Shown: piece after piece, positions 1 through 64,000 of the stretch | Position numbering within the stretch: position 1 is the first letter of the stretch | Layout: each line of letters starts with the position of its first letter | DNA from: Saccharopolyspora thermophila | Lineage (GTDB): Bacteria > Actinomycetota > Actinomycetes > Mycobacteriales > Pseudonocardiaceae | Length of the DNA: 64,000 bases | Assembly (NCBI RefSeq): GCF_014646075.1 | Contig: NZ_BMMT01000006.1 | Location: 186,001 to 250,000, forward strand | Reading direction: 5' to 3' | Program-made: the position numbers and the translations under genes | The notes under the pieces: generated by a model | What the model was told of the DNA's origin: nothing | The model's database searches: none | Seen by the model: only the letters and a program-made list of their open reading frames with translations

Positions 1-2376
1 GGCACCGTGGCGGGCCCGGCGCGGCCGGACATCGTGCTGGAAGACTGGGAGAAACCCGACTACGCGGGCTGGTCCACCACCGGCGATGCGTTCGGCACGG
101 CACCTGTGCGCACCCTCGACCGCCCGGGCTACCAGGGCGAGGCCGGAGCGTTCGGTACGCGCATGGTGGACTCGCACGCGAGCGCCCCCGGCTCGGATGC
201 GGCGGCGCGGGACCGAGCCACCGGGACGCTGCGCAGCGAACCGTTCCGCATCGAGCGCAACTTCCTGCGGTTCCGCATCAGCGGAGGCCGGTTCCCCGGC
301 ACCTGCTGCCTGAACGTGCTGGTCGACGGCGAGGTCGTCGGGAGCGCGACCGGCTCGTTCAGCGACCAGCTGGCCGACCGGGTGCTGTTCCTGGGACCGT
401 GGCGGGGGCGCGAGGCGGTGATCGAGATCGTCGACGCCGAAACCGGACCGTGGGGTCACATCGGCGTCGACCAGATCCGGCTCACCGACCACGCCCCCGC
501 GCAACTCCCGCTGCCGGAACTGCCCGACCACGGCAGCGTGGCGCTGGCCGTGGTCGGCGACCGGGTACGCATCTGCCCGGCCACATCGACGTGGGCGACG
601 CCGGACGAAGTCCTGTCCCCGACGCCGGGTCCTGCCACGGTGAACGGGATCTCCGAGCGCTCCGCCGGGGTGGTGTCCGCCGCGGTGACGCTCCGGCCGG
701 GCCAACAGCGCACCATCCGGTTCGTGCTGGCGTGGTACTTCCCGGTTCCCGACCGCGAGGGACTGGCGTTTTTGGAAGGCAGCCGCGAACTGCTGCGGCA
801 CTATGCGACCCGCTTCGCCGACGCACAGGACGTGGCGGTGCACGTGGCGTCCCGTCCCGAGCTGATGGAGCGCACCCGGACGTGGGTGCGGACGTGGTAC
901 GAGGACTCGACGGTGCCGCACTGGCTGCTGGAGCGGGTCGCGGCGAACACGGCGACCCTGTCGACGTCGACCTGCTACCGCTTCGCCGACGGCCGCTTCT
1001 ACGGTTGGGAGGGCGCGTACTGCTGCGCCGGGACCTGCACGCACGTGTGGCACTACGCGCACGCGCTGGCGCGGCTGTTCCCCGAAGTGGAGCGGGACAC
1101 CCGGGAACGGGTCGACCTCGGCATCGGGTTCCACGCGGCGACCGGGCAGGTGAGCATGCGCGGGGAGGCCGACCGCGGCCCGGCGGTCGACGGGCAGGCG
1201 GGCACGATCCTGCGGATCTACCGGGAGCACCAGATGTCCGCGGACTCCGGCTGGTTGCGGCGGGTCTGGCCGCGCACCCGGCGGGCCGTGGAGCACCTGA
1301 TCACCTCCGATGCCGAACCGGACGGCGTGCTCGACGGGGCGCAGCCGAACACCCAGGACGCCACGTGGTTCGGGCGCAACAGCTGGCTGTCGGGGCTGTA
1401 CGTGGCGGCGCTGCGGGCGGCGGAGGCCATGGCGGTCGAGGTCGGCGACGACACGTTCGCCCGGCGCTGCGCGGAGTTGGCCGACAGCGGATCACGAACC
1501 ATCGTGCGCGAGTTGTTCAACGGTGAGTACTTCGTGCACGAGGTCGACCCGGCGCATCCGGGTTCGGTGAACACGAACCGGGGCTGCTTCGCGGACCAGC
1601 TGCTCGGCCAGAGCTGGGCCTGGCAGCTGGGTCTGCCCCGCGTCCTGCCGCGGGAGCAGACCCGCACGGCGCTGCGCAGCATCATCCGGTACAACTTCAT
1701 GCCCCGGCCGCTGGAGTACCGTGAGCAGAGCCCGATCGAGGGCGGCCGGATCTTCTACGACGCCGATCTGCCCGCGCTGGTGATGTGCACGTGGCCACGC
1801 GGTGGCGGTGACGAGGTGGGCAAGAACTGGTCGGTCAGCTACTTCAACGAGTCGTGGCACGGCATCGAGTACCAGGTGGCCGCGCACCTGATCGCGGAGG
1901 GCATGGTCACCGAGGGCCTGGCGGTGGCCCGCGCGGTGCACGATCGCTATGACCCGCTGCGCCGCAACCCGTACAACGAGATCGAGTGCAGCGACCACTA
2001 CGCGCGGTCGATGGCCAGCTTCGGCACGTACCTGAGCCTGCTCGGCTACGAGCACCACGCCCCGAAGGGCCACCTGGGTTTCGCCCCGAAACTCCACCCC
2101 GAGGACTTCGCGGCGGCTTTCACCACGGCGCAAGCCTGGGGCCGCTACCACCAGCGCCGCACCGAGGCGGAGCGCACGAGCACGATCGACATCCGCCATG
2201 GCAGACTGCACCTGCGAACCCTGGCCCTCGACGCCCCCACCGACGACCCGCGAGCCACCCTGGACGGCGAACCGATCGAGGTCCACGCCGTCGCCGAAGC
2301 CCCGCGACGCACCCGCCTGGAGTTCCCGGGCGGGCTCACCATCACCGCGGGGCAAATCCTCCACATCGGACTCTGA
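1..2376 (+). CDS. GH116-like glycoside hydrolase (DUF608), 5' end possibly cut
   Basis: Probable beta-glycosidase of the GH116 / non-lysosomal glucosylceramidase family. From the GTG at 7, residues 1-160 form a beta-sandwich resembling the C-terminal module of GH32 enzymes (endings such as GHIGVDQIRL). The rest fits a GH116 beta-domain followed by an (alpha/alpha)6 barrel. The segment NEIECSDHYARS puts an Asp at about residue 663, where the family acid/base Asp is expected. No signal peptide is visible. The frame is open to the window edge, so the true start may lie upstream. Its 3' end is 6 bases from the convergent hydrolase. Family call is firm; the substrate is unknown. Confidence 0.8.
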   Translation, partial: GTVAGPARPDIVLEDWEKPDYAGWSTTGDAFGTAPVRTLDRPGYQGEAGAFGTRMVDSHASAPGSDAAARDRATGTLRSEPFRIERNFLRFRISGGRFPGTCCLNVLVDGEVVGSATGSFSDQLADRVLFLGPWRGREAVIEIVDAETGPWGHIGVDQIRLTDHAPAQLPLPELPDHGSVALAVVGDRVRICPATSTWATPDEVLSPTPGPATVNGISERSAGVVSAAVTLRPGQQRTIRFVLAWYFPVPDREGLAFLEGSRELLRHYATRFADAQDVAVHVASRPELMERTRTWVRTWYEDSTVPHWLLERVAANTATLSTSTCYRFADGRFYGWEGAYCCAGTCTHVWHYAHALARLFPEVERDTRERVDLGIGFHAATGQVSMRGEADRGPAVDGQAGTILRIYREHQMSADSGWLRRVWPRTRRAVEHLITSDAEPDGVLDGAQPNTQDATWFGRNSWLSGLYVAALRAAEAMAVEVGDDTFARRCAELADSGSRTIVRELFNGEYFVHEVDPAHPGSVNTNRGCFADQLLGQSWAWQLGLPRVLPREQTRTALRSIIRYNFMPRPLEYREQSPIEGGRIFYDADLPALVMCTWPRGGGDEVGKNWSVSYFNESWHGIEYQVAAHLIAEGMVTEGLAVARAVHDRYDPLRRNPYNEIECSDHYARSMASFGTYLSLLGYEHHAPKGHLGFAPKLHPEDFAAAFTTAQAWGRYHQRRTEAERTSTIDIRHGRLHLRTLALDAPTDDPRATLDGEPIEVHAVAEAPRRTRLEFPGGLTITAGQILHIGL

Positions 2377-2382
2377 CCGCCG

Positions 2383-3201
2383 TCATCCCAGGAACCTCAT
2401 GAGGAATGCGGTCAGGGCGGCGGGATTGTCCTCCTGGACGAGGTGGCCGGCTTCGGGGATCCAGGTGAGGTCGGCGTGCGGGATGCGGCGGGTCAGGTCG
2501 CGGGCCCGGTCCTGCGGCAGCCACTCGTCGCGGACGCCCCAGGCGATGCGCACCGGGCAGTCCAGGTCCGCGTAGCGGTCCTCGACCTCGCGGGTGAAGC
2601 GTTCGTCGGCCTGGGCGATCTGGCGGTAGAACGCCGGTTGGCCCACCTCGCCCAGCCACGGCTCCACCAGGGCGTCCAGCACCTCGGCGCGCAGTTCCCG
2701 GTGCGCCGCCGTCGTGATGTACCGGCGGATGAGGGCTTCGTGCAGTGTCGGCGGCAGCGCGGCGAAAACCGGCGCCTGCTGCTGCACCAGGCGGAAGAAC
2801 TCCGATCCCCACGGCCGGACGCTGACCGCGTCGACCAGCGCCAGGCGTGCGTAGCGGGCTCCGTCGAGCAGGGCAGCGCGCAGCGCCACCGCACCGCCGA
2901 CATCGTGCGCGACCACGGCCGGGGCCGACAGGCCCCAATGCCGCAGCAGACCGATGAAGACCTCCTGCTGTGCGGCGAGGGAGACGACCTGGTCGTCGCG
3001 CATCTCCGATCGGCCGTAGCCGGGCATGTCCCAGACGAACACCCGGTGCCGCGCAGCGAGCACGGCGGCGACGTCCCGCCAGACGTAGGAGGAGAACGGC
3101 GTGCCGTGCAGCAGCACGACGGGATCACCGTCCCCGAGGACGGCCCACCGGACCGTTCCGTGCGGCGACTCGTACCGCTCGGGCACTTCCCATCCCATCA
3201 T
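2383..3201 (-). CDS. alpha/beta hydrolase, dehalogenase/epoxide-hydrolase-like
   Basis: A 272-residue alpha/beta hydrolase. The nucleophile elbow is AHDVGG with Asp (about D100), not Ser. A GVRDEW acid (about D225) and GHLVQEDNP (about H253) complete the triad, and LHGTPF is the oxyanion motif. An Asp nucleophile is typical of haloalkane or haloacetate dehalogenases and epoxide hydrolases, so an ester substrate is unlikely. A GGAGGG sequence precedes two adjacent ATGs (3201 and 3198); the longer frame upstream has a Cys-rich, unlikely N-terminus. It follows the AhpD-like gene on the same strand, with a strong hairpin between them. Confidence 0.85.
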   Translation of the reverse strand: MMGWEVPERYESPHGTVRWAVLGDGDPVVLLHGTPFSSYVWRDVAAVLAARHRVFVWDMPGYGRSEMRDDQVVSLAAQQEVFIGLLRHWGLSAPAVVAHDVGGAVALRAALLDGARYARLALVDAVSVRPWGSEFFRLVQQQAPVFAALPPTLHEALIRRYITTAAHRELRAEVLDALVEPWLGEVGQPAFYRQIAQADERFTREVEDRYADLDCPVRIAWGVRDEWLPQDRARDLTRRIPHADLTWIPEAGHLVQEDNPAALTAFLMRFLG

Positions 3202-3306
3202 GCCCTCCACTACCGAATCGACGCTGATTCCCGCTACGGAGCACGCCACACATGCGCACCTACCGCAACCGCTGCGGGAAACCCCGGCCGACACCGGCGG
3301 CCACCG

Positions 3307-3335
3307 CCCGGGCCCGGAGCGTGCCCGGGCCCGGG
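3307..3335 (-). terminator. GC-rich hairpin after the AhpD-like gene
   Basis: An 11-bp perfect stem (3307-3317 with 3325-3335, 7-base loop) lies 10 bases beyond the stop of the AhpD-like gene. It has no T-run, as is common for actinobacterial terminators. Confidence 0.5.
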
Positions 3336-3344
3336 TGCTCCCGA

Positions 3345-3818
3345 TCAGCCGAACTGCCCCGGCTGGTAGTCACCGGCGGGCCGCTGGGCGATGACGTTGA
3401 GACGGTTCCAGGTGTTGATGAGGGCGATGAGGGACACCAGTGCGGCCAGTTGGTCCTCGTCGTAGTGCTTGGCCGCGTTCGCCCACGCCTCGTCCGTGAC
3501 GCCACCGGCCGCGTCGGCGATGCGGGTGCCCTGTTCCGCCAGTTCCAGGGCGGCGCGCTCGGCCTCGGTGAACACCGTGGCCTCCCGCCAGGCCGCGACC
3601 AGGTTGAGGCGCACCGCACTTTCCCCGGCGTGCGCGGCGTCCTTGGTGTGCATGTCGATACAGAAGCCGCAGCCGTTGATCTGGCTGGCCCGGATCTCCA
3701 CCAGGTGCTGCGTCGCGGCCGGCAGCGTCGAGTCCGCCACGGCCTTGCCCGCCGCGACGATGTGCTTCATGACCTTGGCCGCGACCGGGCTGCTCGCGTA
3801 GTCGAGACGCGCTTGCAT
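3345..3818 (-). CDS. carboxymuconolactone decarboxylase / AhpD-family protein
   Basis: A 157-residue all-helical protein of the CMD/AhpD family. The redox motif is CGFC (C50, C53) followed by H57, as in AhpD-like peroxidatic proteins. It probably acts as a cytosolic alkylhydroperoxidase or thiol-redox protein. AAGGAGAT lies 5 bases before the ATG at 3818; a longer upstream frame exists but lacks support. A terminator-like hairpin separates it from the molybdenum-hydroxylase gene upstream, so the two are probably not co-transcribed. Confidence 0.88.
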   Translation of the reverse strand: MQARLDYASSPVAAKVMKHIVAAGKAVADSTLPAATQHLVEIRASQINGCGFCIDMHTKDAAHAGESAVRLNLVAAWREATVFTEAERAALELAEQGTRIADAAGGVTDEAWANAAKHYDEDQLAALVSLIALINTWNRLNVIAQRPAGDYQPGQFG

Positions 3819-3936
3819 GCTGATCTCCTTGCTGTGTTCGACCCTGACACAGCACTGACGAGTGGGCGCGCAGCGATGTGACCGACCGACGAGCCGAAGG
3901 GATGTGACGTGCGCCACCCCGATTCTACCGAACGCG

Positions 3937-3970
3937 AGGGCGCCTCCGACCACGTGGCCGGAGGCGCCCT
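3937..3970 (-). terminator. hairpin after the molybdenum hydroxylase gene
   Basis: A 12-bp perfect stem (3937-3948 with 3959-3970) lies 12 bases past the stop of the xanthine-dehydrogenase-type gene on the minus strand. No T-run follows. Confidence 0.55.
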
Positions 3971-3982
3971 TCGCGCACCGGG

Positions 3983-6346
3983 TCAGACGACGGCTTCGTC
4001 CGCGTCGTCCGGGGTGTTCGCCCCGCGGACCGGGAGGGTGGCGAACACCGCCGGCGGTTCCTGCCAGTACCGGGCGTTCGCGCCTTCCTGGATCGCCTTC
4101 CAGACCCGCTCCGGCGTGGCGGGCATGTCGATGTGCCGCACCCCGAGGTGGCGCAGCGCGTCGACCACCGCGTTCTGCACCGCGGGCGTCGAGCCGATCG
4201 TGGCCGACTCGCCAATCCCCTTGGCGCCCAACGGGTTCCGCGGGCTTGGGGTCTGCGTGTTGAACACCTCCAGGGACGGCAGGTCGGCCGCCGACGGGAT
4301 GGTGTAGTCGGCGAGGGTGCCGGTCTCCGGGTTGCCCTCGGCGTCGAAGGTCACCTGCTCCCACAGGGCCTGCGCGATGCCCTGGACCGCGCCGCCGTGC
4401 TGCTGGCCGCGCACGATCAGCGGATTGAGCACCCGGCCGCAGTCGTCCACCGCGATGTGCCGCACCGGCCGCACCAACCCGGTCTCCACGTCCACCTCGA
4501 CCACCGACACGTGCGCGCCGAACGGGAACGTCGCGCCGTCCGGCGCGAAGTCGACCTCCGCCGCCAGCCGGTCGCCGTCCTGCGCGGCGGCACGGGCCAG
4601 CTCCGCCCAGGGGATCGTCGCGCTCGGCACCCCGGCCACGCCGAGTTCGCCGCTGTCGGTGAGCTCGATGTCGTCCACCGACGCCTCCAGCCGGGCCGCA
4701 GCGAGCTCCTTGGCCTGCTGCAGCACCCGCTCCCCGGCCTGCCGGACCGCGCTGCCGCCGAGCTGCAGCGACCGGGACCCGCCGGTACCGAAACCGCGCG
4801 GCACCTCGGCGGTGTCGGACTGCACGAACTCGATCGACTCCATCGGGATGCGGAGGGTGTCGGCCACGATCATCGCGAACGACGTGGCGTGGCCCTGGCC
4901 GTGCGCGGAGGTGCCCACCTTGATCCGGGCGCCGTGCTCGTGCACCTCCACCTCGGCGTACTCACCGGCGCCACCGCCGGTGATCTCCACGTAGGCGGCG
5001 ATCCCGATGCCCAGCAGCACCTTCTCACCGGCGGCGATGCGCCGGGCCTGCTCGGCGCGCAGCGCGTCGTAGTCGGCCTGCCGCAGGGCCTCGGTCAGCG
5101 GAAGGTCGAAGTTCCCGCTGTCGTAGTGGGCGCCCACCACCGTCTTGTGCGGGAAGACGTCCGGCGGGAGGAAGTTCCGGCGGCGCAGCTCCACCGGGTC
5201 CATCTCCAGCTCGGCCGCGGCCAGGTCCATCATGCGCTCCAGCATCGCCGCGGCCTCCGGCCTCCCGGCGCCCCGGAACGCGCCCACCGGAGTGGTGTTG
5301 GTCAGCGCCGCCACCGCGTCGTAGCTGATCTTCGGGATCTGGTACACGCCCTGTGCCATCGTCCGCGTCGAGCCGAGCGCCAGCGAGCCGCCGAAGCCCG
5401 CGTAGGCGCCGGCGTCGCCGATGACGCGGCAGCGCAGCCCCACGATGGTGCCGTCGCGGCGCAGCCCCAGCTCCGCGTACTGCACCTGCGCGCGGCCGTG
5501 CGGCATGGCCTGCATGTTCTCCGAGCGGGTCTCCACCCACCTCACCGGCCGCCCCAGCCGCTGCGCGACCGCGATGGCGACGGCGTACTCCGAAATCAGC
5601 CCGGCCTTGCCGCCGAACCCACCGCCGACGTGCGGCGCGATCACCCGCACCCGCTCCGGGTCCAGGCCGAACGCCTTGACCACACCATCCCGCACGCCGT
5701 GCGGCATCTGCGTCGACACATGCACGGTGACGTCGTAGTCCTGGTCGGGCCCGCCGGGCTCCACCGCGATCGCGTTGCCCTCCAGCGGCACCACCGCGAC
5801 GCGCTGGTTCTCGATGCGGGCGCGCACCACCACGTCGGCCCCCTCCAGCACGTCCGCCCCCGCCGGGTCGCGGTACCCGGCGGCGATGTTCGACCCGAGT
5901 TCGGGGAACTGCGGTTCGGCGTCGGGCTCCAGCGCCTGCTCCGGGTCGGCGACCGCGGGCAGCGGCTCGTAGTCGACGTCGACCAGTTCCAGCGCGTCGG
6001 CGACCGCCGCGGCGCTTTCCCCGACGAGCACGGCCACCGCCTCGCCGACGAACCGGACCCGGTCGGTGGCCAGCGGAGGCCGCGCGCAGCGCGGGTTGAC
6101 CTCGATGAACGGTGGCGGGATCGGCACGTCCAGCTCGGCCGCGCTGAACGCGGCGACGATGCCCGGCGCGGCGGCGGCCGCGCTGACGTCGACGCTGACG
6201 AGCTTGGCGTGCGCCACCGGCGACCGGACGAAACCGAGGTGCAGCACACCCTCCAGCTGGAGGTTGGCGACGTAGGTGCCCCGACCACGGAGCAGTTCCG
6301 GGTCCTCGACCCGTTGGACTTCGGTCCCCAGCAATGAACCCACCAT
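3983..6346 (-). CDS. xanthine dehydrogenase-family molybdopterin-binding large subunit (CoxL-like form II)
   Basis: A 787-residue molybdenum hydroxylase large subunit. It starts with the substrate-channel domain (RVEDPELLRGRGTYVANL) and continues with the two Mo-cofactor domains. The loop GAFRGAGRPEA (about 350-358) matches the AYRGAGR signature of form-II enzymes, not the VAYRCSFR loop of true CO dehydrogenase. GKGIGES near 712 carries the catalytic Glu. The substrate is unknown (aldehyde or N-heterocycle). The FAD (CoxM) and 2Fe-2S (CoxS) partner subunits are not adjacent, which is unusual. The ATG at 6346 is where homology begins; only a weak AGGG precedes it. Confidence 0.88.
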   Translation of the reverse strand: MVGSLLGTEVQRVEDPELLRGRGTYVANLQLEGVLHLGFVRSPVAHAKLVSVDVSAAAAAPGIVAAFSAAELDVPIPPPFIEVNPRCARPPLATDRVRFVGEAVAVLVGESAAAVADALELVDVDYEPLPAVADPEQALEPDAEPQFPELGSNIAAGYRDPAGADVLEGADVVVRARIENQRVAVVPLEGNAIAVEPGGPDQDYDVTVHVSTQMPHGVRDGVVKAFGLDPERVRVIAPHVGGGFGGKAGLISEYAVAIAVAQRLGRPVRWVETRSENMQAMPHGRAQVQYAELGLRRDGTIVGLRCRVIGDAGAYAGFGGSLALGSTRTMAQGVYQIPKISYDAVAALTNTTPVGAFRGAGRPEAAAMLERMMDLAAAELEMDPVELRRRNFLPPDVFPHKTVVGAHYDSGNFDLPLTEALRQADYDALRAEQARRIAAGEKVLLGIGIAAYVEITGGGAGEYAEVEVHEHGARIKVGTSAHGQGHATSFAMIVADTLRIPMESIEFVQSDTAEVPRGFGTGGSRSLQLGGSAVRQAGERVLQQAKELAAARLEASVDDIELTDSGELGVAGVPSATIPWAELARAAAQDGDRLAAEVDFAPDGATFPFGAHVSVVEVDVETGLVRPVRHIAVDDCGRVLNPLIVRGQQHGGAVQGIAQALWEQVTFDAEGNPETGTLADYTIPSAADLPSLEVFNTQTPSPRNPLGAKGIGESATIGSTPAVQNAVVDALRHLGVRHIDMPATPERVWKAIQEGANARYWQEPPAVFATLPVRGANTPDDADEAVV

Positions 6347-6689
6347 GTTGCGAAACCCTATTCGTCGTATGGTCGCCAAGCAGCGACGAAAACCGGCTGC
6401 GGAGGCAACGGCGAACGCCCGGCGAAAATTCCCGCGCGTCACGCCGACACCAGGTCCACTCCGGTCACATTGCGCAGGAGGGTTTCCACGTCGGACAGCG
6501 GGCGCCGGGGTGCGGCACCGGGCACACCGGCCGCCCGGGGCAGTTCACGGTGCGCGGCACCGAACCGGTGCGCAGCGTTCGGTTCCAGCAGCGGGAGGCA
6601 CTCGCCCCCGAGCAGTCGCCCGGTCGGCATGCCGGGCTCAGGTCCGTTGTGGTCGGCGACCACCGGTGCACGTGGGAGTTCCCATCACC
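6347..6689. other. 343-bp gap with one doubtful small ORF
   Basis: A minus-strand frame of 74 codons (6439-6663) ends in DVETLLRNVTGVDLVSA. It reads more protein-like than the other frames and could be a decayed C-terminus, but I recognise no family and see no ribosome binding site. Nothing else is evident apart from the leader of the molybdenum-hydroxylase gene. Confidence 0.3.
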
Positions 6690-7136
6690 TCAGTGCCCAT
6701 GGTGGACGGCTCGCCGTGGCCGGGGTCCCCGCGCCGGAGCCGAGGCCACCCCGCAGAGGATCAGGAAACCCAGCACCGCCAGTCCGGCGTGCAGGAAGTT
6801 CTCGGCCGGGTCCAGGGAGAGCACGGTCCTGCTCTCACCCACGGTGCTTTCCGCGGTGCCGTAGAGGAACAGCAGGATTCCGCCGACCATCTGCGCCGCA
6901 GCGAACGCGGCAGTGCTCCACCGCCACCAGGACGCGACCACCGCCAGCACGCCCCAGCCCAGCAGCAGGCTGCTGTGCGCCGCGTTGAACTGGAAGATCC
7001 ACAGCGCCGGGTAGTCGCCCGACGTCTGCCACCCGCCGCTGACCAACCCGGCCAGGCCGAGCACCACCAGCACCAGCCCCTGCGCGACCAGCACGACCTG
7101 CCACGCGGCTGCCCCGCGAGTCCGCGTCGCCATCAT
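6690..7136 (-). CDS. DUF4383 membrane protein
   Basis: A 148-residue protein with about four hydrophobic helices and a basic C-terminal tail ending in HHGH. The segments FNAAHS and NFLHAGLAVLGFL are typical of the DUF4383 family, whose function is unknown. GGAGG lies 6 bases before tandem ATGs (7136/7133). It is transcribed away from the Nramp-like gene across a shared 321-bp control region. Confidence 0.8.
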   Translation of the reverse strand: MMATRTRGAAAWQVVLVAQGLVLVVLGLAGLVSGGWQTSGDYPALWIFQFNAAHSSLLLGWGVLAVVASWWRWSTAAFAAAQMVGGILLFLYGTAESTVGESRTVLSLDPAENFLHAGLAVLGFLILCGVASAPARGPRPRRAVHHGH

Positions 7137-7179
7137 CGGCCACCTCCGCCCCGGGAGTGCCCGGCACCCACCGGTCGAA

Positions 7180-7207
7180 AACACCACGGTGCGAACACCA
7201 CGGCGCG
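7180..7207. repeat. tandem 14-bp direct repeat upstream of DUF4383
   Basis: Two head-to-tail copies of AACACCACGGYGCG differ at one base. They lie 44-71 bases before the DUF4383 start and could be paired activator or repressor half-sites. A 12-bp palindrome, CGCACCGGTGCG, follows at 7300-7311. Confidence 0.5.
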
Positions 7208-7367
7208 TTGGCCCGCACGGGGCGCGGCTGTACTTCTCACGACCACTCGACTGCTTCAGGCAGATGACACCTCGCCGGAGGGCTCGCGCACCTCCGCCCC
7301 GCACCGGTGCGCGCGGCGGTCGGCCTGAGCACGGGGGGCGATCGGCGACCGCATCTCGTTTCGGCCG

Positions 7368-7396
7368 TTGACCGGGTCCGTTCGCAACGGTAGCTT
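7368..7396 (+). promoter_or_regulatory. candidate promoter of the Nramp-like gene
   Basis: TTGACC (7368-7373) and TAGCTT (7391-7396) are spaced 17 bp. The predicted start near 7403 lies just before the 16-bp palindrome. Confidence 0.4.
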
Positions 7397-7414
7397 TCAC
7401 ATCCACACGTCGTA

Positions 7415-7430
7415 TTTCACATATGTGAAA
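7415..7430 (+). promoter_or_regulatory. perfect 16-bp palindromic operator
   Basis: TTTCACATATGTGAAA is a perfect palindrome in an AT-rich patch, 28 bases before the Nramp-like start. It is placed to block transcription just after initiation. The dyad looks like sites of IclR- or GntR-type regulators, but no such regulator gene is adjacent. Confidence 0.7.
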
Positions 7431-7457
7431 ATTCCGGGACGCACAAAGGAGTGCCCG

Positions 7458-8858
7458 ATGGGAACACCCGTCGCGACCGGTGACGATCCGTACGTTCTCA
7501 CCGCGGACGGCATCAAGGAGCCTCCGCGGGGCTGGAAGGCCAGCCTTCGATACCTCGGCCCCGGCTTGATCGTCAGCGCCTCCATCGTCGGCTCCGGTGA
7601 GCTCATCGCCACCACGGCACTCGGCGCGCAGGTCGGCTTCGCCCTGCTGTGGATGGTCATCCTCTCCACCGCCGTCAAGGTCGCGGTGCAGGCCGAATTG
7701 GCCCGCTGGACCATCATCACCGGCAAACCCGCGCTGACCGGGTTCAACCAGGTCCCTCCGCGCCTCGGCCGGGTCGGCTGGATCAACCTGCTGTGGATGC
7801 TGATGGCGCTGTCCAAACTGCTGCAGGTGGGCGGCATCGTCGGCGGCACCGCGGTCGCGCTGAGCATGCTCGTGCCGGTCGGCGACGACCCGCTCGGCTC
7901 CACCTCGCTGACGGTGTGGACGGTCATCGTCGTGGTCGGCAGCATCGCGCTGCTCTACACCAGCAGCTACAGCCTGATCGAGCGCGGTGCGTTCGCTCTG
8001 GTCGCGGTGTTCTCGGTGGCCACCGTGGTGATCGCCCTGGGCCTGCCGTTCACCCCGTTCGGCTACGGCGGCGGCGACCTGCTCAGCGGGCTCACCTTCA
8101 CCATTCCGGCCGGGGCGATCGGGGCCGCGGTCGCCATGTTCGGCATCACCGGTGTCGGCGCCGACGAGATCACCTTCTACACCTACTGGTGCGTCGAGAA
8201 GGGCTACGCGCGGTGGGTCGGCCCCAACGACGGCAGCGAGGAGTGGCACCGCCGTGCCCGGGGCTGGATCAAGGTGATGTACAAGGACATCTTCCTGTCC
8301 TGGGTCATCTACACCTTCAGCACGCTGGCCTTCTTCATCATGGGCGCGGCCGTGCTGAACCCGCAGGGCCTGGTGCTCGAGGGCAACGAGATGATCACCA
8401 CGCTGTCGCAGATGTACACCGACGTCATCGGCGAGTGGGCGGCCGCCGCGTTTTTGATCGGCGCGATCGCGGTACTCGGCTCCACCCTGTGGGCGTCGAT
8501 TCCCAGCTGGGCCCGGATGTACACCAACGTCCTGGCCGAACTGGGCGTGGTGGACTGGAAGAACGCCGCCTCCCGGCAGAAGTGGATCCGCGGCTTCACG
8601 GTGGGCCTGCCGCTGCTGTGGGGCGCGGCCTACCTGTTCATCAACTCGCCGGTGATCATGGTGCAGATTGGCGGCATCATGACCGGGATCTTCCTGCCCG
8701 CCGTCGTGGTCGCGACGTGGTACCTGCGCAACACCCAGGTGGACCGGCGACTGCACGGCTCCCGGTCGTTCAACGCACTGCTGGTGATCAGCAGCATCGC
8801 CATCAGCCTGCTGGGCCTCTACAGCCTGCTGAACGTCTTCGGCGTCGAGTTCGGCTGA
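7458..8858 (+). CDS. Nramp-like transporter lacking the canonical metal-binding motifs
   Basis: A 466-residue membrane protein of the Nramp superfamily with about 11-12 helices. The canonical TM1 DPGN motif is replaced by SIVGSGELIATT, and the TM6 MPHN region reads AMFGITGVGADEITF, so the usual Mn/Fe ligands are missing. A soluble loop (YTYWCVEKGYARWVG) follows TM6. The substrate is therefore unlikely to be the usual transition metals; Mg2+ or a non-metal solute is possible. AAAGGA lies 7 bases before the ATG at 7458. The longer upstream frame runs through the promoter and palindrome and is rejected. Confidence 0.8.
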   Translation: MGTPVATGDDPYVLTADGIKEPPRGWKASLRYLGPGLIVSASIVGSGELIATTALGAQVGFALLWMVILSTAVKVAVQAELARWTIITGKPALTGFNQVPPRLGRVGWINLLWMLMALSKLLQVGGIVGGTAVALSMLVPVGDDPLGSTSLTVWTVIVVVGSIALLYTSSYSLIERGAFALVAVFSVATVVIALGLPFTPFGYGGGDLLSGLTFTIPAGAIGAAVAMFGITGVGADEITFYTYWCVEKGYARWVGPNDGSEEWHRRARGWIKVMYKDIFLSWVIYTFSTLAFFIMGAAVLNPQGLVLEGNEMITTLSQMYTDVIGEWAAAAFLIGAIAVLGSTLWASIPSWARMYTNVLAELGVVDWKNAASRQKWIRGFTVGLPLLWGAAYLFINSPVIMVQIGGIMTGIFLPAVVVATWYLRNTQVDRRLHGSRSFNALLVISSIAISLLGLYSLLNVFGVEFG

Positions 8859-8985
8859 CCGCGGCCAGGCGCCGGGGCACCGCGGACCGGGTGGCCGGTG
8901 GCGCCCGCGCCTGTGTGCCGAAATTCGCTGGACGGACGACGATAATCGGGATCGGGTCCTCTCCTGGACAATCGCGGCGGTCGAT

Positions 8986-9140
8986 GTGGACGATTCCGTC
9001 GCCATGCGCCTGCTGCGCGAGTACACCGACGACGTGGCCAGCCGCTACTACGGCCGCCCCGCCACCGAAGCCGAGATCGACTCGGCGATCGCCGACGCCC
9101 CCAACCGAGCACTGGTTCGAGAAGGCTTTGTAGTCCGGAA
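8986..9140 (+). pseudogene. N-terminal remnant of a GNAT acetyltransferase
   Basis: About 40 codons (MRLLREYTDDVASRYYG, then RPATEAEIDSAIAD) match the N-terminus of a common actinobacterial GNAT N-acetyltransferase. After about 9100 the similarity stops, and no acetyl-CoA-binding motif (R/QxxGxG/A) follows in any frame. It lies in a 428-bp gap that otherwise holds only a 10-bp inverted repeat (9132-9141 with 9175-9184). Confidence 0.6.
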
Positions 9141-9286
9141 CCGCAGCGCGGGGGAAGCGGCCGTGAATCCATACGTTCCGGACTGCGGAATCGGGCTGCC
9201 GCGTCCCGGAGCCGGTGGGCATCGCGTCCGCCGCCGCGGCGCTCTACGGTGGTAGGCGAACGACCGCGGCGAGCAGGTGGGACGAC

Positions 9287-9775
9287 ATGGCGGAAGCGCA
9301 GCGCAGACTGGTGGTGATCCGGCACGCGAAGTCCGCGCGGCCGGCGGACGTCGAGGACTTCGACCGGCCGCTGGCGGACCGTGGCCGCCGCGACGCGCCC
9401 GTCGTCGGCCGGTGGCTGCGCAAGCACAGCGTGCCGGTCGAACTGGTGCTGTGCTCACCGGCCCGCCGCACCCGGGAGACCTGGGAACTGGTGGCCCCGG
9501 AGATCCCGGTCCGGCCAACGGTCCGCTACGACGACCGGCTCTACGCCGCCTCGGCGAGCCAACTGCTGGACGTGATCCGCGAACTCCCGCCCCTGGTGAT
9601 GACGGCGGCGCTCATCGGCCACAACCCGGGCCTGGAAGACCTGGTCCACCTGCTGACCGGCAAGCCGGCTGAGCTCAAGACCGCGGCGATCGCGATGCTG
9701 AGCACCCACGCGCCCTGGTCCGAAGCGGGCGAGCACTGGGCCGGTGCCCCCGCCTGCGCGATAGCCCGCGGCTGA
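9287..9775 (+). CDS. SixA-like histidine phosphatase
   Basis: A 162-residue member of the histidine phosphatase (phosphoglycerate-mutase-like) superfamily, short SixA type. The RHAKS motif holds the phospho-accepting His (H13), LCSPARRTRETW follows, and the second His is in LIGHNPGLED. Family members dephosphorylate phosphohistidine proteins or small phosphoesters in the cytosol. The ATG at 9287 begins just before the first beta-strand, with a weak CAGGTGG upstream. It appears monocistronic. Confidence 0.85.
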   Translation: MAEAQRRLVVIRHAKSARPADVEDFDRPLADRGRRDAPVVGRWLRKHSVPVELVLCSPARRTRETWELVAPEIPVRPTVRYDDRLYAASASQLLDVIRELPPLVMTAALIGHNPGLEDLVHLLTGKPAELKTAAIAMLSTHAPWSEAGEHWAGAPACAIARG

Positions 9776-9924
9776 TGCCCAGCGAGGCGACCGGGCGAGG
9801 CATTGCGCACGCCGCGGTCGACCGCACCGGACCCGACAGACGCGGCAGTCTGGGAGCCGAGCGATGAGTTTCACGCTGCCTGCTGGTCACCATCGAAAAG
9901 ACATGCAGACCGGAGGTTGACGAA

Positions 9925-10419
9925 GTGACCAATAGTGCATCCGAGAGCCGACCAGACGCCACCGAACCTGTCCTGATGACGATCCAGCCATCGATCACCG
10001 CGACCATCCGCCGCGTCATCTCGACGACCGATCTGGCGCAGTTCTTCGACACCTCGTTCCGCACGCTGCAAGAGACGATCTCTGCCCAGGAAATCGGCAT
10101 CGTCGGATCCGCGTTCTGCCTTTACCACGGACCTGTCGCGAAAACCGTCGATCTCGAGGTCGGATTCCCCACGGACCGTGCGATCCGTCATGCCGGCGAT
10201 GCGTCCGCCGGCTCCCTGCCCGGCGGACGCATCGCCCGACTCATGCACTGCGGTGGGTTCGACGGGCTCGCCGCGTCCTGGGCACGCCTGAACACCTGGG
10301 TCCACGACCAGGGACTCGATGCAGGAACGACGAGGTGGGAGGTCTACCTGACGAAACCCACACCCGACATGGATCCCCGCGACCTACGTACCGAACTCAA
10401 CCTGACCCTCGCGAGCTGA
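9925..10419 (+). CDS. GyrI-like / AraC effector-binding-domain protein
   Basis: A 164-residue stand-alone small-molecule-binding domain of the GyrI / bacterial transcription-activator effector-binding type. The beta-alpha repeats end in a typical RWEVYLTKPTPDMDP strand. No DNA-binding domain is attached. Relatives bind hydrophobic cations or act as hydrolases on cyclopropane-type drugs; the ligand here is unknown. GGAGG lies 8 bases before the GTG at 9925. Confidence 0.75.
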   Translation: MTNSASESRPDATEPVLMTIQPSITATIRRVISTTDLAQFFDTSFRTLQETISAQEIGIVGSAFCLYHGPVAKTVDLEVGFPTDRAIRHAGDASAGSLPGGRIARLMHCGGFDGLAASWARLNTWVHDQGLDAGTTRWEVYLTKPTPDMDPRDLRTELNLTLAS

Positions 10420-10527
10420 CGTCGGTCGTGCGTGTCAGCCCTGGGGGTCTGGCTCGCCTCGTCGACGGCCGCCTCGCCCGGAGTGGCCGCACTCGAAAAC
10501 CGACACGAAGCCGTTATCGGAAATCCA

Positions 10528-10556
10528 TTGTGGAATTTTTGTTTCTCTGATATACT
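10528..10556 (+). promoter_or_regulatory. candidate promoter of the dienelactone hydrolase gene
   Basis: TTGTGG (10528-10533) and TATACT (10551-10556) are spaced 17 bp in an AT-rich stretch. The predicted start near 10563 lies upstream of the GTG at 10621, which argues against the much longer frame starting at 10432. Confidence 0.5.
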
Positions 10557-10620
10557 GCGAGGTGTTGGTTGTATCGTGGCGCTCGATCCTGTTCTTTTCG
10601 AGCGGAGGGAACCGCCACTC

Positions 10621-11412
10621 GTGTGCTACGACGCCACCGCCCTGCCACCGATCGAGGACACCCCGCTGACCCGCGCGACCACGGCGCAGCTGGTGCTCAC
10701 CTCCGCGGACGGCACCGGATTCGCCGTTCATTCCGCCGTACCGGGGCGGTCGCGCGGTGTCGGAGTCGTGGTCCTGCCGGACAACCGCGGGCTGTCCGAC
10801 TTCTACGCCCAGCTCGTGCAACGGCTCGCGGAGCAGGGATTCGCCGCCGTCGCGCTCGACTACTACGGCCGCACCGCGGGGATCTCGCACGCGCAGCGCC
10901 CACACTTCGCCGACATGGCCGTGCTGCTGCCCCACCTGATGAAGCTCACCAGGGAAACCCTGCACGCCGACATCACCGCGGGAATCGAGCACCTGCGCTC
11001 CGGCGGCTGCACCTCGGTCGTCTCGCTGGGATTCTGCTTCGGCGGCCGGTTGGCGTTCCAGACGGCGATGCCGAAGTTCGGCCTGGCCGCCGCGATCGGC
11101 TTCTACGGCGTGACCGACCCGATCGGCGACGCGCCCGGGCCGACGCAGCTGGCCGCCGAGCTGCAAGCCCCGATCCTGGGGCTGTTCGGCGGCGCGGACG
11201 AGCACATCCCCGCCAGCATGGTGGCGGCGTTCGAGGCGGCGCTGACCGCGCACGGCGTGCCGCACGAGATCGTCACGTATCCCGGCGCGCCGCACGGCTT
11301 CTTTGACACGCACCAGCACGAGCACGCCGAGGCGGCGGCAGACGCGTGGCGCCGGGTACTCGCCGTGCTGCGGGACGTCGCGGGAAACTCGCGGCCGTAC
11401 TTCGCCACCTGA
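10621..11412 (+). CDS. dienelactone hydrolase family protein
   Basis: A 263-residue alpha/beta hydrolase with the dienelactone-hydrolase triad: Cys in GFCFGG (about C139), Asp in GGADEH (about D193) and His in APHGFF (about H225). It probably hydrolyses an enol-lactone or related ester in aromatic-compound breakdown. The start is the GTG at 10621, 11 bases after GGAGGG and downstream of an AT-rich promoter. It converges on the FAD monooxygenase gene, which could belong to the same catabolic theme. Confidence 0.88.
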   Translation: MCYDATALPPIEDTPLTRATTAQLVLTSADGTGFAVHSAVPGRSRGVGVVVLPDNRGLSDFYAQLVQRLAEQGFAAVALDYYGRTAGISHAQRPHFADMAVLLPHLMKLTRETLHADITAGIEHLRSGGCTSVVSLGFCFGGRLAFQTAMPKFGLAAAIGFYGVTDPIGDAPGPTQLAAELQAPILGLFGGADEHIPASMVAAFEAALTAHGVPHEIVTYPGAPHGFFDTHQHEHAEAAADAWRRVLAVLRDVAGNSRPYFAT

Positions 11413-11526
11413 CGGCTGATCGCCGAGGTGGCAACGTACAGCCGTTCGGTCCACGCCACCTCCGGGAAGCAGCAGCCCCGACCGCACCGCATCCGCCACT
11501 CGCCGCCTCCTCCCTTCGGCCGCGGC

Positions 11527-12666
11527 CTACTCCGCCGCGACCCGCGGCGGCGTCCAGTCGCTGACGTGCTGGAACGTGCGGATCGCCAGCCGCTGGGGCA
11601 GCAGCCGCGCCCCGAGGTCTCGCGCGGCGACGGCGGCGGGGTTGGCCAGGTACGGGCCGAAGCGCCCAGCCAGATAGGAGGCGCGCGCGACGAGTCGGGT
11701 GCGCCGGCGGCGTTCGGCGTCGTAGCGCGCGAGGGCGGTCGGCACGTCGTGGTGCGCCGCGCAGGCGGCGACCAGCACCGCAGCGTCCTCCAGCGCCTGG
11801 CAGCCGCCCTGGCCGAGGCTCGGCGTCATCGCGTGCGCGGCGTCGCCGAGCAGCGCCACGTTTCCATCCACATAGGAATCCGGTCGTCCCGGGAGGTGGT
11901 GTATGTCGTGGCGCAGCACCGCTTCCCGTGGGGTTCGGGCGATCAGCTCGGTGATCGACGGGTGCCACGAAGCCAGGTGGCGCAGGAGATGGGCGTGCTC
12001 GTCGGGGTTGCGTTCGCCGGCCGGGGCGCGCGCCGCGAAGAACCAGTAGGTCCGCCCGTCCACCAGCGGGATTTCGCCGAACTCGGCTCCGCGCCCCCAG
12101 GTCATCACGATGTCGGTCCCGCGGCGGTGGTCCGCGATCGCCCGCCAGGCGGTAAGACCGGCGTAGCGCGGCCGCGGTGCGCGCGGCCAGTACTGCGCGC
12201 GCACCCGGCTGTTGATGCCGTCCGCTCCGACGACCAGGTCGGCGGGCGGCAGGTCCAACCCCGGCACGGAGCCGTCCCGGCCAATCCCGCGCACCCGCAG
12301 ACCCGCGTGCAGCGCGTCCGCAGGCAAGGCGTCCAGCAACAGCTGGTGCAGCTGGGCTCGGTGGACCGGGAGCACCGGTCCACCGAGCAACCGCTTGATC
12401 CGGGCACCGTCCAGCGTGGTGAGCCACCGGCCATCGGCCGCGCAGAGCCGGGCGGACAGTCGCGCGCTGCCGAGGTCACGCACCCCGTCGCCGAACCCGA
12501 GCGCGTCCAGGGCACGCACCGCGTTGGGCCACAACGTGATCCCCGCGCCGATCGCGCCGAACTCGGGGGCCTGCTCCAGCACCGAAACCCGCCAGCCGAT
12601 CCGGTGCAGACCGACCGCCGTGGCCAGCCCGCCGATCCCGCCACCGACCACCACCGCGTGCCGCAT
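11527..12666 (-). CDS. FAD-dependent monooxygenase (group A, UbiH/PHBH type)
   Basis: A 379-residue flavoprotein hydroxylase. It has the N-terminal GGGIGG Rossmann motif (residues 8-13), the internal ADLVVGADGINS DG motif, and GDAAHAMTPSLGQGG (about 272-287) for FAD ribityl binding. It probably hydroxylates an aromatic or polyketide-like substrate using NAD(P)H and O2. An AGGAGG sequence precedes the ATG at 12666; the 61-codon upstream extension is non-coding in character. A small dyad 12-23 bases upstream suggests TetR- or MarR-type control. Confidence 0.88.
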   Translation of the reverse strand: MRHAVVVGGGIGGLATAVGLHRIGWRVSVLEQAPEFGAIGAGITLWPNAVRALDALGFGDGVRDLGSARLSARLCAADGRWLTTLDGARIKRLLGGPVLPVHRAQLHQLLLDALPADALHAGLRVRGIGRDGSVPGLDLPPADLVVGADGINSRVRAQYWPRAPRPRYAGLTAWRAIADHRRGTDIVMTWGRGAEFGEIPLVDGRTYWFFAARAPAGERNPDEHAHLLRHLASWHPSITELIARTPREAVLRHDIHHLPGRPDSYVDGNVALLGDAAHAMTPSLGQGGCQALEDAAVLVAACAAHHDVPTALARYDAERRRRTRLVARASYLAGRFGPYLANPAAVAARDLGARLLPQRLAIRTFQHVSDWTPPRVAAE

Positions 12667-12677
12667 CCCGCCCTCCT

Positions 12678-12689
12678 CTACACCTGTAG
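12678..12689 (-). promoter_or_regulatory. small dyad upstream of the FAD monooxygenase
   Basis: CTACACCTGTAG is an inverted repeat (CTACA/TGTAG) that overlaps the ribosome-binding region of the monooxygenase gene. It resembles TetR-family half-sites. No regulator gene is adjacent. Confidence 0.4.
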
Positions 12690-12865
12690 CGGACTCTACG
12701 ACTCGATCGCCGGGTACCACCGCGAGGACCCGCCCGCGGTGCACGAGCTGACGACCGGGACCTTTACCCGTTGTCTTCCTTACTGTTTCCGGCTGCGCAA
12801 TGCCTGCTACGTCGGGGCGCTGCCCGCGCGGGCCGGTCTGTGGTGACAAGCACGGCGCCCGCGGA

Positions 12866-13003
12866 CTAGCATCAGTTCACCAGATGGGGCAGCGGATCTT
12901 CGAGCACATCCTCCGGGTGGCGTCGGGTGAGCGGACCAAGAGCGAGGAACTCGGTTACGGCGAAGAGGAGTTCGTCCCCTGACAGCTGTCCACAGTGCTC
13001 TGA
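12866..13003 (+). pseudogene. C-terminal remnant of a UxaA-type (altronate/galactarate) dehydratase
   Basis: In one frame the stretch GQRIFEHILRVASGERTKSE, followed by EEEFVP, matches the conserved C-terminus of altronate/D-galactarate dehydratases of the UxaA family. It then hits TGA (12980-12982), where the family has Trp (VPWQ); the same frame continues QLSTVL to a second stop. The upstream catalytic part is missing. The rest of the 393-bp gap (12667-13059) holds only the monooxygenase control region. Confidence 0.65.
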
Positions 13004-13059
13004 CGCACGACCCCGGATGCGGTCCGGGAGGACCTGTCGCCACCCCTGCGAGGAGTCCG

Positions 13060-14199
13060 ATGCGTGACCTGACCATTCCCTTTGTCGAGCTGCGCGGCAG
13101 CGCGCGCGAGCGCGGCCGCCAGCACGGCGAGTTCGCGCGCGGCCAGATCGGCAGCGCGCTGGCGTTCTACGCCGATGCGATCGGCACCGCGACCGGCTTG
13201 TGCTGGCCGCAGGTCACCGAGCGCGTGGCCGGGCTGCTCGAACCCTGCCGCCGCTTCGCGCCCGATCTGGTCGAGGAGATGACCGGCATCGCCGAGGGCG
13301 CGGGCGTCGAGCTGACCGACATCCTGGCGCTCAACGCGCGCGGTGAACTCGTCCGCGACCGCCTGCCCGCCGACGAGGACCTCGACTCCGACGGCTGCTC
13401 GTCGTTCGCGCTGCTGGCCGAGGCGACCGGCGACGGGCACGTGTACTGCGGGCAGAACTGGGACTGGCGGTGCGGCATCAGCGACACGATCGTCGTGGTC
13501 CGCATCGTGCAGCCGCCCAAACCGACAGTGCTGATGCACCTGGAGGCCGGACAGGTCGGCCGCCAGGGCGCCAATTCGGCGGGCCTGGCGCTCAACGCCA
13601 ACGGACTCGGCGGCCGCTTCGTCACCACGCGGGGCTTGCCGCAGCCGCTGATCCGCCGCAAGGTCCTCGACGCCGCGACCGTGTACGAGGCGCTGGACGT
13701 GCTCAGCCGCGCCGACCAGCAGATCGCCAGCAACGCCCTGCTGACGCACCGGGACGGGTTCGCCATCGACGTCGAGACGACCCCCGGCGCGCACGGCTGG
13801 ATGTACCCCGAGGGCGGAATCCTGGTGCATGGCAACCACTACCAGGCGTTCGTCCCGCCGCAGCTGGCCGCCGACTACCGCCCGCGGCCGGTGGACTCGC
13901 TGTACCGCGTGCCGCGGATCAGCGCGGCGCTGCGCCGCGCTCGCGAAGCCACCACCAGCGAAGCCGTGCGCCAGGTCATCCGGGAAGCCTTCGCCGACCA
14001 CTTCGGCTACCCCGCCGCGGTGTGTACCCACCCCGACGAGCGCGTCGCCGAGGTGCGCCGCTGGTCGACGGTGCTGCACAACTGCATCGACCTCACCACG
14101 GGTGAGTACCGCGTGACCGCGGGCAATCCGTGCACCGAGGAGTACCAGCTCCTGCCATGGAACCTCCACGACGGCCCAGGAGCACCCGCGACGGGGTGA
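13060..14199 (+). CDS. C45-family autoproteolytic acyltransferase/hydrolase
   Basis: A 379-residue Ntn-hydrolase of the peptidase C45 family (acyl-CoA:6-aminopenicillanate acyltransferase-like). The motif SDGCSSFAL provides the G/C self-cleavage site, and C113 would become the N-terminal nucleophile. N92 and R94 in LNARGE, upstream of the cleavage site, are typical. No signal peptide is visible, so it probably acts in the cytosol on amide or thioester-linked acyl groups. A GGAG sequence precedes the ATG. It stands alone between the UxaA remnant and ProRS. Confidence 0.85.
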   Translation: MRDLTIPFVELRGSARERGRQHGEFARGQIGSALAFYADAIGTATGLCWPQVTERVAGLLEPCRRFAPDLVEEMTGIAEGAGVELTDILALNARGELVRDRLPADEDLDSDGCSSFALLAEATGDGHVYCGQNWDWRCGISDTIVVVRIVQPPKPTVLMHLEAGQVGRQGANSAGLALNANGLGGRFVTTRGLPQPLIRRKVLDAATVYEALDVLSRADQQIASNALLTHRDGFAIDVETTPGAHGWMYPEGGILVHGNHYQAFVPPQLAADYRPRPVDSLYRVPRISAALRRAREATTSEAVRQVIREAFADHFGYPAAVCTHPDERVAEVRRWSTVLHNCIDLTTGEYRVTAGNPCTEEYQLLPWNLHDGPGAPATG

Positions 14200-14288
14200 C
14201 GGCACGCGAGGAAGATCGCCGGATGGAGTGATCGCGTGCGGTTCCGGCTCGCGGATCTCGTCGGCGTAATTTCGGTGGACACGCCCGG

Positions 14289-15740
<1,452 letters not shown>

Positions 15741-15860
15741 GCGACGGCGAGACCGACGGCGAGCGCTGGCAGGCTTTGCGCGGCGGCGATCCGACAGCGT
15801 TGCCCTGGATCGCCGACTCGCTGCAAGCCCTGCGCTGCACTCCCTGTCCGCGAAGAGACC

Positions 15861-15902
15861 AGGGGCGCCCTTCCAGCACGTCGCTTGGCGGAGGGCGCCC
15901 CT
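15861..15902. terminator. bidirectional hairpin between proS and the MFS gene
   Basis: The arms AGGGGCGCCCT (15861-15871) and AGGGCGCCCCT (15892-15902) are fully complementary and lie between convergent stops. There is no T-run. Confidence 0.55.
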
Positions 15903-15914
15903 CACCACGGGTTG

Positions 15915-17240
15915 TCAGGCCGCGACGGGGGTGCGGCGCGGCGTGTCCAGATCCCAGCGGTGGCGGGTCAGCAGCACCGGCACGTCGTCGCCGCGGGCCT
16001 GCGCCGCGAACACCTCCGCGCGCGCCCGGCGCCACCACACCGCCGTGCGGAACGCGCCGAACAGCAGCATCGCCACCAGGGTCAGCATCGCCACCCGGTA
16101 CTCCGAGCCGCCCGGCATGCCCTGCGCCAGGTCCAGCACCAGCCCCACGCACAGCACCCCCAGAGCCGTGGCGGAGTGCCCGCCCGCGTTGGCCACGCCC
16201 GTGGCCGTGCCGACCTGGCACACCGGGTTGTAGTCACGCACCAGCGCGAACGCCACCGACGACACCGGACCACCGAAGGCGAACACCAGGAACGTCGCGA
16301 CGATCACGGCCAGCGGCGGCCGGCCTCCCGGCCAGCCCAGCAGCAGCGCCCAGGACAGCGCGTTGACCCCCAGGTAGCCCATCACCATCCACATCCGGCA
16401 CTCCGGGCGGCGGCCGATCAGCGCCCCCACCACCGGGCCGCCGACCACCTGGCCGATGATCAGCACGCTCAGCAGCACACTCGCCGTCGCCGCGGGCACT
16501 CCCAGCCCCTCCACCAGGTACGGGAAGCCCCACAGCAGGGTCAGCGCACCGGAGGTGAACATCGTGCAGAAGTGCGTCCAGAACGCCAGCCGCGTACCTG
16601 GCACCGACCACGCGGTGCGCACCTGCTGGACCACCGCGCCCCTGCGACGTGGTGGTGCGTCCCCCGGGGCCGCGTCGCGCACCATCGTCGAGGTGATCAC
16701 CGCGTATCCCAGCGTCAGCGCGCCGACCAGCAGGAACGTCGCGGTCCAGCCCAGGCTCCGCAGCGCCGCCGCGAGCGGGAACGTGGCCGCCACACCGCCC
16801 AGCGCCCCCAGCGCGCTGGACACGGTCGCCACCAGTGCGTAGCGGCGGGCGGGGAAGCTCGTCGCGACCAACCGCAGGATGCTCACCCACGTCAACGCGT
16901 CGCCCAGGCCGAGCACGGCGCGGGCGACCAGGCCCATCGGGTAGGACGCGGCGATCGCGAACAGCACCTGTCCGGTGCCCAACAACAGGACCGCGGCCGT
17001 GATCACCCGGCGCGGTCCGAACCGGTCCACCAGCAGACCGGTGGGAATCTGCATGCCGGCGTAGATGCCGACCTGCAGGACGGTGAATGCGCTCAGCGCG
17101 GCCGGACCGACGTCGAAGCGCTCCAGCGCCTGCGTCCCGGCGACCCCCAAGCTGCCTCTGTGAAACACCGCGGCGAGGTAGGCGACCACCGCCGCGCTCC
17201 AGATCCACCAGGCCCGACGCTCCGGTCGGTCGGCAGCCAC
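15915..17240 (-). CDS. MFS transporter
   Basis: A 441-residue major facilitator with 12 predicted helices. The loop 2-3 signature reads GLLVDRFGPRR, and a basic central loop (DAAPPRRRGAVVQQ) joins the two halves. The N-terminus WWIWSAAVVAYLAAVFHRGS recalls nitrate/sugar-phosphate-like anion MFS groups. The substrate is unknown. AAGGAGGG lies 5 bases before the GTG at 17240. Confidence 0.88.
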   Translation of the reverse strand: MAADRPERRAWWIWSAAVVAYLAAVFHRGSLGVAGTQALERFDVGPAALSAFTVLQVGIYAGMQIPTGLLVDRFGPRRVITAAVLLLGTGQVLFAIAASYPMGLVARAVLGLGDALTWVSILRLVATSFPARRYALVATVSSALGALGGVAATFPLAAALRSLGWTATFLLVGALTLGYAVITSTMVRDAAPGDAPPRRRGAVVQQVRTAWSVPGTRLAFWTHFCTMFTSGALTLLWGFPYLVEGLGVPAATASVLLSVLIIGQVVGGPVVGALIGRRPECRMWMVMGYLGVNALSWALLLGWPGGRPPLAVIVATFLVFAFGGPVSSVAFALVRDYNPVCQVGTATGVANAGGHSATALGVLCVGLVLDLAQGMPGGSEYRVAMLTLVAMLLFGAFRTAVWWRRARAEVFAAQARGDDVPVLLTRHRWDLDTPRRTPVAA

Positions 17241-17754
17241 AAAAACCCTCCTTGTTCAGCTGTACCAAGAACATGATCGCGAAAGATCAGTCACTCACCT
17301 GGTTTGTCGGCGCAGCGCGACGCGGGATTACGTGTACTCCGCCACACCCGGTGGCGCGCACGGACGTGCACCCGAGCGCCTGCGACGCGCTCATGCCTCG
17401 ACCGCGCGACATTCGGCACGATTTCCAGGACAGCACACCGAAAATCGTGGCCCGCAGTGACGCCGAAGAGTCCACTCTGGACTTTCAAACTTCGGCGGTG
17501 TGCCGACTGGGTCCGGGGTTCCGACGACGGGAGCTCTCAAGTTTGCCGAAACCTGGGAACATCCACATCCAAGATCTCCCAAGTTTGCCGGAATGTGGGA
17601 GCCGACGAAGGGTGGGCGGTGGTGAGGACCGAAACTTGCGTGGGGCTTCTCTTGGGGGGTGCCATTTGCGTGATGAGCTCGGGTCGCGGCGCGCGTTTCC
17701 GTTGAGCCTCGAACGGGGTGTGCTCGCGGTGCAAGCCCTGCGTGTCGGTGCGGC
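17241..17754. other. 514-bp intergenic region, no gene seen
   Basis: No frame has coding character. It holds the promoter side of the MFS gene and the paired 24-bp repeat at 17534-17599. It ends at the decayed CoA-transferase fragment. Confidence 0.6.
17534..17599 (-). repeat. paired copies of a 24-bp intergenic repeat (locus A)
   Basis: Two 24-bp copies (17534-17557 and 17576-17599, 42-bp period) read on the minus strand share the core AGRTTCMGGCAAAYTTGG with two more copies at 37139-37192. Each copy has the invariant centre GGCAA. It is not part of any gene. Confidence 0.65.
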
Positions 17755-18125
17755 TCAGTCCGTGGCTTCCTCGCCGAGTTCGGCGAGGATCGCCTCGGTG
17801 TGCTGGCCCACGTCGGGATCGGGTCCATGCGCGGTTCGCGGCCCGCCACCGTCACCGGCGGCAGCAGGGCGCGCAGCGGCCCCGCCGGGGAGTCCACCAC
17901 CTCGCGCCACCGGTCGCGTGCCGCCAGCTGCGGGTGGTCGGCGAACTCGGCCATCGTGCGCATGCGCGCGTGGGCGATGCCGGTCTCCTCGAGGCGCTGC
18001 TCGATCTCCACACTGGTCATCCCGGCGAACACCGCCTCGATGGCGTCCCGCAGCTCCGCCCGGTTCGCCAACACCCGGGCGCCGAGGTCGGCGAGCTGTC
18101 GGGTGGCGAACGCGAATATTACTCG
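17755..18125 (-). pseudogene. truncated, frameshifted CaiB/BaiF-type CoA-transferase
   Basis: One minus-strand frame contains NRAELRDAIEAVF, then DHPQLAARDRWREV and AGREPRMDPIP, all typical of the C-terminal third of class III CoA-transferases. The reading then shifts near 17814-17820 into a second frame giving DVGQHTEAILAELG before the stop at 17755. The N-terminal two thirds are absent; the break lies next to the GntR promoter. Confidence 0.75.
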
Positions 18126-18138
18126 CACAAAAAGCGTA

Positions 18139-18168
18139 TTGACCGGTCAAATGAGCCGAGGCTAGATT
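18139..18168 (+). promoter_or_regulatory. leaderless GntR promoter with operator over the -35
   Basis: The perfect 12-bp palindrome TTGACCGGTCAA (18139-18150) contains a TTGACC -35. TAGATT (18163-18168) is the -10 with 18-bp spacing, and the ATG follows 6 bases later. The layout predicts a leaderless, autorepressed regulator gene. Confidence 0.6.
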
Positions 18169-18174
18169 GCGCCC

Positions 18175-18888
18175 ATGGCGATCCCGGCTTACCTGCGCAT
18201 CCGCACCGAACTGGAGGAGCAGATCCGCTCCGGTGCGCTGCCACCGGGCACCCGCCTGCCCACCGAGGCCGAGCTGCAGGAGCAGTACTCCGTCAGCCGG
18301 ACCACCGCGCAGCGGGTGCTCACCGAACTGGCTCAGGCCGGGCTGGTGGAACGCCACCGGCGACGGGGCACGTTCGTCGCCGCGGGCGCCCGGCAGGAGA
18401 ACCTGCTGCGCCTGGTGAACCCGACGCTGCGGGGCCCGGAGATCCCGGGCCGGCACGCGGTCGACACCGCGACCGTGGTGCCCGCCGGGGACGCCGACGT
18501 GGACCTGCCCGGCATCGCCGCGGACGCGCCGGTGCACCAGTTGCGGCGCCTGAAGTTCGACGTCGACGACAACCCGATCGCCGTCGAGCTGTCCGCGATC
18601 CCCTTCGCGCTCGCCCCCCGGCTCCTCGAGGAGGACCTGGAGCACCTGACGGTGCACGACTACTTCGCCCGGCACGGCATCCCGGCGGCGAAGTCCCGGG
18701 TCTACCTCGACCCGGTCCTGCTCGACCGGCCCACCGCCGACCAGCTGCGCACCACCCCCGGTCAGGCCGTGATCCGGCTGCGCCGGCTGACCTGGCTGGC
18801 CGACGGCGGGCTCGCCGAGGCGATGTGGCACATCATCCGCCCGGACCTCGTCGAGTTCTTCATCGAGCAGTCCGTCCTGTCCACGTAG
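18175..18888 (+). CDS. GntR family regulator, HutC/UTRA type
   Basis: A 237-residue repressor. The N-terminal winged helix (about 1-70) contains GTRLPTEAELQEQYSVSRTT, and a UTRA ligand-binding domain spans about 85-230. It likely controls the FAD oxidase/symporter genes that follow on the same strand and binds the palindrome overlapping its own -35. The inducer is presumably the symporter's substrate. The ATG at 18175 is the first codon after a leaderless -10. Confidence 0.88.
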   Translation: MAIPAYLRIRTELEEQIRSGALPPGTRLPTEAELQEQYSVSRTTAQRVLTELAQAGLVERHRRRGTFVAAGARQENLLRLVNPTLRGPEIPGRHAVDTATVVPAGDADVDLPGIAADAPVHQLRRLKFDVDDNPIAVELSAIPFALAPRLLEEDLEHLTVHDYFARHGIPAAKSRVYLDPVLLDRPTADQLRTTPGQAVIRLRRLTWLADGGLAEAMWHIIRPDLVEFFIEQSVLST

Positions 18889-18941
18889 GAAACTTCCCGC
18901 TCCACCTCGGCCACATCCGGCGACAACTCCCAGGAGCGCCC

Positions 18942-20075
18942 ATGACCCCACCACGCGTTGCGGTCGTCGGCACCGGCGTCATCGGTGCCATGACGACCTG
19001 GCAGCTCGCCCGGCGCGGCGCCCGCGTGCTCGCCTTCGACACCTACTCCCCCGGGCACGACCGCGGCGCGTCCGCGGGCGAGTCCCGCATCTTCCGCACC
19101 GCCTACAAGGAGGGCTCTTACTACGTCCCGCTCCTACGGCGGGCGGGCCGGCTCTGGCGGGACCTGGAAACCACCACGTCCACCGCGCTGCTGACGATGT
19201 GCGGCGGCCTGACCATCGGCCCGGCCGACCACCCCGACGTGCTCGCGGTGCGGCACTGCGCCGAGAAACACCAACTCGATCACGAGGTCCTCGACGCCCC
19301 GGAGGCGCGACAGCGGTTCCCGCAACACCGGTTCGACGACGACGACATCGCTGTGCTGGACCCGGCGGCCGGGGTGCTGCGGCCCGAACCGGCGGTGCAG
19401 GCCGCCCTCCGCGCGGCCGCGCGCGACGGCGCGACGCTGCTGCCGCACCACCCGGTGGACGCGGTCGAGGAAACCGGCAACGGCTGGCGGATCATCAGTG
19501 TCGGCGCGGACTTCGACGCCGACCACCTCGTCCTCGCCCCGGGCCCGTGGGCCCGCCGGTTGGCCCCGTTGCGGGACCTGCCGGTCGAGATCCGCCGCAT
19601 CACCGCGTGCTGGTTCGCCGCGCGCGACCCCGCCGCGCACCAGCCCGACCGGCTGCCGGTGGCCATCCGCCGACACCGCGACGCGGCGTTCTCCTGCTTC
19701 CCGGTACTGGACGGCGTCTCGATCAAGATCGTGCCGCACCACCTCGGCTGGCCCGTGCTCGACGATCCGGCCGATCTGCCGCGCAGCGCCGAACCCGAGT
19801 TCGCCCGGGCCGCCGCGGACGCCGTCGCACGGCTGCTGCCCGGGGTGACTCCGCACCCGATCCGCATCGGCACCTTCGCCGAGGGGTTCACCCCGGACGG
19901 GCACGCCCTGGTGGGCCCGCTACCCGGGCACCACAACGCCACGCTGCTGACCGGGTTCTCCGGCCACGGCTTCAAGCTCGCCCCGGTGTTCGGCGAGATC
20001 GGCGCCGATCTCGTCCTGCGGGGCACCACCAACCACGACATCGCCGCACTGGAACCCGGTCGCTTCAGCACGTGA
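18942..20075 (+). CDS. FAD-dependent amine oxidase, sarcosine/N-methyltryptophan oxidase-like
   Basis: A 377-residue DAO-fold flavoprotein. VVGTGVIGAMTTWQLARRGA is the dinucleotide-binding motif, ESRIFRTAY is typical of monomeric sarcosine oxidase and SolA, and the C-terminus holds GFTPDGHALVGPLPGH and GFSGHGFKLAPVFGE. The Cys that covalently binds FAD in those enzymes (CxYTxTPD) appears replaced by Phe, so FAD is probably non-covalent. It would oxidise a secondary amine or amino acid to an imine and H2O2. AGGAG precedes the ATG, 53 bases after the GntR gene. Confidence 0.85.
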   Translation: MTPPRVAVVGTGVIGAMTTWQLARRGARVLAFDTYSPGHDRGASAGESRIFRTAYKEGSYYVPLLRRAGRLWRDLETTTSTALLTMCGGLTIGPADHPDVLAVRHCAEKHQLDHEVLDAPEARQRFPQHRFDDDDIAVLDPAAGVLRPEPAVQAALRAAARDGATLLPHHPVDAVEETGNGWRIISVGADFDADHLVLAPGPWARRLAPLRDLPVEIRRITACWFAARDPAAHQPDRLPVAIRRHRDAAFSCFPVLDGVSIKIVPHHLGWPVLDDPADLPRSAEPEFARAAADAVARLLPGVTPHPIRIGTFAEGFTPDGHALVGPLPGHHNATLLTGFSGHGFKLAPVFGEIGADLVLRGTTNHDIAALEPGRFST

Positions 20076-20305
20076 GGTCCCCGGCTTTGACCTTCGAAGC
20101 GGCGTAGCCGCTCAGCACACCCGAACACATCGACCACCTACGGAATTTCAGCCGCCGACCGGCAAGGACAACGCCGACACCGCGCATCGGACATGGCGGA
20201 GTCGGCGCAGTCCGGGTGGCGGCTGAGGCTCCGCCAGACGACCCCCATGCAGAACGAGTTCGAAAAAGGCTTCTGCGGCACTCTTCCCCCGAACTGGAGG
20301 CAGCC

Positions 20306-21739
20306 ATGCCCACAGGTTCCCCAGGTCAGATCATCGGAATCGTCATCGCCAGCCTCATTGTGATCGGCTCCGGCATCGCCATGTCCGTCTACTTCGGACG
20401 AAGAGCGCGCGGTGCACAGGACTGGCTCTCCGCGGGCGAGTCGCTCCCGCTGCTGGTCGTGATCGTCACCCAGTTCGCCACCGCCACCGGCGGCGGGGTG
20501 CTCATCGCCCACGTCGGCATCGGCTACCGGTCCGGCTGGTCGGTCTTCGTCTACGAGGGCTGCGTACTGGTCGGCTTCCTGGTGCTGATGCTCATCGCGA
20601 AGTGGTTGCGCGAGCAGCGGTTCACCACCGTGCCGGAGATCATCACCCGCCTGTTCGGTGAGCACAAACTGGTCACCGCGATCGCCGCGCTGGCCGCACT
20701 GGTGGTCCCGTTCGGCTGGTTGGCGACCCAGTTCGTCGCCTTCGCGCAGCTCTTCGGCCAGTTGACCGGGCTGCCGCCGACCGCGCTGGTGCTGGTGATC
20801 ATGGTGGCCTCGCTGCTGTTCGTGCTGCCGGGCGGGCTGACCTCGGTGGCCTGGACCGATTTCGTGTTCGGCCTGTTCATGATCACCATGTCCATCGGGG
20901 TCGCCGCCTACGCCATCCACCTGGCGGGCGGTTGGGGCCACATCACCGAGACCGTGCCGCAACGCCTGTGGGGCTGGGAGGGCGTCACGGCGGTCGGCTG
21001 GGAGCAGATCTGGCTGTGGGTCGCGGCGATCCTGCCGGGCACGCTCACCAACCAGCTGTACTACCAACGGGTGTTCGCCACCAAGAAGATCTCCGATGCC
21101 CGGCGCGGCCTCGGCCTGTCCGGGCTGACGATGCTCATCGGCGGTGTCTACGCCGGCTGCATCGGACTTGCGGTGCACTCGATGAATCCCGGGCTGGCCA
21201 ACGAGGAGGACGCCGCGGGCTGGCTGCTCACGCGGCTGCCGTCGTGGCTGCTGATCGTCTTCGGCGCGTTTTTGGTGTCGACCATCGTGTCCACCACGGG
21301 CGCCGCGCTGCAGTCGGTGGTGGCCAACCTGACCCGCGACGTCTACCAGAACATCGCGGGCCGGGCGCAGGAGGAGCGCCAGGCGGTGGCGCTGTCGCGG
21401 CTGATCACGGTGGGGGTCTCGATCCTGGCCGCGGTGCTGGCGATCCTGTTCCCGCGCGCGCTGACCTGGCTGGTCGCCACGTACGCCTACTCGGCGGCCG
21501 CGCTGGCCGCGCCGATCTTCCTTGGCTACCTGCTGCACCGGCGTCGGCGCCTGCGCCCGGCCGCGGCCATCGCGAGCATGCTCGCCGGGATCGCCGGCTG
21601 CGCGGTCGCACACGCTCTGGACACGACCGTTCCCTACGCCGTGTATGGCATCGCGGCGTCGGCTGTCGTGCTACTGGCGCTGGCCGTCCCGGCCCCGCGC
21701 GTGGCAGAAATCCGCACGGAACTGGTGAGGAACTCATGA
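20306..21739 (+). CDS. sodium:solute symporter (SSS family)
   Basis: A 477-residue membrane protein with about 13 helices. SSS features include RRARGAQDWLSAGESLPLL after TM1, FVLPGGLTSVAWTDFVFGLF, and the later STTGAALQSVVANLTRDVYQ segment. Relatives take up proline, pantothenate or similar solutes with Na+. GGAGG precedes the ATG at 20306. It overlaps the next gene by ATGA, so import and oxidation are translationally coupled. A 230-bp gap separates it from the upstream FAD oxidase; no terminator is obvious there. Confidence 0.9.
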   Translation: MPTGSPGQIIGIVIASLIVIGSGIAMSVYFGRRARGAQDWLSAGESLPLLVVIVTQFATATGGGVLIAHVGIGYRSGWSVFVYEGCVLVGFLVLMLIAKWLREQRFTTVPEIITRLFGEHKLVTAIAALAALVVPFGWLATQFVAFAQLFGQLTGLPPTALVLVIMVASLLFVLPGGLTSVAWTDFVFGLFMITMSIGVAAYAIHLAGGWGHITETVPQRLWGWEGVTAVGWEQIWLWVAAILPGTLTNQLYYQRVFATKKISDARRGLGLSGLTMLIGGVYAGCIGLAVHSMNPGLANEEDAAGWLLTRLPSWLLIVFGAFLVSTIVSTTGAALQSVVANLTRDVYQNIAGRAQEERQAVALSRLITVGVSILAAVLAILFPRALTWLVATYAYSAAALAAPIFLGYLLHRRRRLRPAAAIASMLAGIAGCAVAHALDTTVPYAVYGIAASAVVLLALAVPAPRVAEIRTELVRNS

Positions 21740-22902
21740 ATATCGCCGTGATCGGTCTCGGCGTGCTGGGGGCGAGCGCCGCGCGCTCGCTGGCCCTGGC
21801 AGGCGCCGAGGTGACAGTGTACGAACGCCGCGGCCCGCTGGCCGGGACCTCAGGCACGTCGTTCGCCTGGACCAACTCGCACCACAAGAACCCGCGCCCC
21901 TACCACGACCTTAACGTCGCCGGGATGGCCGAGCACGCCGAGCTGGCCGCCGCCCCCGGCCCGGTCCCGGCGTGGTTCGCGGGTACCGGAAACCTGGAGT
22001 GGGCCGAGGACGACGCGGGCGCCGAACGGCTGGCGGCGTCGGTGGCCGAACTGCTCGACCGCGACTACCCGGTGGAGTGGATCAGCCCGGCGCGGGCGCG
22101 CGAGCTCGTCCCGGACCTGCGAATCCCCGACCAGGTGCGAGAAATCGCCTACTACCCCACCGAAGGGCACGTGATCCCGGCCCTGCTGCTGGCCCGGCTG
22201 TGGGGCGAGGCGTGCGATCTGGGCGCGGAACTGCGCTGTCCCGCCGAGGTAACCGGACTGTCCGAAGTGGCCGGTCGCGTCCGGGTCGAGACACCGGGCG
22301 ATACCGACACGTTCGACGCCGCCGTGATCACCACCGGACGCTGGACGGAGCCGCTCACCGCGGCGGCGGGCCACCGCATCCCGATGGCCGACCCGGACGC
22401 CGCGGGCTCGGCGACGGTGGGCTTCCTCGGGTACACCACCCCACTGCCGGTCCGGTTGGATAGGGTCCTGACCACGCCGCGGCTCAACGTCCGCCCCGAC
22501 GGTGGCGGTCGCCTCGTGCTGCAGGGGCTGGATCTCGACGCGGACGCCGACCCGGCGGCCCCGCCCGCGCCGGATGGGCCGCTCGCCGACGAACTCTGCC
22601 GACGCCTGACCGACCTGCTGGCGGGCACCGGAGACGTCCGCCTGGAGTCCCTGCGGGTCGGCCAGCGCGCGATGCCCGCCGACGGTCTGACCGTCGCCGG
22701 ATTCCTCGGCGGCAGCGGAAAGATCTACGCGATCGCCACCCATAGTGGCATCACCCTCGGTCCGCTGCTGGGCAGGTTGGCGGCCCAGGAGCTGGTCACC
22801 GGAAGTCCGGCCCCGGCTCTGGCGGAATTCCGCCCGGACCGCCTCCTCGGCCGCGATGACCTCCCGCCCCTGCAACCGGCCCGCCGCCCGGGCGAGCAGT
22901 GA
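21736..22902 (+). CDS. DadA-like FAD-dependent oxidoreductase
   Basis: A 388-residue DAO-family flavoprotein. The N-terminal motif is VIGLGVLGASAARSLALAGA, followed by GTSGTSFAWTNSHHKNP. The C-terminus, GSGKIYAIATHSGITLGPLL, resembles D-amino-acid dehydrogenase and glycine oxidase relatives. The ATG overlaps the symporter stop (ATGA). With the first FAD oxidase it suggests two successive oxidations of an imported amine or amino acid. Confidence 0.87.
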   Translation: MNIAVIGLGVLGASAARSLALAGAEVTVYERRGPLAGTSGTSFAWTNSHHKNPRPYHDLNVAGMAEHAELAAAPGPVPAWFAGTGNLEWAEDDAGAERLAASVAELLDRDYPVEWISPARARELVPDLRIPDQVREIAYYPTEGHVIPALLLARLWGEACDLGAELRCPAEVTGLSEVAGRVRVETPGDTDTFDAAVITTGRWTEPLTAAAGHRIPMADPDAAGSATVGFLGYTTPLPVRLDRVLTTPRLNVRPDGGGRLVLQGLDLDADADPAAPPAPDGPLADELCRRLTDLLAGTGDVRLESLRVGQRAMPADGLTVAGFLGGSGKIYAIATHSGITLGPLLGRLAAQELVTGSPAPALAEFRPDRLLGRDDLPPLQPARRPGEQ

Positions 22903-23228
22903 CGCGGGCGACCGGGCGCGGGTCCCGCTCCCGGAATCGACTCGTAATCGTGGGGATGACCAACGATCTGCCCTCCTGCTGTGTGAAGGCGCGGTAGCTC
23001 GTTGGCGTGAAAGCGGTCCGGAGCATCTGCCGATCACAACACGTCGTAGAGAAGCATGGGCCTTCCCATGTCGCCCGACCAGCGCGGAACCGGGCGGCAG
23101 GGGGAACGGGGCGTGTGGCGTACCGGGTGAGAGGGGGCCGCCACCGCCCCGTTTTCCACCGGTGGGGGCAGTACCTCGGTGGGGCCGGGCGGACCGCCAC
23201 GGGCTGCCCGGCCGGAGCTTTCGCCGCG
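22903..23228. other. intergenic region, nothing recognised
   Basis: No coding frame is convincing. A short hairpin (CATGGG-cctt-CCCATG, 23055-23070) is the only structure seen. Confidence 0.5.
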
Positions 23229-23263
23229 GCGGGTGCCGAACACCGCGGGAACTCGGCACCCGC
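23229..23263 (-). terminator. hairpin after the 55-residue ORF
   Basis: An 11-bp perfect stem (23229-23239 with 23253-23263) begins 8 bases past the stop of the small minus-strand gene. There is no T-run. Confidence 0.55.
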
Positions 23264-23270
23264 GCGTGCC

Positions 23271-23438
23271 CTAGCTCGAAAGGGGTGTGCCTGGCTCCTC
23301 GTCGGTCAACTGGTCGAGGAACGTCGGTGCCGCGGAGAAACGCCAGTCGGTGCTGGCGGGGTCACACAGTTCCGCGGCGAGTGCGTCGTAGATCGGCGCC
23401 TGCTCGGTCCACTCCACGACCGGCCACTGCTCCCCCAT
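23271..23438 (-). CDS. small hypothetical protein, 55 aa
   Basis: An acidic 55-residue protein (MGEQWPVVEWTEQAP...) that I do not recognise. GAGGAG lies 6 bases before the ATG, third codon positions are G/C-rich, and a strong hairpin follows the stop, all of which support a real gene. It has no membrane segment or signal peptide and stands alone. Confidence 0.6.
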   Translation of the reverse strand: MGEQWPVVEWTEQAPIYDALAAELCDPASTDWRFSAAPTFLDQLTDEEPGTPLSS

Positions 23439-23745
23439 GCCGTACTCCTCGTGATTGCCGGGGCGACGCCCACCGCCGCGGGTGTTCCACGGCACGGCGA
23501 CGGCGGGCGCCCCTCTCTCCGTCGGGCGTCGACTCCGGAGATCGCCGCCACTTTCCACTCATCCCACGGATGCGGAGATCCACGCGAGGAGTACCCAAGC
23601 ACAGGTACCGCGGGGCCTGACAAGTCGTCCGTATGCATATGACCCGACGGTGTTATCCAGCCCAACGAGCAGGACGCGCTTCGATAACGGAACCGACTCG
23701 GCTGCTCAAGTCCGCCGACGGCTCGCATTCCCCGGTCCGGCTCGC
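23439..23745. other. 307-bp intergenic region, no gene seen
   Basis: This is the upstream region of the small minus-strand gene and the 3' side of the DoxX gene. No convincing frame or strong hairpin is present. Confidence 0.5.
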
Positions 23746-24150
23746 TCAGCCCTCGCCGGGCAGGTCGATGCTCGGCCGCGGGCGGCGGGCCCAGGCGACG
23801 CCCAGGAACACCGCCAGCAGGACGAGGGGCACGACGGCCATGGCGGGGGCGTTGAAGGCGAAGACCTGGGTGATCGTCGCCCCGGCCATCACCCCGGCCA
23901 GCCCGAGCGCGGCGAGCGCGGCCAGACGCGGGATGAGCAGGCCGACGGCGCCGAGCAGTTCGAGGGCCCCGGTGAGGTACCGGAACCAGTCCCCGAAGCC
24001 GATCACAGCGAACATCCGCACCACCGTCGGGTCGCCCAGCAGCTTCGGCAGCGCGGCCAGCGTGAAGAACACCGCCAGCGCAACCTGGAGCACCCACAGC
24101 GCCACGTGCGGTCCCCGGCGCCGGGACGGCGCGCTCGTCGCAGTCGTCAT
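23746..24150 (-). CDS. DoxX-family membrane protein
   Basis: A 134-residue protein with four hydrophobic helices (FFTLAALPKLLGDP, FRYLTGALELLGAVGLLIPR and others), typical of the DoxX/DoxD-like family. Family members are loosely linked to quinone- or thiol-redox processes; the specific role is unknown. AAAGGA lies 6 bases before the ATG at 24150. Confidence 0.85.
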   Translation of the reverse strand: MTTATSAPSRRRGPHVALWVLQVALAVFFTLAALPKLLGDPTVVRMFAVIGFGDWFRYLTGALELLGAVGLLIPRLAALAALGLAGVMAGATITQVFAFNAPAMAVVPLVLLAVFLGVAWARRPRPSIDLPGEG

Positions 24151-24239
24151 GACACGTCCTTTCCGCCACAGCAGGTCGGTTACCCATGCTGACCCGCGAG
24201 CGGCCGGAAACTCATCGGTCCCGGCGGAACGAGAGCCGC

Positions 24240-25319
24240 TCAGTGCGAGACGACCTGGTCCAGCACGGTGGTGAACACGTCGCGGTCCACGGTCGCCGGA
24301 TCCTGGGCCAGCCAGCGGCCGATGTCGCGGACGAACTGCGCCGGGGTCATCGGCGCCACCTGGTCGCCGCTCTGGTCAACGGTGGTGATCTCACCGGCGC
24401 GACTGGGGTAGATCAGCAGCACGCCGCGCACCTCGACACCCGGCAGCAGGTCCTCGAACACGGCGATGCCCTCGGGGAGCTGGGTGGTGCCGCCGCGGAA
24501 GGGGTGGCCGTTGCGCCACAGGGCGCCGTCCTCGTCGGAGGTGTAGTGGCCGGGCAGCCAGCTCTTGGACTCCACCAGCACCAGCCGGCGCCCGCACAGC
24601 ACCGCGTGGTGGATGTCCTCGAACACCGAGTCCGGCCAGGCCAGGCCGTGGAACACCCGCACCCCGGGGATGCGGGTCAGGTACTTCGCGCACAGCTCGG
24701 CGGTCAGCTGCTGGGCCCGCTCGTCCTGCGCGTCGGGAAGGCCGAAGATCCGCCGCCCGCCGAACTCGGCGGCGAACAGGTGGTCGGTCCGGCGGGCGCG
24801 GATGTGCCGCCGCAGCAGCGCCAGGATCACCGCGCCGGAGGCGACCAGCAGCGACAGCCACACGGCCAGCAGCACGGCGCTGAGCTCCACGGCCAGCCCG
24901 GCGAGCAGCAGCAGCGTCCAGCCGCCCAGCAGCGTCAGCGTGGGGGCTGCTTCCGGGCCGGTCACCGGCACGTAGCGGATGCGGGCGTCGGGGTCGACGC
25001 CGTCCCACCACGGGATGTCATCCACGCGCAGCCGCGGCAGACGCGGCACGTAGTTCGGGTCGTCGCCGAAGTCGCAGCGGGGGCGCCGCCGCTGCGGGCG
25101 CCTGGGTCGGAGCTCCTCCTGGCGGCTGCCGTCATAGCTGGCACGGCGCACCGGGTCGTTGAGCGTCTCGTACGCCTCCTGCAGCAGCCGGAAGGTCCCG
25201 GCGGTGCCACCGACATCGGGATGCATCGTGCGCGCCAGGGACCGGTACGCCGACTTGATCTCCGCCGCCGTCGCGTCGCGCGACACGCCGAGCAGCTCGT
25301 AGTAGTCGACCCCGCGCAC
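24240..25319 (-). CDS. membrane-anchored J-domain protein with a NERD-like nuclease domain
   Basis: About 359 residues. The N-terminus is a J-domain ([24 protein letters not shown] at 33-35). An Arg-rich linker and two hydrophobic helices (about 125-170) follow, then a C-terminal domain resembling NERD (nuclease-related), with [20 protein letters not shown] and the ESK element of a PD-(D/E)xK fold. It would recruit DnaK at the membrane, but the role of the nuclease-like domain is unknown. GTG at 25319 is preferred over 25337 because GGGAGG lies between them. Confidence 0.8.
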
Positions 25320-25376
25320 GACCTCGCCACCTCCCACGACTGCGCGGTCATGATAGGACCTGCGCGGGAGGCAAGA

Positions 25377-25631
25377 TCACCCGCGGTGCGGCGTTTCGTC
25401 AGCGACCTCCGCGACGGCCTGCCCGGGGGCGACCTGAGCCCCGTCGTCGATCAGGAATCGGGTCACCGTGCCGGCGGTGTCCGCCCGCACCGGGTTGTAG
25501 GTCTTGACCGCCTCGATGATCGCGATGGTCTGGCCTGGGTCGACGTGGCCGCCTTCATGCACGTAGGGGTCCGCCTCAGGGGCCGGACGCCGGTAGAACA
25601 CACCTGGTTGCTGGGCCTTGACGGTGGACAT
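25377..25631 (-). CDS. orphan biotinyl/lipoyl carrier domain (BCCP-like)
   Basis: An 84-residue acetyl-CoA-carboxylase-type carrier: FYRRPAPEADPYVHEGGHV, then a hammerhead loop IIEAVKTYNPVRAD and the closing GAQVAPGQAVAEV. The carrier Lys is present, but the residue before it is Val instead of the usual Met (EAMK). No carboxylase or transferase subunits are nearby. The ATG at 25631 has only a weak upstream GGGG. Confidence 0.78.
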   Translation of the reverse strand: MSTVKAQQPGVFYRRPAPEADPYVHEGGHVDPGQTIAIIEAVKTYNPVRADTAGTVTRFLIDDGAQVAPGQAVAEVADETPHRG

Positions 25632-25764
25632 ATCGGGTACCGTGCCCCGTTCCACGCCCGATCGCCACTCGTCCGAGTTGATATCGCTGAAGAAATCCGC
25701 CCGGCCTGCGCCACGCCCCCGGGAGTCCGCCGCGGGCAGAAGCAATAGCCGGATGCCGGATGCG

Positions 25765-25794
25765 AAAAAACCCGCTGACCGATCGGCCAGCGGG
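25765..25794 (-). terminator. strong Rho-independent terminator with no assigned gene
   Basis: On the minus strand a 7-bp stem (CCCGCTG/CAGCGGG) plus an inner 3-bp stem is followed by six T (25770-25765). This is the most canonical terminator in the window. The transcript it ends must come from above 25794 on the minus strand, where no gene is recognised. Confidence 0.75.
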
Positions 25795-26060
25795 CTCTTC
25801 CACGCGGGCGGCCGAGGCGATCTGGGCGACCGCCCCTCCCTTTTGACCACCCGGAACAGCCGGGCTCGGTCCTTGGTGGCGCCTGAGAACCGGCTCGGCT
25901 CGCTGTGCGGTTCACCGCCGGGTTCGCGGGCTGGACGCGCGGGATGCGCCAGCCAGATCGCCCGGCACTGCCAGGTCCTGTGGTCGGCAGGCGCGGAGCC
26001 CGCCGAGATCGATGACATCTTAACCGACGGCTGCCGTGCCGCGGACGCGAACACGGACCT
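25795..26060 (-). other. unassigned minus-strand transcript region
   Basis: This region feeds the T-tailed terminator but has no recognisable gene. A minus-strand frame from about 26022 runs to the terminator (MSSISAGSAPADHRTWQCRA...) and passes through the hairpin without stopping, which argues against coding. It could encode a small RNA or a decayed gene. Confidence 0.35.
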
Positions 26061-26121
26061 GTGCGAACCTCCCGGTGGCGTTCTTCGCGGATCGATGTCA
26101 TGGTCTCCACACGCCTGCCAC

Positions 26122-26140
26122 CAAGGTGAGCCTTACCTGG
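26122..26140 (+). promoter_or_regulatory. DtxR/IdeR-type iron box
   Basis: CAAGGTGAGCCTTACCTGG matches 15 of 19 positions of the IdeR/DtxR consensus TWAGGTWAGSCTWACCTWA, including both AGGT/ACCT arms. It lies 44 bases before the iron permease start and predicts repression under iron-replete conditions. Confidence 0.8.
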
Positions 26141-26183
26141 TTGCCCGCAGAACCGTGTCGGAGCACGACGGAAGTAGCTGCGA

Positions 26184-27029
26184 ATGCTTTTCAGCAATGC
26201 GCTCATCGGACTGCGCGAGGGACTGGAGGCCGTTCTCGTGGTCAGCATTCTGGTCGCATTCCTGGTCCGCACCGAGCGGCGCGGCGCGCTGCCGCTGGTG
26301 TGGGTGGGCGTTGGTGTCGCGGTCGCCCTGTCAATCGGGGTGGGCGCGCTGCTGACCTGGACGGCGGCCACCCTGAGCTTCAAGGCCCAGGAGGCTTTCG
26401 GCGGCATCGCCTCGATCGTGGCCGTCGTGTTCGTCACCGGCATGATCTTCTGGATGCGCCGGGCGGGCCGCACGCTGGCCGCCCAGTTGCGCGGCCAGCT
26501 CGCCGAGGCGCTGCGGCTGGGCCCGGCCGCGGTGGTGGCCGTGGCGTTCCTCGCCGTGGCCCGCGAGGGCCTGGAGACGGCCGTGTTCTTCTTCTCCAGC
26601 GTGCGGTCCGCGGGCGGGGGCACCGTGCTGCCGCTGGCCGGGTTCCTGATCGGCATCGCGATCGCGGTGCTGCTGGGCTGGCTGCTCTACGTCGGCGCCA
26701 TCAGGGTCAACCTGTCGAAGTTCTTCACCGTCACCGGCGTGCTGCTGGTCTTCGTCGCCGCCGGGGTACTCGCCTACGGCCTGCACGACCTGCAGGAGGC
26801 CGGGATACTACCCGGCCTGCACACCCTCGCCTTCGACGTCAGCGCCGCGGTGCCGCCGACGTCCTGGTACGGCGCACTGCTGAAGGGCGTCCTCAACTTC
26901 TCCCCGCAAACCACGGTTCTGGAGGCGACCGTCTGGGTCGGCTACGTCGTGGTCGTGCTCGCGCTGTTCCTCCGTCTCCACCGCGGTGCCATCCGGCCCG
27001 CCGAGACCCGCACCGGAAAGCCGACGTGA
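26184..27029 (+). CDS. efeU: FTR1/EfeU-family iron permease
   Basis: A 281-residue membrane protein with seven predicted helices. Two REGLE motifs (residues 11-15 and about 127-131) are the iron-translocation signature of yeast Ftr1 and EfeU. It imports iron across the cytoplasmic membrane. It overlaps the cupredoxin lipoprotein gene by GTGA and sits behind an iron box, so the pair forms an iron-regulated operon. No EfeB-type peroxidase is present in the window. Start is the ATG at 26184. Confidence 0.92.
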   Translation: MLFSNALIGLREGLEAVLVVSILVAFLVRTERRGALPLVWVGVGVAVALSIGVGALLTWTAATLSFKAQEAFGGIASIVAVVFVTGMIFWMRRAGRTLAAQLRGQLAEALRLGPAAVVAVAFLAVAREGLETAVFFFSSVRSAGGGTVLPLAGFLIGIAIAVLLGWLLYVGAIRVNLSKFFTVTGVLLVFVAAGVLAYGLHDLQEAGILPGLHTLAFDVSAAVPPTSWYGALLKGVLNFSPQTTVLEATVWVGYVVVVLALFLRLHRGAIRPAETRTGKPT

Positions 27030-27394
27030 CCCCCCACCCCCGCACCTTGCTGCCCGCGGTCTGCGCGGCCGCGCTGCTCGCCGCGGCCTGCGGTGGGCAG
27101 CCCGCCGCGCCGGGCGCGATCACCGTGCAGGCCAGCGACACCGTGTGCACGCTGTCGGCGACCTCCGCCCCGGCGGGCACCGTCCGGTTCGACATCACCA
27201 ACACCGGCAGCCAGGTCACCGAGTTCTACCTCTACGGCGAAGGCGACCAAATCATCGGCGAGGTCGAGAACATCGGCCCCGGCCTGACCCGCACGCTCAT
27301 CGCCGACGTGCCGCAGGCCGGCCGGTACACCACCGCCTGCAAGCCCGGTATGCGCGGCGAAGGCATCCGCGGCGAGTTCACCGTGACCGGCTAG
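27026..27394 (+). CDS. cupredoxin-only EfeO-like lipoprotein
   Basis: A 122-residue exported protein. A signal peptide ends in LLAAAC, a probable lipobox that anchors it outside the membrane. The rest is a single cupredoxin-like domain similar to the N-terminal domain of EfeO (VRFDITNTGSQVTEFYLYGE; YTTACKPGMRG). The C-terminal M75 peptidase-like domain of full EfeO is missing, so this is a minimal partner for the permease. It starts with GTG overlapping the efeU stop. Confidence 0.85.
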   Translation: MTPHPRTLLPAVCAAALLAAACGGQPAAPGAITVQASDTVCTLSATSAPAGTVRFDITNTGSQVTEFYLYGEGDQIIGEVENIGPGLTRTLIADVPQAGRYTTACKPGMRGEGIRGEFTVTG

Positions 27395-27595
27395 TCCCCT
27401 GGCCTCCGTCAGGCTCCGGGCGCGTCCGGGGACCGGTGCCCGCGGCCGGCGCCGGGGCGAGCTTCCAGCGCTCCAGGTGCTGTCCACAGTGGTCTTTCTG
27501 GCCTAGTGGACGCGGAACAGTTCGCCGCGCGGGGCTCGCGGACCCCCGCGAAGCGCGAACCGGCGGGTGCCGCACTCCGGCGCGATGATGAACGC

Positions 27596-28075
27596 ATGGA
27601 CGTCACCGAAGTATTGCTGCCAGGCGTGGGGCTGCGGTACGAGTTCACCACCACCGACGGTCAGCGCATCGGGGTGGTGGCCCGCCGCCGCGGCGACTTC
27701 GAGTTCGTCACCTACCCCGGCGATGATCCCGACGAGACCCGGGTGCTGTTCCGGCTCAGCGCCGAAGAGGCCGACGCGGTCACCGAGATCCTCGGCGCGC
27801 CGCGGATCGCCGAGCGGTTCGCCGACCTGACCCGCGAGGTGCCGGGCCTCAACGCCGGTCAGGTCGAGGTCACCGCGGGGTCGCCGTTCGACGGGCGCAC
27901 GCTCGGCGAGACCCGCGCGCGCACCCGGACGGGCGCGTCGATCGTGGCCATCGTGCGCGGGGAGGACGTCATCGCCTCGCCCGGGCCGAGCCAGACGCTG
28001 CAGGCCGGCGACATCCTCGTGGTGATCGGCACACAGCAGGGCATCACCGGGGTGGAACGCATCCTGGCGGGATGA
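27596..28075 (+). CDS. TrkA-C domain regulatory subunit of a cation/proton antiporter (KhtT-like)
   Basis: A 159-residue cytosolic protein with a small N-terminal domain and a C-terminal TrkA-C (RCK-C) domain, roughly 80-159. The latter has GSPFDGRTLGETRARTRTG and GDILVVIGTQQGI, typical of nucleotide-binding gating subunits such as KhtT. It is followed after 3 bases by the antiporter, so the two form a complex. The pair is paralogous to the one at 60574-62358. The ATG at 27596 lacks a clear ribosome binding site and may be leaderless. Confidence 0.87.
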   Translation: MDVTEVLLPGVGLRYEFTTTDGQRIGVVARRRGDFEFVTYPGDDPDETRVLFRLSAEEADAVTEILGAPRIAERFADLTREVPGLNAGQVEVTAGSPFDGRTLGETRARTRTGASIVAIVRGEDVIASPGPSQTLQAGDILVVIGTQQGITGVERILAG

Positions 28076-28078
28076 GCC

Positions 28079-29230
28079 GTGCACACCTCGATCGCCCTGC
28101 TGCTGGAGCTGGGGATCGTGCTGATCGTGCTCGGCGCGGTCGGTTCGGTGACCCGGCGCTTCGGGGTGTCCCCTATCCCGCTCTACCTGCTGGTGGGCCT
28201 GGCCGTGGGCGAGGGTGGCATCGCACCGCTGCCGGCCGCCCGCGACTTCGTGGAGCTCGGGGCGTCGATCGGGGTGGTTCTCCTGCTGCTGACGCTGGGG
28301 CTGGAGTTCTCCATCGAGGAGTTCACCGTGACGCTGCGCCAGCACGTGCCCTCCGGGCTGGTGGACATGGTGGTCAACGCGGCGCCCGGGGCGGTGGCGG
28401 GGTGGCTGCTGGGTCTGGACGTCACCGGGATCGTGGCGCTGGCCGGGATCACCTGGGTGTCGTCATCGACGATCGTGTCGCGGCTGCTGGACGACCTGCA
28501 TCGGCTGGGCAACCGGGAAACGCCGGCGGTGCTGTCGATCCTGCTGCTGGAGGACTTCGCGATGGCGGTCTACCTGCCGATCCTGGCGGTCCTGGCCACC
28601 GGCGGCACGCTGCTGCACGGGATGGCCAGCGTCACGGTGGCGGTCGGGGTGCTGCTGCTGGCGTTGGGGGTGTCGCGGCGGTGGGGGCACCGCGTGGGGC
28701 ACCTGGTGGAGGACGGCGACACCGAGCAGCTGCTGCTGCGGATCGTGGGCCTGGCCCTGGTGATCTCGGCGGTCGCCGAGCTGGCCGGGACGTCGGCCGC
28801 GGTCGGCGCGTTCCTGGTGGGCCTGGCGCTGACCGGCCCGCTGGCCGACCGGGTGCGGTCGCTGGTGGCCCCACTGCGCGACCTGTTCGCCGCGGCGTTC
28901 TTCCTCGCCATCGGCATCGCGGTGCCCCCGGCGAGCCTGCTGCCGCTGCTGCCGGCGGCGTTGGCGCTGGCGGTGGTGACGGCGCTGACGAAGCTGGCGA
29001 CCGGCTGGTACGCGGCCGCCCGCGGTGGTTCCGGGGTGCGCGGCCGGTTGCGCGCGGGCAGCGTGCTGGTCGTGCGCGGGGAGTTCTCGATCGTCATCGT
29101 GGGGCTGGTGGCGGGCCCGACGGGGCCGCTGGGGCCGCTGGCGACCTGCTACGTGCTGCTGCTGGCGGTGACGGGGCCGCTGCTGACCTGGTGGGTCAGC
29201 CGCCCGGTGCAGTCGGCCCGAACCCCGTGA
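28079..29230 (+). CDS. CPA2-family cation/proton antiporter (KhtU-like)
   Basis: A 383-residue membrane protein with about 12 helices of the monovalent cation:proton antiporter-2 family. It has the [13 protein letters not shown]-like N-terminal helix, SSSTIVSRLLDDLHRLGNRE, and a C-terminal [14 protein letters not shown] segment. It probably exports K+ or NH4+ in exchange for protons under control of the adjacent TrkA-C protein. It starts with GTG 3 bases after that gene and ends in the membrane, without a fused RCK domain. Confidence 0.9.
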   Translation: MHTSIALLLELGIVLIVLGAVGSVTRRFGVSPIPLYLLVGLAVGEGGIAPLPAARDFVELGASIGVVLLLLTLGLEFSIEEFTVTLRQHVPSGLVDMVVNAAPGAVAGWLLGLDVTGIVALAGITWVSSSTIVSRLLDDLHRLGNRETPAVLSILLLEDFAMAVYLPILAVLATGGTLLHGMASVTVAVGVLLLALGVSRRWGHRVGHLVEDGDTEQLLLRIVGLALVISAVAELAGTSAAVGAFLVGLALTGPLADRVRSLVAPLRDLFAAAFFLAIGIAVPPASLLPLLPAALALAVVTALTKLATGWYAAARGGSGVRGRLRAGSVLVVRGEFSIVIVGLVAGPTGPLGPLATCYVLLLAVTGPLLTWWVSRPVQSARTP

Positions 29231-29326
29231 TCCACGGGTCGCGTGCCGCCGACCACACCGCGGGCGACCGGAAGAGAACACGCAGGACTTGCCCGACAGA
29301 CGAAGGATTTCCTTTGCTCGGTCGCG

Positions 29327-29355
29327 TTGACAGTCGATCTTGCCGTCCCTACATT
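29327..29355 (+). promoter_or_regulatory. promoter of the amino acid permease
   Basis: A consensus TTGACA (29327-29332) is followed after 17 bp by TACATT (29350-29355). This is the best sigma-70-type promoter seen in the window and predicts a leader of about 113 bases. Confidence 0.65.
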
Positions 29356-29474
29356 TCGGCTCGGACCGAACCGGCGCGTCGGCGGGACCCGGTTCCCGGG
29401 CTCCTCGGTCGGTGCTCCACCATGTTTCCCCGCCGCGAACGAACGGCCGTCGCACGATCGACAGGAGAGCACGC

Positions 29475-30944
29475 ATGTCCGGTTCCGCGCCCAGCCCTGG
29501 CCCCACTGTCGGTTGGCGGCGGGTGCTGCGGCGCAAACCGATCAGCACGCTCGTCGCCGAGAGCGGCGCGGACACCGGCGGCGGTGAGCTGCGCCGGTCG
29601 ATCGGGGTGGGCCGGTTGACGATGATCGGCGTCGGCTCCACGGTCGGCACCGGGATCTTCATCGTGCTCAACCAGGCCGTGCCGGAGGCCGGGCCCGCGG
29701 TGGTGGTGTCGTTCGTGCTCGCCGCGATCACCGCCGCACTCACCGCGTTGTGCTACGCCGAGCTGGCCTCGACGATCCCGGTCGCCGGCGCGTCCTACAC
29801 CTACGCCTACGCCACGCTCGGCGAGATCGTCGCCTATCTCGTGGGCGCCTGCCTGCTGCTGGAGTACGGGGTGGCGGCGTCCGCGGTGGCGGTCGGCTGG
29901 GGGGAGTACCTCAACGCGCTGCTCGGCGACGTCTTCGGCTGGCAGGTGCCCGCCGCGTTGAGCGCACCCCCGGGCGAGGGCGGTGTCCTGAACGTGCCCG
30001 CGGCCGTGCTGGTGACCGCGTGCTGCCTGCTGCTGGTGCGGGGCGCGAAGGAGTCGGCGACAATCAACGCGATCACGGTGGGCATCAAGCTGCTGGTGCT
30101 GCTGCTGTTCGTCGCGGTCGCGCTGACCGCGTTCAACGCGGACAACGCCACCCCGTTCGCGCCGTTCGGCATCGCGGGCATCGGCACCGCCGCCGCCACG
30201 GTGTTCTTCTCCTACATCGGGATGGACACCGTCTCCACCGCGGGCGAGGAGGTGCGGGACCCGCGCCGGACGCTGCCGCTGGCGATCTTCTGGTGCATCG
30301 CGATCGTCACCGCCGTCTACGTCCTGGTGGCGGTCGCCGGGATCGGCGCCCAGCCGTGGCAGGCGTTCGAGGGCCAGGAAGCGGGCCTGGCGACGATCCT
30401 GGGCAACCTCACCGGCTCGGGCTGGCCGGCGATCGCACTGGCCGCCGGGGGCGTGGTGTCGATCTTCGGCGTCACGCTGACCACGATCTACGGCCAGACG
30501 CGGATCCTGTTCTCGATGGGACGCGACGGCATGGTCCCGGCGGTCTTCCACGCGGTGCACCCCACGCGCCGGACGCCGGTTCGCAACACCCTGATCGTGT
30601 CGGCCTTCGTGGGCGTGCTCGCGGCGGTGGTGCCGCTGAGCACCCTGGCCGACCTCACCAGCATGGGCACTCTGGTCGCCTTCGCGGTGGTCTCGACCGG
30701 CGTGGTGGTGCTCCGCCGGACGCGTCCGGACCTGCACCGCGGCTTCCGGGTGCCGGGCTACCCGGTGGTGCCGCTGCTGAGCATCGCGGCCTGCGTCTAC
30801 CTGATCTGGGAACTCCCGTGGCAGACCTACGCGATGTTCGCGGTCTGGATGACGCTGGCCTTGATCGTCTACTTCACCTACGGCATCAAGAAGTCCCGCC
30901 TGGCCCAGCCGTCCCCCGCCGAACTCGACACCACCCGCCCGTAG
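29475..30944 (+). CDS. APC-family amino acid permease (YfnA/CAT type)
   Basis: A 489-residue permease with about 12 helices. The TM1 motif GVGSTVGTGIFIVL binds the amino acid backbone in this fold, and YFSYIGMDTVSTAGEE-like TM6 sequence is typical of cationic amino acid transporters. Start is the ATG at 29475 with AGGAGA upstream. It has a strong promoter of its own and appears monocistronic. Confidence 0.9.
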   Translation: MSGSAPSPGPTVGWRRVLRRKPISTLVAESGADTGGGELRRSIGVGRLTMIGVGSTVGTGIFIVLNQAVPEAGPAVVVSFVLAAITAALTALCYAELASTIPVAGASYTYAYATLGEIVAYLVGACLLLEYGVAASAVAVGWGEYLNALLGDVFGWQVPAALSAPPGEGGVLNVPAAVLVTACCLLLVRGAKESATINAITVGIKLLVLLLFVAVALTAFNADNATPFAPFGIAGIGTAAATVFFSYIGMDTVSTAGEEVRDPRRTLPLAIFWCIAIVTAVYVLVAVAGIGAQPWQAFEGQEAGLATILGNLTGSGWPAIALAAGGVVSIFGVTLTTIYGQTRILFSMGRDGMVPAVFHAVHPTRRTPVRNTLIVSAFVGVLAAVVPLSTLADLTSMGTLVAFAVVSTGVVVLRRTRPDLHRGFRVPGYPVVPLLSIAACVYLIWELPWQTYAMFAVWMTLALIVYFTYGIKKSRLAQPSPAELDTTRP

Positions 30945-31016
30945 GGCAGGCGAAGGGTCGCGGCGCTCGGCTGAACCCCTGGCGCCCGTTCGAACGTATG
31001 GTCTAGCATGGTTACT

Positions 31017-31106
31017 GCGTGAGCACCCGTCACGCACGGCCGTTCCGGGTAGGGGAAGTGCCCGGATCGGCGTAGTCGCCCCGCGTCGGTCCACCGGCGC
31101 GGGGCG
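31017..31106 (+). ncRNA. structured leader: three successive hairpins before the Mut7-C gene
   Basis: Three stems follow one another: GCGTGA/TCACGC (31017-31035), CCGGG/CCCGG enclosing AGGGGAAG (31045-31065), and a 9-bp CGCCCCGCG/CGCGGGGCG (31077-31106). They could be a regulatory leader of the Mut7-C gene, or the last one could terminate the permease transcript. No known riboswitch was recognised. Confidence 0.35.
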
Positions 31107-31138
31107 CACTGCTGTCGGGCAGGGGCGACCATGAGCAG

Positions 31139-31858
31139 GTGGCCTCGACGGTGCAGGTGCGCCTCGACCCGGAGCTGTGGTTCTTCGTCGCCGTGTCGCA
31201 CCGGGTCGGGCAGTTCGAGCTGCGCCACGACGGCACCGCGACGCTCGGGCACCTCGCCGAGTCGCTGGGCGTGCCGCTGACCGAGGTGGGCGGGTTCCGG
31301 GTCGACGGAGTCGCCGCGGCCGCCTCCCACCAGCCCCGCCCCGGCGCGGCGATCGACATCGCACCGGTCGCGCGTCCGCAGCCGCTACCGTCGCGCTTCG
31401 TGCTGGATGTACACCTCGGGAAGCTGGCCCGCCGACTGCGGCTGCTCGGGGTCGACACCGCGTACCGCAACGACGCCGACGACGACGAGCTGATCGCGCA
31501 GGCCGAGCGGGAACGGCGGGTACTGCTGACGCAGGACCGGGGCATACTGCGCCGCCGCGCGCTGTGGGCGGGCGCCTACGTGCGAGGCGCGGACCCGGCG
31601 GAGCAACTGGTCGACGTGGTCAGCCGCTTCGCGCCGCCGCTGGCCCCGTGGACCCGCTGCACCGCCTGCAACGGCACCCTCGTTCCGATGTCCAAACAGG
31701 ACGTTCTGGACGAGATCGAGGCGGGCACCCGGCGCCACTACGAGGAGTACGCGCGCTGCGCTTCGTGCGCCCGGGTGTACTGGCGCGGCGCGCACGCCCG
31801 GCGGATCGACCGGATCATCCAGGCCGCGCGCCGCGCCCACCCGGGCATCAGCCGGTGA
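31139..31858 (+). CDS. Mut7-C RNase-like protein with ThiS-like N-terminus
   Basis: A 239-residue protein in three parts: an N-terminal ubiquitin/ThiS-like fold (1-80, Mut7-C_Ub), a PIN-like Mut7-C domain with FVLDVHLGKLARRLRLLGVD and LLTQDRGILRRRAL, and a zinc ribbon (CTACN ... CASCARVYW). The conserved acidic residues suggest a metal-dependent RNase; the target is unknown. Start is the GTG at 31139; a nearer ATG is out of frame. Its stop overlaps the convergent lipase stop by 11 bases. Confidence 0.88.
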   Translation: MASTVQVRLDPELWFFVAVSHRVGQFELRHDGTATLGHLAESLGVPLTEVGGFRVDGVAAAASHQPRPGAAIDIAPVARPQPLPSRFVLDVHLGKLARRLRLLGVDTAYRNDADDDELIAQAERERRVLLTQDRGILRRRALWAGAYVRGADPAEQLVDVVSRFAPPLAPWTRCTACNGTLVPMSKQDVLDEIEAGTRRHYEEYARCASCARVYWRGAHARRIDRIIQAARRAHPGISR

Positions 31859-32642
31859 TGTCGTTGAGCACCGGCAGGAACGCCTTGGCGTGGCCGTCGA
31901 CGTCCGGGTGGAAGGACTCGATCAGCGGGTTGCTCGGACCGTTGATCCACTCGTCGGAGGCGCACACGCCGTGCCCGGCGAACGCGTCGCGGGTGTCGGC
32001 GTAGGTGAACCCGGCGGCCGCGGCGCGGTCGGCGATCACCTCGGCCAGCACGTCGGCGCCTTCGTTGATGCGCTGGCGCTTGGCCTCGGTGTAGCCGGGG
32101 ATGCCGCAGCTGCCCATCTCGTTGATGCGCGGGTAGCCGACCACCACGACCTTGGCGTTCGGTGCGGCCTGGCGGATGTTGGCGTAGGTGGTGTCGAGCT
32201 TGCCGGGCAGCTCGTTGCGGGCCTTCTCCTCGCCCGCGCTGACCGCCGAGTCACAGCTGGAGTCGGTGCCCAGCAGGCAGTCTCGGATGACGCTGGAGAA
32301 ACCGATGTCGTTGCCGCCGATGGAGATGGTGACCAGCGTGGTGTCGGCGCTGAGCTGGTCGAGCTGTCCGGAGTTGACGTCGTCGGTGACGGCCCCGGAA
32401 CAGGCGACGAAGGCGAAGCTGGAGACGTCGTGGGAATCGGCCCACAACTGGGCGTATGCCTTGGGACTGCGTTTGCAGTCCCCGCTGTCGTCGAAGTACT
32501 CCCGGGTGCCGACCCCGGATGCGTACGAGTCGCCCATCGCCGCGTAGTTCTCGGCGGCGGGCGCGGCGAAAGCCGGAGCGGCCAGGGCCGTGCTCGCCAT
32601 CGCCAGTGCCACGGCGGCACCGACATTGTGCCGTAAGCGCAT
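31848..32642 (-). CDS. secreted SGNH/GDSL hydrolase (lipase/esterase)
   Basis: A 264-residue exported esterase. The signal peptide ends AAPAFA, cleaved near residue 26. Block I is MGDSYASGVG (Ser about 39), block III is ISIGGNDIGF, and the C-terminal His is in SFHPDVDGH, with six Cys able to form disulfides. This matches Streptomyces extracellular SGNH lipases. GGAGGA precedes the ATG at 32642, where the signal peptide begins. Confidence 0.9.
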   Translation of the reverse strand: MRLRHNVGAAVALAMASTALAAPAFAAPAAENYAAMGDSYASGVGTREYFDDSGDCKRSPKAYAQLWADSHDVSSFAFVACSGAVTDDVNSGQLDQLSADTTLVTISIGGNDIGFSSVIRDCLLGTDSSCDSAVSAGEEKARNELPGKLDTTYANIRQAAPNAKVVVVGYPRINEMGSCGIPGYTEAKRQRINEGADVLAEVIADRAAAAGFTYADTRDAFAGHGVCASDEWINGPSNPLIESFHPDVDGHAKAFLPVLNDITG

Positions 32643-33014
32643 GCTTCCTCCGATCAAAGAGTGAAAGGCGTCACCATTGAAGGAGGAATGCGCGCAACTG
32701 CGGTCAATTTGGCGAATACCCGCCAGTAACACCGAAAAACGGCATGGCGAGCGATTCCGCGAAATCCGCCTTTTGGCCGGTTTTCGGGAATTGTGGTCCA
32801 GCCACAGTGGACTACTCCGGGATGCACTGTTCGGCCACAGCGCCGGTACGCCGGACAGCCCAATGCGGCCCGGCCCGGCCGGCCCGCGTTTCGACGTGAT
32901 CACGGTGAGGTGGAACCGCGACCCGAAGGCGCGAACGGGGTCAGCGCCTGAACCGCCCAGCCTCGACGGCGCGCACGACCGCGGCGACATCGACGGCCAG
33001 GCGGCGTGTTTGGG
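32643..33014. other. 372-bp intergenic region
   Basis: The lipase-proximal part is AT-richer and contains TTGACC on the minus strand, as expected for the lipase promoter. No gene, strong hairpin or repeat was recognised in the remainder. Confidence 0.5.
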
Positions 33015-33548
33015 TCACCAGGCGTCGCCGTCGCGCCAGTCGCAGGTGAGATCGCCCGCGAGGTCCAGCGGGACCGCGGTCGGGAGGACGTAGATGCAGT
33101 CGTCCTCATCCTCCGTGCGCTGGATGCCTGCGGGGCTCAGGGCGTAGGTCCTGCCCTGCCAGCGCTGCCAGCCCCGCGACGCGTAGAACGCCGCTCCCTC
33201 GTCGCTGGCCCCGAGAGCGCCCAGGTCGTACGCGCGGCGGATCACCCGCTCCAGCTCCGCCATCATCGTGCCCGCGATGCCCTGCCGCCGGTGGTCCGCG
33301 CGGACCGCCACCGCCTCGACGTAACCGGTGCGCAGCCACCGCCCCCCGTGCAGCAGGCGCCGCTGGATCACCGACGCGTGGCCGACGAGATCATCACCGT
33401 TCCAGGCCAGGGCGTGAATACCGCCCAGGGCGTGTTCCCAGTCGTGCTCGGTCATGTCGTCGTCGAACACGTCCCATAGCAGGTTCCGCGCTGCCTTGAT
33501 CGCCGCGTCGTCCAGGTCTGCGGTATGCGCGGTGCGCACCTCGGTCAT
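33015..33548 (-). CDS. aminoglycoside 2'-N-acetyltransferase, AAC(2')-I type
   Basis: A 177-residue GNAT enzyme closely resembling chromosomal AAC(2') of mycobacteria: TADLDDAAIKAARNLLWDVF, RLLHGGRWLRTGYVEAVAVR, and the acetyl-CoA loop RRQGIAGTMM, then GAFYASRGWQ-like and DEDDCIYVLP segments. It would acetylate the 2'-amino group of aminoglycosides and may have a cell-wall role. The start at 33548 is preferred because AGGA lies 8 bases upstream; an in-frame ATG at 33557 is possible. Confidence 0.88.
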   Translation of the reverse strand: MTEVRTAHTADLDDAAIKAARNLLWDVFDDDMTEHDWEHALGGIHALAWNGDDLVGHASVIQRRLLHGGRWLRTGYVEAVAVRADHRRQGIAGTMMAELERVIRRAYDLGALGASDEGAAFYASRGWQRWQGRTYALSPAGIQRTEDEDDCIYVLPTAVPLDLAGDLTCDWRDGDAW

Positions 33549-33684
33549 GACAGCCATCCTGGCAATGTCCGGCGCGGGCGCGCGACTCGTTCTGCGCCCG
33601 GGGAATTCGCGGGCTGCGCTTTGGTTCGGCACCGCCCTCGGTTAGGGTCACGGTCCGCTGTTGATCGGATCGGGAGGGTGTGCA

Positions 33685-34488
33685 ATGGCCCAACGACTCG
33701 ACTGGGTGCCGGACAACGTCGACATCACCAAACCCAGCGCTGCGCGTGCCTACGACGCGTTCCTCGGCGGGGCGCACAACTTCGAGGTGGACCGCCGGTT
33801 CGCCAGGCAGGCCGAGGAGGTTTTCCCTGGTGTCGGCGCGGCCTGCCGGGCAAACCGGTCATTTCTACGCCGCGCCGTGTTGTTCGGGCTAAAGGCGGGG
33901 ATTCGCCAGTTCCTGGATCTCGGTTCGGGCATACCGACCGTGGGCAACGTGCACGAGGTGGTGCACGCGGTGGACCCGTCGGCCTCCGTGGTGTACGTCG
34001 ACAACGATCCGGTCGCCACGGCGCACAGCGAACTCATCCTCAGCGGCAACGACCGGGCCGCGATCGTGCAGGCCGACCTGTGCACCCCGGAGGCCGTGCT
34101 GGATCACCCGGTGACCCTCGGCCTCATCGACTTCGAACAGCCGGTGATGGTCCTCATGCTGGCGCTGCTGCACTTCATTCCGGACGCCCGGCAGCCGGCG
34201 GAGATCGTGCGCGCCTACCGCGAACGGGTGTGCCCGGGCAGCGCCCTGGCGATCACCCACGCCACCGCCGCCGCCCGCCCCGACGAAATGCGCGCGTTGG
34301 AGGCCCTGTACGCAACGAGCAGCAATCCCGCGGTGGCCCGGTCGCCGGAATGGATCACCAGCCTGTTCGGCGAGTTCGAGCTCGTGGAGCCGGGCGCGGT
34401 GTTCGTGCCCGAGTGGCGCCCGGACGGCGCCACCCCGGTGAACCCGCAGGACCACATCTTCTTCGGCGGCGTCGCCACCAAGCCCTGA
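33685..34488 (+). CDS. SAM-dependent methyltransferase, PF04672 (DUF574) type
   Basis: A 267-residue actinobacterial methyltransferase-like protein. It starts with the family motif KPSAARAYDAFLGGAHNFEVD, followed by FLDLGSGIPT (SAM-binding), VVYVDNDPVA and LHFIPDARQP. This family is strongly expanded in Streptomyces and relatives; substrates are mostly unknown. GGGAGGG lies 7 bases before the ATG at 33685. A clear hairpin terminator follows. Confidence 0.88.
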   Translation: MAQRLDWVPDNVDITKPSAARAYDAFLGGAHNFEVDRRFARQAEEVFPGVGAACRANRSFLRRAVLFGLKAGIRQFLDLGSGIPTVGNVHEVVHAVDPSASVVYVDNDPVATAHSELILSGNDRAAIVQADLCTPEAVLDHPVTLGLIDFEQPVMVLMLALLHFIPDARQPAEIVRAYRERVCPGSALAITHATAAARPDEMRALEALYATSSNPAVARSPEWITSLFGEFELVEPGAVFVPEWRPDGATPVNPQDHIFFGGVATKP

Positions 34489-34495
34489 GGGATGC

Positions 34496-34524
34496 GTGGG
34501 GCGTGCGGCGCACGCACGCCCCAC
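34496..34524 (+). terminator. hairpin after the methyltransferase gene
   Basis: A 12-bp stem (34496-34507 with 34513-34524, 5-base loop) begins 7 bases past the stop and is followed by a short T-rich patch (34533-34537). Confidence 0.65.
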
Positions 34525-34568
34525 CGTCGCCTTTTCTCCTCCACGCGTTCGGCGCGCAGCACGAACCG

Positions 34569-35540
34569 CTACGGCTGCGGGAACTGCTCCGCGTAGACCT
34601 TCACCGCCTCCGCGATCGCCTGCAGGTTGCGGTCCAGGGCTCGGGTGTCCACGTTGTCCACCGTGTCGCACGCCCGGTGGTAGCACGGGTCGAACGCCTC
34701 GCCCGCCTGGCCGCCCCACTTCTGCGCCTGCTCCGCGGTCTTGACCTGCTCGGCACCGGTGAACGTGCCACCCGCCGGGATGCCGGCCTCGATGAACGGG
34801 CCGTAGTCCGAGCGGCCGTCGAAGTCGGTGCCCTCGGTCTGCACCCCCGCCGCGGCCAGCGCATCGTTGAGCAGCTTCTCGATCTGCGCCGACCCCTCCG
34901 GCCCCGGGCCCGCTCCCTCGCCGTCGGAATCGTCGCCGTCGTAGGTGAAGTAGCCCGCGTTCGGCGACCCCACCATGTCGAAGTTCAGGTAGGCGACGAT
35001 CTTCTGCCTCTCCGCGTCGGGCAGCGTCCGCACGTAGTGCGTGGAACCGACCAGCCCTTCCTCCTCCGCGCCCCAGAACGCGAAGCGCAGCTTGTTCTTC
35101 GGCGTCGCGCCGCTGCCCGCGTAGTCCAGGGCCGCCTGCAGGATCGCTGCCGCCCCGGTGCCGTTGTCGTTGATGCCCGGGCCCCTGCTGACGCTGTCCA
35201 GGTGGGCGCCGAACATCACCACGCGGTTGGCGTCCCCGCCCGGCGTTTCGGCCAGCAGGTTGTAGGTGATGACGCCGAGGTCGTTGAACTCCTGCACCTG
35301 GGTGGTGAACCCGGCCGCGTCGAGCTGGGCCTTGACGTAGTCCAGCGACGCCTTGTACCCGGGCTGGCCGACCGCCCGGTTGCCGCCGTTGGCCTCGGCG
35401 ATCCGCTGCAGCTCCCGCAAGTGCTCCTGCACCGCCGCGATCCCGGTGACCGGCTCGGCCGTCGCCGCCGTCGTCGGCAGCAGCAGGCCGGACACCACCG
35501 CCATCGCCGCCGCGGTCGCCAGGAGTGATCGGTTCCGCAT
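34569..35540 (-). CDS. secreted M28 aminopeptidase (S. griseus aminopeptidase-like)
   Basis: A 323-residue exported zinc aminopeptidase. The signal peptide ends TTAATA, cleaved near residue 28. Zn ligands are visible in order: His in FGAHLDS, bridging Asp in GINDNGTGAA, Glu pair in GAEEEG, Asp in NFDMVGS and His in CYHRACDT. It should release N-terminal hydrophobic residues outside the cell. The upstream GAGGTG and the signal peptide fix the ATG at 35540. Confidence 0.92.
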   Translation of the reverse strand: MRNRSLLATAAAMAVVSGLLLPTTAATAEPVTGIAAVQEHLRELQRIAEANGGNRAVGQPGYKASLDYVKAQLDAAGFTTQVQEFNDLGVITYNLLAETPGGDANRVVMFGAHLDSVSRGPGINDNGTGAAAILQAALDYAGSGATPKNKLRFAFWGAEEEGLVGSTHYVRTLPDAERQKIVAYLNFDMVGSPNAGYFTYDGDDSDGEGAGPGPEGSAQIEKLLNDALAAAGVQTEGTDFDGRSDYGPFIEAGIPAGGTFTGAEQVKTAEQAQKWGGQAGEAFDPCYHRACDTVDNVDTRALDRNLQAIAEAVKVYAEQFPQP

Positions 35541-35767
35541 GCCACGCACCTCTCGTCGTTCCGCCCCCGACGCGTGAGCGGAACGTAACGAGACGAGATC
35601 GACTCGTGGGTGCTTTGACGGGAAGTCGCCGTCCCGTTTTTCCCGGTTCGGCGCGAGACCTCGATCACATCCGGAAGGCCGTTGCGCGGCCCCGCTGAGC
35701 TGCATGCGAGCATCCCCGGGATCGATGGAGCACGCCGCGGGGACGGCGGAGTCGAGGGAGGGTTCAG

Positions 35768-37105
35768 GTGCAGGTCCTGTGGGGCATCGGCGGCATGCTG
35801 GTGGTGCTGCTGCTCGCGTTCGCGATGTCGACCAACAGACGCGCGATCAGCCTCCGCACCGTGCTCGGCGCGCTGGCCATCCAGATCGTCTTCGCGTTCG
35901 TCGTGCTGCGCTGGGACATGGGCAGGCAGGCCCTGGCCGCGGTCGCCGGCGGGGTGCAGCGGGTGATCGACTCCTCCAAGGAGGGCATCGAGTTCCTGGT
36001 CGGCCCGATCCTGCCGTCCCAGGGCACCGTGGTGGCCTTCCAGGTGCTGCCGATCATCATCTTCGTGTCATCGCTGACCGCCGTGCTCTACCACTGGAAC
36101 ATCCTGCAGTGGGTGGTGCGGATCATCGGCGGCGGTCTGCAGAAGGTGCTGGGCACCACGCGGGCCGAGTCGCTGAACGCGACCGCCAACATCTTCCTCG
36201 GCCAGACCGAGTCCCCGTTGGTGATCCGCCCGTATCTGGCGAGCATGACGCGCTCGGAGTTCTTCGCGGTGATGGTCGGCGGGCTGGCCACCGTGGCGGG
36301 CACCGTGATGGTCGGCTACTCCATGCTCGGCGCGAAGCTGGACAACCTGATCGCGGCCAGCTTCATGGCCGCACCGGCGGGGCTGCTGATGGCCAAGATC
36401 GTGATGCCGGAGACCGAGCGGACCGATGCCGCCCCGGCCGGCGAGGCGGAGACCGCCGCGACGTCGGATCGAGGGGAGGCGGTCGCGATCGATCCGCCAG
36501 ATGACGCGTCGCCGGCCACCGCGGGCGAGCCGTCCAGACAGGGCACACCGGCCGCCGTGGCGGCCGAGCGTTCCGAGGACGTGGAACCCAAGCCGCGCAA
36601 CGTCATCGACGCCGCCGCCACCGGCGCCTCCGACGGGCTCAGGCTCGCGCTGAACGTCGGCGCGATGCTGTTCGCGTTCGTGTCGCTGATCGCGCTGGTC
36701 AACCTGCTCGTCGGCGGGATCGGCGGGCTGTTCGGGATGCCCGACCTGACGCTGCAGCAGATCCTCGGCTACGCGTTCTCGCCGCTGATGTGGGTGATCG
36801 GCGTGCCGTGGGACGAGGCGGTCGCCGCAGGCGGTTTCGTCGGCGAGAAGCTGGTGATCAACGAGTTCGTGGCGTTCGCCGACTTCGGCCCGCAGATCGG
36901 GCAGTTCAGCGAGAAGAGCGCGACGATCATCACCTTCGCCCTCACTGGCTTCGCCAACCTCGGTTCGCTGGCGATCCTGCTCGGTGGCCTGGGCGGCCTG
37001 GTCCCGTCCCGCCGCGGCTGGATCGCCCGCGACGGCATCCGAGCGATCCTGGCGGGAACGCTGGCGAACCTCCTCAGCGCCACCATCGCCGGAATCCTGG
37101 TCTGA
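35768..37105 (+). CDS. concentrative nucleoside transporter (NupC/CNT family)
   Basis: A 445-residue membrane transporter. The CNT core motifs are IFLGQTESPLVIRPYL and GGLATVAGTVMVGYS, and the second half has EFVAFADFG and TFALTGFANLGS. It imports nucleosides with H+ or Na+. Residues about 214-277 form a hydrophilic Ala/Glu/Pro-rich insertion in a cytosolic loop. The start is the GTG at 35768 with GGAGGG 5 bases upstream. Confidence 0.92.
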   Translation: MQVLWGIGGMLVVLLLAFAMSTNRRAISLRTVLGALAIQIVFAFVVLRWDMGRQALAAVAGGVQRVIDSSKEGIEFLVGPILPSQGTVVAFQVLPIIIFVSSLTAVLYHWNILQWVVRIIGGGLQKVLGTTRAESLNATANIFLGQTESPLVIRPYLASMTRSEFFAVMVGGLATVAGTVMVGYSMLGAKLDNLIAASFMAAPAGLLMAKIVMPETERTDAAPAGEAETAATSDRGEAVAIDPPDDASPATAGEPSRQGTPAAVAAERSEDVEPKPRNVIDAAATGASDGLRLALNVGAMLFAFVSLIALVNLLVGGIGGLFGMPDLTLQQILGYAFSPLMWVIGVPWDEAVAAGGFVGEKLVINEFVAFADFGPQIGQFSEKSATIITFALTGFANLGSLAILLGGLGGLVPSRRGWIARDGIRAILAGTLANLLSATIAGILV

Positions 37106-37138
37106 CGCCCTCCCCCGGCCTGACGTCCCCGCCGGGAG

Positions 37139-37192
37139 CCCAGATTCAGGCAAGTTCGGAAGCCGGGCCCCAGGTTCAGGCAAATGTGGAAG
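37139..37192 (+). repeat. paired copies of the 24-bp intergenic repeat (locus B)
   Basis: Two copies (37139-37162 and 37169-37192, 30-bp period) share the core AGRTTCMGGCAAAYTTGG with the minus-strand copies at 17534-17599. They lie between the nucleoside transporter stop and the MFS promoter. Confidence 0.65.
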
Positions 37193-37280
37193 TCGGGCCG
37201 GCGGGGAGCACCTGCTGGGGGTCTCCGACATCTGAGAGTGATCTTCGGCATCGGGGGTGCCCGGTTCGCTGCCGTGGGTT

Positions 37281-37320
37281 CGTTTGGTGCGCTAAGCACT
37301 AATTGTTAGTATCGCAAACG
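37281..37320 (+). promoter_or_regulatory. nested inverted repeats before the MFS exporter
   Basis: An inner dyad ACTAA-TTG-TTAGT (37298-37310) lies within an outer pair CGTTTG/CAAACG (37281-37286, 37315-37320), in the only AT-rich patch upstream of the MFS gene. The inner dyad resembles MarR-family operators. Confidence 0.45.
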
Positions 37321-37354
37321 AACTGCTTCCGTCGCAGCGAGGAGATGGCGGCCG

Positions 37355-38578
37355 ATGAGCGCCGGGCACGACATTCGGTTACTCGACGTTTTCAGGGGAC
37401 AGCCCAAGGCGGTGTGGATCACCGCGTTCGCGGCGGTGATCGCCTTCATGGGCATCGGACTGGTGGACCCGATCCTGCTGTCCATCGCCGAGTCCCTGCA
37501 TGCCGGTCCCGAGCAGGTCACCCTGCTGTTCGCGTCCTACCTGGGCGTCCAGGTGGTGGCGATGCTGATCACCGGCGCGTTCAGCGCCCGCTTCGGGCCC
37601 AAACGCACCGTGGTCACCGGCCTGGTGCTCATCGTGCTGTCCACCCTGGTCTGCGCACTGGCCGGCACCATCGGCCAGCTCGTCGCGCTGCGCGCGGTGT
37701 GGGGGCTCGGCAACGCGTTCTTCATCGCCACCGCGCTGTCGGTGATCGTCGGCGCAGCAAGCGGTGGGCAACAGGCCGCCATCCTGCTCTACGAGGCGGC
37801 GCTGGGCATCGGCCTGTCCACCGGACCGCTGCTGGGCGCTCTGCTGGGCACCATCTCCTGGCGCGGACCGTTCGCCGGAACGGCCGTGCTGATGGCGATC
37901 GCCCTGGTCCTCGCCGCCGGGTTCCTGCCCAGGGACACCGACCGCGCCGCGCGCCCGAAGGTCCGGCTGCTCGACCCGCTGCGGGCACTCGGGCACGGCG
38001 GCCTGCTGCGCACCTCGCTGGGCTCGGCCTGCTACACGGCGGCGTTCTTCATCGTCCTGGCCTGGTCGCCGTTCGTGCTGGAATTCGGCGCGATCGCGGT
38101 CGGCCTGGTGTTCTTCGGCTGGGGCGTGTGCGTCGCGGTCGCCGGGGTCACCCTCGCACCCCGGGTCGCCGCCCGCCTCGGCGAGGTCGGTGGCACCGTG
38201 CTCGCCGTGCTGATCTACGCGATGCTGCTGGGGGTGATGGCCATCGGCTCCAAGCCCGTCGTGGTCGTCGCGGTGATCCTCAGCGGCCTGGCGTCCGGCC
38301 TGCTCAACACGCTGTTCACCGGCTCCGCAATGAGCGTCAGCAACGCGCCGCGCCCGGTGGCCAGCGCGGGCTACAACTTCTGCCGCTGGCTGGGCGGCGC
38401 CGCCGCGGCCACCCTGGTCGGGCACATCGCCGAATGGCTCGGTTCCCAGCACGCCCCGTTCGCGGTCGGCGCGGCACTGTGCCTGATCTCCGCCGGACTA
38501 CTGGCCACGGACCTGCGCTTCATGTCCGGCAAACACGAAACCCCCACCACGGCCGCACTGATCGGCGAAAGGCGCTGA
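37355..38578 (+). CDS. MFS multidrug exporter, DHA1 type
   Basis: A 407-residue 12-helix major facilitator. It has GAFSARFGPKRTVVTG between TM2 and TM3, and the motif-C-like YEAALGIGLSTGPLLGALLG that is typical of drug/proton antiporters. It probably exports a toxic or signalling compound under a local MarR- or TetR-type control suggested by the upstream dyad. Start is the ATG at 37355; GGAG lies about 10 bases upstream. Confidence 0.88.
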   Translation: MSAGHDIRLLDVFRGQPKAVWITAFAAVIAFMGIGLVDPILLSIAESLHAGPEQVTLLFASYLGVQVVAMLITGAFSARFGPKRTVVTGLVLIVLSTLVCALAGTIGQLVALRAVWGLGNAFFIATALSVIVGAASGGQQAAILLYEAALGIGLSTGPLLGALLGTISWRGPFAGTAVLMAIALVLAAGFLPRDTDRAARPKVRLLDPLRALGHGGLLRTSLGSACYTAAFFIVLAWSPFVLEFGAIAVGLVFFGWGVCVAVAGVTLAPRVAARLGEVGGTVLAVLIYAMLLGVMAIGSKPVVVVAVILSGLASGLLNTLFTGSAMSVSNAPRPVASAGYNFCRWLGGAAAATLVGHIAEWLGSQHAPFAVGAALCLISAGLLATDLRFMSGKHETPTTAALIGERR

Positions 38579-38661
38579 ACCCGAAGCCAGACAACACCGC
38601 CGCGACCCGGCCGGGCGTGAGCGCCAGGTGCTCCTGCGCCCCGAGGGCGCCCCGCTGGTGA

Positions 38662-38763
38662 CTGCCGTGTTGGCCGGACGAGATCAACCCGACGGCCGGC
38701 ATCACCCCAGATCCCAATCCCGAGCAGTGGCGCGACCACTACGGCGAGGCCGTCGAAGCCCGG
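38662..38763 (+). other. possible coding remnant of unknown origin
   Basis: One plus-strand frame reads WPDEINPTAGITPDPNPEQW, then RDHYGEAVEARVD, with protein-like composition and no start codon or ribosome binding site. It may be an eroded gene piece in the 226-bp gap. I do not recognise the family. Confidence 0.3.
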
Positions 38764-38804
38764 GTGGATGCACCTGAAGCGGGGCCTGTTGCGAGAGGCC
38801 CGGT

Positions 38805-39272
38805 TCAGGACCACTCGCCGGGCTGCCACTGCACGCACGTCGGCCGTGCACCGGTGCGGCAGTACTCGGCAACCGCTTCGCGCACCTTCTCCAGCGGCAG
38901 GGACGCCGAAGCGGGGAACCACAGGTCGCCCTCGGGATCGGACAGCAGTGGCGGGGTGTCCTCCGTAGCGTCCGGGTTGCGCGAGTCGGCCAAGGCGCCG
39001 TCCGGAGCGCCGGGGTGCATCCAGTTCACCGCGCCCCACCCGTCCTGGCTGTAGGTGGTCACCCGCAGACGGTGGTCCGGGAACTCGTTGATCGTGCCGT
39101 CCTTGGACTGACGGCACGGGCGATCCCAGACGTAGACCTGGGAGAACTGGCGGGGCTTCTCGCTGACGATCGCCTCCACCAGGTCGCGGATCTCATCGGG
39201 CGTGCGGGCGTAGCGCCATTCCCGGCCCAGGATGCCGGTCACCACAATCCCGGCGTCACCGCTGTGGTTCAT
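38805..39272 (-). CDS. Imm1-family immunity-like protein
   Basis: A 155-residue acidic cytosolic protein. Its C-terminal half (EGDLWFPASASLPLEKVREA, then CRTGARPTCVQW) matches the Imm1 family of polymorphic-toxin immunity proteins, which are often free-standing in Pseudonocardiaceae. No large polymorphic toxin gene is adjacent. The only neighbour on that side is a small secreted protein on the opposite strand. GAGGAG lies about 10 bases before the ATG. Confidence 0.7.
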   Translation of the reverse strand: MNHSGDAGIVVTGILGREWRYARTPDEIRDLVEAIVSEKPRQFSQVYVWDRPCRQSKDGTINEFPDHRLRVTTYSQDGWGAVNWMHPGAPDGALADSRNPDATEDTPPLLSDPEGDLWFPASASLPLEKVREAVAEYCRTGARPTCVQWQPGEWS

Positions 39273-39459
39273 GGTCTCGCTTCTCCTCGAATCACGATCG
39301 GTTGGGTGGCTTCACCAGCCGAACAACACTGCTGCGGCCCCGCCGGGCACTCGTCGGAGTGTCAGTCGTTCAGCGCACTGGTCCTGCACCTCCCGTCCGC
39401 GCTCAGTAGGCCCCATGGTGGCCGCGTCCGCGGCCGTGAGATCGAGAGGAGAGACATCA

Positions 39460-39765
39460 ATGGGCAAGCTGATGCGCGCCGCGCTCGCGGGGATGTGCGT
39501 GCTGGGTGCCGGACTCGTGGTCACGCCGTTGGCGTCGGCGGAACCCCAGCAGGGGTGCCGCTACTACTACACGAGCTGGGGCCAGGGCCCCAACGGCGAG
39601 ACGACCGGGTTCGGCGAGTACCAGGAAGGCGACATCGACCCGGAGGGACGCGTCTGCCAGAACGGCTGGTGGGTCACCCAGACCCCGGACGAGAGCGAGT
39701 CCTGGCTGCAGCCGAACTGGCAGGAGCAGGGCTGGCAGAACCCCTGGGAAGACGAAGGGCGCTGA
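39460..39765 (+). CDS. small secreted protein, Trp/Gln-rich
   Basis: A 101-residue protein with a clear signal peptide cleaved after ASA (about residue 27), giving a mature acidic peptide of about 74 residues with two Cys and seven Trp (SWLQPNWQEQGWQNPWEDEG at the end). No family was recognised. AGAGGAGAG precedes the ATG, and a strong terminator follows 15 bases after the stop. It lies divergently beside the Imm1-like gene. Confidence 0.7.
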   Translation: MGKLMRAALAGMCVLGAGLVVTPLASAEPQQGCRYYYTSWGQGPNGETTGFGEYQEGDIDPEGRVCQNGWWVTQTPDESESWLQPNWQEQGWQNPWEDEGR

Positions 39766-39780
39766 ACGCGTGACGCGCAC

Positions 39781-39810
39781 GGGGCCGTCCGGCAAACACC
39801 GGGCGGCCCC
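39781..39810 (+). terminator. hairpin after the small secreted protein
   Basis: A 12-bp stem (GGGGCCGTCCGG with CCGGGCGGCCCC, one G-T pair) encloses a 6-base loop and lies 15 bases past the stop. A short T-rich patch follows. Confidence 0.7.
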
Positions 39811-39826
39811 GCTGATTTCGACACCC

Positions 39827-39857
39827 TTGACCTCCAGCATGCTCAAACTTCTAGCGT
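39827..39857 (+). promoter_or_regulatory. MerR/SoxR-like promoter with 19-bp spacer
   Basis: TTGACC (39827-39832) and TAGCGT (39852-39857) are 19 bp apart, with the palindromic centre AGCATGCT in the spacer. Overlong 19-bp spacers with a central dyad are typical of MerR-family activation. The downstream gene is a quinone-oxidoreductase-like protein, a known SoxR-type target class. Confidence 0.45.
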
Positions 39858-39898
39858 GTGCGCAGGTCAGCGCGCGGTACGACGACGGGAGTCACGGC

Positions 39899-40879
39899 AT
39901 GTTCGCCATCCGGCAGCACGAGTTCGGTCCGGCCGAGGTCCTCCGCTACGAGGAGGTGCCCGACCCGCATCCCGGGCCCGGGCAGGTGCGGATCAGAGTC
40001 GCCGCCAGCGGGGTCCACGTGATCGACACGACGATCCGGCAGGGCATCGACGGCGGGCCCTTCCCGCTCCCGGAGCTGCCGATGACGCCCGGCCGCGAGG
40101 TCTCGGGCATCGTGGACGAACTCGGCGCGGGCGTCGCCGCCGAGTGGCTCGGCCGGCGCGTGGTCGCGCACCTGGGGCCCACCAGCGGCGGCTACGCCGA
40201 GCTCGCGGTGCGCGACGTCGAGGCGGTTCAGGTGCTGCCGGAGGGGACCGACCTCGCCGCCGCGGTGGCGATGATCGGCACCGGCCGCACCGCGATGGCC
40301 ATCGCGCGCATCGCCCAGGTCTCCGCCGACGACGTCGTGCTCGTCACCTCCGCCGCCGGTGGCCTCGGCGCCCTCCTGGTCCAGCACGCCCGCAACAACG
40401 GTGCCACCGTCGTCGGCGCCGCCGGTGGCCTTACCAAGGTCGAGAAGGTGCGGAGTCTCGGCGCCGACGTCGCGGTGGACTACACCCGGCCCGACTGGGG
40501 TGAGCAGGTGCGGTCCGCGCTTGACGGCCGTGCGGTGAGCCTGGTGCTCGACGGGGCTGGCGGCGCCTCCGGACGGGCGGCGTTCGACCTGCTCGGGCCG
40601 GGTGGGCGGATCGTGCTGTACGGCAGGGAGTTCGGCGAGCACCGGTTCACCTCCGACGATCTGGTGGCCCGGTCGGTGACCGCCACCACAGCCCTTGGGC
40701 CGAACCTGCTGAAGGTGCCGGGAGGCATGCGCGCGTTGGAGGATCAGGCGCTGGCCGCGCTGGCCGACGGCAGCCTGCTCCCGCTGGTGAACCCGCCGTT
40801 CGCGCTGGCCGACGCCGCGAAGGCGCACGCGGCGCTGGAGAACCGGGAGACCTACGGCAAGGTCGTGCTCATACCGTGA
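39899..40879 (+). CDS. zinc-independent quinone oxidoreductase (MDR family)
   Basis: A 326-residue medium-chain dehydrogenase/reductase of the NADPH:quinone oxidoreductase group. The N-terminal GroES-like domain has GREVSGIVDELGAG, and the NADPH site is VTSAAGGLGALLVQHARNNG. The catalytic-zinc Cys/His ligands of alcohol dehydrogenases are missing. It probably reduces quinones or enones in redox stress. The ATG at 39899 has GGGAG 7 bases upstream. Confidence 0.9.
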   Translation: MFAIRQHEFGPAEVLRYEEVPDPHPGPGQVRIRVAASGVHVIDTTIRQGIDGGPFPLPELPMTPGREVSGIVDELGAGVAAEWLGRRVVAHLGPTSGGYAELAVRDVEAVQVLPEGTDLAAAVAMIGTGRTAMAIARIAQVSADDVVLVTSAAGGLGALLVQHARNNGATVVGAAGGLTKVEKVRSLGADVAVDYTRPDWGEQVRSALDGRAVSLVLDGAGGASGRAAFDLLGPGGRIVLYGREFGEHRFTSDDLVARSVTATTALGPNLLKVPGGMRALEDQALAALADGSLLPLVNPPFALADAAKAHAALENRETYGKVVLIP

Positions 40880-41007
40880 CGTGCCGAACGGGCGGTGCTC
40901 GCCTAGCCTGGTGCGGAAGGTGATCAAGGTCGGCTGGCGGCCGCCGCCCGGTTTGTCGTAGGGTTCCGACCCGGTCGGAGGTCCAGCAGGACGTGGAGGT
41001 ACACCCG

Positions 41008-41586
41008 GTGGAACAGGTCGTTCTGCTCGACGACGCCGGCCAGGCGATCGGTGTCGAGGACAAGGCAGTCGTGCACCACGAGGACACGCCACTGCACCTG
41101 GCGTTCTCGTGCTACGTGTTCAACGACCGCGGCGAGTTCCTGCTCACCCAACGCGCCCACCACAAGCGCACCTGGCCGGGGGTGTGGACCAACACCTGCT
41201 GCGGCCACCCCGCGCCCGGCGAGGACATGCGTGCGGCGATCACCCGGCGGCTCGGCGAGGAGCTCGGGCTGACCGTGCACGCCCTGGAACTGGCCCTGCC
41301 GGGCTTCCAGTACCGCGCGGTGATGGACAACGGCGTGGTGGAGAACGAGAAGTGCCCGGTGTTCGCGGCCTTCACCGACGCCACCCCGCAGCCCAACCCG
41401 GACGAGGTCGCCGAGACCCGCTGGGTGGACTGGAAGGAGTTCAGCGCCGAGGTGCTCGCCGGCTCGGCGGAGGTGTCCCCGTGGTGCGCGCTGCAGGTCC
41501 GCCAGCTGTCCGAGCTGGGCCCGGAACCGGCGCAGTGGCCCCGTGGCGCACGCGAGGACCTGCCCCCAGCCGCACACCTGGACTGA
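41008..41586 (+). CDS. idi: isopentenyl-diphosphate delta-isomerase, type I
   Basis: A 192-residue Nudix-fold isomerase interconverting IPP and DMAPP for isoprenoid synthesis. The catalytic Cys is in NTCCGHP (about C65), and the catalytic Glu is in [18 protein letters not shown] is the Nudix-like helix. GTG at 41008 is chosen over GTG at 40993 because GGAGGT lies 8 bases before it. It stands alone, followed by a hairpin. Confidence 0.94.
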
Positions 41587-41608
41587 GAAGTCCCAAGAGG
41601 ACGCGCAC

Positions 41609-41634
41609 TGCGCGATCTCCAGGGGGATCGCGCA
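41609..41634 (+). terminator. hairpin after idi
   Basis: A 9-bp perfect stem (TGCGCGATC 41609-41617 with GATCGCGCA 41626-41634) lies 22 bases past the stop. There is no T-run. Confidence 0.5.
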
Positions 41635-41798
41635 CGGGCGTCATCCGGCCCGGCACCGCAGGTGCGCGTCAGGACCCGGCGACCGAACCGCGCATGTGGC
41701 AGGCTGGCGATCTGCGCCCGCACCAGGAACGCGACCACCCGCGCGCCGGGCCGGGCGCTGTCCCTGGCCTGGGTGGGGTTCGACGGAAGGGAAGGCCA

Positions 41799-42659
41799 AT
41801 GTCCGACCGGGGCGACCCGATGCCGGGGCGTCAGGACCTGCGGGCGGACTGCGGCCGCTGCGCGGGGCTGTGCTGCGTGGTGCCCGCGTTCACCGCTTCC
41901 GCGGACTTCGCGGTCGACAAACCCGCCGGACAGCCGTGCCGCAACCTGCTGGCGGACTTCCGCTGCGGCATCCACGACCGGCTGCGCGACCGCGGTTTCC
42001 TCGGCTGCGTGGTGTTCGACTGCTTCGGCGCGGGCCAACAGGTCACCCAGGTCACCTTCGGCGGTCGGACGTGGCGCGACGAACCCGGCCTGGCGCCGTC
42101 GATGTTCGCGGTGTTCACGGTGATGCGGCAGTTGCAGGAACTGCGCTGGTACCTCACCGAGAGCCTGGAGCTGCTGCCCCGGGGCCCGCTGCGCGATGAG
42201 GTGTCGGCCGCGCTGGAACGCACGGCGCGGCTGGTGTCGGCGCCCGCGGCGGAGCTGGAGTCCTTCGACGGCGCGGCATACCGGCAGGAGGTCGGGCAGC
42301 TGCTGGGCCGCGTGAGCGAGAGCGCGCGGGAGGGGCTCCGCGGCGCCGATCGACGCGGGGCGGATCTGATCGGGGCCAAACTGCGGGGCGCGGACCTGCG
42401 CGGCGTGAGCCTGCGCGGGGCGTACCTCATCGGCGCCGACCTGCGGGGCGCGGACCTACGGCACGCGGACCTGCTGGGCGCCGACCTGCGGGCCGCCGAC
42501 CTCGGCGGGGCGGACCTGCGGGGCAGCATCTTCCTCACCCAGCCCCAGCTCGACGCGGCCCGGGGGGACGCTGCCACCGCGCTCCCGGCCGCGCTGACCC
42601 GCCCGCGGCACTGGTCGTCGTCGGCGGCCCCGCAGTCGCGCCGGAAGCGCCGCCGCTGA
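41799..42659 (+). CDS. pentapeptide-repeat protein with Cys-rich N-terminus
   Basis: A 286-residue protein. Residues 1-75 are Cys-rich ([14 protein letters not shown] ... [13 protein letters not shown] ... [11 protein letters not shown]), suggesting metal binding. A helical middle follows. Residues about 180-250 are pentapeptide repeats ([20 protein letters not shown]), a right-handed beta-helix that mimics DNA in proteins such as Qnr. The basic tail ends RRKRRR. The function is unknown. Start is the ATG at 41799 after a GGAAGG-type site. Confidence 0.85.
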
Positions 42660-42706
42660 CGTCCACAGTGGAGGCCGCCACGCCCGCGTGCATACCCCCG
42701 GGACGC

Positions 42707-43354
42707 TCAGTTCCTGGGGTTCTGGCCGTACGTTGCGAACAGCTTCGCGCAGCGGGCCAGTTCCTCGTCGCTCAGCAGGTGCGGGTCGCCCACTCGGGCC
42801 GCCGTGAGCCAGAGTTCGCAGAGCCATTCCAGTTGGCGGGCCCGGTGGTACGCCTTCGGCAGGGTTTCCGCGATCGTGATCGTGCCGTGGTTGCGCAGGA
42901 CACAGCCCGTTCGGCCGGCCAGGGCCTGCGACATCGACTCCGCCAGTTCCGGGCTGCCGAACGTCGCGTACCGCGCCACGCGCACCGCGCCGCCGAAGTC
43001 GGCCAGCTGGTAGTGGACCGCCGGGACGTCGTCGCGCAGCAGGGACAGCGCCGTCGCGTTCAGGGAGTGGGTGTGCACCACGGCTCCCGCGTCGTGCTCG
43101 CGGTAGGCGGTCAGGTGCATCGGCAGTTCGGAGGTCGGCTTGAGATCGCCTTCCACCACGTTGCCGTCCAGGTCCACCAGCGGGATGTCCGGCACCCGCA
43201 GGTCCTCGTAGTCCACTCCGGACGGGGTCACCGCCACCAGGTCGCCGCAGCGGACCGAGACGTTGCCGGACGTGCCGACCACCAGCCGGTCGGCCACCAT
43301 CCGACGGGCGATCCTGATGACCTCGCGCCGTTGCTCGGCCAGTCGTGCGTCCAC
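42707..43354 (-). CDS. class II aldolase/adducin-family enzyme
   Basis: A 215-residue zinc-dependent aldolase/epimerase of the fuculose-phosphate aldolase / ribulose-phosphate 4-epimerase family. GTSGNVSVR binds phosphate, TSELPMHL carries the acidic residue, and HTHSLNA plus NHGTITIAE supply Zn ligands. It is the last gene of the six-gene polyol operon and would cleave or rearrange a phosphorylated ketose. The GTG at 43354 comes 11 bases after the isomerase stop; an overlapping GTG at 43372 is an alternative. Confidence 0.87.
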   Translation of the reverse strand: MDARLAEQRREVIRIARRMVADRLVVGTSGNVSVRCGDLVAVTPSGVDYEDLRVPDIPLVDLDGNVVEGDLKPTSELPMHLTAYREHDAGAVVHTHSLNATALSLLRDDVPAVHYQLADFGGAVRVARYATFGSPELAESMSQALAGRTGCVLRNHGTITIAETLPKAYHRARQLEWLCELWLTAARVGDPHLLSDEELARCAKLFATYGQNPRN

Positions 43355-43365
43355 TCCACCCCCGT

Positions 43366-43830
43366 TCAACACGCCGACTCGTACTCGCCGATCGCCGCGA
43401 CCTTCTGCGCCGACGGCGACGACTCGTCAAACCGGTACTCCAGCCATTCCGCGGCCAGCTTGCGGGCCAGCTCCAATCCGATCACACGCTGGCCGAAGCA
43501 CAACACCTGGGCGTTGTTGCTCAGCACCGAACGCTGCACCGAATAGCTGTCGTGCGCGGTGACCGCCCGGATGCCCGGCACCTTGTTGGCGCTGATCGCC
43601 ACGCCCAGGCCGGTGCCGCACACCAGCAGCGCCCGGTCAGCCCGCCCCTGGGCGACCATCCGCGCCGCGGTGACCGCCACGTGCGGGTAGGCGGTGTGCT
43701 CGTCCGCGCCCACCCCGACGTCCACCACGTCGGCGACCCGTGGGTCTGCTTGCAGATCCTGCTTCAGCTGCTCCTTGTACTGCAGCCCCGCGTCGTCGGA
43801 ACCCACCACGATGCGCAACCGCTCGGTCAC
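43366..43830 (-). CDS. RpiB/LacAB-family sugar-phosphate isomerase
   Basis: A 154-residue aldose-ketose isomerase. [20 protein letters not shown] holds the catalytic Cys of the RpiB family, and [13 protein letters not shown] and [14 protein letters not shown] are conserved neighbours. In tetritol-degrading mycobacteria and rhizobia such enzymes convert D-erythrulose-4-phosphate to D-erythrose-4-phosphate, and the gene order here (directly after a DhaKL-type kinase, GTGA overlap) supports that role. Ribose- or allose-phosphate activity is the alternative. Confidence 0.88.
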
Positions 43831-45563
43831 CTGTCCTCGTCCTTTCCGTTCCCGGCGAGCACCTCGCCGATCCGGTTCAGCGCCAGCGCCAGCGACGTCG
43901 CCCCCGGGTCGGGGGTGCCGACGCTGCGTTCGGCCAGCGGCCGCGCCCGGCCCGTGCGGGGCCGCAGCTGCGCGGTGTGCTCGGCGGCCTTCGTCGCCGC
44001 CTTCGCGGCCTGCCGCCACGCGTCCCGGCCGCTGGCGCCGGCGTCCACCGCGCCGCGCAGTTCCGCCACGAACGGCACCAGCGCATCCACCAACGTCTTG
44101 TCGCCGACCTCCGCGCGCCCCAGTCGCTGCACGGCTGCCAGCGCCGCCGACGCGCCGGCGGCCAGGTCGCCCGCCAGGGCCGCCCGGTGATCGGGCAGCT
44201 GGTCGCCGAACGACCGCAACGCCGCACCCCACAGGGCACCGGACGTGCCGCCCGCCTTGGCCGCCCACGCGTCGCCCGCCGCCAGCAGCACCGCCGCCGG
44301 GCCGACGCCCCTGGCCGCGGCTTCCTCGGCCGCTGCCACCGCGGCCGCGCTGCCACGCGTCATGCCGCGGCCGTGGTCGCCGTCACCGGCAATGGCGTCC
44401 AGGCGACCGAGTTCCTCCTCCTGCTCCGCCAGCAGATCCGCCACCGCGCGTAGGGACCGCAGCACCAGCGCCGCCGTCGCCTGCCCCTCCGGCGGGGCCA
44501 CCACGGTGACCTGCTCCACGGCCGGCGGCTGGTGGTCCACATCGGACTCATCCGGTTCGGCGGCCGCCACCGTGCCCCTGCGGTAGGCGGGCGTGTCGGC
44601 CGGGGCCCGCCACAGCCGCTCCAACTCCGGGTCCAGCCAGGTCAGCGTCAGCGAGCAGCCGGCCATGTCGAGGCTGGTCACCAGCTCGCCGACCTCGGGG
44701 GCAACGACCTCCAGCCCGGCGTCGGCCAGCAGCCGCGACACCGTGCCCCAGACCACGAACAGCTCCTCGTACTTGGTGGCCCCGAGGCCGTTGAGGATGG
44801 CGGTCACCCGCCGCGAATCCGCCTCTGGTGCCTCCGCGAGCAGCCCGTCGACCAGGATCTTCGCCAGCTCCGCCGCAGCGGGCAGGTCCCGCTCGGACAC
44901 GCCCGGTTCGCCGTGGATGCCCAGGCCCAGCCCCATCCGGCCGTCCGGCACCTCGAACAGCGGGTGGTCCTGGCCGGGCAGCGTGCAGCCGTCAAAGGCC
45001 ACGCCCAGGCTGCGGGTGCGGGCGTTGGCGTGCTCGGCGACGCGCACCACCTCGTCGAAGGAGTAGCCCTCCTCCGCGGCCGCCGAGGCGACCTTGAACA
45101 CCACGAAGTCGCCGACCACGCCGCGGCGCTTGTGCTGCTCGGCGGCCGGGGCGCTGGCCACGTCGTCGGTGACCACCACGTTGTGCGCGCGGATGCCGTC
45201 GCGCTCCAGCCGCTCCACGGCCAGGCCGAAGTTCATGTTGTCCCCGGCGTAGTTGCCGAAGGAGAACACCACCCCGGCCCCCCGGTCGGCGGCCCGACCC
45301 ACCGAGTAGGCGTCCTTGGCCGACGGAGAGGTGAAGATGTTGCCGATCACCGCGCCGTCGGCGAAACCCGGCCCGACCACCCCGCAGAACGCCGGGTAGT
45401 GGCCGGACCCGCCGCCGGTGACCACGGCGACCTTGCCGCGCCGCGCGGGCCTGGCGCGCACCACGCCGCCCGGCACCTGCCGGACGTACTCGGGGTGGGC
45501 CGCCACGAAACCGGTCACCATGTCCTCGGTGAACGACGCCGGGTCGTTGTACAGCCGCGTCAT
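43827..45563 (-). CDS. single-chain dihydroxyacetone/erythrulose kinase (DhaK-DhaL fusion)
   Basis: A 578-residue ATP-dependent ketose kinase. The DhaK part (about 1-330) has [13 protein letters not shown] and GIHGEPG, whose His forms a hemiaminal with the substrate. The DhaL part (about 370-578) has [11 protein letters not shown] for Mg-ATP. Paired with an RpiB-type isomerase, this class acts as D- or L-erythrulose kinase rather than a glycerol-pathway enzyme. It overlaps the isomerase gene by GTGA and lies 22 bases after the FGGY kinase. Confidence 0.92.
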
Positions 45564-45585
45564 CTCAAGCTCCTTGTCGGGGAAG

Positions 45586-47049
45586 TCAGGACGTCGCGCC
45601 CCAGTGCGGGCGGGCCCGGTCGATCGAGGCCAGGTAGGCGCGGTAGCCGCGCTCGTAGAACTCCACGGCGTCCGGGTGCGGCACCACGGTGCGCCGCGCG
45701 GCGGCCCACTGCTCGCGGTCCACCGGCTCGCCCAGCGAATCCCAGGCGGTCATGGCCGCGCCGCGCGCGCCCACGCCCACCTCGTGCGGCACATACAGCG
45801 GGCGGCCCAGCACGTCGGCGAAGATCTGGCTCCACGCCGCCGACCGCGCCCCGCCGCCGCACGCCGACACCGCACCGGTCAGGCCCGCGGTCTCCAGGTT
45901 GTGCCGGGCGGCGTAGGCAACCGCCTCGCACATCGCCCGCACCAGGTCGGCCTGGGTGGTTTCCAGCGACAGCCCGGTGAACTGGCCGCGGGCGCGCGGG
46001 TCGACGAACGGGGCGCGTTCCCCGGAACCGGACAGGAACGACAGCGCCGACACCCCGTTCGCGCCGGGCCTGCTGGCGGCCAGCAGCGACTCCAACTGGT
46101 CGATTCCGGCGCCGACCATGGCCAGCACCCAGTCGAGGTTGGCGGTGCCGACCATCGCGGGCATCACCCGCAGGTAGCGGTCCGCCAGCGGGGTGGCCAG
46201 CCACATGCCCGCGACCTCCCCGTCGGGGTCGATGGCGACGTCGTCGCGCAGGACCTGGCAGCCCAGCGTCGTGCCGATCACCAGCGCGCCGTCGCCGACC
46301 TCGCTGACGCCGGAACCGAAGGCGCACGCGGGCAGGTCGAACGGGCCCGCGGACACCGGCAGCCCAGCGGGCAGGCCGAGTGCCTTGGCGCTGCCGCCGT
46401 CCAGCGCGAACAGCTTGCCCGGCGGTGCGGGCTCGGCCAGCAGCCTGCGGTGCTCGGCCACACCGCACGCCTGCAGAGCCTCCTGCGAGTAGCTGCGGGT
46501 CGGCACGTCCAGGAACGGCAGCGACGCGTCGGAGGCGTCCACGGTGATCTCACCGGTGAAGCGCTGCACGATGGCGTCCACGCAGTACCCGGCGACGGCC
46601 GCACGCTCCAGGCGCTCCGGGGCATGCTCGGACAGGTGCGCCAGCAGCGGACCGGCCGAGCCGGGGAACATCCCCGAGCCGGTCAGCCGGTACACCTGCC
46701 GCTGCACCCCGGTCCGGCCCCACCGGTCCAGCACGTCGGCGGCGCGGGCGTCCAGCCAGGAGATCGCCGGGCCCACCTGCCGGCCCTGGTGGTCGCGCAG
46801 CCACAGCCCGTCGCCCTGGCCGGTGATGGCCAGCGCCTCCACCGGCACCCCGGCGCGGTCGGCCGCTTCGGCGACCTTTCGGACCACGTGGACCACCGAG
46901 CCGATGACCTCGTCGAGGTCCTGCTCCACCCGCCCGCCGGGCAAGCGGTGCAGGGTGCTGCGCATGCTGTGGGTGACCAGCGCGGAGCCGTCACGGTTCA
47001 GCAGCGACGCCTTGGTCACCGACGTGCCGACGTCGACCCCGATGATCAT
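45586..47049 (-). CDS. FGGY-family carbohydrate kinase
   Basis: A 487-residue sugar/polyol kinase. The N-terminal ATPase strand is GVDVGTSVTKASLL, the substrate-side segment TGQGDGLWL and the C-terminal ACGGGARSAAW are typical of FGGY kinases. Relatives include xylulokinase and erythritol kinase (EryA); specificity cannot be read. It overlaps the dehydrogenase stop by ATGA. Having two kinases of unrelated folds in one operon suggests two entry substrates. Confidence 0.9.
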   Translation of the reverse strand: MIIGVDVGTSVTKASLLNRDGSALVTHSMRSTLHRLPGGRVEQDLDEVIGSVVHVVRKVAEAADRAGVPVEALAITGQGDGLWLRDHQGRQVGPAISWLDARAADVLDRWGRTGVQRQVYRLTGSGMFPGSAGPLLAHLSEHAPERLERAAVAGYCVDAIVQRFTGEITVDASDASLPFLDVPTRSYSQEALQACGVAEHRRLLAEPAPPGKLFALDGGSAKALGLPAGLPVSAGPFDLPACAFGSGVSEVGDGALVIGTTLGCQVLRDDVAIDPDGEVAGMWLATPLADRYLRVMPAMVGTANLDWVLAMVGAGIDQLESLLAASRPGANGVSALSFLSGSGERAPFVDPRARGQFTGLSLETTQADLVRAMCEAVAYAARHNLETAGLTGAVSACGGGARSAAWSQIFADVLGRPLYVPHEVGVGARGAAMTAWDSLGEPVDREQWAAARRTVVPHPDAVEFYERGYRAYLASIDRARPHWGATS

Positions 47050-48104
47050 GGCCGCAGACCTTCGAACCGGGCGAGCACGTCCGGGTTGGCCACGAAGCGC
47101 GGCCGCTGCCCGGCAAGGAACCGGGCCACCTCACCGGCGACGATCTCGGCGGCGCGGTGCGCGGTCTGCCGGGTGGCGCCGGCCAGGTGCGGGGTGGTGA
47201 TGACGTTCGGCGCGTCGAACAGCGGCCAGTCGCGCGGCGGGGGTTCGATGTCGTAGACGTCGACCGCCAGCGCTCCCAGGCGACCGGACCTGAGCAGCTC
47301 CGGCAGCGGCGCGTAGTCGAGCAGGCCGCCGCGCGCGGAGTTGACCAGCACGGCCCCTTCCGGCAGCAGCTTGAGGTTGTCGGCGTTGAGCAGGTGCCTG
47401 GTTTCCGGGGTCAGGCGCGCGTGCAGGCTGACCACCGAGCTGCGGCGCAGCAGGGTCTCCAGATCGACCAGCTCCACGCCGTCGCGGGCGGCGTCCTCGG
47501 GGTTGGCGAACGGGTCGGACACCAGCACGTGCGAGCCGAAGGCGCGCAGCACCCGGGCGACGATTGTGCCGATCGCGCCGTAGCCGACGAGGCCGACCGT
47601 GGCGCCTTCCAGCTCGATCCCGGCGTTGTCGTAGGAGTAGTAGTCGCCGCGCCAGTTGCCCGCCTTCAACTCGGCGTCGGAGCCGGGGATGCGGCGAAGC
47701 GCGGCGAGGATCAGGCCGACGGCGAACTCGGCGGCGGCCGCGGCGTTGCGCCCCGGCGCGTAGCTGACGATCACACCGTTGTCGGTGGCGGCCGCCAGGT
47801 CGACGTTCACCGGGCCACCGCGGCAGACGCCGACGAACCTCAGCTGCGGGCTGGCGTTGAGCACGTCAGCGGTGAACGGGGCCATCTGGGTGGCCACGAT
47901 CTCCGCCCCGCCCAGCGCGTCGAGCAGCTGCTGCTCGGTGCCGCTGGCCTCCTGCACGTTGCCGACCGGCCCGAACGGCTCCACCGGCCACGGCAGCTGC
48001 AGCGTGCTGAACTCCAGGTCGTGCTCACCGGCGCTGCGGCGCAGCGCGTCGACGAACACCTCGGGCGCGACGAAGTGGTCTCCTGCGGCGAGAACCTTGG
48101 TCAT
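47046..48104 (-). CDS. D-isomer-specific 2-hydroxyacid dehydrogenase family protein
   Basis: A 352-residue NAD(P)-dependent oxidoreductase. The nucleotide motif is VGLVGYGAIGTIVARVL, the substrate Arg is probably in VGVCRGGPVNVDL, and the catalytic His is in TTPHLAGATRQT. It would oxidise or reduce a 2-hydroxyacid, or a related hydroxy compound, made in this pathway. It follows the HAD gene by 78 bases and overlaps the FGGY kinase. GGAG lies 9 bases before the ATG at 48104. Confidence 0.9.
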   Translation of the reverse strand: MTKVLAAGDHFVAPEVFVDALRRSAGEHDLEFSTLQLPWPVEPFGPVGNVQEASGTEQQLLDALGGAEIVATQMAPFTADVLNASPQLRFVGVCRGGPVNVDLAAATDNGVIVSYAPGRNAAAAAEFAVGLILAALRRIPGSDAELKAGNWRGDYYSYDNAGIELEGATVGLVGYGAIGTIVARVLRAFGSHVLVSDPFANPEDAARDGVELVDLETLLRRSSVVSLHARLTPETRHLLNADNLKLLPEGAVLVNSARGGLLDYAPLPELLRSGRLGALAVDVYDIEPPPRDWPLFDAPNVITTPHLAGATRQTAHRAAEIVAGEVARFLAGQRPRFVANPDVLARFEGLRP

Positions 48105-48182
48105 GTCTGCGGACTCCTCTGTCACGTGTCACCGCCGGTGCGGGGCGGGGAAGAAGGGCCTTTCTCGTGCGGCGGCGTGCCG

Positions 48183-48881
48183 TCAGCTGCCGACCGGTTC
48201 GGGCAGTGCACCCACCAGGCGCAGCCGCACGTCGTCGAGGTTGGCGGCGACGTAGCTGGCCTGGGCCAGCGCGTCCTCGGCCGGGGGGTAGTCGGAGTTG
48301 GGAATGGCCACCACAGTCATCCCCGCTGCGGCCGCGGCGCGCAACCCGTTACTGGAGTCCTCGACCGCCAGGCAGTGCCGCGGGTCCTCGCCGAGCTTGT
48401 CGGCGGCCGACAGGTACACGTCCGGACTGGGCTTGCCCTTGGCAACCTCGGCGCTGGAGACCGTGGCGGTGAAGTGCCGGATGAGCCCGTGGCGGTCCAA
48501 CACGGCGTCGATCAGCCGGCGGGGCGCGGAGGACGCGAGGGCGATCGGGGCCCGCGCGGCGACCTCGGTGACCATGCGTTCGGCGCCGGGCAGCAGTTCG
48601 ATCTCGCCGCCGTCGAGGGCGGCGATCATGTCGTCGACCACGATCCGCTCGGTCTCGGCGGCGGTCTCGGCGGCGCCGCTGAACTCGGCGAGGAAGGCCG
48701 ACCACTCCGGGGCGCTCATGCCCTGCACCTGGCGGGTCTGCGCGGCGGTCCAGGTGCGGCCCCGGGCAGCGGCGAACCTGGCCCACATCCGCTCCCACAG
48801 GTGCTCGCTTTCGACCAGGACGCCGTCCATGTCGAACACGACCGCGCGGTGGGTGTCGTTCGGCCCCTCGGACTGGGTCAT
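48183..48881 (-). CDS. HAD-superfamily phosphatase/phosphoglucomutase-like
   Basis: A 232-residue HAD hydrolase with cap. Motif I is FDMDGVLVES, motif II is LASSAP, motif III Lys is in KGKPSPDVYL and motif IV is AVEDSSNG. It would dephosphorylate a sugar or polyol phosphate or isomerise a sugar phosphate. It is the first gene of the polyol operon, 37 bases from the operator dyad. GGGAGGT before the ATG at 48881 fixes the start over the upstream 48899. Confidence 0.9.
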   Translation of the reverse strand: MTQSEGPNDTHRAVVFDMDGVLVESEHLWERMWARFAAARGRTWTAAQTRQVQGMSAPEWSAFLAEFSGAAETAAETERIVVDDMIAALDGGEIELLPGAERMVTEVAARAPIALASSAPRRLIDAVLDRHGLIRHFTATVSSAEVAKGKPSPDVYLSAADKLGEDPRHCLAVEDSSNGLRAAAAAGMTVVAIPNSDYPPAEDALAQASYVAANLDDVRLRLVGALPEPVGS

Positions 48882-48914
48882 CTCATTACCTCCCGCCACT
48901 CACTGACGGCGCTA

Positions 48915-48943
48915 AAATTAACATGATCAACGTTAATTGTCAC
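48915..48943 (-). promoter_or_regulatory. polyol operon promoter with DeoR operator
   Basis: On the minus strand GTGACA (48943-48938) and TAATTT (48920-48915) are 17 bp apart. The dyad TTAAC-N9-GTTAA (48918-48936) covers the spacer and -10. The same dyad lies before the permease gene at 49906-49924, so one repressor should control both. Confidence 0.75.
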
Positions 48944-49016
48944 CCTCCATTTGATAGTTCGTGCTCACGTGGGGTGTCCGGCACCGCCGCGGCGGAGCAC
49001 GGGGCAAGATGACCCC

Positions 49017-49805
49017 ATGGCGTCCGCACCGAAGAAGCAGTCCCCCCGGCTCCTGCGACAGCAGAAGATCGTCGATCACGTCGTCGCGCAGGGCTTCGCC
49101 AGCGCCGCGGAGCTGGCCGAGCTGACCGGGGTCAGCCTGATGACGGTGCACCGCGACCTGGACGACCTGGTCACCCGCGGCCTGCTGCGCAAGTTCCACG
49201 GCGGCGTCTCCGCCCAGCCGTCCACGGTGTTCGAGAGCAGCTCGGACTTCCGGCTGCACACCCACACCGCCGAGAAGGAGGCGCTGGCCAAGGTGGCGCT
49301 GGAGTTCATCACGCCCGGTCAGTCGGTGATGCTGGACGACTCCACCACCGCGCTCGCGCTGGCCCGGCTGCTGCCGGACGTCGGCCCGCTGACCGTGGTC
49401 AGCAACTACCGGCAGGTGCAGGAGACGCTGCGGGACGTGCCCGACATCCGGCTGATCGGTTTGGGCGGCGAGTACTCCCGCACGCACGACTCCTACCTGG
49501 GGTTGCCCTGCCAGGAGATGATCAGCACCTTCTCGGTGGACATCGTGTTCCTGTCCACCTCGGCGATGAACGCGCGGCTGACCTACCACCAGGAGCAGGA
49601 GATCGTGCTGGTCAAGCGGGCGATGCTGGCCAGCGCGACGACAAAGGTGCTGATGATGGACGCCAGCAAGGTGGCGCGGTCGGCGCTGCACCAGTTCGCG
49701 CCGGTCAGCGCGTTCGACCACGTGCTGCTGGCCGGCGAGCTCGACCCGGCCCTGATCGAGGAGATGCGCGAGCAGACCGACGTCCGCGTCGCCCCCATGG
49801 ACTGA
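49017..49805 (+). CDS. DeoR-family transcriptional regulator
   Basis: A 262-residue regulator. The N-terminal winged helix (about 14-65) contains FASAAELAELTGVSLMTVHRD. The C-terminal DeoRC sensor domain contains LDDSTTALALARLL and GLGGEYSRTHDSYLG, which bind sugar phosphates in the family. It is divergent from the six-gene operon and followed by the permease. It almost certainly binds the TTAAC-N9-GTTAA sites on both sides. Start is the ATG at 49017. Confidence 0.92.
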   Translation: MASAPKKQSPRLLRQQKIVDHVVAQGFASAAELAELTGVSLMTVHRDLDDLVTRGLLRKFHGGVSAQPSTVFESSSDFRLHTHTAEKEALAKVALEFITPGQSVMLDDSTTALALARLLPDVGPLTVVSNYRQVQETLRDVPDIRLIGLGGEYSRTHDSYLGLPCQEMISTFSVDIVFLSTSAMNARLTYHQEQEIVLVKRAMLASATTKVLMMDASKVARSALHQFAPVSAFDHVLLAGELDPALIEEMREQTDVRVAPMD

Positions 49806-49905
49806 TCCGGACCCGAACGAACGCGGCGCGAGCACGTCCGCGCCGGCGGTCCGCGCTGCCCCGCACCGGCCACACCCTCGACGCGGTGATCGGATTTTCT
49901 CCAAA

Positions 49906-49924
49906 TTAACGTCTTGCGCGTTAA
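49906..49924 (+). promoter_or_regulatory. DeoR operator before the polyol permease
   Basis: TTAAC-gtcttgcgc-GTTAA has the same arms and 9-base spacing as the dyad in the polyol operon promoter. The flanking AAA on the left is also shared. Confidence 0.72.
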
Positions 49925-50011
49925 GTTGAACGGGGTGCATGATAGCCAGCACCCGTGGCCCGGACGCGTCGCGAGGACGTCACCGGGAACTTCCGATCCT
50001 TGGAGACAGTG

Positions 50012-51376
50012 ATGTCCCACCAGACCACAGCGGAGACCGAGGCGAACCGCCCGGTCAGCAGACTCGACCGCATCGGTATCCCCAGGGAGCTGTTCTGGGG
50101 CTTCGTCGCCGTGCTCATCTTCATGATCGGCGACGGCGTGGAGACCACCTTCCTCTCGGACTACCTGCAGCAACCCGAGGGCGGCGGCCTGCCCGGCGCG
50201 ACCGCGTCGTTCGCCACCGTCACGATCTACGGCGTCACCGCCATGATCGCCTCGTGGTTCTCCGGGACGCTGTCGTCGATCTGGGGTCCGCGCCGGGTGA
50301 TGTGGCTCGGTGGCGCCTGGTGGGTCGTGTTCGAGGCACTGTTTCTGTTCGTGGCGCTGCCGGCGCACAACGCGACGCTGATCGTGGCCGCCTACGGCAT
50401 CCGCGGCTTCGCCTACCCGCTGTTCGCGTTCGCGTTCCTGGTGTGGGCGCAGATCGCCAGCCCGACCAAGATGCGCGGGTCGGTCGCCGGGTGGTTCTGG
50501 TTCGCCTTCACCGGCGGTCTGCCCACGCTGGGTGCGGCCGTGGCCGCGGTCGCCATCGGCGTCTTCGGCATGACCCAGTACGGCACCCTGGTGCTGTCGC
50601 TGGTGGTGGTCACCACCGGCGTGCTCATCGGCAGCGTCGCGGTCCGCGAGGAGCACGGTCTCAAGCCGATCGCCGACGAGACGGTGGAGAACCCGCGCAG
50701 CATCAAGCGGCTCGGCGAGGGCGTGGACATCCTCTGGCGCGACCGACGCACGCTGGCCGGTGGTCTGATCCGGATCGTCAACACCGCCCCGCAGTACGGC
50801 TTCTTCGCGATGTTCCCGTTCGTGCTCGGCCCGGCCACGCCCGGCGGCGGCTTCCTCAGCGCCGCGCAGGTGGCCACCCTCGCGTCCATCAGCTACGGCG
50901 CGAACATTGCCGCGAACCTGTTCTTCGGCGTGTTCGCCGACCGCTTCGGCTGGCGGCGCACCATCACCTGGTTCGGCTGCGTGGGCTGCGCCATCGCGAC
51001 CCCGCTGTGGTACTTCGCCGCCGTGAGCACCCAGAGCTTCGCGGTGACGGCCACCTTCGGCGTCGTCTACGGCATCCTGCTGGCCGGATTCGTGCCGCTG
51101 TCGGCGCTCATGCCGTCGATGGTGGAGCCCAAGGACAAGGGTTCGGCGCTGGCGATTCTGAACTTCGGCGCCGGTGGCGCGGCGTTCGTCGGCCCGGTGG
51201 TGGTCACCATCCTGTTCCCGCTGGTCGGCGGTGCCGGGGTGGCCGTCGCGTTCAGCCTGCTGTACCTGGCCGTGGCGCTGCTGAGCCTGAAGGTCAAGGA
51301 CGCCTGCGACCCGGGTGAGCAGCGGCTCCGGGCCCGCTCGGCGAGTGCGGCGGAAACCGTCCGCACCCCGGCCTGA
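50012..51376 (+). CDS. polyol-type MFS permease (CsbX/RbtT/DalT-like)
   Basis: A 454-residue 12-helix MFS transporter. The N-terminus GIPRELFWGFVAVLIFMIGD, then GVETTFLSDYL, is the hallmark of the polyol permease subgroup that includes ribitol and arabitol transporters. It probably imports the polyol or ketose consumed by the divergent operon. GGAG lies 7 bases before the ATG at 50012. The DeoR-type dyad upstream ties its expression to the catabolic genes. Confidence 0.9.
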   Translation: MSHQTTAETEANRPVSRLDRIGIPRELFWGFVAVLIFMIGDGVETTFLSDYLQQPEGGGLPGATASFATVTIYGVTAMIASWFSGTLSSIWGPRRVMWLGGAWWVVFEALFLFVALPAHNATLIVAAYGIRGFAYPLFAFAFLVWAQIASPTKMRGSVAGWFWFAFTGGLPTLGAAVAAVAIGVFGMTQYGTLVLSLVVVTTGVLIGSVAVREEHGLKPIADETVENPRSIKRLGEGVDILWRDRRTLAGGLIRIVNTAPQYGFFAMFPFVLGPATPGGGFLSAAQVATLASISYGANIAANLFFGVFADRFGWRRTITWFGCVGCAIATPLWYFAAVSTQSFAVTATFGVVYGILLAGFVPLSALMPSMVEPKDKGSALAILNFGAGGAAFVGPVVVTILFPLVGGAGVAVAFSLLYLAVALLSLKVKDACDPGEQRLRARSASAAETVRTPA

Positions 51377-51387
51377 CCGGCCGCTGC

Positions 51388-51416
51388 GCGCCCGCGTCCG
51401 CCGTGGACGCGGGCGC
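51388..51416 (+). terminator. hairpin after the polyol permease
   Basis: A perfect 12-bp stem (GCGCCCGCGTCC 51388-51399 with GGACGCGGGCGC 51405-51416) with a 5-base loop lies 11 bases past the stop. It marks the end of the locus. Confidence 0.7.
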
Positions 51417-51455
51417 ACGCGCATCCGGCCGTCGTCGCCGAGCGCGACCAGCACG

Positions 51456-52515
51456 TCACCAGCGGTCGTGATGCCCGGGGATCCGGGCGGGCAGGACCGT
51501 CCGGCGCCCGTCGGCGAGAACCGCGATCCGCCCGTCGCCGTCGCGCACCGCCAGCACCGGTCGGTCTCCCGGTGCCACGGCCAGGGCCGGGTCGGAGGTG
51601 GCGTCGAACTCCTGCACCGCCACCACCGACCACCCGGCCCGTTCACCGAGCACGACCAGCCGTCCCATGCCGGCTTCGCGAAACGCCGCGTGCCCCGGGG
51701 CCACCGCGACCGTGCCCGCAGGCCGGTGCGGTGCCACCTCGAGCGCGAACCGGCCACTACGGCCGTGCCAGTGCAGCAACCCCGCCTCCGCCGGGGCGAA
51801 GGCGTCGATCCCCTGCTCGCCCACCAGCAGCGACACGGTGTCGTGCACCCCGGTGCCACCGAGGTCGCCCCAGGGCTGGTCGGCGTGGCGGATGCTCACC
51901 CCGCCCCGGGCGTTGCGGGCAGCCACCACGAGTCGCCCACCGGGCAGCACGGCTGCTGCCGGTGGCCCGGCTTGGGCCCCCAGCGGCGGCCAGCCCCGGC
52001 GCCTCGCGAAGATGCGCCCGACCCGGTCCTGCACGACGAGGGTCCCCGGGTCGGCGAACACCACTGATCTCGGCTCGAACCCCGGAGTGTCCACAACGGA
52101 TTTTCCGCGATCCGGACCGAGCACCAGCCGACCTCTGTCCACATGGGCGTATCGCAGGCCGTCAGGGCCGCCGGCAACCGCATTCGATCCCCACGGCCAG
52201 CGTCGGCGCATGCTCCGCAGCCAGGCCGCGTACGGTTCCCCCATGCCCACCACCGCGTCGTGCGCCGCGTAGCGCTCGAAGACCGCCCGCTTGTCCGCGA
52301 CGAGCCGCAGGGACAGGTTCGGTGGCGCGTCGGCGGTGTTGTAGTCGCGGTAGTGGATCAGCGGCGGGCCACCGCGCAGCGCCGTCGCGGCGAGACGCGC
52401 TGCCATCACGTGGTCCGGGTGATCGTGGAAGCGGCCCCGCCGCGACCAGCGCGTCGTGCCACCGCTGCAAACCGCGCTCCTCGTTGCAGCACGGCACCAC
52501 CACCGACAGGTCCAT
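51456..52515 (-). pseudogene. chimeric remnant: GT2 N-terminus joined out of frame to PIG-L deacetylase/beta-propeller
   Basis: From the ATG at 52515 the first 25 codons (MDLSVVVPCCNEERGLQRWH) are a glycosyltransferase family 2 N-terminus. Near 52440-52450 a shifted frame takes over with FHDHPDHVMAARLAATAL, typical of the middle of a PIG-L (LmbE-like) deacetylase. This frame runs on through a beta-propeller-like tail to 51456. The GT2 core and the deacetylase catalytic N-terminus (HPDDE) are absent. It looks like a deletion fusion of two neighbouring glycoconjugate genes. Confidence 0.65.
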
Positions 52516-52731
52516 GGCACATCTCATCCAGATCACGAGAACCGAAGCCGCTGCGGGCCAAAGGAATCGGCATCGACGGTAGGAGCGGCGCCACGAGCGC
52601 ACCCCTGCCGACACACCAGCGCATCCTCCGGTGGAGCGGACCCGCCGCCCGACGTCATCCGATCGGGGCCGCACCCGCCACAAGGGACACCTGCCAGCGC
52701 CCGCGCCGGACGCGGGTGGCAGGCTGGAGCC

Positions 52732-54819
52732 ATGCCGTCCGCGTCGTTTCCCCGCCGCAGCGCCCGAACCCAGGGCTTCACGCTCGGCGCACCCCGCACC
52801 TTCACCGCCACCGGCGACGGCACGTCGGTACTGTTCCTGCGCTCGGCCACCGGAACCGACCGCAGCAACGCCCTGTGGGCACTCGACACCGCCACCGGGC
52901 AGGAGCGGCTGCTCGCCGACCCGGCCGCGCTGCAGGCCGGAGACGAGGTCTCCGCCGAGGAGCAGGCCCGCCGGGAACGGCTGCGGGAACGCGCCACCGG
53001 CATCACCGGCTACGCCACCGACCGCGCCGGGCGGCTGGCCGTGTTCACGCTGTCCGGGCGGCTGTTCACTGTCGACGTCGCCACCGGCGCCACCCGCGAA
53101 CTGCCCGCGCGGCACCCGGTCGCCGACCCGCGCCCGGACCCCGACGGCCGGCGCATCGCCTACCTGTCCGGCGGTCAGCTGCGGCTGGTGGAAGCCGACG
53201 GGTCCGGCGACCGCGCGCTCGTCGAACCCGACGGGCCCGACATCACCTGGGGCGCGGCGGAGTTCATCGCCGCAGAGGAAATGGACCGGCACCGCGGCTA
53301 CTGGTGGGCCCCCGACGGGTCGGCGCTGCTGGTGGCGCGCGTGGACGAATCCCCGGTGCAGCACTGGTACCTCGGCGACCCGGCCGACCCGGCACGCCGC
53401 CCCACCGCAGTCCGCTACCCCGCTGCGGGCACCGCCAACGCCGACGTGTCGCTGGCCGTGGTGCGGCTCGACGGCAGCCGCGTCGACGTTGACTGGGACC
53501 GCGGCAACCACCCGTACCTGGTCACCGCGCACTGGTCGGAGCACGGCCGCCCGCTGATCGCGGTGCAAACCCGCGACCAGCGCACCCAACTGGTGCTCGA
53601 CGTCGACCCCGGCAGCGGCGTCACCAGCGAGGTGCACCGCGACACCGACCCGCACTGGGTGGAGATCAAACCCGGCTGGCCCGCCTGGACCCCCGACGGC
53701 CGCCTGGTGCGCATCAGCGCCGCTGACGGCGCGTACCGGCTGGTCGTCGGCGACCAGCCGTGGACATCAGCGCCGCTGCAGGTCCGGGGCATCATCGACA
53801 TTGGGGACGACATCCTCGTCTCCGCCTCCGCGGAGGATCCCACGCAGGTACACCTGTACCGGGTCACCGCAACCGGTGTCGAGCAGGTCACCCGCGAACC
53901 CGGCGTGCACACCGGGACGCGCGGCGGCGACGTGCTCGTGGTGGCGTCCACGACGCTCGACGAGCCGCGCACCCGGGTCCGGGTGCACCGCGGTGAGAAG
54001 GAGATCGCCGAGATCGCCAACAACGCCGAAACCCACGGCATGGACCTCAACATCCAACTGCTGCGGCTCGGCGAGCGCGACCTGCGCAGCGCGCTCCTGC
54101 TGCCCAGCGGTCACCGCCAAGGGGATGGTCCGCTGCCGGTGCTGCTCGACCCCTACGGCGGGCCGCACGCGCAGCGCGTGCTGTCGCGCCAGCTCGGCTA
54201 CCTGACCTCGCAGTGGTTCGCCGACCAGGGCTTCGCGGTGCTGGTCACCGACGGCCGCGGCATGGCCGGGCGCGGCCCGGACTGGGACCGCGCCATCGCC
54301 GGCGACCTCGCCGGGCCGCCGCTGCAGGACCAGGTCGACGCCCTGCACGCGGCCGCCGAGCGCCACCCGGAACTCGACCTGCGGCGGGTCGCCATCCGCG
54401 GCTGGTCCTTCGGCGGCTACCTCGCCGCGCTGGCCGTACTGCGTCGCCCCGACGTCTTCCACGCCGCCATCGTCGGCGCGGGTGTGGTGGACTGGCGGCT
54501 GTACGACACGCACTACACCGAGCGCTACCTCGGCGACCCCAACACCGCCCCGCAGGTCTACGAGGCCAACTCGCTGCTGTCGGACGCCGCCCAGCTGCGG
54601 CGGCCGATGCTGGTCGTGCACGGCACCGTCGACGACAACGTCGTCCTGGCCCACGCGCTGCGCCTGTCGTCGGCGCTGACCGCGGCTGCCCGCCCGCACA
54701 CGTTCCTGCCGCTGCCCGGCGTCAGCCACATGCCGACCGACGAGACGACCAGCGAGAACCTCCTGCTGCTGCAGGTGGACTTCCTGCGCCGCGCCCTCGC
54801 CGACCCGGAAATCGCCTGA
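52732..54819 (+). CDS. S9 family peptidase, dipeptidyl-peptidase IV-like
   Basis: A 695-residue prolyl-oligopeptidase-family enzyme. The N-terminal beta-propeller carries FIAAEEMDRHRGYWWAPDG, whose Glu pair binds the substrate N-terminus in DPP-IV. The C-terminal hydrolase has GWSFGG (Ser559), Asp in VDDNVVLAH and His in GVSHMPTDE. It should remove X-Pro or X-Ala dipeptides. No signal peptide is visible, so it is probably cytosolic. GGAG lies shortly before the ATG at 52732. Confidence 0.92.
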   Translation: MPSASFPRRSARTQGFTLGAPRTFTATGDGTSVLFLRSATGTDRSNALWALDTATGQERLLADPAALQAGDEVSAEEQARRERLRERATGITGYATDRAGRLAVFTLSGRLFTVDVATGATRELPARHPVADPRPDPDGRRIAYLSGGQLRLVEADGSGDRALVEPDGPDITWGAAEFIAAEEMDRHRGYWWAPDGSALLVARVDESPVQHWYLGDPADPARRPTAVRYPAAGTANADVSLAVVRLDGSRVDVDWDRGNHPYLVTAHWSEHGRPLIAVQTRDQRTQLVLDVDPGSGVTSEVHRDTDPHWVEIKPGWPAWTPDGRLVRISAADGAYRLVVGDQPWTSAPLQVRGIIDIGDDILVSASAEDPTQVHLYRVTATGVEQVTREPGVHTGTRGGDVLVVASTTLDEPRTRVRVHRGEKEIAEIANNAETHGMDLNIQLLRLGERDLRSALLLPSGHRQGDGPLPVLLDPYGGPHAQRVLSRQLGYLTSQWFADQGFAVLVTDGRGMAGRGPDWDRAIAGDLAGPPLQDQVDALHAAAERHPELDLRRVAIRGWSFGGYLAALAVLRRPDVFHAAIVGAGVVDWRLYDTHYTERYLGDPNTAPQVYEANSLLSDAAQLRRPMLVVHGTVDDNVVLAHALRLSSALTAAARPHTFLPLPGVSHMPTDETTSENLLLLQVDFLRRALADPEIA

Positions 54820-54824
54820 TCAGT

Positions 54825-54850
54825 GCGGGGGCACCACCGGGTGCCCCCGC
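54825..54850. terminator. bidirectional hairpin between convergent peptidase and reductase genes
   Basis: An 11-bp perfect stem (GCGGGGGCACC 54825-54835 with GGTGCCCCCGC 54840-54850) with a 4-base loop sits between the two stop codons. Confidence 0.7.
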
Positions 54851-54867
54851 CTTCGCGGAAATCACGG

Positions 54868-55701
54868 TCACAGGACCTCCAGCGGGACCGGGTGCGGCGG
54901 GGCCGGGAAACCCGCGTCCAGCTCGGCCAGGTCCGCCGAGGTCAGCTCGAGATCCAGCGCCGCGCGGTTCTGCTCGACGTGCTCCGGGGTCGCCGCCTTC
55001 GGGATCGCGCACACCCCGTCGCGCGCCAGCACCCACGCGATCGCCACCTGCGCCGGGCGCACCCCGTGCCGCTCCGCGACCCGCCGCAACACCGGCTCGC
55101 CCAGCAGTCGGCCCTGCTCGATCGGCGAGTACGCCATCACCGGCAGCCCCCGCTCGCGGCACCACGGCAGCAGATCCCACTCCACCCCGCGCCGCGTCAG
55201 GTTGTACAGCACCTGGTTCGTCGCGGTCTGCCGTCCGAGATCGCTGGTGAACAGCTCCTCCATGTCGTCCGGCCCGAAGTTGCTCACCCCGAAGTGCCGG
55301 ATCTTGCCGTCGGTCCGCAACCGCTCGAAGGCGTCCAGCGTCTCCGCCAACGGCGTGCTGCCCCGCCAGTGCAGCAGGTACAGGTCCAGGTGGTCGGTGC
55401 CCAACCGCCGCAGGCTGCGCTCGCACGCCTCGATCGCGCCCCTGCGGGTCGCGTTGTGCGGGTAGACCTTGCTGACCAGGAACACCTCGTCCCGCCGACC
55501 GGCGATCGCCTGCCCGACGACCTCCTCGGCGCCCCCGCCGCCGTACATCTCCGCGGTGTCGATCAGCCCCAGACCCAGGTCCAGGCCGTGCCGCAGCGCG
55601 GCGACCTCCGCCGCCCGCTGACCACGCCGCTCGCCCATGCCCCAGGTGCCCTGCCCCAGCACCGGCAACTCACCGCCGCCGGGCAGCCGTAGCCCTCGCA
55701 T
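54868..55701 (-). CDS. aldo/keto reductase
   Basis: A 277-residue NADPH-dependent AKR with an (alpha/beta)8 barrel. The catalytic tetrad is Asp48, Tyr53 (DTAEMYGGG), Lys in LVSKVYP and His in LLHWRGST. GVSNFG and IPKAATPEHVEQN complete the cofactor site. It reduces an aldehyde or ketone of unknown identity. GGAG precedes the ATG at 55701. It is 49 bases downstream of the histidine kinase gene on the same strand. Confidence 0.92.
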   Translation of the reverse strand: MRGLRLPGGGELPVLGQGTWGMGERRGQRAAEVAALRHGLDLGLGLIDTAEMYGGGGAEEVVGQAIAGRRDEVFLVSKVYPHNATRRGAIEACERSLRRLGTDHLDLYLLHWRGSTPLAETLDAFERLRTDGKIRHFGVSNFGPDDMEELFTSDLGRQTATNQVLYNLTRRGVEWDLLPWCRERGLPVMAYSPIEQGRLLGEPVLRRVAERHGVRPAQVAIAWVLARDGVCAIPKAATPEHVEQNRAALDLELTSADLAELDAGFPAPPHPVPLEVL

Positions 55702-55750
55702 GCACACTCCGTTCGTCGACCAACGCCGGGCGCGCCCGCCAGCATACGGA

Positions 55751-56833
55751 TCAGCGCTGCTGCGGCAGGACGGCGACCAGCTCGAAACCGCCGTCTTCGG
55801 ACGGCCCGGCGTCCAACCAGCCACCTGCCATCCGCACCCGCTCCGACAGGCCCGCCAACCCGGACCCGCCACTGCCGACCTCGACCGACCGGCCCTGCGG
55901 GGCTCCGTTGCGCACGACGATGCGCAGCACGCCGTCCCGGCACCCCAACCGCACCGTGACACTCGCGCCCGGGGCGTGCTTGGAGGCGTTCGTCAACGCC
56001 TCCTGCACCACCCGGTACGCGGCCCGCTCCACCGCCGGCGGCACCCCGTGCTGCTCGGTGAGCTCGGTGGACAGCTCCACGTCCACCCCCGCCCGCCGAA
56101 CCCGCCCCACCAGCTCCGGGATTCCGCTCAGGCCGGTCGGCTGCCCGGAGGTGCCCAACCCCAGCGTCGCCCGCATCTCGTCCAGCGCCTGCTTGGCCAG
56201 TGCGCGCATCCGCCCGGCCGTCTCCCGCGCGACCTCGTCCTGCGCGGTGGCGGCCAACGCCGCCGACTCCACGGCCAGCAACGTGACGTGGTGGCCCACC
56301 GCGTCGTGGATCTCCCGCGCGATGCGGGCCCGTTCCTCGGCCCGCGCCGTCTCCGCCTTCGCCGCCAACTCCGCCTCGGTGGCCTCCTCCAACCGCCGCA
56401 GGCTGTCCGCCAACTGCTGCCGCAGCGACACCAGCGCCCCCAACGCCATTGGCGCACCCGACGCCACCAGCACGAAGCTGATCGTCAGCATGATCGCCCC
56501 GAACCCGAGCGACTGCGTCGCCAGCACCGGCGCCGCCGCGACCACCGCGCACAGCAGGATCCACCCGGCCAGCGGCCACATCCGCGGCTGTGCCCGGCCC
56601 AGCGCGAACAACGCCACGATGATCGGCGCCCACCCGAGACCACCGGCCAACGCGGGCAGGCCCAGCAGCACGGCCAACCACGGCCAGCGATGCCGCAACG
56701 GCAACACGGCCGCGGCGAACAGCCCCGACAGCAGCGCGTAGCCGACGTGGTCGTGGGCGAACACCACCGCGACCGCCGGAATCCCGACGGCCAACGCCTC
56801 CGAGCCGAGCCGCCGCCACCGCACCGGCGTCAC
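55751..56833 (-). CDS. two-component sensor histidine kinase, NarL-partner type
   Basis: A 360-residue kinase with five to six N-terminal membrane helices and no extracytoplasmic domain. The HisKA_3 dimerisation segment is ARIAREIHDAVGHHVTLL (phospho-His near 175), and the ATPase ends with GSGLAGLSERVRMAGGWL. It would sense a membrane-related signal and phosphorylate the adjacent regulator, whose stop it overlaps by GTGA. The target genes are unknown; the aldo/keto reductase lies just downstream. Confidence 0.92.
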   Translation of the reverse strand: MTPVRWRRLGSEALAVGIPAVAVVFAHDHVGYALLSGLFAAAVLPLRHRWPWLAVLLGLPALAGGLGWAPIIVALFALGRAQPRMWPLAGWILLCAVVAAAPVLATQSLGFGAIMLTISFVLVASGAPMALGALVSLRQQLADSLRRLEEATEAELAAKAETARAEERARIAREIHDAVGHHVTLLAVESAALAATAQDEVARETAGRMRALAKQALDEMRATLGLGTSGQPTGLSGIPELVGRVRRAGVDVELSTELTEQHGVPPAVERAAYRVVQEALTNASKHAPGASVTVRLGCRDGVLRIVVRNGAPQGRSVEVGSGGSGLAGLSERVRMAGGWLDAGPSEDGGFELVAVLPQQR

Positions 56834-57507
56834 CGCCAGTTGCCCGCGCCACCCACGCGCTGCGCGATCAACGCCGCCTGCACCCGGTTCTGCGCCCCCA
56901 ACTTGCTCAACACCGTCGACACGTAGCTCTTCACCGTCGCCTCGGTCAGCCCCAGCCGCGCCCCGATGTCGGCGTTGGAGCGGCCGTCCGCCAACAACTC
57001 CAGCACCTGCCGCTCGCGCGCGGACAGCGCCCGCACCAGCTGCTTCTCGTGCTCGTTGTCGCTGACGTTGCGCAACCGCGGCAGCAACCGCGCGGTGATC
57101 CGCGGATCCAGCACCGCACCACCGGCCGCCAGGTCGTGCACCGCCCGCACCAGCACCGCCGGCTCGGCGTCCTTGAGCAGGAACCCGTTGGCGCCGAACC
57201 GCAGCGCGTCCTCCACGTAGTCGTCCAGGTCGAACGTGGTCAGCACCGCCGCCACCGGCGCCCCCGGCACCGACCGCAGCTCCCGCAGGGCGGTCAGCCC
57301 GTCCTTGCCCGGCATCTGCACGTCGATCAACGCCACATCGGGCCGGTGCGTGCGCACGGCCGCCAGCAGCTCGTCACCGTTGCCGGCCTCGGCGACCACC
57401 CGGACGGTGCCGCCGCTCTCCAGCAGCACGCGCAGGCCCCGCCGCAGCATCGCCTCGTCGTCGGCCAGCGCGACCCGGATCGGCCCCCCGCCGTCGTCAG
57501 CCCGCAC
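56830..57507 (-). CDS. LuxR/NarL-family response regulator
   Basis: A 225-residue regulator. The receiver has ADDEAM, phospho-acceptor D62 in IDVQMPGKDG, and LKDAEP. The C-terminal LuxR HTH is LSARERQVLELLADGRSNAD. It is co-translated with the downstream sensor kinase through a GTGA overlap. Start is the GTG at 57507 behind a GGGGAGGTGACCGAGAG stretch. Confidence 0.93.
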   Translation of the reverse strand: MRADDGGGPIRVALADDEAMLRRGLRVLLESGGTVRVVAEAGNGDELLAAVRTHRPDVALIDVQMPGKDGLTALRELRSVPGAPVAAVLTTFDLDDYVEDALRFGANGFLLKDAEPAVLVRAVHDLAAGGAVLDPRITARLLPRLRNVSDNEHEKQLVRALSARERQVLELLADGRSNADIGARLGLTEATVKSYVSTVLSKLGAQNRVQAALIAQRVGGAGNWR

Positions 57508-57596
57508 CTCTCGGTCACCTCCCCTGTTCCGAGGGTCGCCAGCAGATTAGCGGGGGCGCGTAAGCGCAGCGCACACACCACCCGAGCGCAGCGTGA

Positions 57597-59027
57597 TCAC
57601 CGGCGGGCACCCTTGGGCCTGCGCTCGCGGACCCGCACCGAGATCCGCACCGGGCTGCCCACGAACCCGAAGGTCTCGCGCAGCTTGCGCTCCAGGAACC
57701 GCCGGTACCCGGCCTCCAGGAAACCGGTGGTGAACAGCACGAACGTCGGCGGCCGGGTCTGTGCCTGGGTGGCGAACAGGATTTTCGGCTGCTTGCCGCC
57801 CCGCACCGGCGGCGGGTAGGCCGCGACCAGCTCCGACAGCCAACCGTTCAACCGGCCCGTCGGGATCCGGGTGTCCCACGAGTCCAACGCGGTGCGCAGC
57901 GTCGGCGCGAGCTTGGCCACCGCGCGGCCCGTCTTCGCCGACACGTTGACCCGCTCCGCCCAGCGCACCCGCACCAGCTCGCGGTCGATCTCCTTCTCCA
58001 GTTGACGACGCCGGTCCCCGTCGACCAGGTCCCACTTGTTGTAGGCGATCACCAGCGCCCGACCGGCCTCCACGACCATGGTGATCACCCGCAGGTCCTG
58101 CTCGCTCAACGGCTCCGACGCGTCGATGAGCACGATCGCCACCTCGGCGGCGTCGATCGCCGAGCGGGTACGCAGCGACGCGTAGTACTCCGTGCCGCTG
58201 GCGGTCTTGACCCGCTTGCGCAGGCCCGCGGTGTCGACGAACCGCCACACCTCGCCGTCCAGCTCCACCAGCGAGTCCACCGGGTCCACCGTGGTGCCCG
58301 CGACGTCGTGCACCACCGCCCGCTCCTCACCGGTGAGCCTGTTCAGCAGGCTCGACTTGCCCACGTTCGGCTTGCCGACCAGCGCCACCCGCCGCGGACC
58401 GCCACCGGCCCCGAACCGCTCGCGGGGGCTTTCCGGCAGCACCTCCAGCACCTTGTCCAGCAGGTCACCGGAGCCGCGCCCGTGCAGGCCGCTGACCGGC
58501 ATCGGCTCGCCCAGGCCCAGCGACCACAGCGCGTGCACGTCCACCACACCGCGCTCGTCGTCGACCTTGTTCGCCGCCACCAGCACCGGCCGCTTGGACC
58601 GGCGCAGCACCTTCGCCACGGCCTCCTCGGTCGCGGTCGCCCCCACCCGGGCGTCGACCACCAGCAGCACCGCGTCCGCCGTGTGCATCGCCAGCTCCGC
58701 CTGCGCGGCCACCGACGCCTGCAGCCCCTTGGCGTCCGGCTCCCAGCCACCGGTGTCGACCACCGTGAACCGGCGCCCGTTCCACAGCGCGTCGTAGGCC
58801 ACCCGGTCCCGGGTCACGCCCGGGGTGTCCTGCACGACCGCCTCGCGGCGGCCCAGCAGGCGGTTCACCAACGTCGACTTGCCCACGTTCGGCCGACCGA
58901 CCACCGCCAGCACCGGCTGCGGCGCCGGCGGCGCCGCGTCCTCGGCCGCGTCGACCTCGTCGTACTCGGCCCACTCGGCCTCATCGGACCACGTGCCGTC
59001 CAGCTCCGGCACCGACTCGTCGGTCAC
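57597..59027 (-). CDS. der: ribosome-assembly GTPase Der (EngA)
   Basis: A 476-residue essential GTPase for 50S maturation. An acidic N-terminal extension (about 1-38) precedes two GTPase domains: GRPNVGKST with DTGGWEPD, and GKPNVGKSS with [11 protein letters not shown]-terminal KH-like domain (about 390-476) ends in a basic tail. The GTG overlaps the plsC-like stop (GTGA), continuing the cmk-plsC-der operon. Confidence 0.96.
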
Positions 59028-59698
59028 GCTCGTTTCCCTTTCACCTCATCCTCGTGCTGGTCCGCGACCAGCCGATCCAGCTCGGCGATCAGCGCGACCA
59101 GCTCGGTGCGTACCCGCTCGGTGGCCGCGACCAGCCCAGCCCGGCCCTTGCCGACCGGCAGCGCGAACGGCTCCCCGAACAACACGTCGATCCTGCGGAA
59201 AAGCCTACGGCCCCCGCGCGGCACGGGTCGCGTGCCCCGGCAGGCCACCGGCAGGATCCGCGCCTCCGCCGCCCGCGCCAGCCACGCCGCCCCGTGGTGG
59301 GCGTTGGTGACATCACCCTCGCCGCGGGTGCCCTCCGGGAACACCGCGACCAGGCCACCGGCGCGCAGGACTCGCACCGCCGCCAGCAGCGGCGTGCGGT
59401 CCGCCTCGCCGCGACGCACCCCGAGCTGCCCGATCCGACGCAGGAACCAGCCCAGCGGGCCGCGGAACATCTCCTGTTTGATCAAAAACACCGCGGGCCG
59501 CGGCAGCATTCCCAGCAGCAGCGGCCCGTCCAGCATCGAGCTGTGGTTGGCCACCAGCACCACCGGACCGGTGCGTGGGATCCGCTCCGCCCCGCGCACC
59601 CGCACCCGGTACGGCAACCGCACGATCCGCCGCGATATCCACTGCCCGAACCGGTGCAGACCGGCTGAGGCGCCTTCGGGCAAGGTTGCGTCGTTCAC
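59024..59698 (-). CDS. 1-acylglycerol-3-phosphate acyltransferase (PlsC-like)
   Basis: A 224-residue membrane-associated acyltransferase. The HX4D motif is NHSSMLD (H52, D57), and FPEGTRGEG is the glycerophosphate-binding motif. It acylates lysophosphatidate or a related acceptor in phospholipid synthesis. It lies between cmk and der with GTGA overlaps on both sides, a common actinobacterial arrangement. Confidence 0.92.
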
Positions 59699-60420
59699 GG
59701 CCTGGTCCGCTCCACGTCCACCCGTAGGCCCCGGTCGTCGACCAGCTCGTGCAGCCGCTCCAGCACCTGCGCCACGTCCAGCTCGGTGGTGTCCAGCTCG
59801 ACGGCGTCCGCGGCCTTCCGCAGCGGGGCCACCGGGCGGCTGGAGTCCAGGGCGTCCCGGCGCTGCACGTCCGCGTGCGTGCGGTCCAGGTCCCCCGCCC
59901 GCCCCTCGGCGATGTCCTGCCTGGTGCGGCGCTGCGCCCGCGCGTGCGCCGAGGCCGTCAGGTACACCTTCAGCCCCGCATCCGGCACCACCACGGTACC
60001 GATGTCGCGGCCCTCCACGACCATGCCGCCCGGCGACAACAACGCCTGCTCGATCAACTGCCGCTGCTGCGCCACCAGCTGCTCGCGCACCGCCGCGACG
60101 GCCGACACCGCCGACACCGCACCGGTCACCTCTGGTCCGCGGATCTCCCGGCCCACGTCCTCGCCGTCGAGGAACACCGCGGGCGCCTCCGGGTCGGTGC
60201 CCATGGTCAGCTGCGCCTCCCTGGCGACGCGCGCCACCTCGGCCTCATCCGCCGGATCCACCCCGGCCCGCAGCACCGCCAGCGTCACCGCCCGGTACAT
60301 CGCACCGGTGTCCAGGTAGGTCGCGCCCAGCGCGGACGCCAACCTGCGGGACACCGTCGACTTACCGGTGCCCGACGGGCCGTCGAGGGCCACCACACCC
60401 CGGAGCCTGGCGTGTGCCAC
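59695..60420 (-). CDS. cmk: cytidylate kinase
   Basis: A 241-residue (d)CMP kinase. The P-loop is [12 protein letters not shown], the NMP-binding segment is [12 protein letters not shown], and [11 protein letters not shown] and [10 protein letters not shown] are conserved. GTG at 60420 is chosen because AGAGGA lies 8 bases upstream and homology starts there. The long upstream frame is antisense to the antiporter regulator. It overlaps plsC by GTGA. Confidence 0.95.
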
Positions 60421-60573
60421 GTCGCTTGTCCTCTCCCCGAAGTAACCGAACCGCACCGGCGATTCGCCGGACCAGCCGTCCATTCTGCCTGGTCCTCCCC
60501 CCGAGCATCCCACTCCCCTCCACCCGCCCCCCGGCGGAACCAAAGCGGAAGAATGACCAATAAGGTGAGGAGT

Positions 60574-61056
60574 GTGGACGTAACAGTGACCCCGCTCCCG
60601 GGCCTGGGTACGCGGCAGGACTTCACCACCCGCTCCGGCCACCGCGTCGGCGTGATCACCTACCGCGACGGCCGGCTCCAGCTGATCGTCTCCGACCACG
60701 AAGACCCGGACAAGGTGGCCACGTCGGTCGACCTGACCACCGAGGAGACCAGCACGCTGGCCAACCTCCTCGGGGCCCCACACCTGGTCGCCCGGCTCAC
60801 CGAGCAGCAGCGGGAGGTCACCGGGATCACCACCCGGCAGCTCCCGGTCGCCCCCGGCTCCCCGTACGCCGACCGCACCCTCGGCGAGACGGAGATGCGC
60901 ACCCGCACCTCCGTCTCCATCGTCGCCGTGGTCCGCGACGGCACCGTGCACCCCTCGCCACGTCCGGACTTCCGCTTCGCCGGCGGAGACCTGGTCGTGG
61001 TCGTCGGCACCGCCGACGGGCTGCGCGCCGCCGGCGAAATCCTGGAACGCGGCTGA
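60574..61056 (+). CDS. TrkA-C domain regulatory subunit (KhtT-like), second copy
   Basis: A 160-residue paralogue of the protein at 27596-28075, with the same start ([19 protein letters not shown]) and a C-terminal TrkA-C domain ([33 protein letters not shown]). It gates the following CPA2 antiporter. GTG at 60574 matches the paralogue's start and follows TAAGGT by 7 bases, so it may be leaderless. The gene sits on the opposite strand inside the scpB-rluB-cmk-der block. Confidence 0.87.
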
Positions 61057-61182
61057 TCCGGCCCCACCTGACCCACCCGCCCAGTCATCACTGACCGGGA
61101 CACGCGTCACCCACGCCGCAGTGGTCGGCGCGTGCCGAACTTCGACAACTCCATACGCAGGGAACACGCGAGAGGAAACACG

Positions 61183-62358
61183 GTGCACGACACGGCGATC
61201 TCCCTCATCGAGCTGGGAGCGGTGTTCTTCGGTCTTGGCATCCTCGGCAGACTCGCATGGAAGATCGGCGTCTCACCGATCCCGCTGTACCTGCTGGGCG
61301 GACTGGCGTTCGGCACCGGTGGTCTCATCCCGCTGCACGGCATCGAACCGTTCACGCACCTGGCCGCGGAGATCGGCGTGGTGCTGCTGTTGCTGCTGCT
61401 CGGCCTGGAGTACTCGGCGGGCGAACTGGTCACCGGGCTGCGCCGCTCGTGGCTGGCGGGACTGATCGACGTCGTGCTCAACGCGTTACCCGGCGCGCTG
61501 GTCGCCTGGCTGCTGGGCTGGGGCCCGATCGGCGCGTTCACCATGGCCGGGGTCACCTACATCTCGTCCTCCGGCATCGTCGCGAAGGTGCTGGGTGACC
61601 TGGGGCGCCTCGGTAACCGGGAGACCCCGGTGATCCTGTCCATCCTGGTCTTCGAGGACCTGGCGATGGCGGTGTACCTGCCGATCCTCACCGCCGCGCT
61701 GGCCGGGATCAGCTTCCTCGGCGGCCTCACCGCGGTCGGGGTGTCGCTGGTGGTGATCACGGTGGTGCTGGTGGTCGCGCTGCGCTTCGGCCGGTACGTG
61801 TCGGCGCTGGTCGACAGCCCCGACCCGGAGGTGTTCCTGCTGCGGCTGCTGGGGGCGGCGCTGCTGGTCGCCGGGATCGCCTCGGAGCTGCAGGTCTCGG
61901 CCGCGGTCGGCTCGTTCCTGCTGGGCATCGCGATCTCCGGGTCCACGGCGGCGAACGCCACCCGCATGCTGGAGCCGTTGCGCGACCTGTTCGCGGCGGT
62001 GTTCTTCGTGGTCTTCGGGCTCAACACCGATCCGGCGCAGATCCCGCCGGTGCTGCCGGTCGCGCTGCTGCTGGCTGCGGCGACCTGCGTGACGAAGGTC
62101 CTCACCGGCTGGTTGGCCGCGCGGATGCAGGGCATCGGCCGGATGGGTCAGCTGCGTGCGGGCGCCGCGCTCGTGGCCCGCGGCGAGTTCTCCATCGTGA
62201 TCGCCGGGCTCGCGGTGGCCTCGGGCGCGGTCTCGGGTGAGCTGGCGGCGCTGGCGACGGCGTACGTGCTGCTGATGGCGGTGCTGGGCCCGGTCGCGGC
62301 CCGCGTCGTCGAGCCGCTGGCCCGGCTCGTCCTGCGTCGCCAGCCCAGCCGGGCCTGA
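61183..62358 (+). CDS. CPA2-family cation/proton antiporter (KhtU-like), second copy
   Basis: A 391-residue 12-helix antiporter paralogous to that at 28079-29230. Shared segments include [40 protein letters not shown] and [14 protein letters not shown]. It probably exports K+ or NH4+ for protons. GTG at 61183 has AGAGG 7 bases upstream. It is separated from its regulator by 126 bp, unlike the tightly coupled first copy, so the two pairs may be regulated differently. Confidence 0.9.
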
Positions 62359-62363
62359 CGTCA

Positions 62364-62395
62364 TCGGGCGGGCGGAACCACCTCCGCCCGCCCGA
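62364..62395. terminator. bidirectional hairpin between the antiporter and rluB
   Basis: A 12-bp perfect stem (62364-62375 with 62384-62395) lies between convergent stops. Confidence 0.7.
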
Positions 62396-62430
62396 GTTCG
62401 GTCAGCACTGACGTTATCGAGACCGCAGGA

Positions 62431-63192
62431 CTACAGACCGACGGAGCGGTACAGCGCACCGACCTCCTGCCGGTTCAGCGGGCGGATCGCCCCGGGACGC
62501 TCGTTGGTCAACCGCACCTCGCCGATCTGCGTGCGCACCAGCCGCTGCACCGGGTGGCCGACGTGCTTGAGGAGCCGCCGCACGATCCGCTTGCGGCCCT
62601 CGTGCAGCACGACCTCCACCAACGCGCGGTTCTGGTTGACGTCGACCAGCTTGAACTGGTCGACCTTCACCGGGCCGTCGTCCAGCTCCACACCCCGGCG
62701 CAGCCGCCGGCCGAGGTCCTTCGGGATCGGCCCCAGCACCTCCGCCAGGTAGGTCTTGCGCACCCCGTACCGCGGGTGCATCAGCCGGTTCGCCAGCTCA
62801 CCGTCGTTGGTGATCAGCAGCAGCCCCTCGGTGTCCTGGTCGAGGCGGCCGACGTGGAACAGCTTGCCCTGCCGCTCCCGCAGGTAGTCGCCGATGCACG
62901 GCCGGCCCATCTCGTCGGACATCGTGCAGAGGATGCCGCGCGGCTTGTTCAGCATCAGGTGGATCAGGTCGTCGTTGACCATCACCCGGTTGCCGTCGAC
63001 GTGGATCACCGCGGTCGCGGGGTCCACCCGCCGCCCCAGCTCGGTGACCACCTCGCCGTCGACCTCGATCCGCCCCTCCAGGATCATCTCCTCGGCCGCG
63101 CGCCGCGACGCCACACCGGCCTGCGACAGCACCTTCTGCAGTCGGACGCCCTCGGCCTGGGCGGTTTGGGAACGGGAATGCTCAGACGTCAT
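62431..63192 (-). CDS. rluB: ribosomal large subunit pseudouridine synthase B
   Basis: A 253-residue RsuA/RluB-family enzyme. The S4 RNA-binding domain (about 15-65) is followed by the synthase domain with catalytic Asp in HVGRLDQDTEGLLL and the closing GRKRIVRRLLKHVGHPV. It modifies 23S rRNA (position 2605 in E. coli). Its ATG overlaps the scpB stop by 11 bases. cmk, its usual downstream neighbour, is displaced by the antiporter pair. Confidence 0.95.
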   Translation of the reverse strand: MTSEHSRSQTAQAEGVRLQKVLSQAGVASRRAAEEMILEGRIEVDGEVVTELGRRVDPATAVIHVDGNRVMVNDDLIHLMLNKPRGILCTMSDEMGRPCIGDYLRERQGKLFHVGRLDQDTEGLLLITNDGELANRLMHPRYGVRKTYLAEVLGPIPKDLGRRLRRGVELDDGPVKVDQFKLVDVNQNRALVEVVLHEGRKRIVRRLLKHVGHPVQRLVRTQIGEVRLTNERPGAIRPLNRQEVGALYRSVGL

Positions 63193-64000
63193 CGATCGAA
63201 TCCACTTCGGGCAACAAGGGGGCGAGCGGCGGCAGGTCCTTCAGCGACGACAGCCCGAGCCGTTCCAGGAACAGCTCCGTCGTGCAGTAGAGGATGCCGC
63301 CCGTCTCCGGGTCGGTACCGGCCTCTTCGATAAGGCCGCGCCCCACCAGGGTACGGATGACGCCGTCGACGTTCACACCGCGTACCGCGGCCACCCGGGA
63401 CCGGGTCACCGGCTGCCGGTAGGCGATCACCGCGAGCGTCTCCAACGCCGCGCGGGTCAGCTTGGTGCGCTGCCCGTCCAGCAGATAGCGCTCCACGTAG
63501 GGCGCGTACTTCTCGCGCGTGTAGAACCGCCACCCGTCGCCCACCCGCCGCAGGTCGATGCCCCGCTCCGCCTCGGCGTAGGCGTCGGACAACCGGTGCA
63601 GCGCCGCCCGGACCCGGGCTAGGGGCTGGTCGAGGGTGTTGGCCAGCAGTTCCTCGCCGGCGGGCACGTCCACCACCAGCAGCAGCGCTTCCAGGGCGGC
63701 GTCAAGCGCGGAGTCGGACTCCAGGTCGGGCGCGGCCGGGGTCACTTCCGCCTCGGAGTCCGCACCGGTACCCGGTGCGAGCGGCTCGGGGGCGGTTTTC
63801 TGCTGCGGCCCCTCCGGCGCGGCGTCCTCCGCCGCTCCCGCGGGCGGCTGGGCTGCCGACGGGACCGGCTTCTCCGGCCGGGCCTCCGCGTCCTGCGCTG
63901 ACTCCCGTTCGGCACGCTCGTGCGTCGAACCGGCCTGCGGCGCAGTGTTCGGTGCCGGCCGGCCTTCCGCGCCGGGCGCCGAACCCGCCGACCGCGGCGC
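63182..64000 (-). CDS. scpB: segregation and condensation protein ScpB, 5' end beyond the window
   Basis: The C-terminal 188 residues are a clear ScpB with two winged-helix domains (ALDAALEALLLVVDVPAGEE; ALETLAVIAYRQPVTRSRVA), the SMC-ScpAB partner for chromosome organisation. A GTG at 63745 could start it. However, the frame remains open for 85 more codons to the edge, with an Ala/Pro/Glu-rich sequence (AAPEGPQQKTAPEPLAPG) and no start codon. A long disordered N-terminal extension, or a start outside the window, is therefore likely. Confidence 0.92.
   Translation of the reverse strand, partial: APRSAGSAPGAEGRPAPNTAPQAGSTHERAERESAQDAEARPEKPVPSAAQPPAGAAEDAAPEGPQQKTAPEPLAPGTGADSEAEVTPAAPDLESDSALDAALEALLLVVDVPAGEELLANTLDQPLARVRAALHRLSDAYAEAERGIDLRRVGDGWRFYTREKYAPYVERYLLDGQRTKLTRAALETLAVIAYRQPVTRSRVAAVRGVNVDGVIRTLVGRGLIEEAGTDPETGGILYCTTELFLERLGLSSLKDLPPLAPLLPEVDSIDDV

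Follow-up and report, generated by a model that had tools for sequence, protein, structure and literature searches.

The window analyzed here, a stretch of 64,000 nucleotides from a soil-type actinobacterium, contains eight genes that we tentatively read, at close to an even chance, as an inducible regulon for the breakdown of small polyols, in which a kinase would act first, followed by a dehydrogenase of the D-2-hydroxyacid family (D2HDH) and then by either an aldolase or a phosphatase with a second kinase. Pentitols, for instance ribitol (adonitol), tetritols or both are the probable substrates. We infer the reactions, the order of the steps, the substrate and the binding of DeoR from gene content, protein families, relationships, palindromes and co-occurrence. 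The interval 42707–51376 stops at the outermost genes, and two operator-like palindromes are also part of the set.

Gene content and layout

Table 1. Genes and predicted regulatory sites of the locus, in window coordinates
Feature	Position	Strand	Family or remark
Class II (FucA-type) aldolase, ALD	42707..43372	-	PF00596
RpiB-type isomerase, DerI-like	43366..43830	-	TIGR02133
DhaKL fused kinase, DerK-like	43827..45563	-	Dak1+Dak2
FGGY1 kinase, EryA-like	45586..47049	-	FGGY_N/C
D-2-hydroxyacid dehydrogenase family protein D2HDH, RbtA-like	47046..48104	-	PF02826+PF00389
HAD-family phosphatase	48183..48899	-	PF00702
Palindrome TTAAC-N9-GTTAA, between HAD and DeoR	48918..48936	.	likely DeoR operator
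DeoR-family regulator, EryR-like	49017..49805	+	PF08220+PF00455
Second palindrome TTAAC-N9-GTTAA, 5' of permease	49906..49924	.	
MFS polyol permease, RbtT/DalT/CsbX family	50012..51376	+	TIGR00897

The six enzyme genes form a single run in which neighbors overlap or lie no more than ∼80 bases apart, the start of the RpiB gene overlapping the stop of DhaKL and the start of FGGY1 the stop of D2HDH, and the DeoR gene diverges from this run. All eight genes have the place, strand and family that a preliminary description of this DNA had assigned to them. The permease and RpiB score above the cut-offs of TIGR00897 (480 bits versus 375) and TIGR02133 (207 versus 168), and the top NCBIfam model for the HAD protein, HxpB, reaches 120 bits, below its cut-off of 191. 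By family assignment there is no SDR, zinc or iron polyol dehydrogenase among the eight genes. Alternative starts are possible for D2HDH (GTG at 48125), for the HAD phosphatase (internal, at 48881), for DeoR (TTG further 5' at 48951) and for the permease (GTG further 5' at 49955). The same partners recur near D2HDH in many actinobacterial genera, which argues that the cluster did not arise by chance.

A palindrome common to two promoters

The palindrome TTAAC-N9-GTTAA stands at both promoters of the locus, that of the enzyme operon on the DeoR side and that of the permease, which supports the earlier suggestion of a dedicated permease and DeoR regulator. The copy between HAD and DeoR is a likely DeoR operator, and through this one palindrome DeoR would control the enzyme operon together with the permease. 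The exact palindrome occurs twice in the window, against an expectation of 0; when three mismatches are tolerated, shuffled versions of the window also give two matches in 16 cases out of 100. Across the 104 loci compared (the window plus L026–L128) there are 16 exact palindromes, every one of them upstream of HAD/DeoR or the permease, although they are confined to 11 loci. The whole genome holds three copies, the third of which (C11:31667) lies near TetR-like and acyl-CoA carboxylase-like genes, as read by eye, and was taken to be unrelated. A second kinase locus, on contig C3, is without the palindrome, so that a common regulon with the window is not supported.

Relationship to known polyol loci

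The preliminary description held that the enzyme set fits no single known pathway. This view found no support in a comparison with the erythritol/adonitol/L-arabitol locus of Sinorhizobium meliloti (mptABCDE-ery-rbt-lalA), in which FGGY1, D2HDH, the aldolase, RpiB and DeoR have as counterparts EryA (a tentative match), RbtA, FucA, RpiB and EryR; with four enzymes and the regulator matched, the gene set is not an orphan. DeoR is 46% identical to EryR, and D2HDH is 44% identical to RbtA over 342 residues. FGGY2/RbtB accompanied by a phosphatase likewise occurs in the loci of relatives and, outside the window, in this genome. In contrast to the S. meliloti locus, the window locus lacks RbtB and RbtC, an RbtB-like FGGY2 and a different HAD protein (HADb) adjoining each other on another contig instead; EryB, EryC, TpiB, LalA and MptABCDE are absent from its eight genes; and it has an MFS rather than an ABC permease, an added DhaKL and other phosphatases. 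The set is predicted to be switchable and probably serves the use of small sugar alcohols.

The assignment of FGGY1 to the EryA side is loose. FGGY1 scores 185 bits against S. meliloti EryA versus 45 against RbtB, but at only 33% identity to EryA, and other uncharacterized FGGY kinases outscore EryA (Shinella, 437 bits; Halapricum, 289; Klebsiella, 196). In a tree of 25 loci the fork that links FGGY1 to the EryA group has a support of 80/93 and is open. The FGGY2 clade includes RbtB at 100/100.

Huang et al. reportedly described in 2015 mycobacterial tetritol loci with DerK/DerI, LerK/LerI, EltD and DthD. In the window the fused DhaKL is directly followed by RpiB, and both fall into the clades of the mycobacterial DerK-DerI module. 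In trees of the window and 20 loci, the kinase groups with the locus-1 kinases at 100/97, from genomes that we take to be mycobacterial, and a 100/100 branch holds the window RpiB together with both mycobacterial loci; the RpiB tree has 14 open forks, and we used only this one long, fully supported branch. RpiB is also 76–81% identical to the RpiB of the six locus-1 stretches shown, again from genomes taken to be mycobacterial. PPE proteins, which are typical of mycobacteria, are encoded in six of seven such genomes surveyed; the uracil phosphoribosyltransferase of one stretch was not closest to the presumed M. tuberculosis chain, an outcome that carries no weight in either direction. The DhaKL tree and the RpiB identity thus support the proposal, already in the preliminary description, that the pair may carry out the step from D-erythrulose to D-erythrose-4-phosphate. 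Unlike the mycobacterial loci, the window locus has no EltD/DthD-type dehydrogenase, and FGGY1, D2HDH, HAD and the aldolase were not seen among the locus-1 stretches listed. In the Klebsiella ribitol/D-arabitol operons a permease of the RbtT/DalT family accompanies an FGGY kinase and a polyol dehydrogenase acts first; the window locus shares the permease family and an FGGY kinase, but no polyol dehydrogenase was recognized among its eight genes. A literature search yielded, among the matches listed, no paper linking FGGY kinases, a hydroxyacid dehydrogenase and polyols.

The aldolase shares 42% identity with E. coli FucA across 204 residues and keeps the SE, VVH-H, HG and HY motifs, and with them the presumed metal His/Glu residues. 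Its top NCBIfam model is ribulose-1-phosphate aldolase, at 210 bits against a cut-off of 300. An aldolase of that name, with a phosphatase acting before it, belongs to the haloarchaeal non-carboxylating pentose bisphosphate pathway, which, as outlined in PMC9700705, differs from the window locus in starting from nucleosides and in having no polyol permease or D2HDH. S. meliloti FucA is dispensable for all three polyols, erythritol, adonitol and L-arabitol (PMC3599248), a point against the route favored below. A sugar-acid pathway was considered in view of D2HDH and of an aldolase that reaches 92 bits with an OtnC-like model (cut-off 250). It was set aside, since the run encodes neither a DUF1537 kinase nor a dehydratase or isomerase for acid sugars and rhizobial RbtA is a polyol gene.

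Proposed order of the steps and role of D2HDH

In the kinase-first route that we favor, the permease would bring in the polyol, FGGY1 would place a phosphate on a terminal carbon, and D2HDH, replacing the usual polyol dehydrogenase, would oxidize the resulting polyol phosphate to a phosphorylated ketose, in the simplest case a ketose-1-phosphate. Two branches could follow. In one the FucA-type aldolase would split the ketose-1-phosphate into DHAP and an aldehyde (glycolaldehyde in the case of ribulose-1-phosphate); in the other a phosphatase would release the ketose and a second kinase would rephosphorylate it at the far end. For D-erythrulose the second kinase would be DhaKL, followed by RpiB to D-erythrose-4-phosphate, and for pentuloses FGGY2 with the second HAD protein, both encoded elsewhere in the genome. 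The preliminary description had suggested either two substrates or a branch through the aldolase, which is plausible. The route costs one extra ATP, which counts against it.

We examined co-occurrence in 81 actinobacterial loci, obtained from the 104 by removing three without a cluster D2HDH (leaving 101), three exact duplicates (98) and 17 with less than 6 kb on one side; genes were called with a purpose-made caller that can miss or mis-start genes (the DhaKL of L163 was missed). A phosphatase is present in 75 of the 77 loci with a second kinase and in two of the four without (Fisher P 0.011, with counts inflated by relatedness). FGGY2 occurs in 52/81 loci, and the phosphatase HisP or HADb accompanies it in 48 of these 52, compared with 3/29 loci that lack it, counts again inflated by relatedness; in rhizobia RbtB adjoins RbtC, a HAD-IIA protein. 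All 50 loci with DhaKL also have both RpiB and HAD, and DhaKL accompanies the aldolase in 23/23. The FGGY2 and DhaKL pairings speak for the kinase-first route, and the contrast for any second kinase with any phosphatase is a weak one.

The constant company of aldolase, DhaKL, HAD and RpiB would also suit a natural route resembling an erythrulose monophosphate pathway, in which the aldolase would make D-erythrulose-1-phosphate from DHAP and formaldehyde, HAD would remove its phosphate, and DhaKL and RpiB would lead on to erythrose-4-phosphate. E. coli FucA makes D-erythrulose-1-phosphate from these two compounds, according to PMC10733421, and the stereochemistry appears compatible. However, FGGY1, D2HDH, the polyol permease and the rhizobial homology point to polyol breakdown, and no gene for formaldehyde production was recognized in the run, so that we regard this route as highly improbable. 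The enzymes are candidates for rare ketose production, and for one-carbon routes too if the aldolase accepts formaldehyde.

It is also conceivable, though rather unlikely, that the dehydrogenase acts first, D2HDH oxidizing free polyols to ketoses, FGGY1 and DhaKL phosphorylating a pentulose and a tetrulose, and the phosphatases only clearing dead-end phosphates. This order is simpler in ATP; xylulokinase is the top general model of FGGY1, albeit below its cut-off (224 bits versus 380); on two annotated Streptomyces plasmids, both lacking DhaKL, the clusters contain no dehydrogenase other than D2HDH; and free erythruloses are intermediates in M. smegmatis, as stated in PMC12780249. It leaves unexplained, however, the pairing of FGGY2 with a phosphatase, the constant HAD beside DhaKL and the link of FGGY1 to EryA, itself a weak one. 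On the two Streptomyces plasmids an oxidoreductase and an SDR lie ∼4 kb away from the clusters.

Both orders assign D2HDH a substrate unusual for its family. Its residues R258, E287 and H306, invariant across 55 alignment rows, form what we take to be the classical R-E-H triad of D-2-hydroxyacid dehydrogenases, and with this triad and the ordinary fold kept, an acid is the default substrate; we know of no member of the family that acts on polyols. D2HDH could thus be an ordinary hydroxyacid dehydrogenase that acts on a sugar acid or on the by-products glyoxylate and hydroxypyruvate, with the polyol dehydrogenase encoded elsewhere, and some alphaproteobacterial relatives do lie near CoA-transferase or TRAP/tricarboxylate transporter genes. 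We consider this improbable. D2HDH is likely the counterpart of S. meliloti RbtA, by elimination in that species and by the gene content of S. fredii NGR234, which has D2HDH and lacks the 222-residue aldolase, in agreement with the published account of fucA (PMC3599248); the lalA-rbtABC genes are classed there as adonitol/L-arabitol rather than erythritol genes. Nor does the window's run contain a sugar-acid dehydratase or decarboxylase. For the mycobacterial polyol dehydrogenases of the EltD/DthD kind (zinc or SDR), the best matches in the genome are 32% and 38%, neither of them a close relative, which leaves room for an unrelated dehydrogenase. Of the 120 non-core proteins flanking or inside the 33 FGGY2 loci without DhaKL, 20 were scanned; these contained an NmrA-like protein and one of the FAD/NAD-disulphide type, but no alcohol dehydrogenase of the SDR, zinc or iron families. 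The earlier statement that the operon has no polyol dehydrogenase stands by family, with D2HDH as the likely stand-in.

In the D2HDH clade an RGGPVN loop takes the place of the GxG-type loop of phosphoglycerate dehydrogenases. Equating its Arg with the phosphate Arg of phosphoglycerate dehydrogenase was dropped, as the alignment does not place it at that loop's Arg. It is possible, though somewhat short of an even chance, that the clade marked by this loop became polyol-phosphate (or polyol) dehydrogenases in a kinase-dehydrogenase-phosphatase-kinase route that shifts phosphate from one end of the sugar to the other. The phosphatase step of this route would be taken, in actinobacteria and rhizobia alike, by members of two unrelated superfamilies, histidine phosphatase and several groups of HAD. 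If true, this would assign a function to a common but so far nameless branch of a well-known enzyme family. It would also account for rhizobial RbtA and for the phosphatases that accompany two kinases in polyol gene sets annotated by generic names only.

Individual loci depart from the common pattern. L125 and L128 have FGGY2 without a phosphatase, and L045, L062, L077 and L096 have neither second kinase nor aldolase in the stretch, L077 coming from an adonitol-using species. In two FGGY2 loci a transaldolase follows D2HDH, which fits entry into the pentose phosphate pathway.

Gene content of the operon and related loci

The gene set is real and widespread. Gene calls and a profile search placed all eight genes at the positions and in the families of the preliminary description, with the enzymes on the minus strand in the order HAD phosphatase, D-2-hydroxyacid dehydrogenase family protein (D2HDH), EryA-like kinase (FGGY1), DhaKL kinase, RpiB isomerase and class II aldolase, and with the DeoR regulator and the permease oriented opposite to this run. 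The surrounding genome is 5.36 Mb, and the nearest named relatives of D2HDH among the matches listed are from Saccharopolyspora species, at no more than 90% identity. A search of 200 genomes from this order found D2HDH at 67-71% identity in 14, not counting the window's own, and DhaKL, RpiB and FGGY1 adjoin it in all 14.

Including the best 80 of at least 412 D2HDH loci found by a scan of named genomes, two architectures are seen, a permease type with DhaKL, RpiB and HAD and a second, mostly with ABC transporters, in which D2HDH is accompanied by FGGY1, an RbtB-like kinase (FGGY2) and a histidine phosphatase (HisP). Among the 81 loci counted, where co-occurrence is inflated by relatedness, FGGY1 is present in 77, DhaKL in 50 (RpiB and HAD alongside in each), the aldolase in 23 (always with DhaKL) and FGGY2 in 52; HAD or HisP occurs in 75 of 77 loci with a second kinase versus 2 of 4 without, and the FGGY2 loci hold HisP (42/52) or another HAD protein, HADb (6/52), versus 3/29 with either where FGGY2 is missing. 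Despite this relatedness the phosphatase partner varies, HisP being His_Phos_1, HADb a HAD hydrolase (Pfam) and rhizobial RbtC HAD-IIA. The 20 flanking proteins scanned at loci with FGGY2 and without DhaKL included no classical polyol dehydrogenase; two were transaldolases, right behind D2HDH, which hints that the route feeds into the pentose phosphate pathway. An FGGY2 homologue (58%) is also encoded on another contig of the window's genome.

The role of D2HDH and the order of steps

The D2HDH profile is closest to phosphoglycerate dehydrogenases, and its predicted model has an ordinary fold (mean pLDDT 94.7). Residues R258, E287 and H306 are invariant across 55 sequences, and RGGPVN is near-invariant where phosphoglycerate dehydrogenases carry a GxG-type loop. 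Sequence and fold are uninformative on the substrate, and a by-product role for D2HDH, outside the route proper, seems rather unlikely; gene context points to a polyol-type substrate, because of the polyol permease, the rhizobial adonitol/L-arabitol gene and the lack of any other recognized dehydrogenase in the core, and because close relatives of the mycobacterial polyol dehydrogenases were not found in the window's own genome. The earlier statement that the operon has no polyol dehydrogenase holds for the classical type in the core, but D2HDH is itself the likely dehydrogenase of the route.

FGGY1 would convert a polyol to its phosphate and D2HDH would convert this to a ketose phosphate, which may be cleaved by the aldolase or exchange its phosphate through phosphatase and second kinase, followed by RpiB. 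We favor this kinase-first order because it accounts at once for the resemblance of FGGY1 to EryA and for the presence of second kinases and phosphatases; an order with the dehydrogenase first is doubtful. The position of FGGY1 near EryA depends on an open fork (80/93); FGGY2 and RbtB form one clade (100/100, with a long-row flag on RbtB). The aldolase shares 42% identity with E. coli FucA, its nearest model being ribulose-1-phosphate aldolase, below the cut-off. A formaldehyde route, suggested by a side activity of FucA (PMC10733421), is very improbable. In Cryobacterium adonitolivorans, which forms acid from adonitol (PMC10067761), D2HDH-FGGY1 adjoins ABC genes; this weakly backs a polyol substrate and gives the phosphate swap no support, since no second kinase or phosphatase was seen in its stretch. 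A haloarchaeal plasmid gene row of similar logic (L138) is possibly an archaeal polyol-phosphate route.

Rhizobial counterparts

Beyond actinobacteria, the FGGY-D2HDH-class II aldolase trio recurs in all seven alphaproteobacterial records inspected for it, an eighth having a close FGGY and no D2HDH, and on a Klebsiella plasmid D2HDH and FGGY adjoin a more distant class II protein. In an S. meliloti record we take the trio's neighbors to be eryD, the mpt transporter, EryB, EryC, EryR, TpiB and RpiB, together with a HAD and one further protein each of the class II and FGGY types. With gene names so assigned, rbtA is the sole remaining match, and D2HDH is therefore equated with it. Since five window proteins have homologues here (FGGY1 and EryA, 33% identity; D2HDH and RbtA, 44%; aldolase and FucA, 40%; the RpiB pair, 40%; DeoR and EryR, 46%), the set is in part known, contrary to the view that it fits no single known pathway. 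S. meliloti lalA-rbtABC serves adonitol and L-arabitol, not erythritol, its fucA is dispensable, and S. fredii NGR234 lacks fucA (PMC3599248); in line with this, NGR234 has EryA-D2HDH-EryB and no 222-residue aldolase. With the rhizobial locus already known, what would be new is D2HDH as route dehydrogenase and the phosphate-swap logic; literature searches found no description of either, and the primary 2012 genetics paper may propose part.

Probable tetrulose step and regulation

DhaKL has a match in 24 of 78 genomes of one genus of the order, taken to be mycobacterial because six of seven genomes queried encode PPE proteins. The stretches fetched fall into locus 1, with a 362-residue zinc-type dehydrogenase, ABC transporter, DhaKL, RpiB and in some an SDR (the one scanned best matches GolD/DthD, 230 bits, below the cut-off of 286), and locus 2, with DhaKL, RpiB and a TIM-type isomerase; these presumably correspond to the M. 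smegmatis DthD/EltD/DerK/DerI and LerK/DerI/LerI genes. The window DhaKL clusters with locus 1 (100/97), apart from an Amycolatopsis-type clade, which at the sequence level favors the tetrulose step first proposed for DhaKL-RpiB; with two changes on the tree, the core DhaKL was therefore recruited twice or passed on. M. smegmatis reaches erythrose-4-phosphate via erythruloses and their phosphates, as stated in PMC12780249. D- rather than L-erythrulose would fit the absence of a TIM-type isomerase from the window's enzyme run. From the neighbors of a pSymB homologue (L175), the DhaKL family may serve other substrates too.

When the window was aligned with seven Saccharopolyspora loci, AATTAAC-N9-GTTAA(T/C)T was the most conserved stretch outside start codons in the HAD-DeoR gap. 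Its core, TTAAC-N9-GTTAA, occurs twice in the window, in this gap and before the permease, and never in shuffles; allowing three mismatches returns the same two sites, but at least two sites also arise in 16 of 100 shuffles. The whole genome holds three exact palindromes, the third adjoining genes of unrelated look. Across 104 loci (2.0 Mb), 11 loci hold a total of 16 exact copies, each of them located upstream either of the permease or of HAD/DeoR, and the other 93 have none. Given these positions, permease and operon very probably form one regulon under the window's DeoR, with the palindrome as putative operator, in keeping with the dedicated permease and regulator originally suggested.

Features located in the window, its genome (G000) and the compared loci
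Location	Feature	Remarks
window 41799-42659	pentapeptide-like repeat protein (ADLRGA...)	directly downstream of aldolase, opposite strand; read by eye
G000:C4:76588-76752	55-residue piece, 73% identical to C-terminal part of window RpiB	remnant by look
L190:6940-11502	second polyol-kinase locus, G000 contig C3: DeoR, FGGY2, HADb, second FGGY1-like kinase	D2HDH and palindrome absent
L114:11076-12209	transaldolase	
L118:11070-12179	transaldolase	
L132:15605-16463	rbtC, S. meliloti Ak57	frame interrupted; open in S. fredii NGR234 (281 residues)
L134, L136, L137	D2HDH, class II aldolase, FGGY with CoA-transferases, acetolactate-synthase-like protein, molybdopterin oxidoreductase	alphaproteobacterial plasmids
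L138:1303-8072	FGGY, class II aldolase, GlpABC	haloarchaeal plasmid
L175:2702-9719	DhaKL, 58% identical to window's, adjoining PdxA, tricarboxylate transporter, sugar-phosphate isomerase	S. meliloti pSymB
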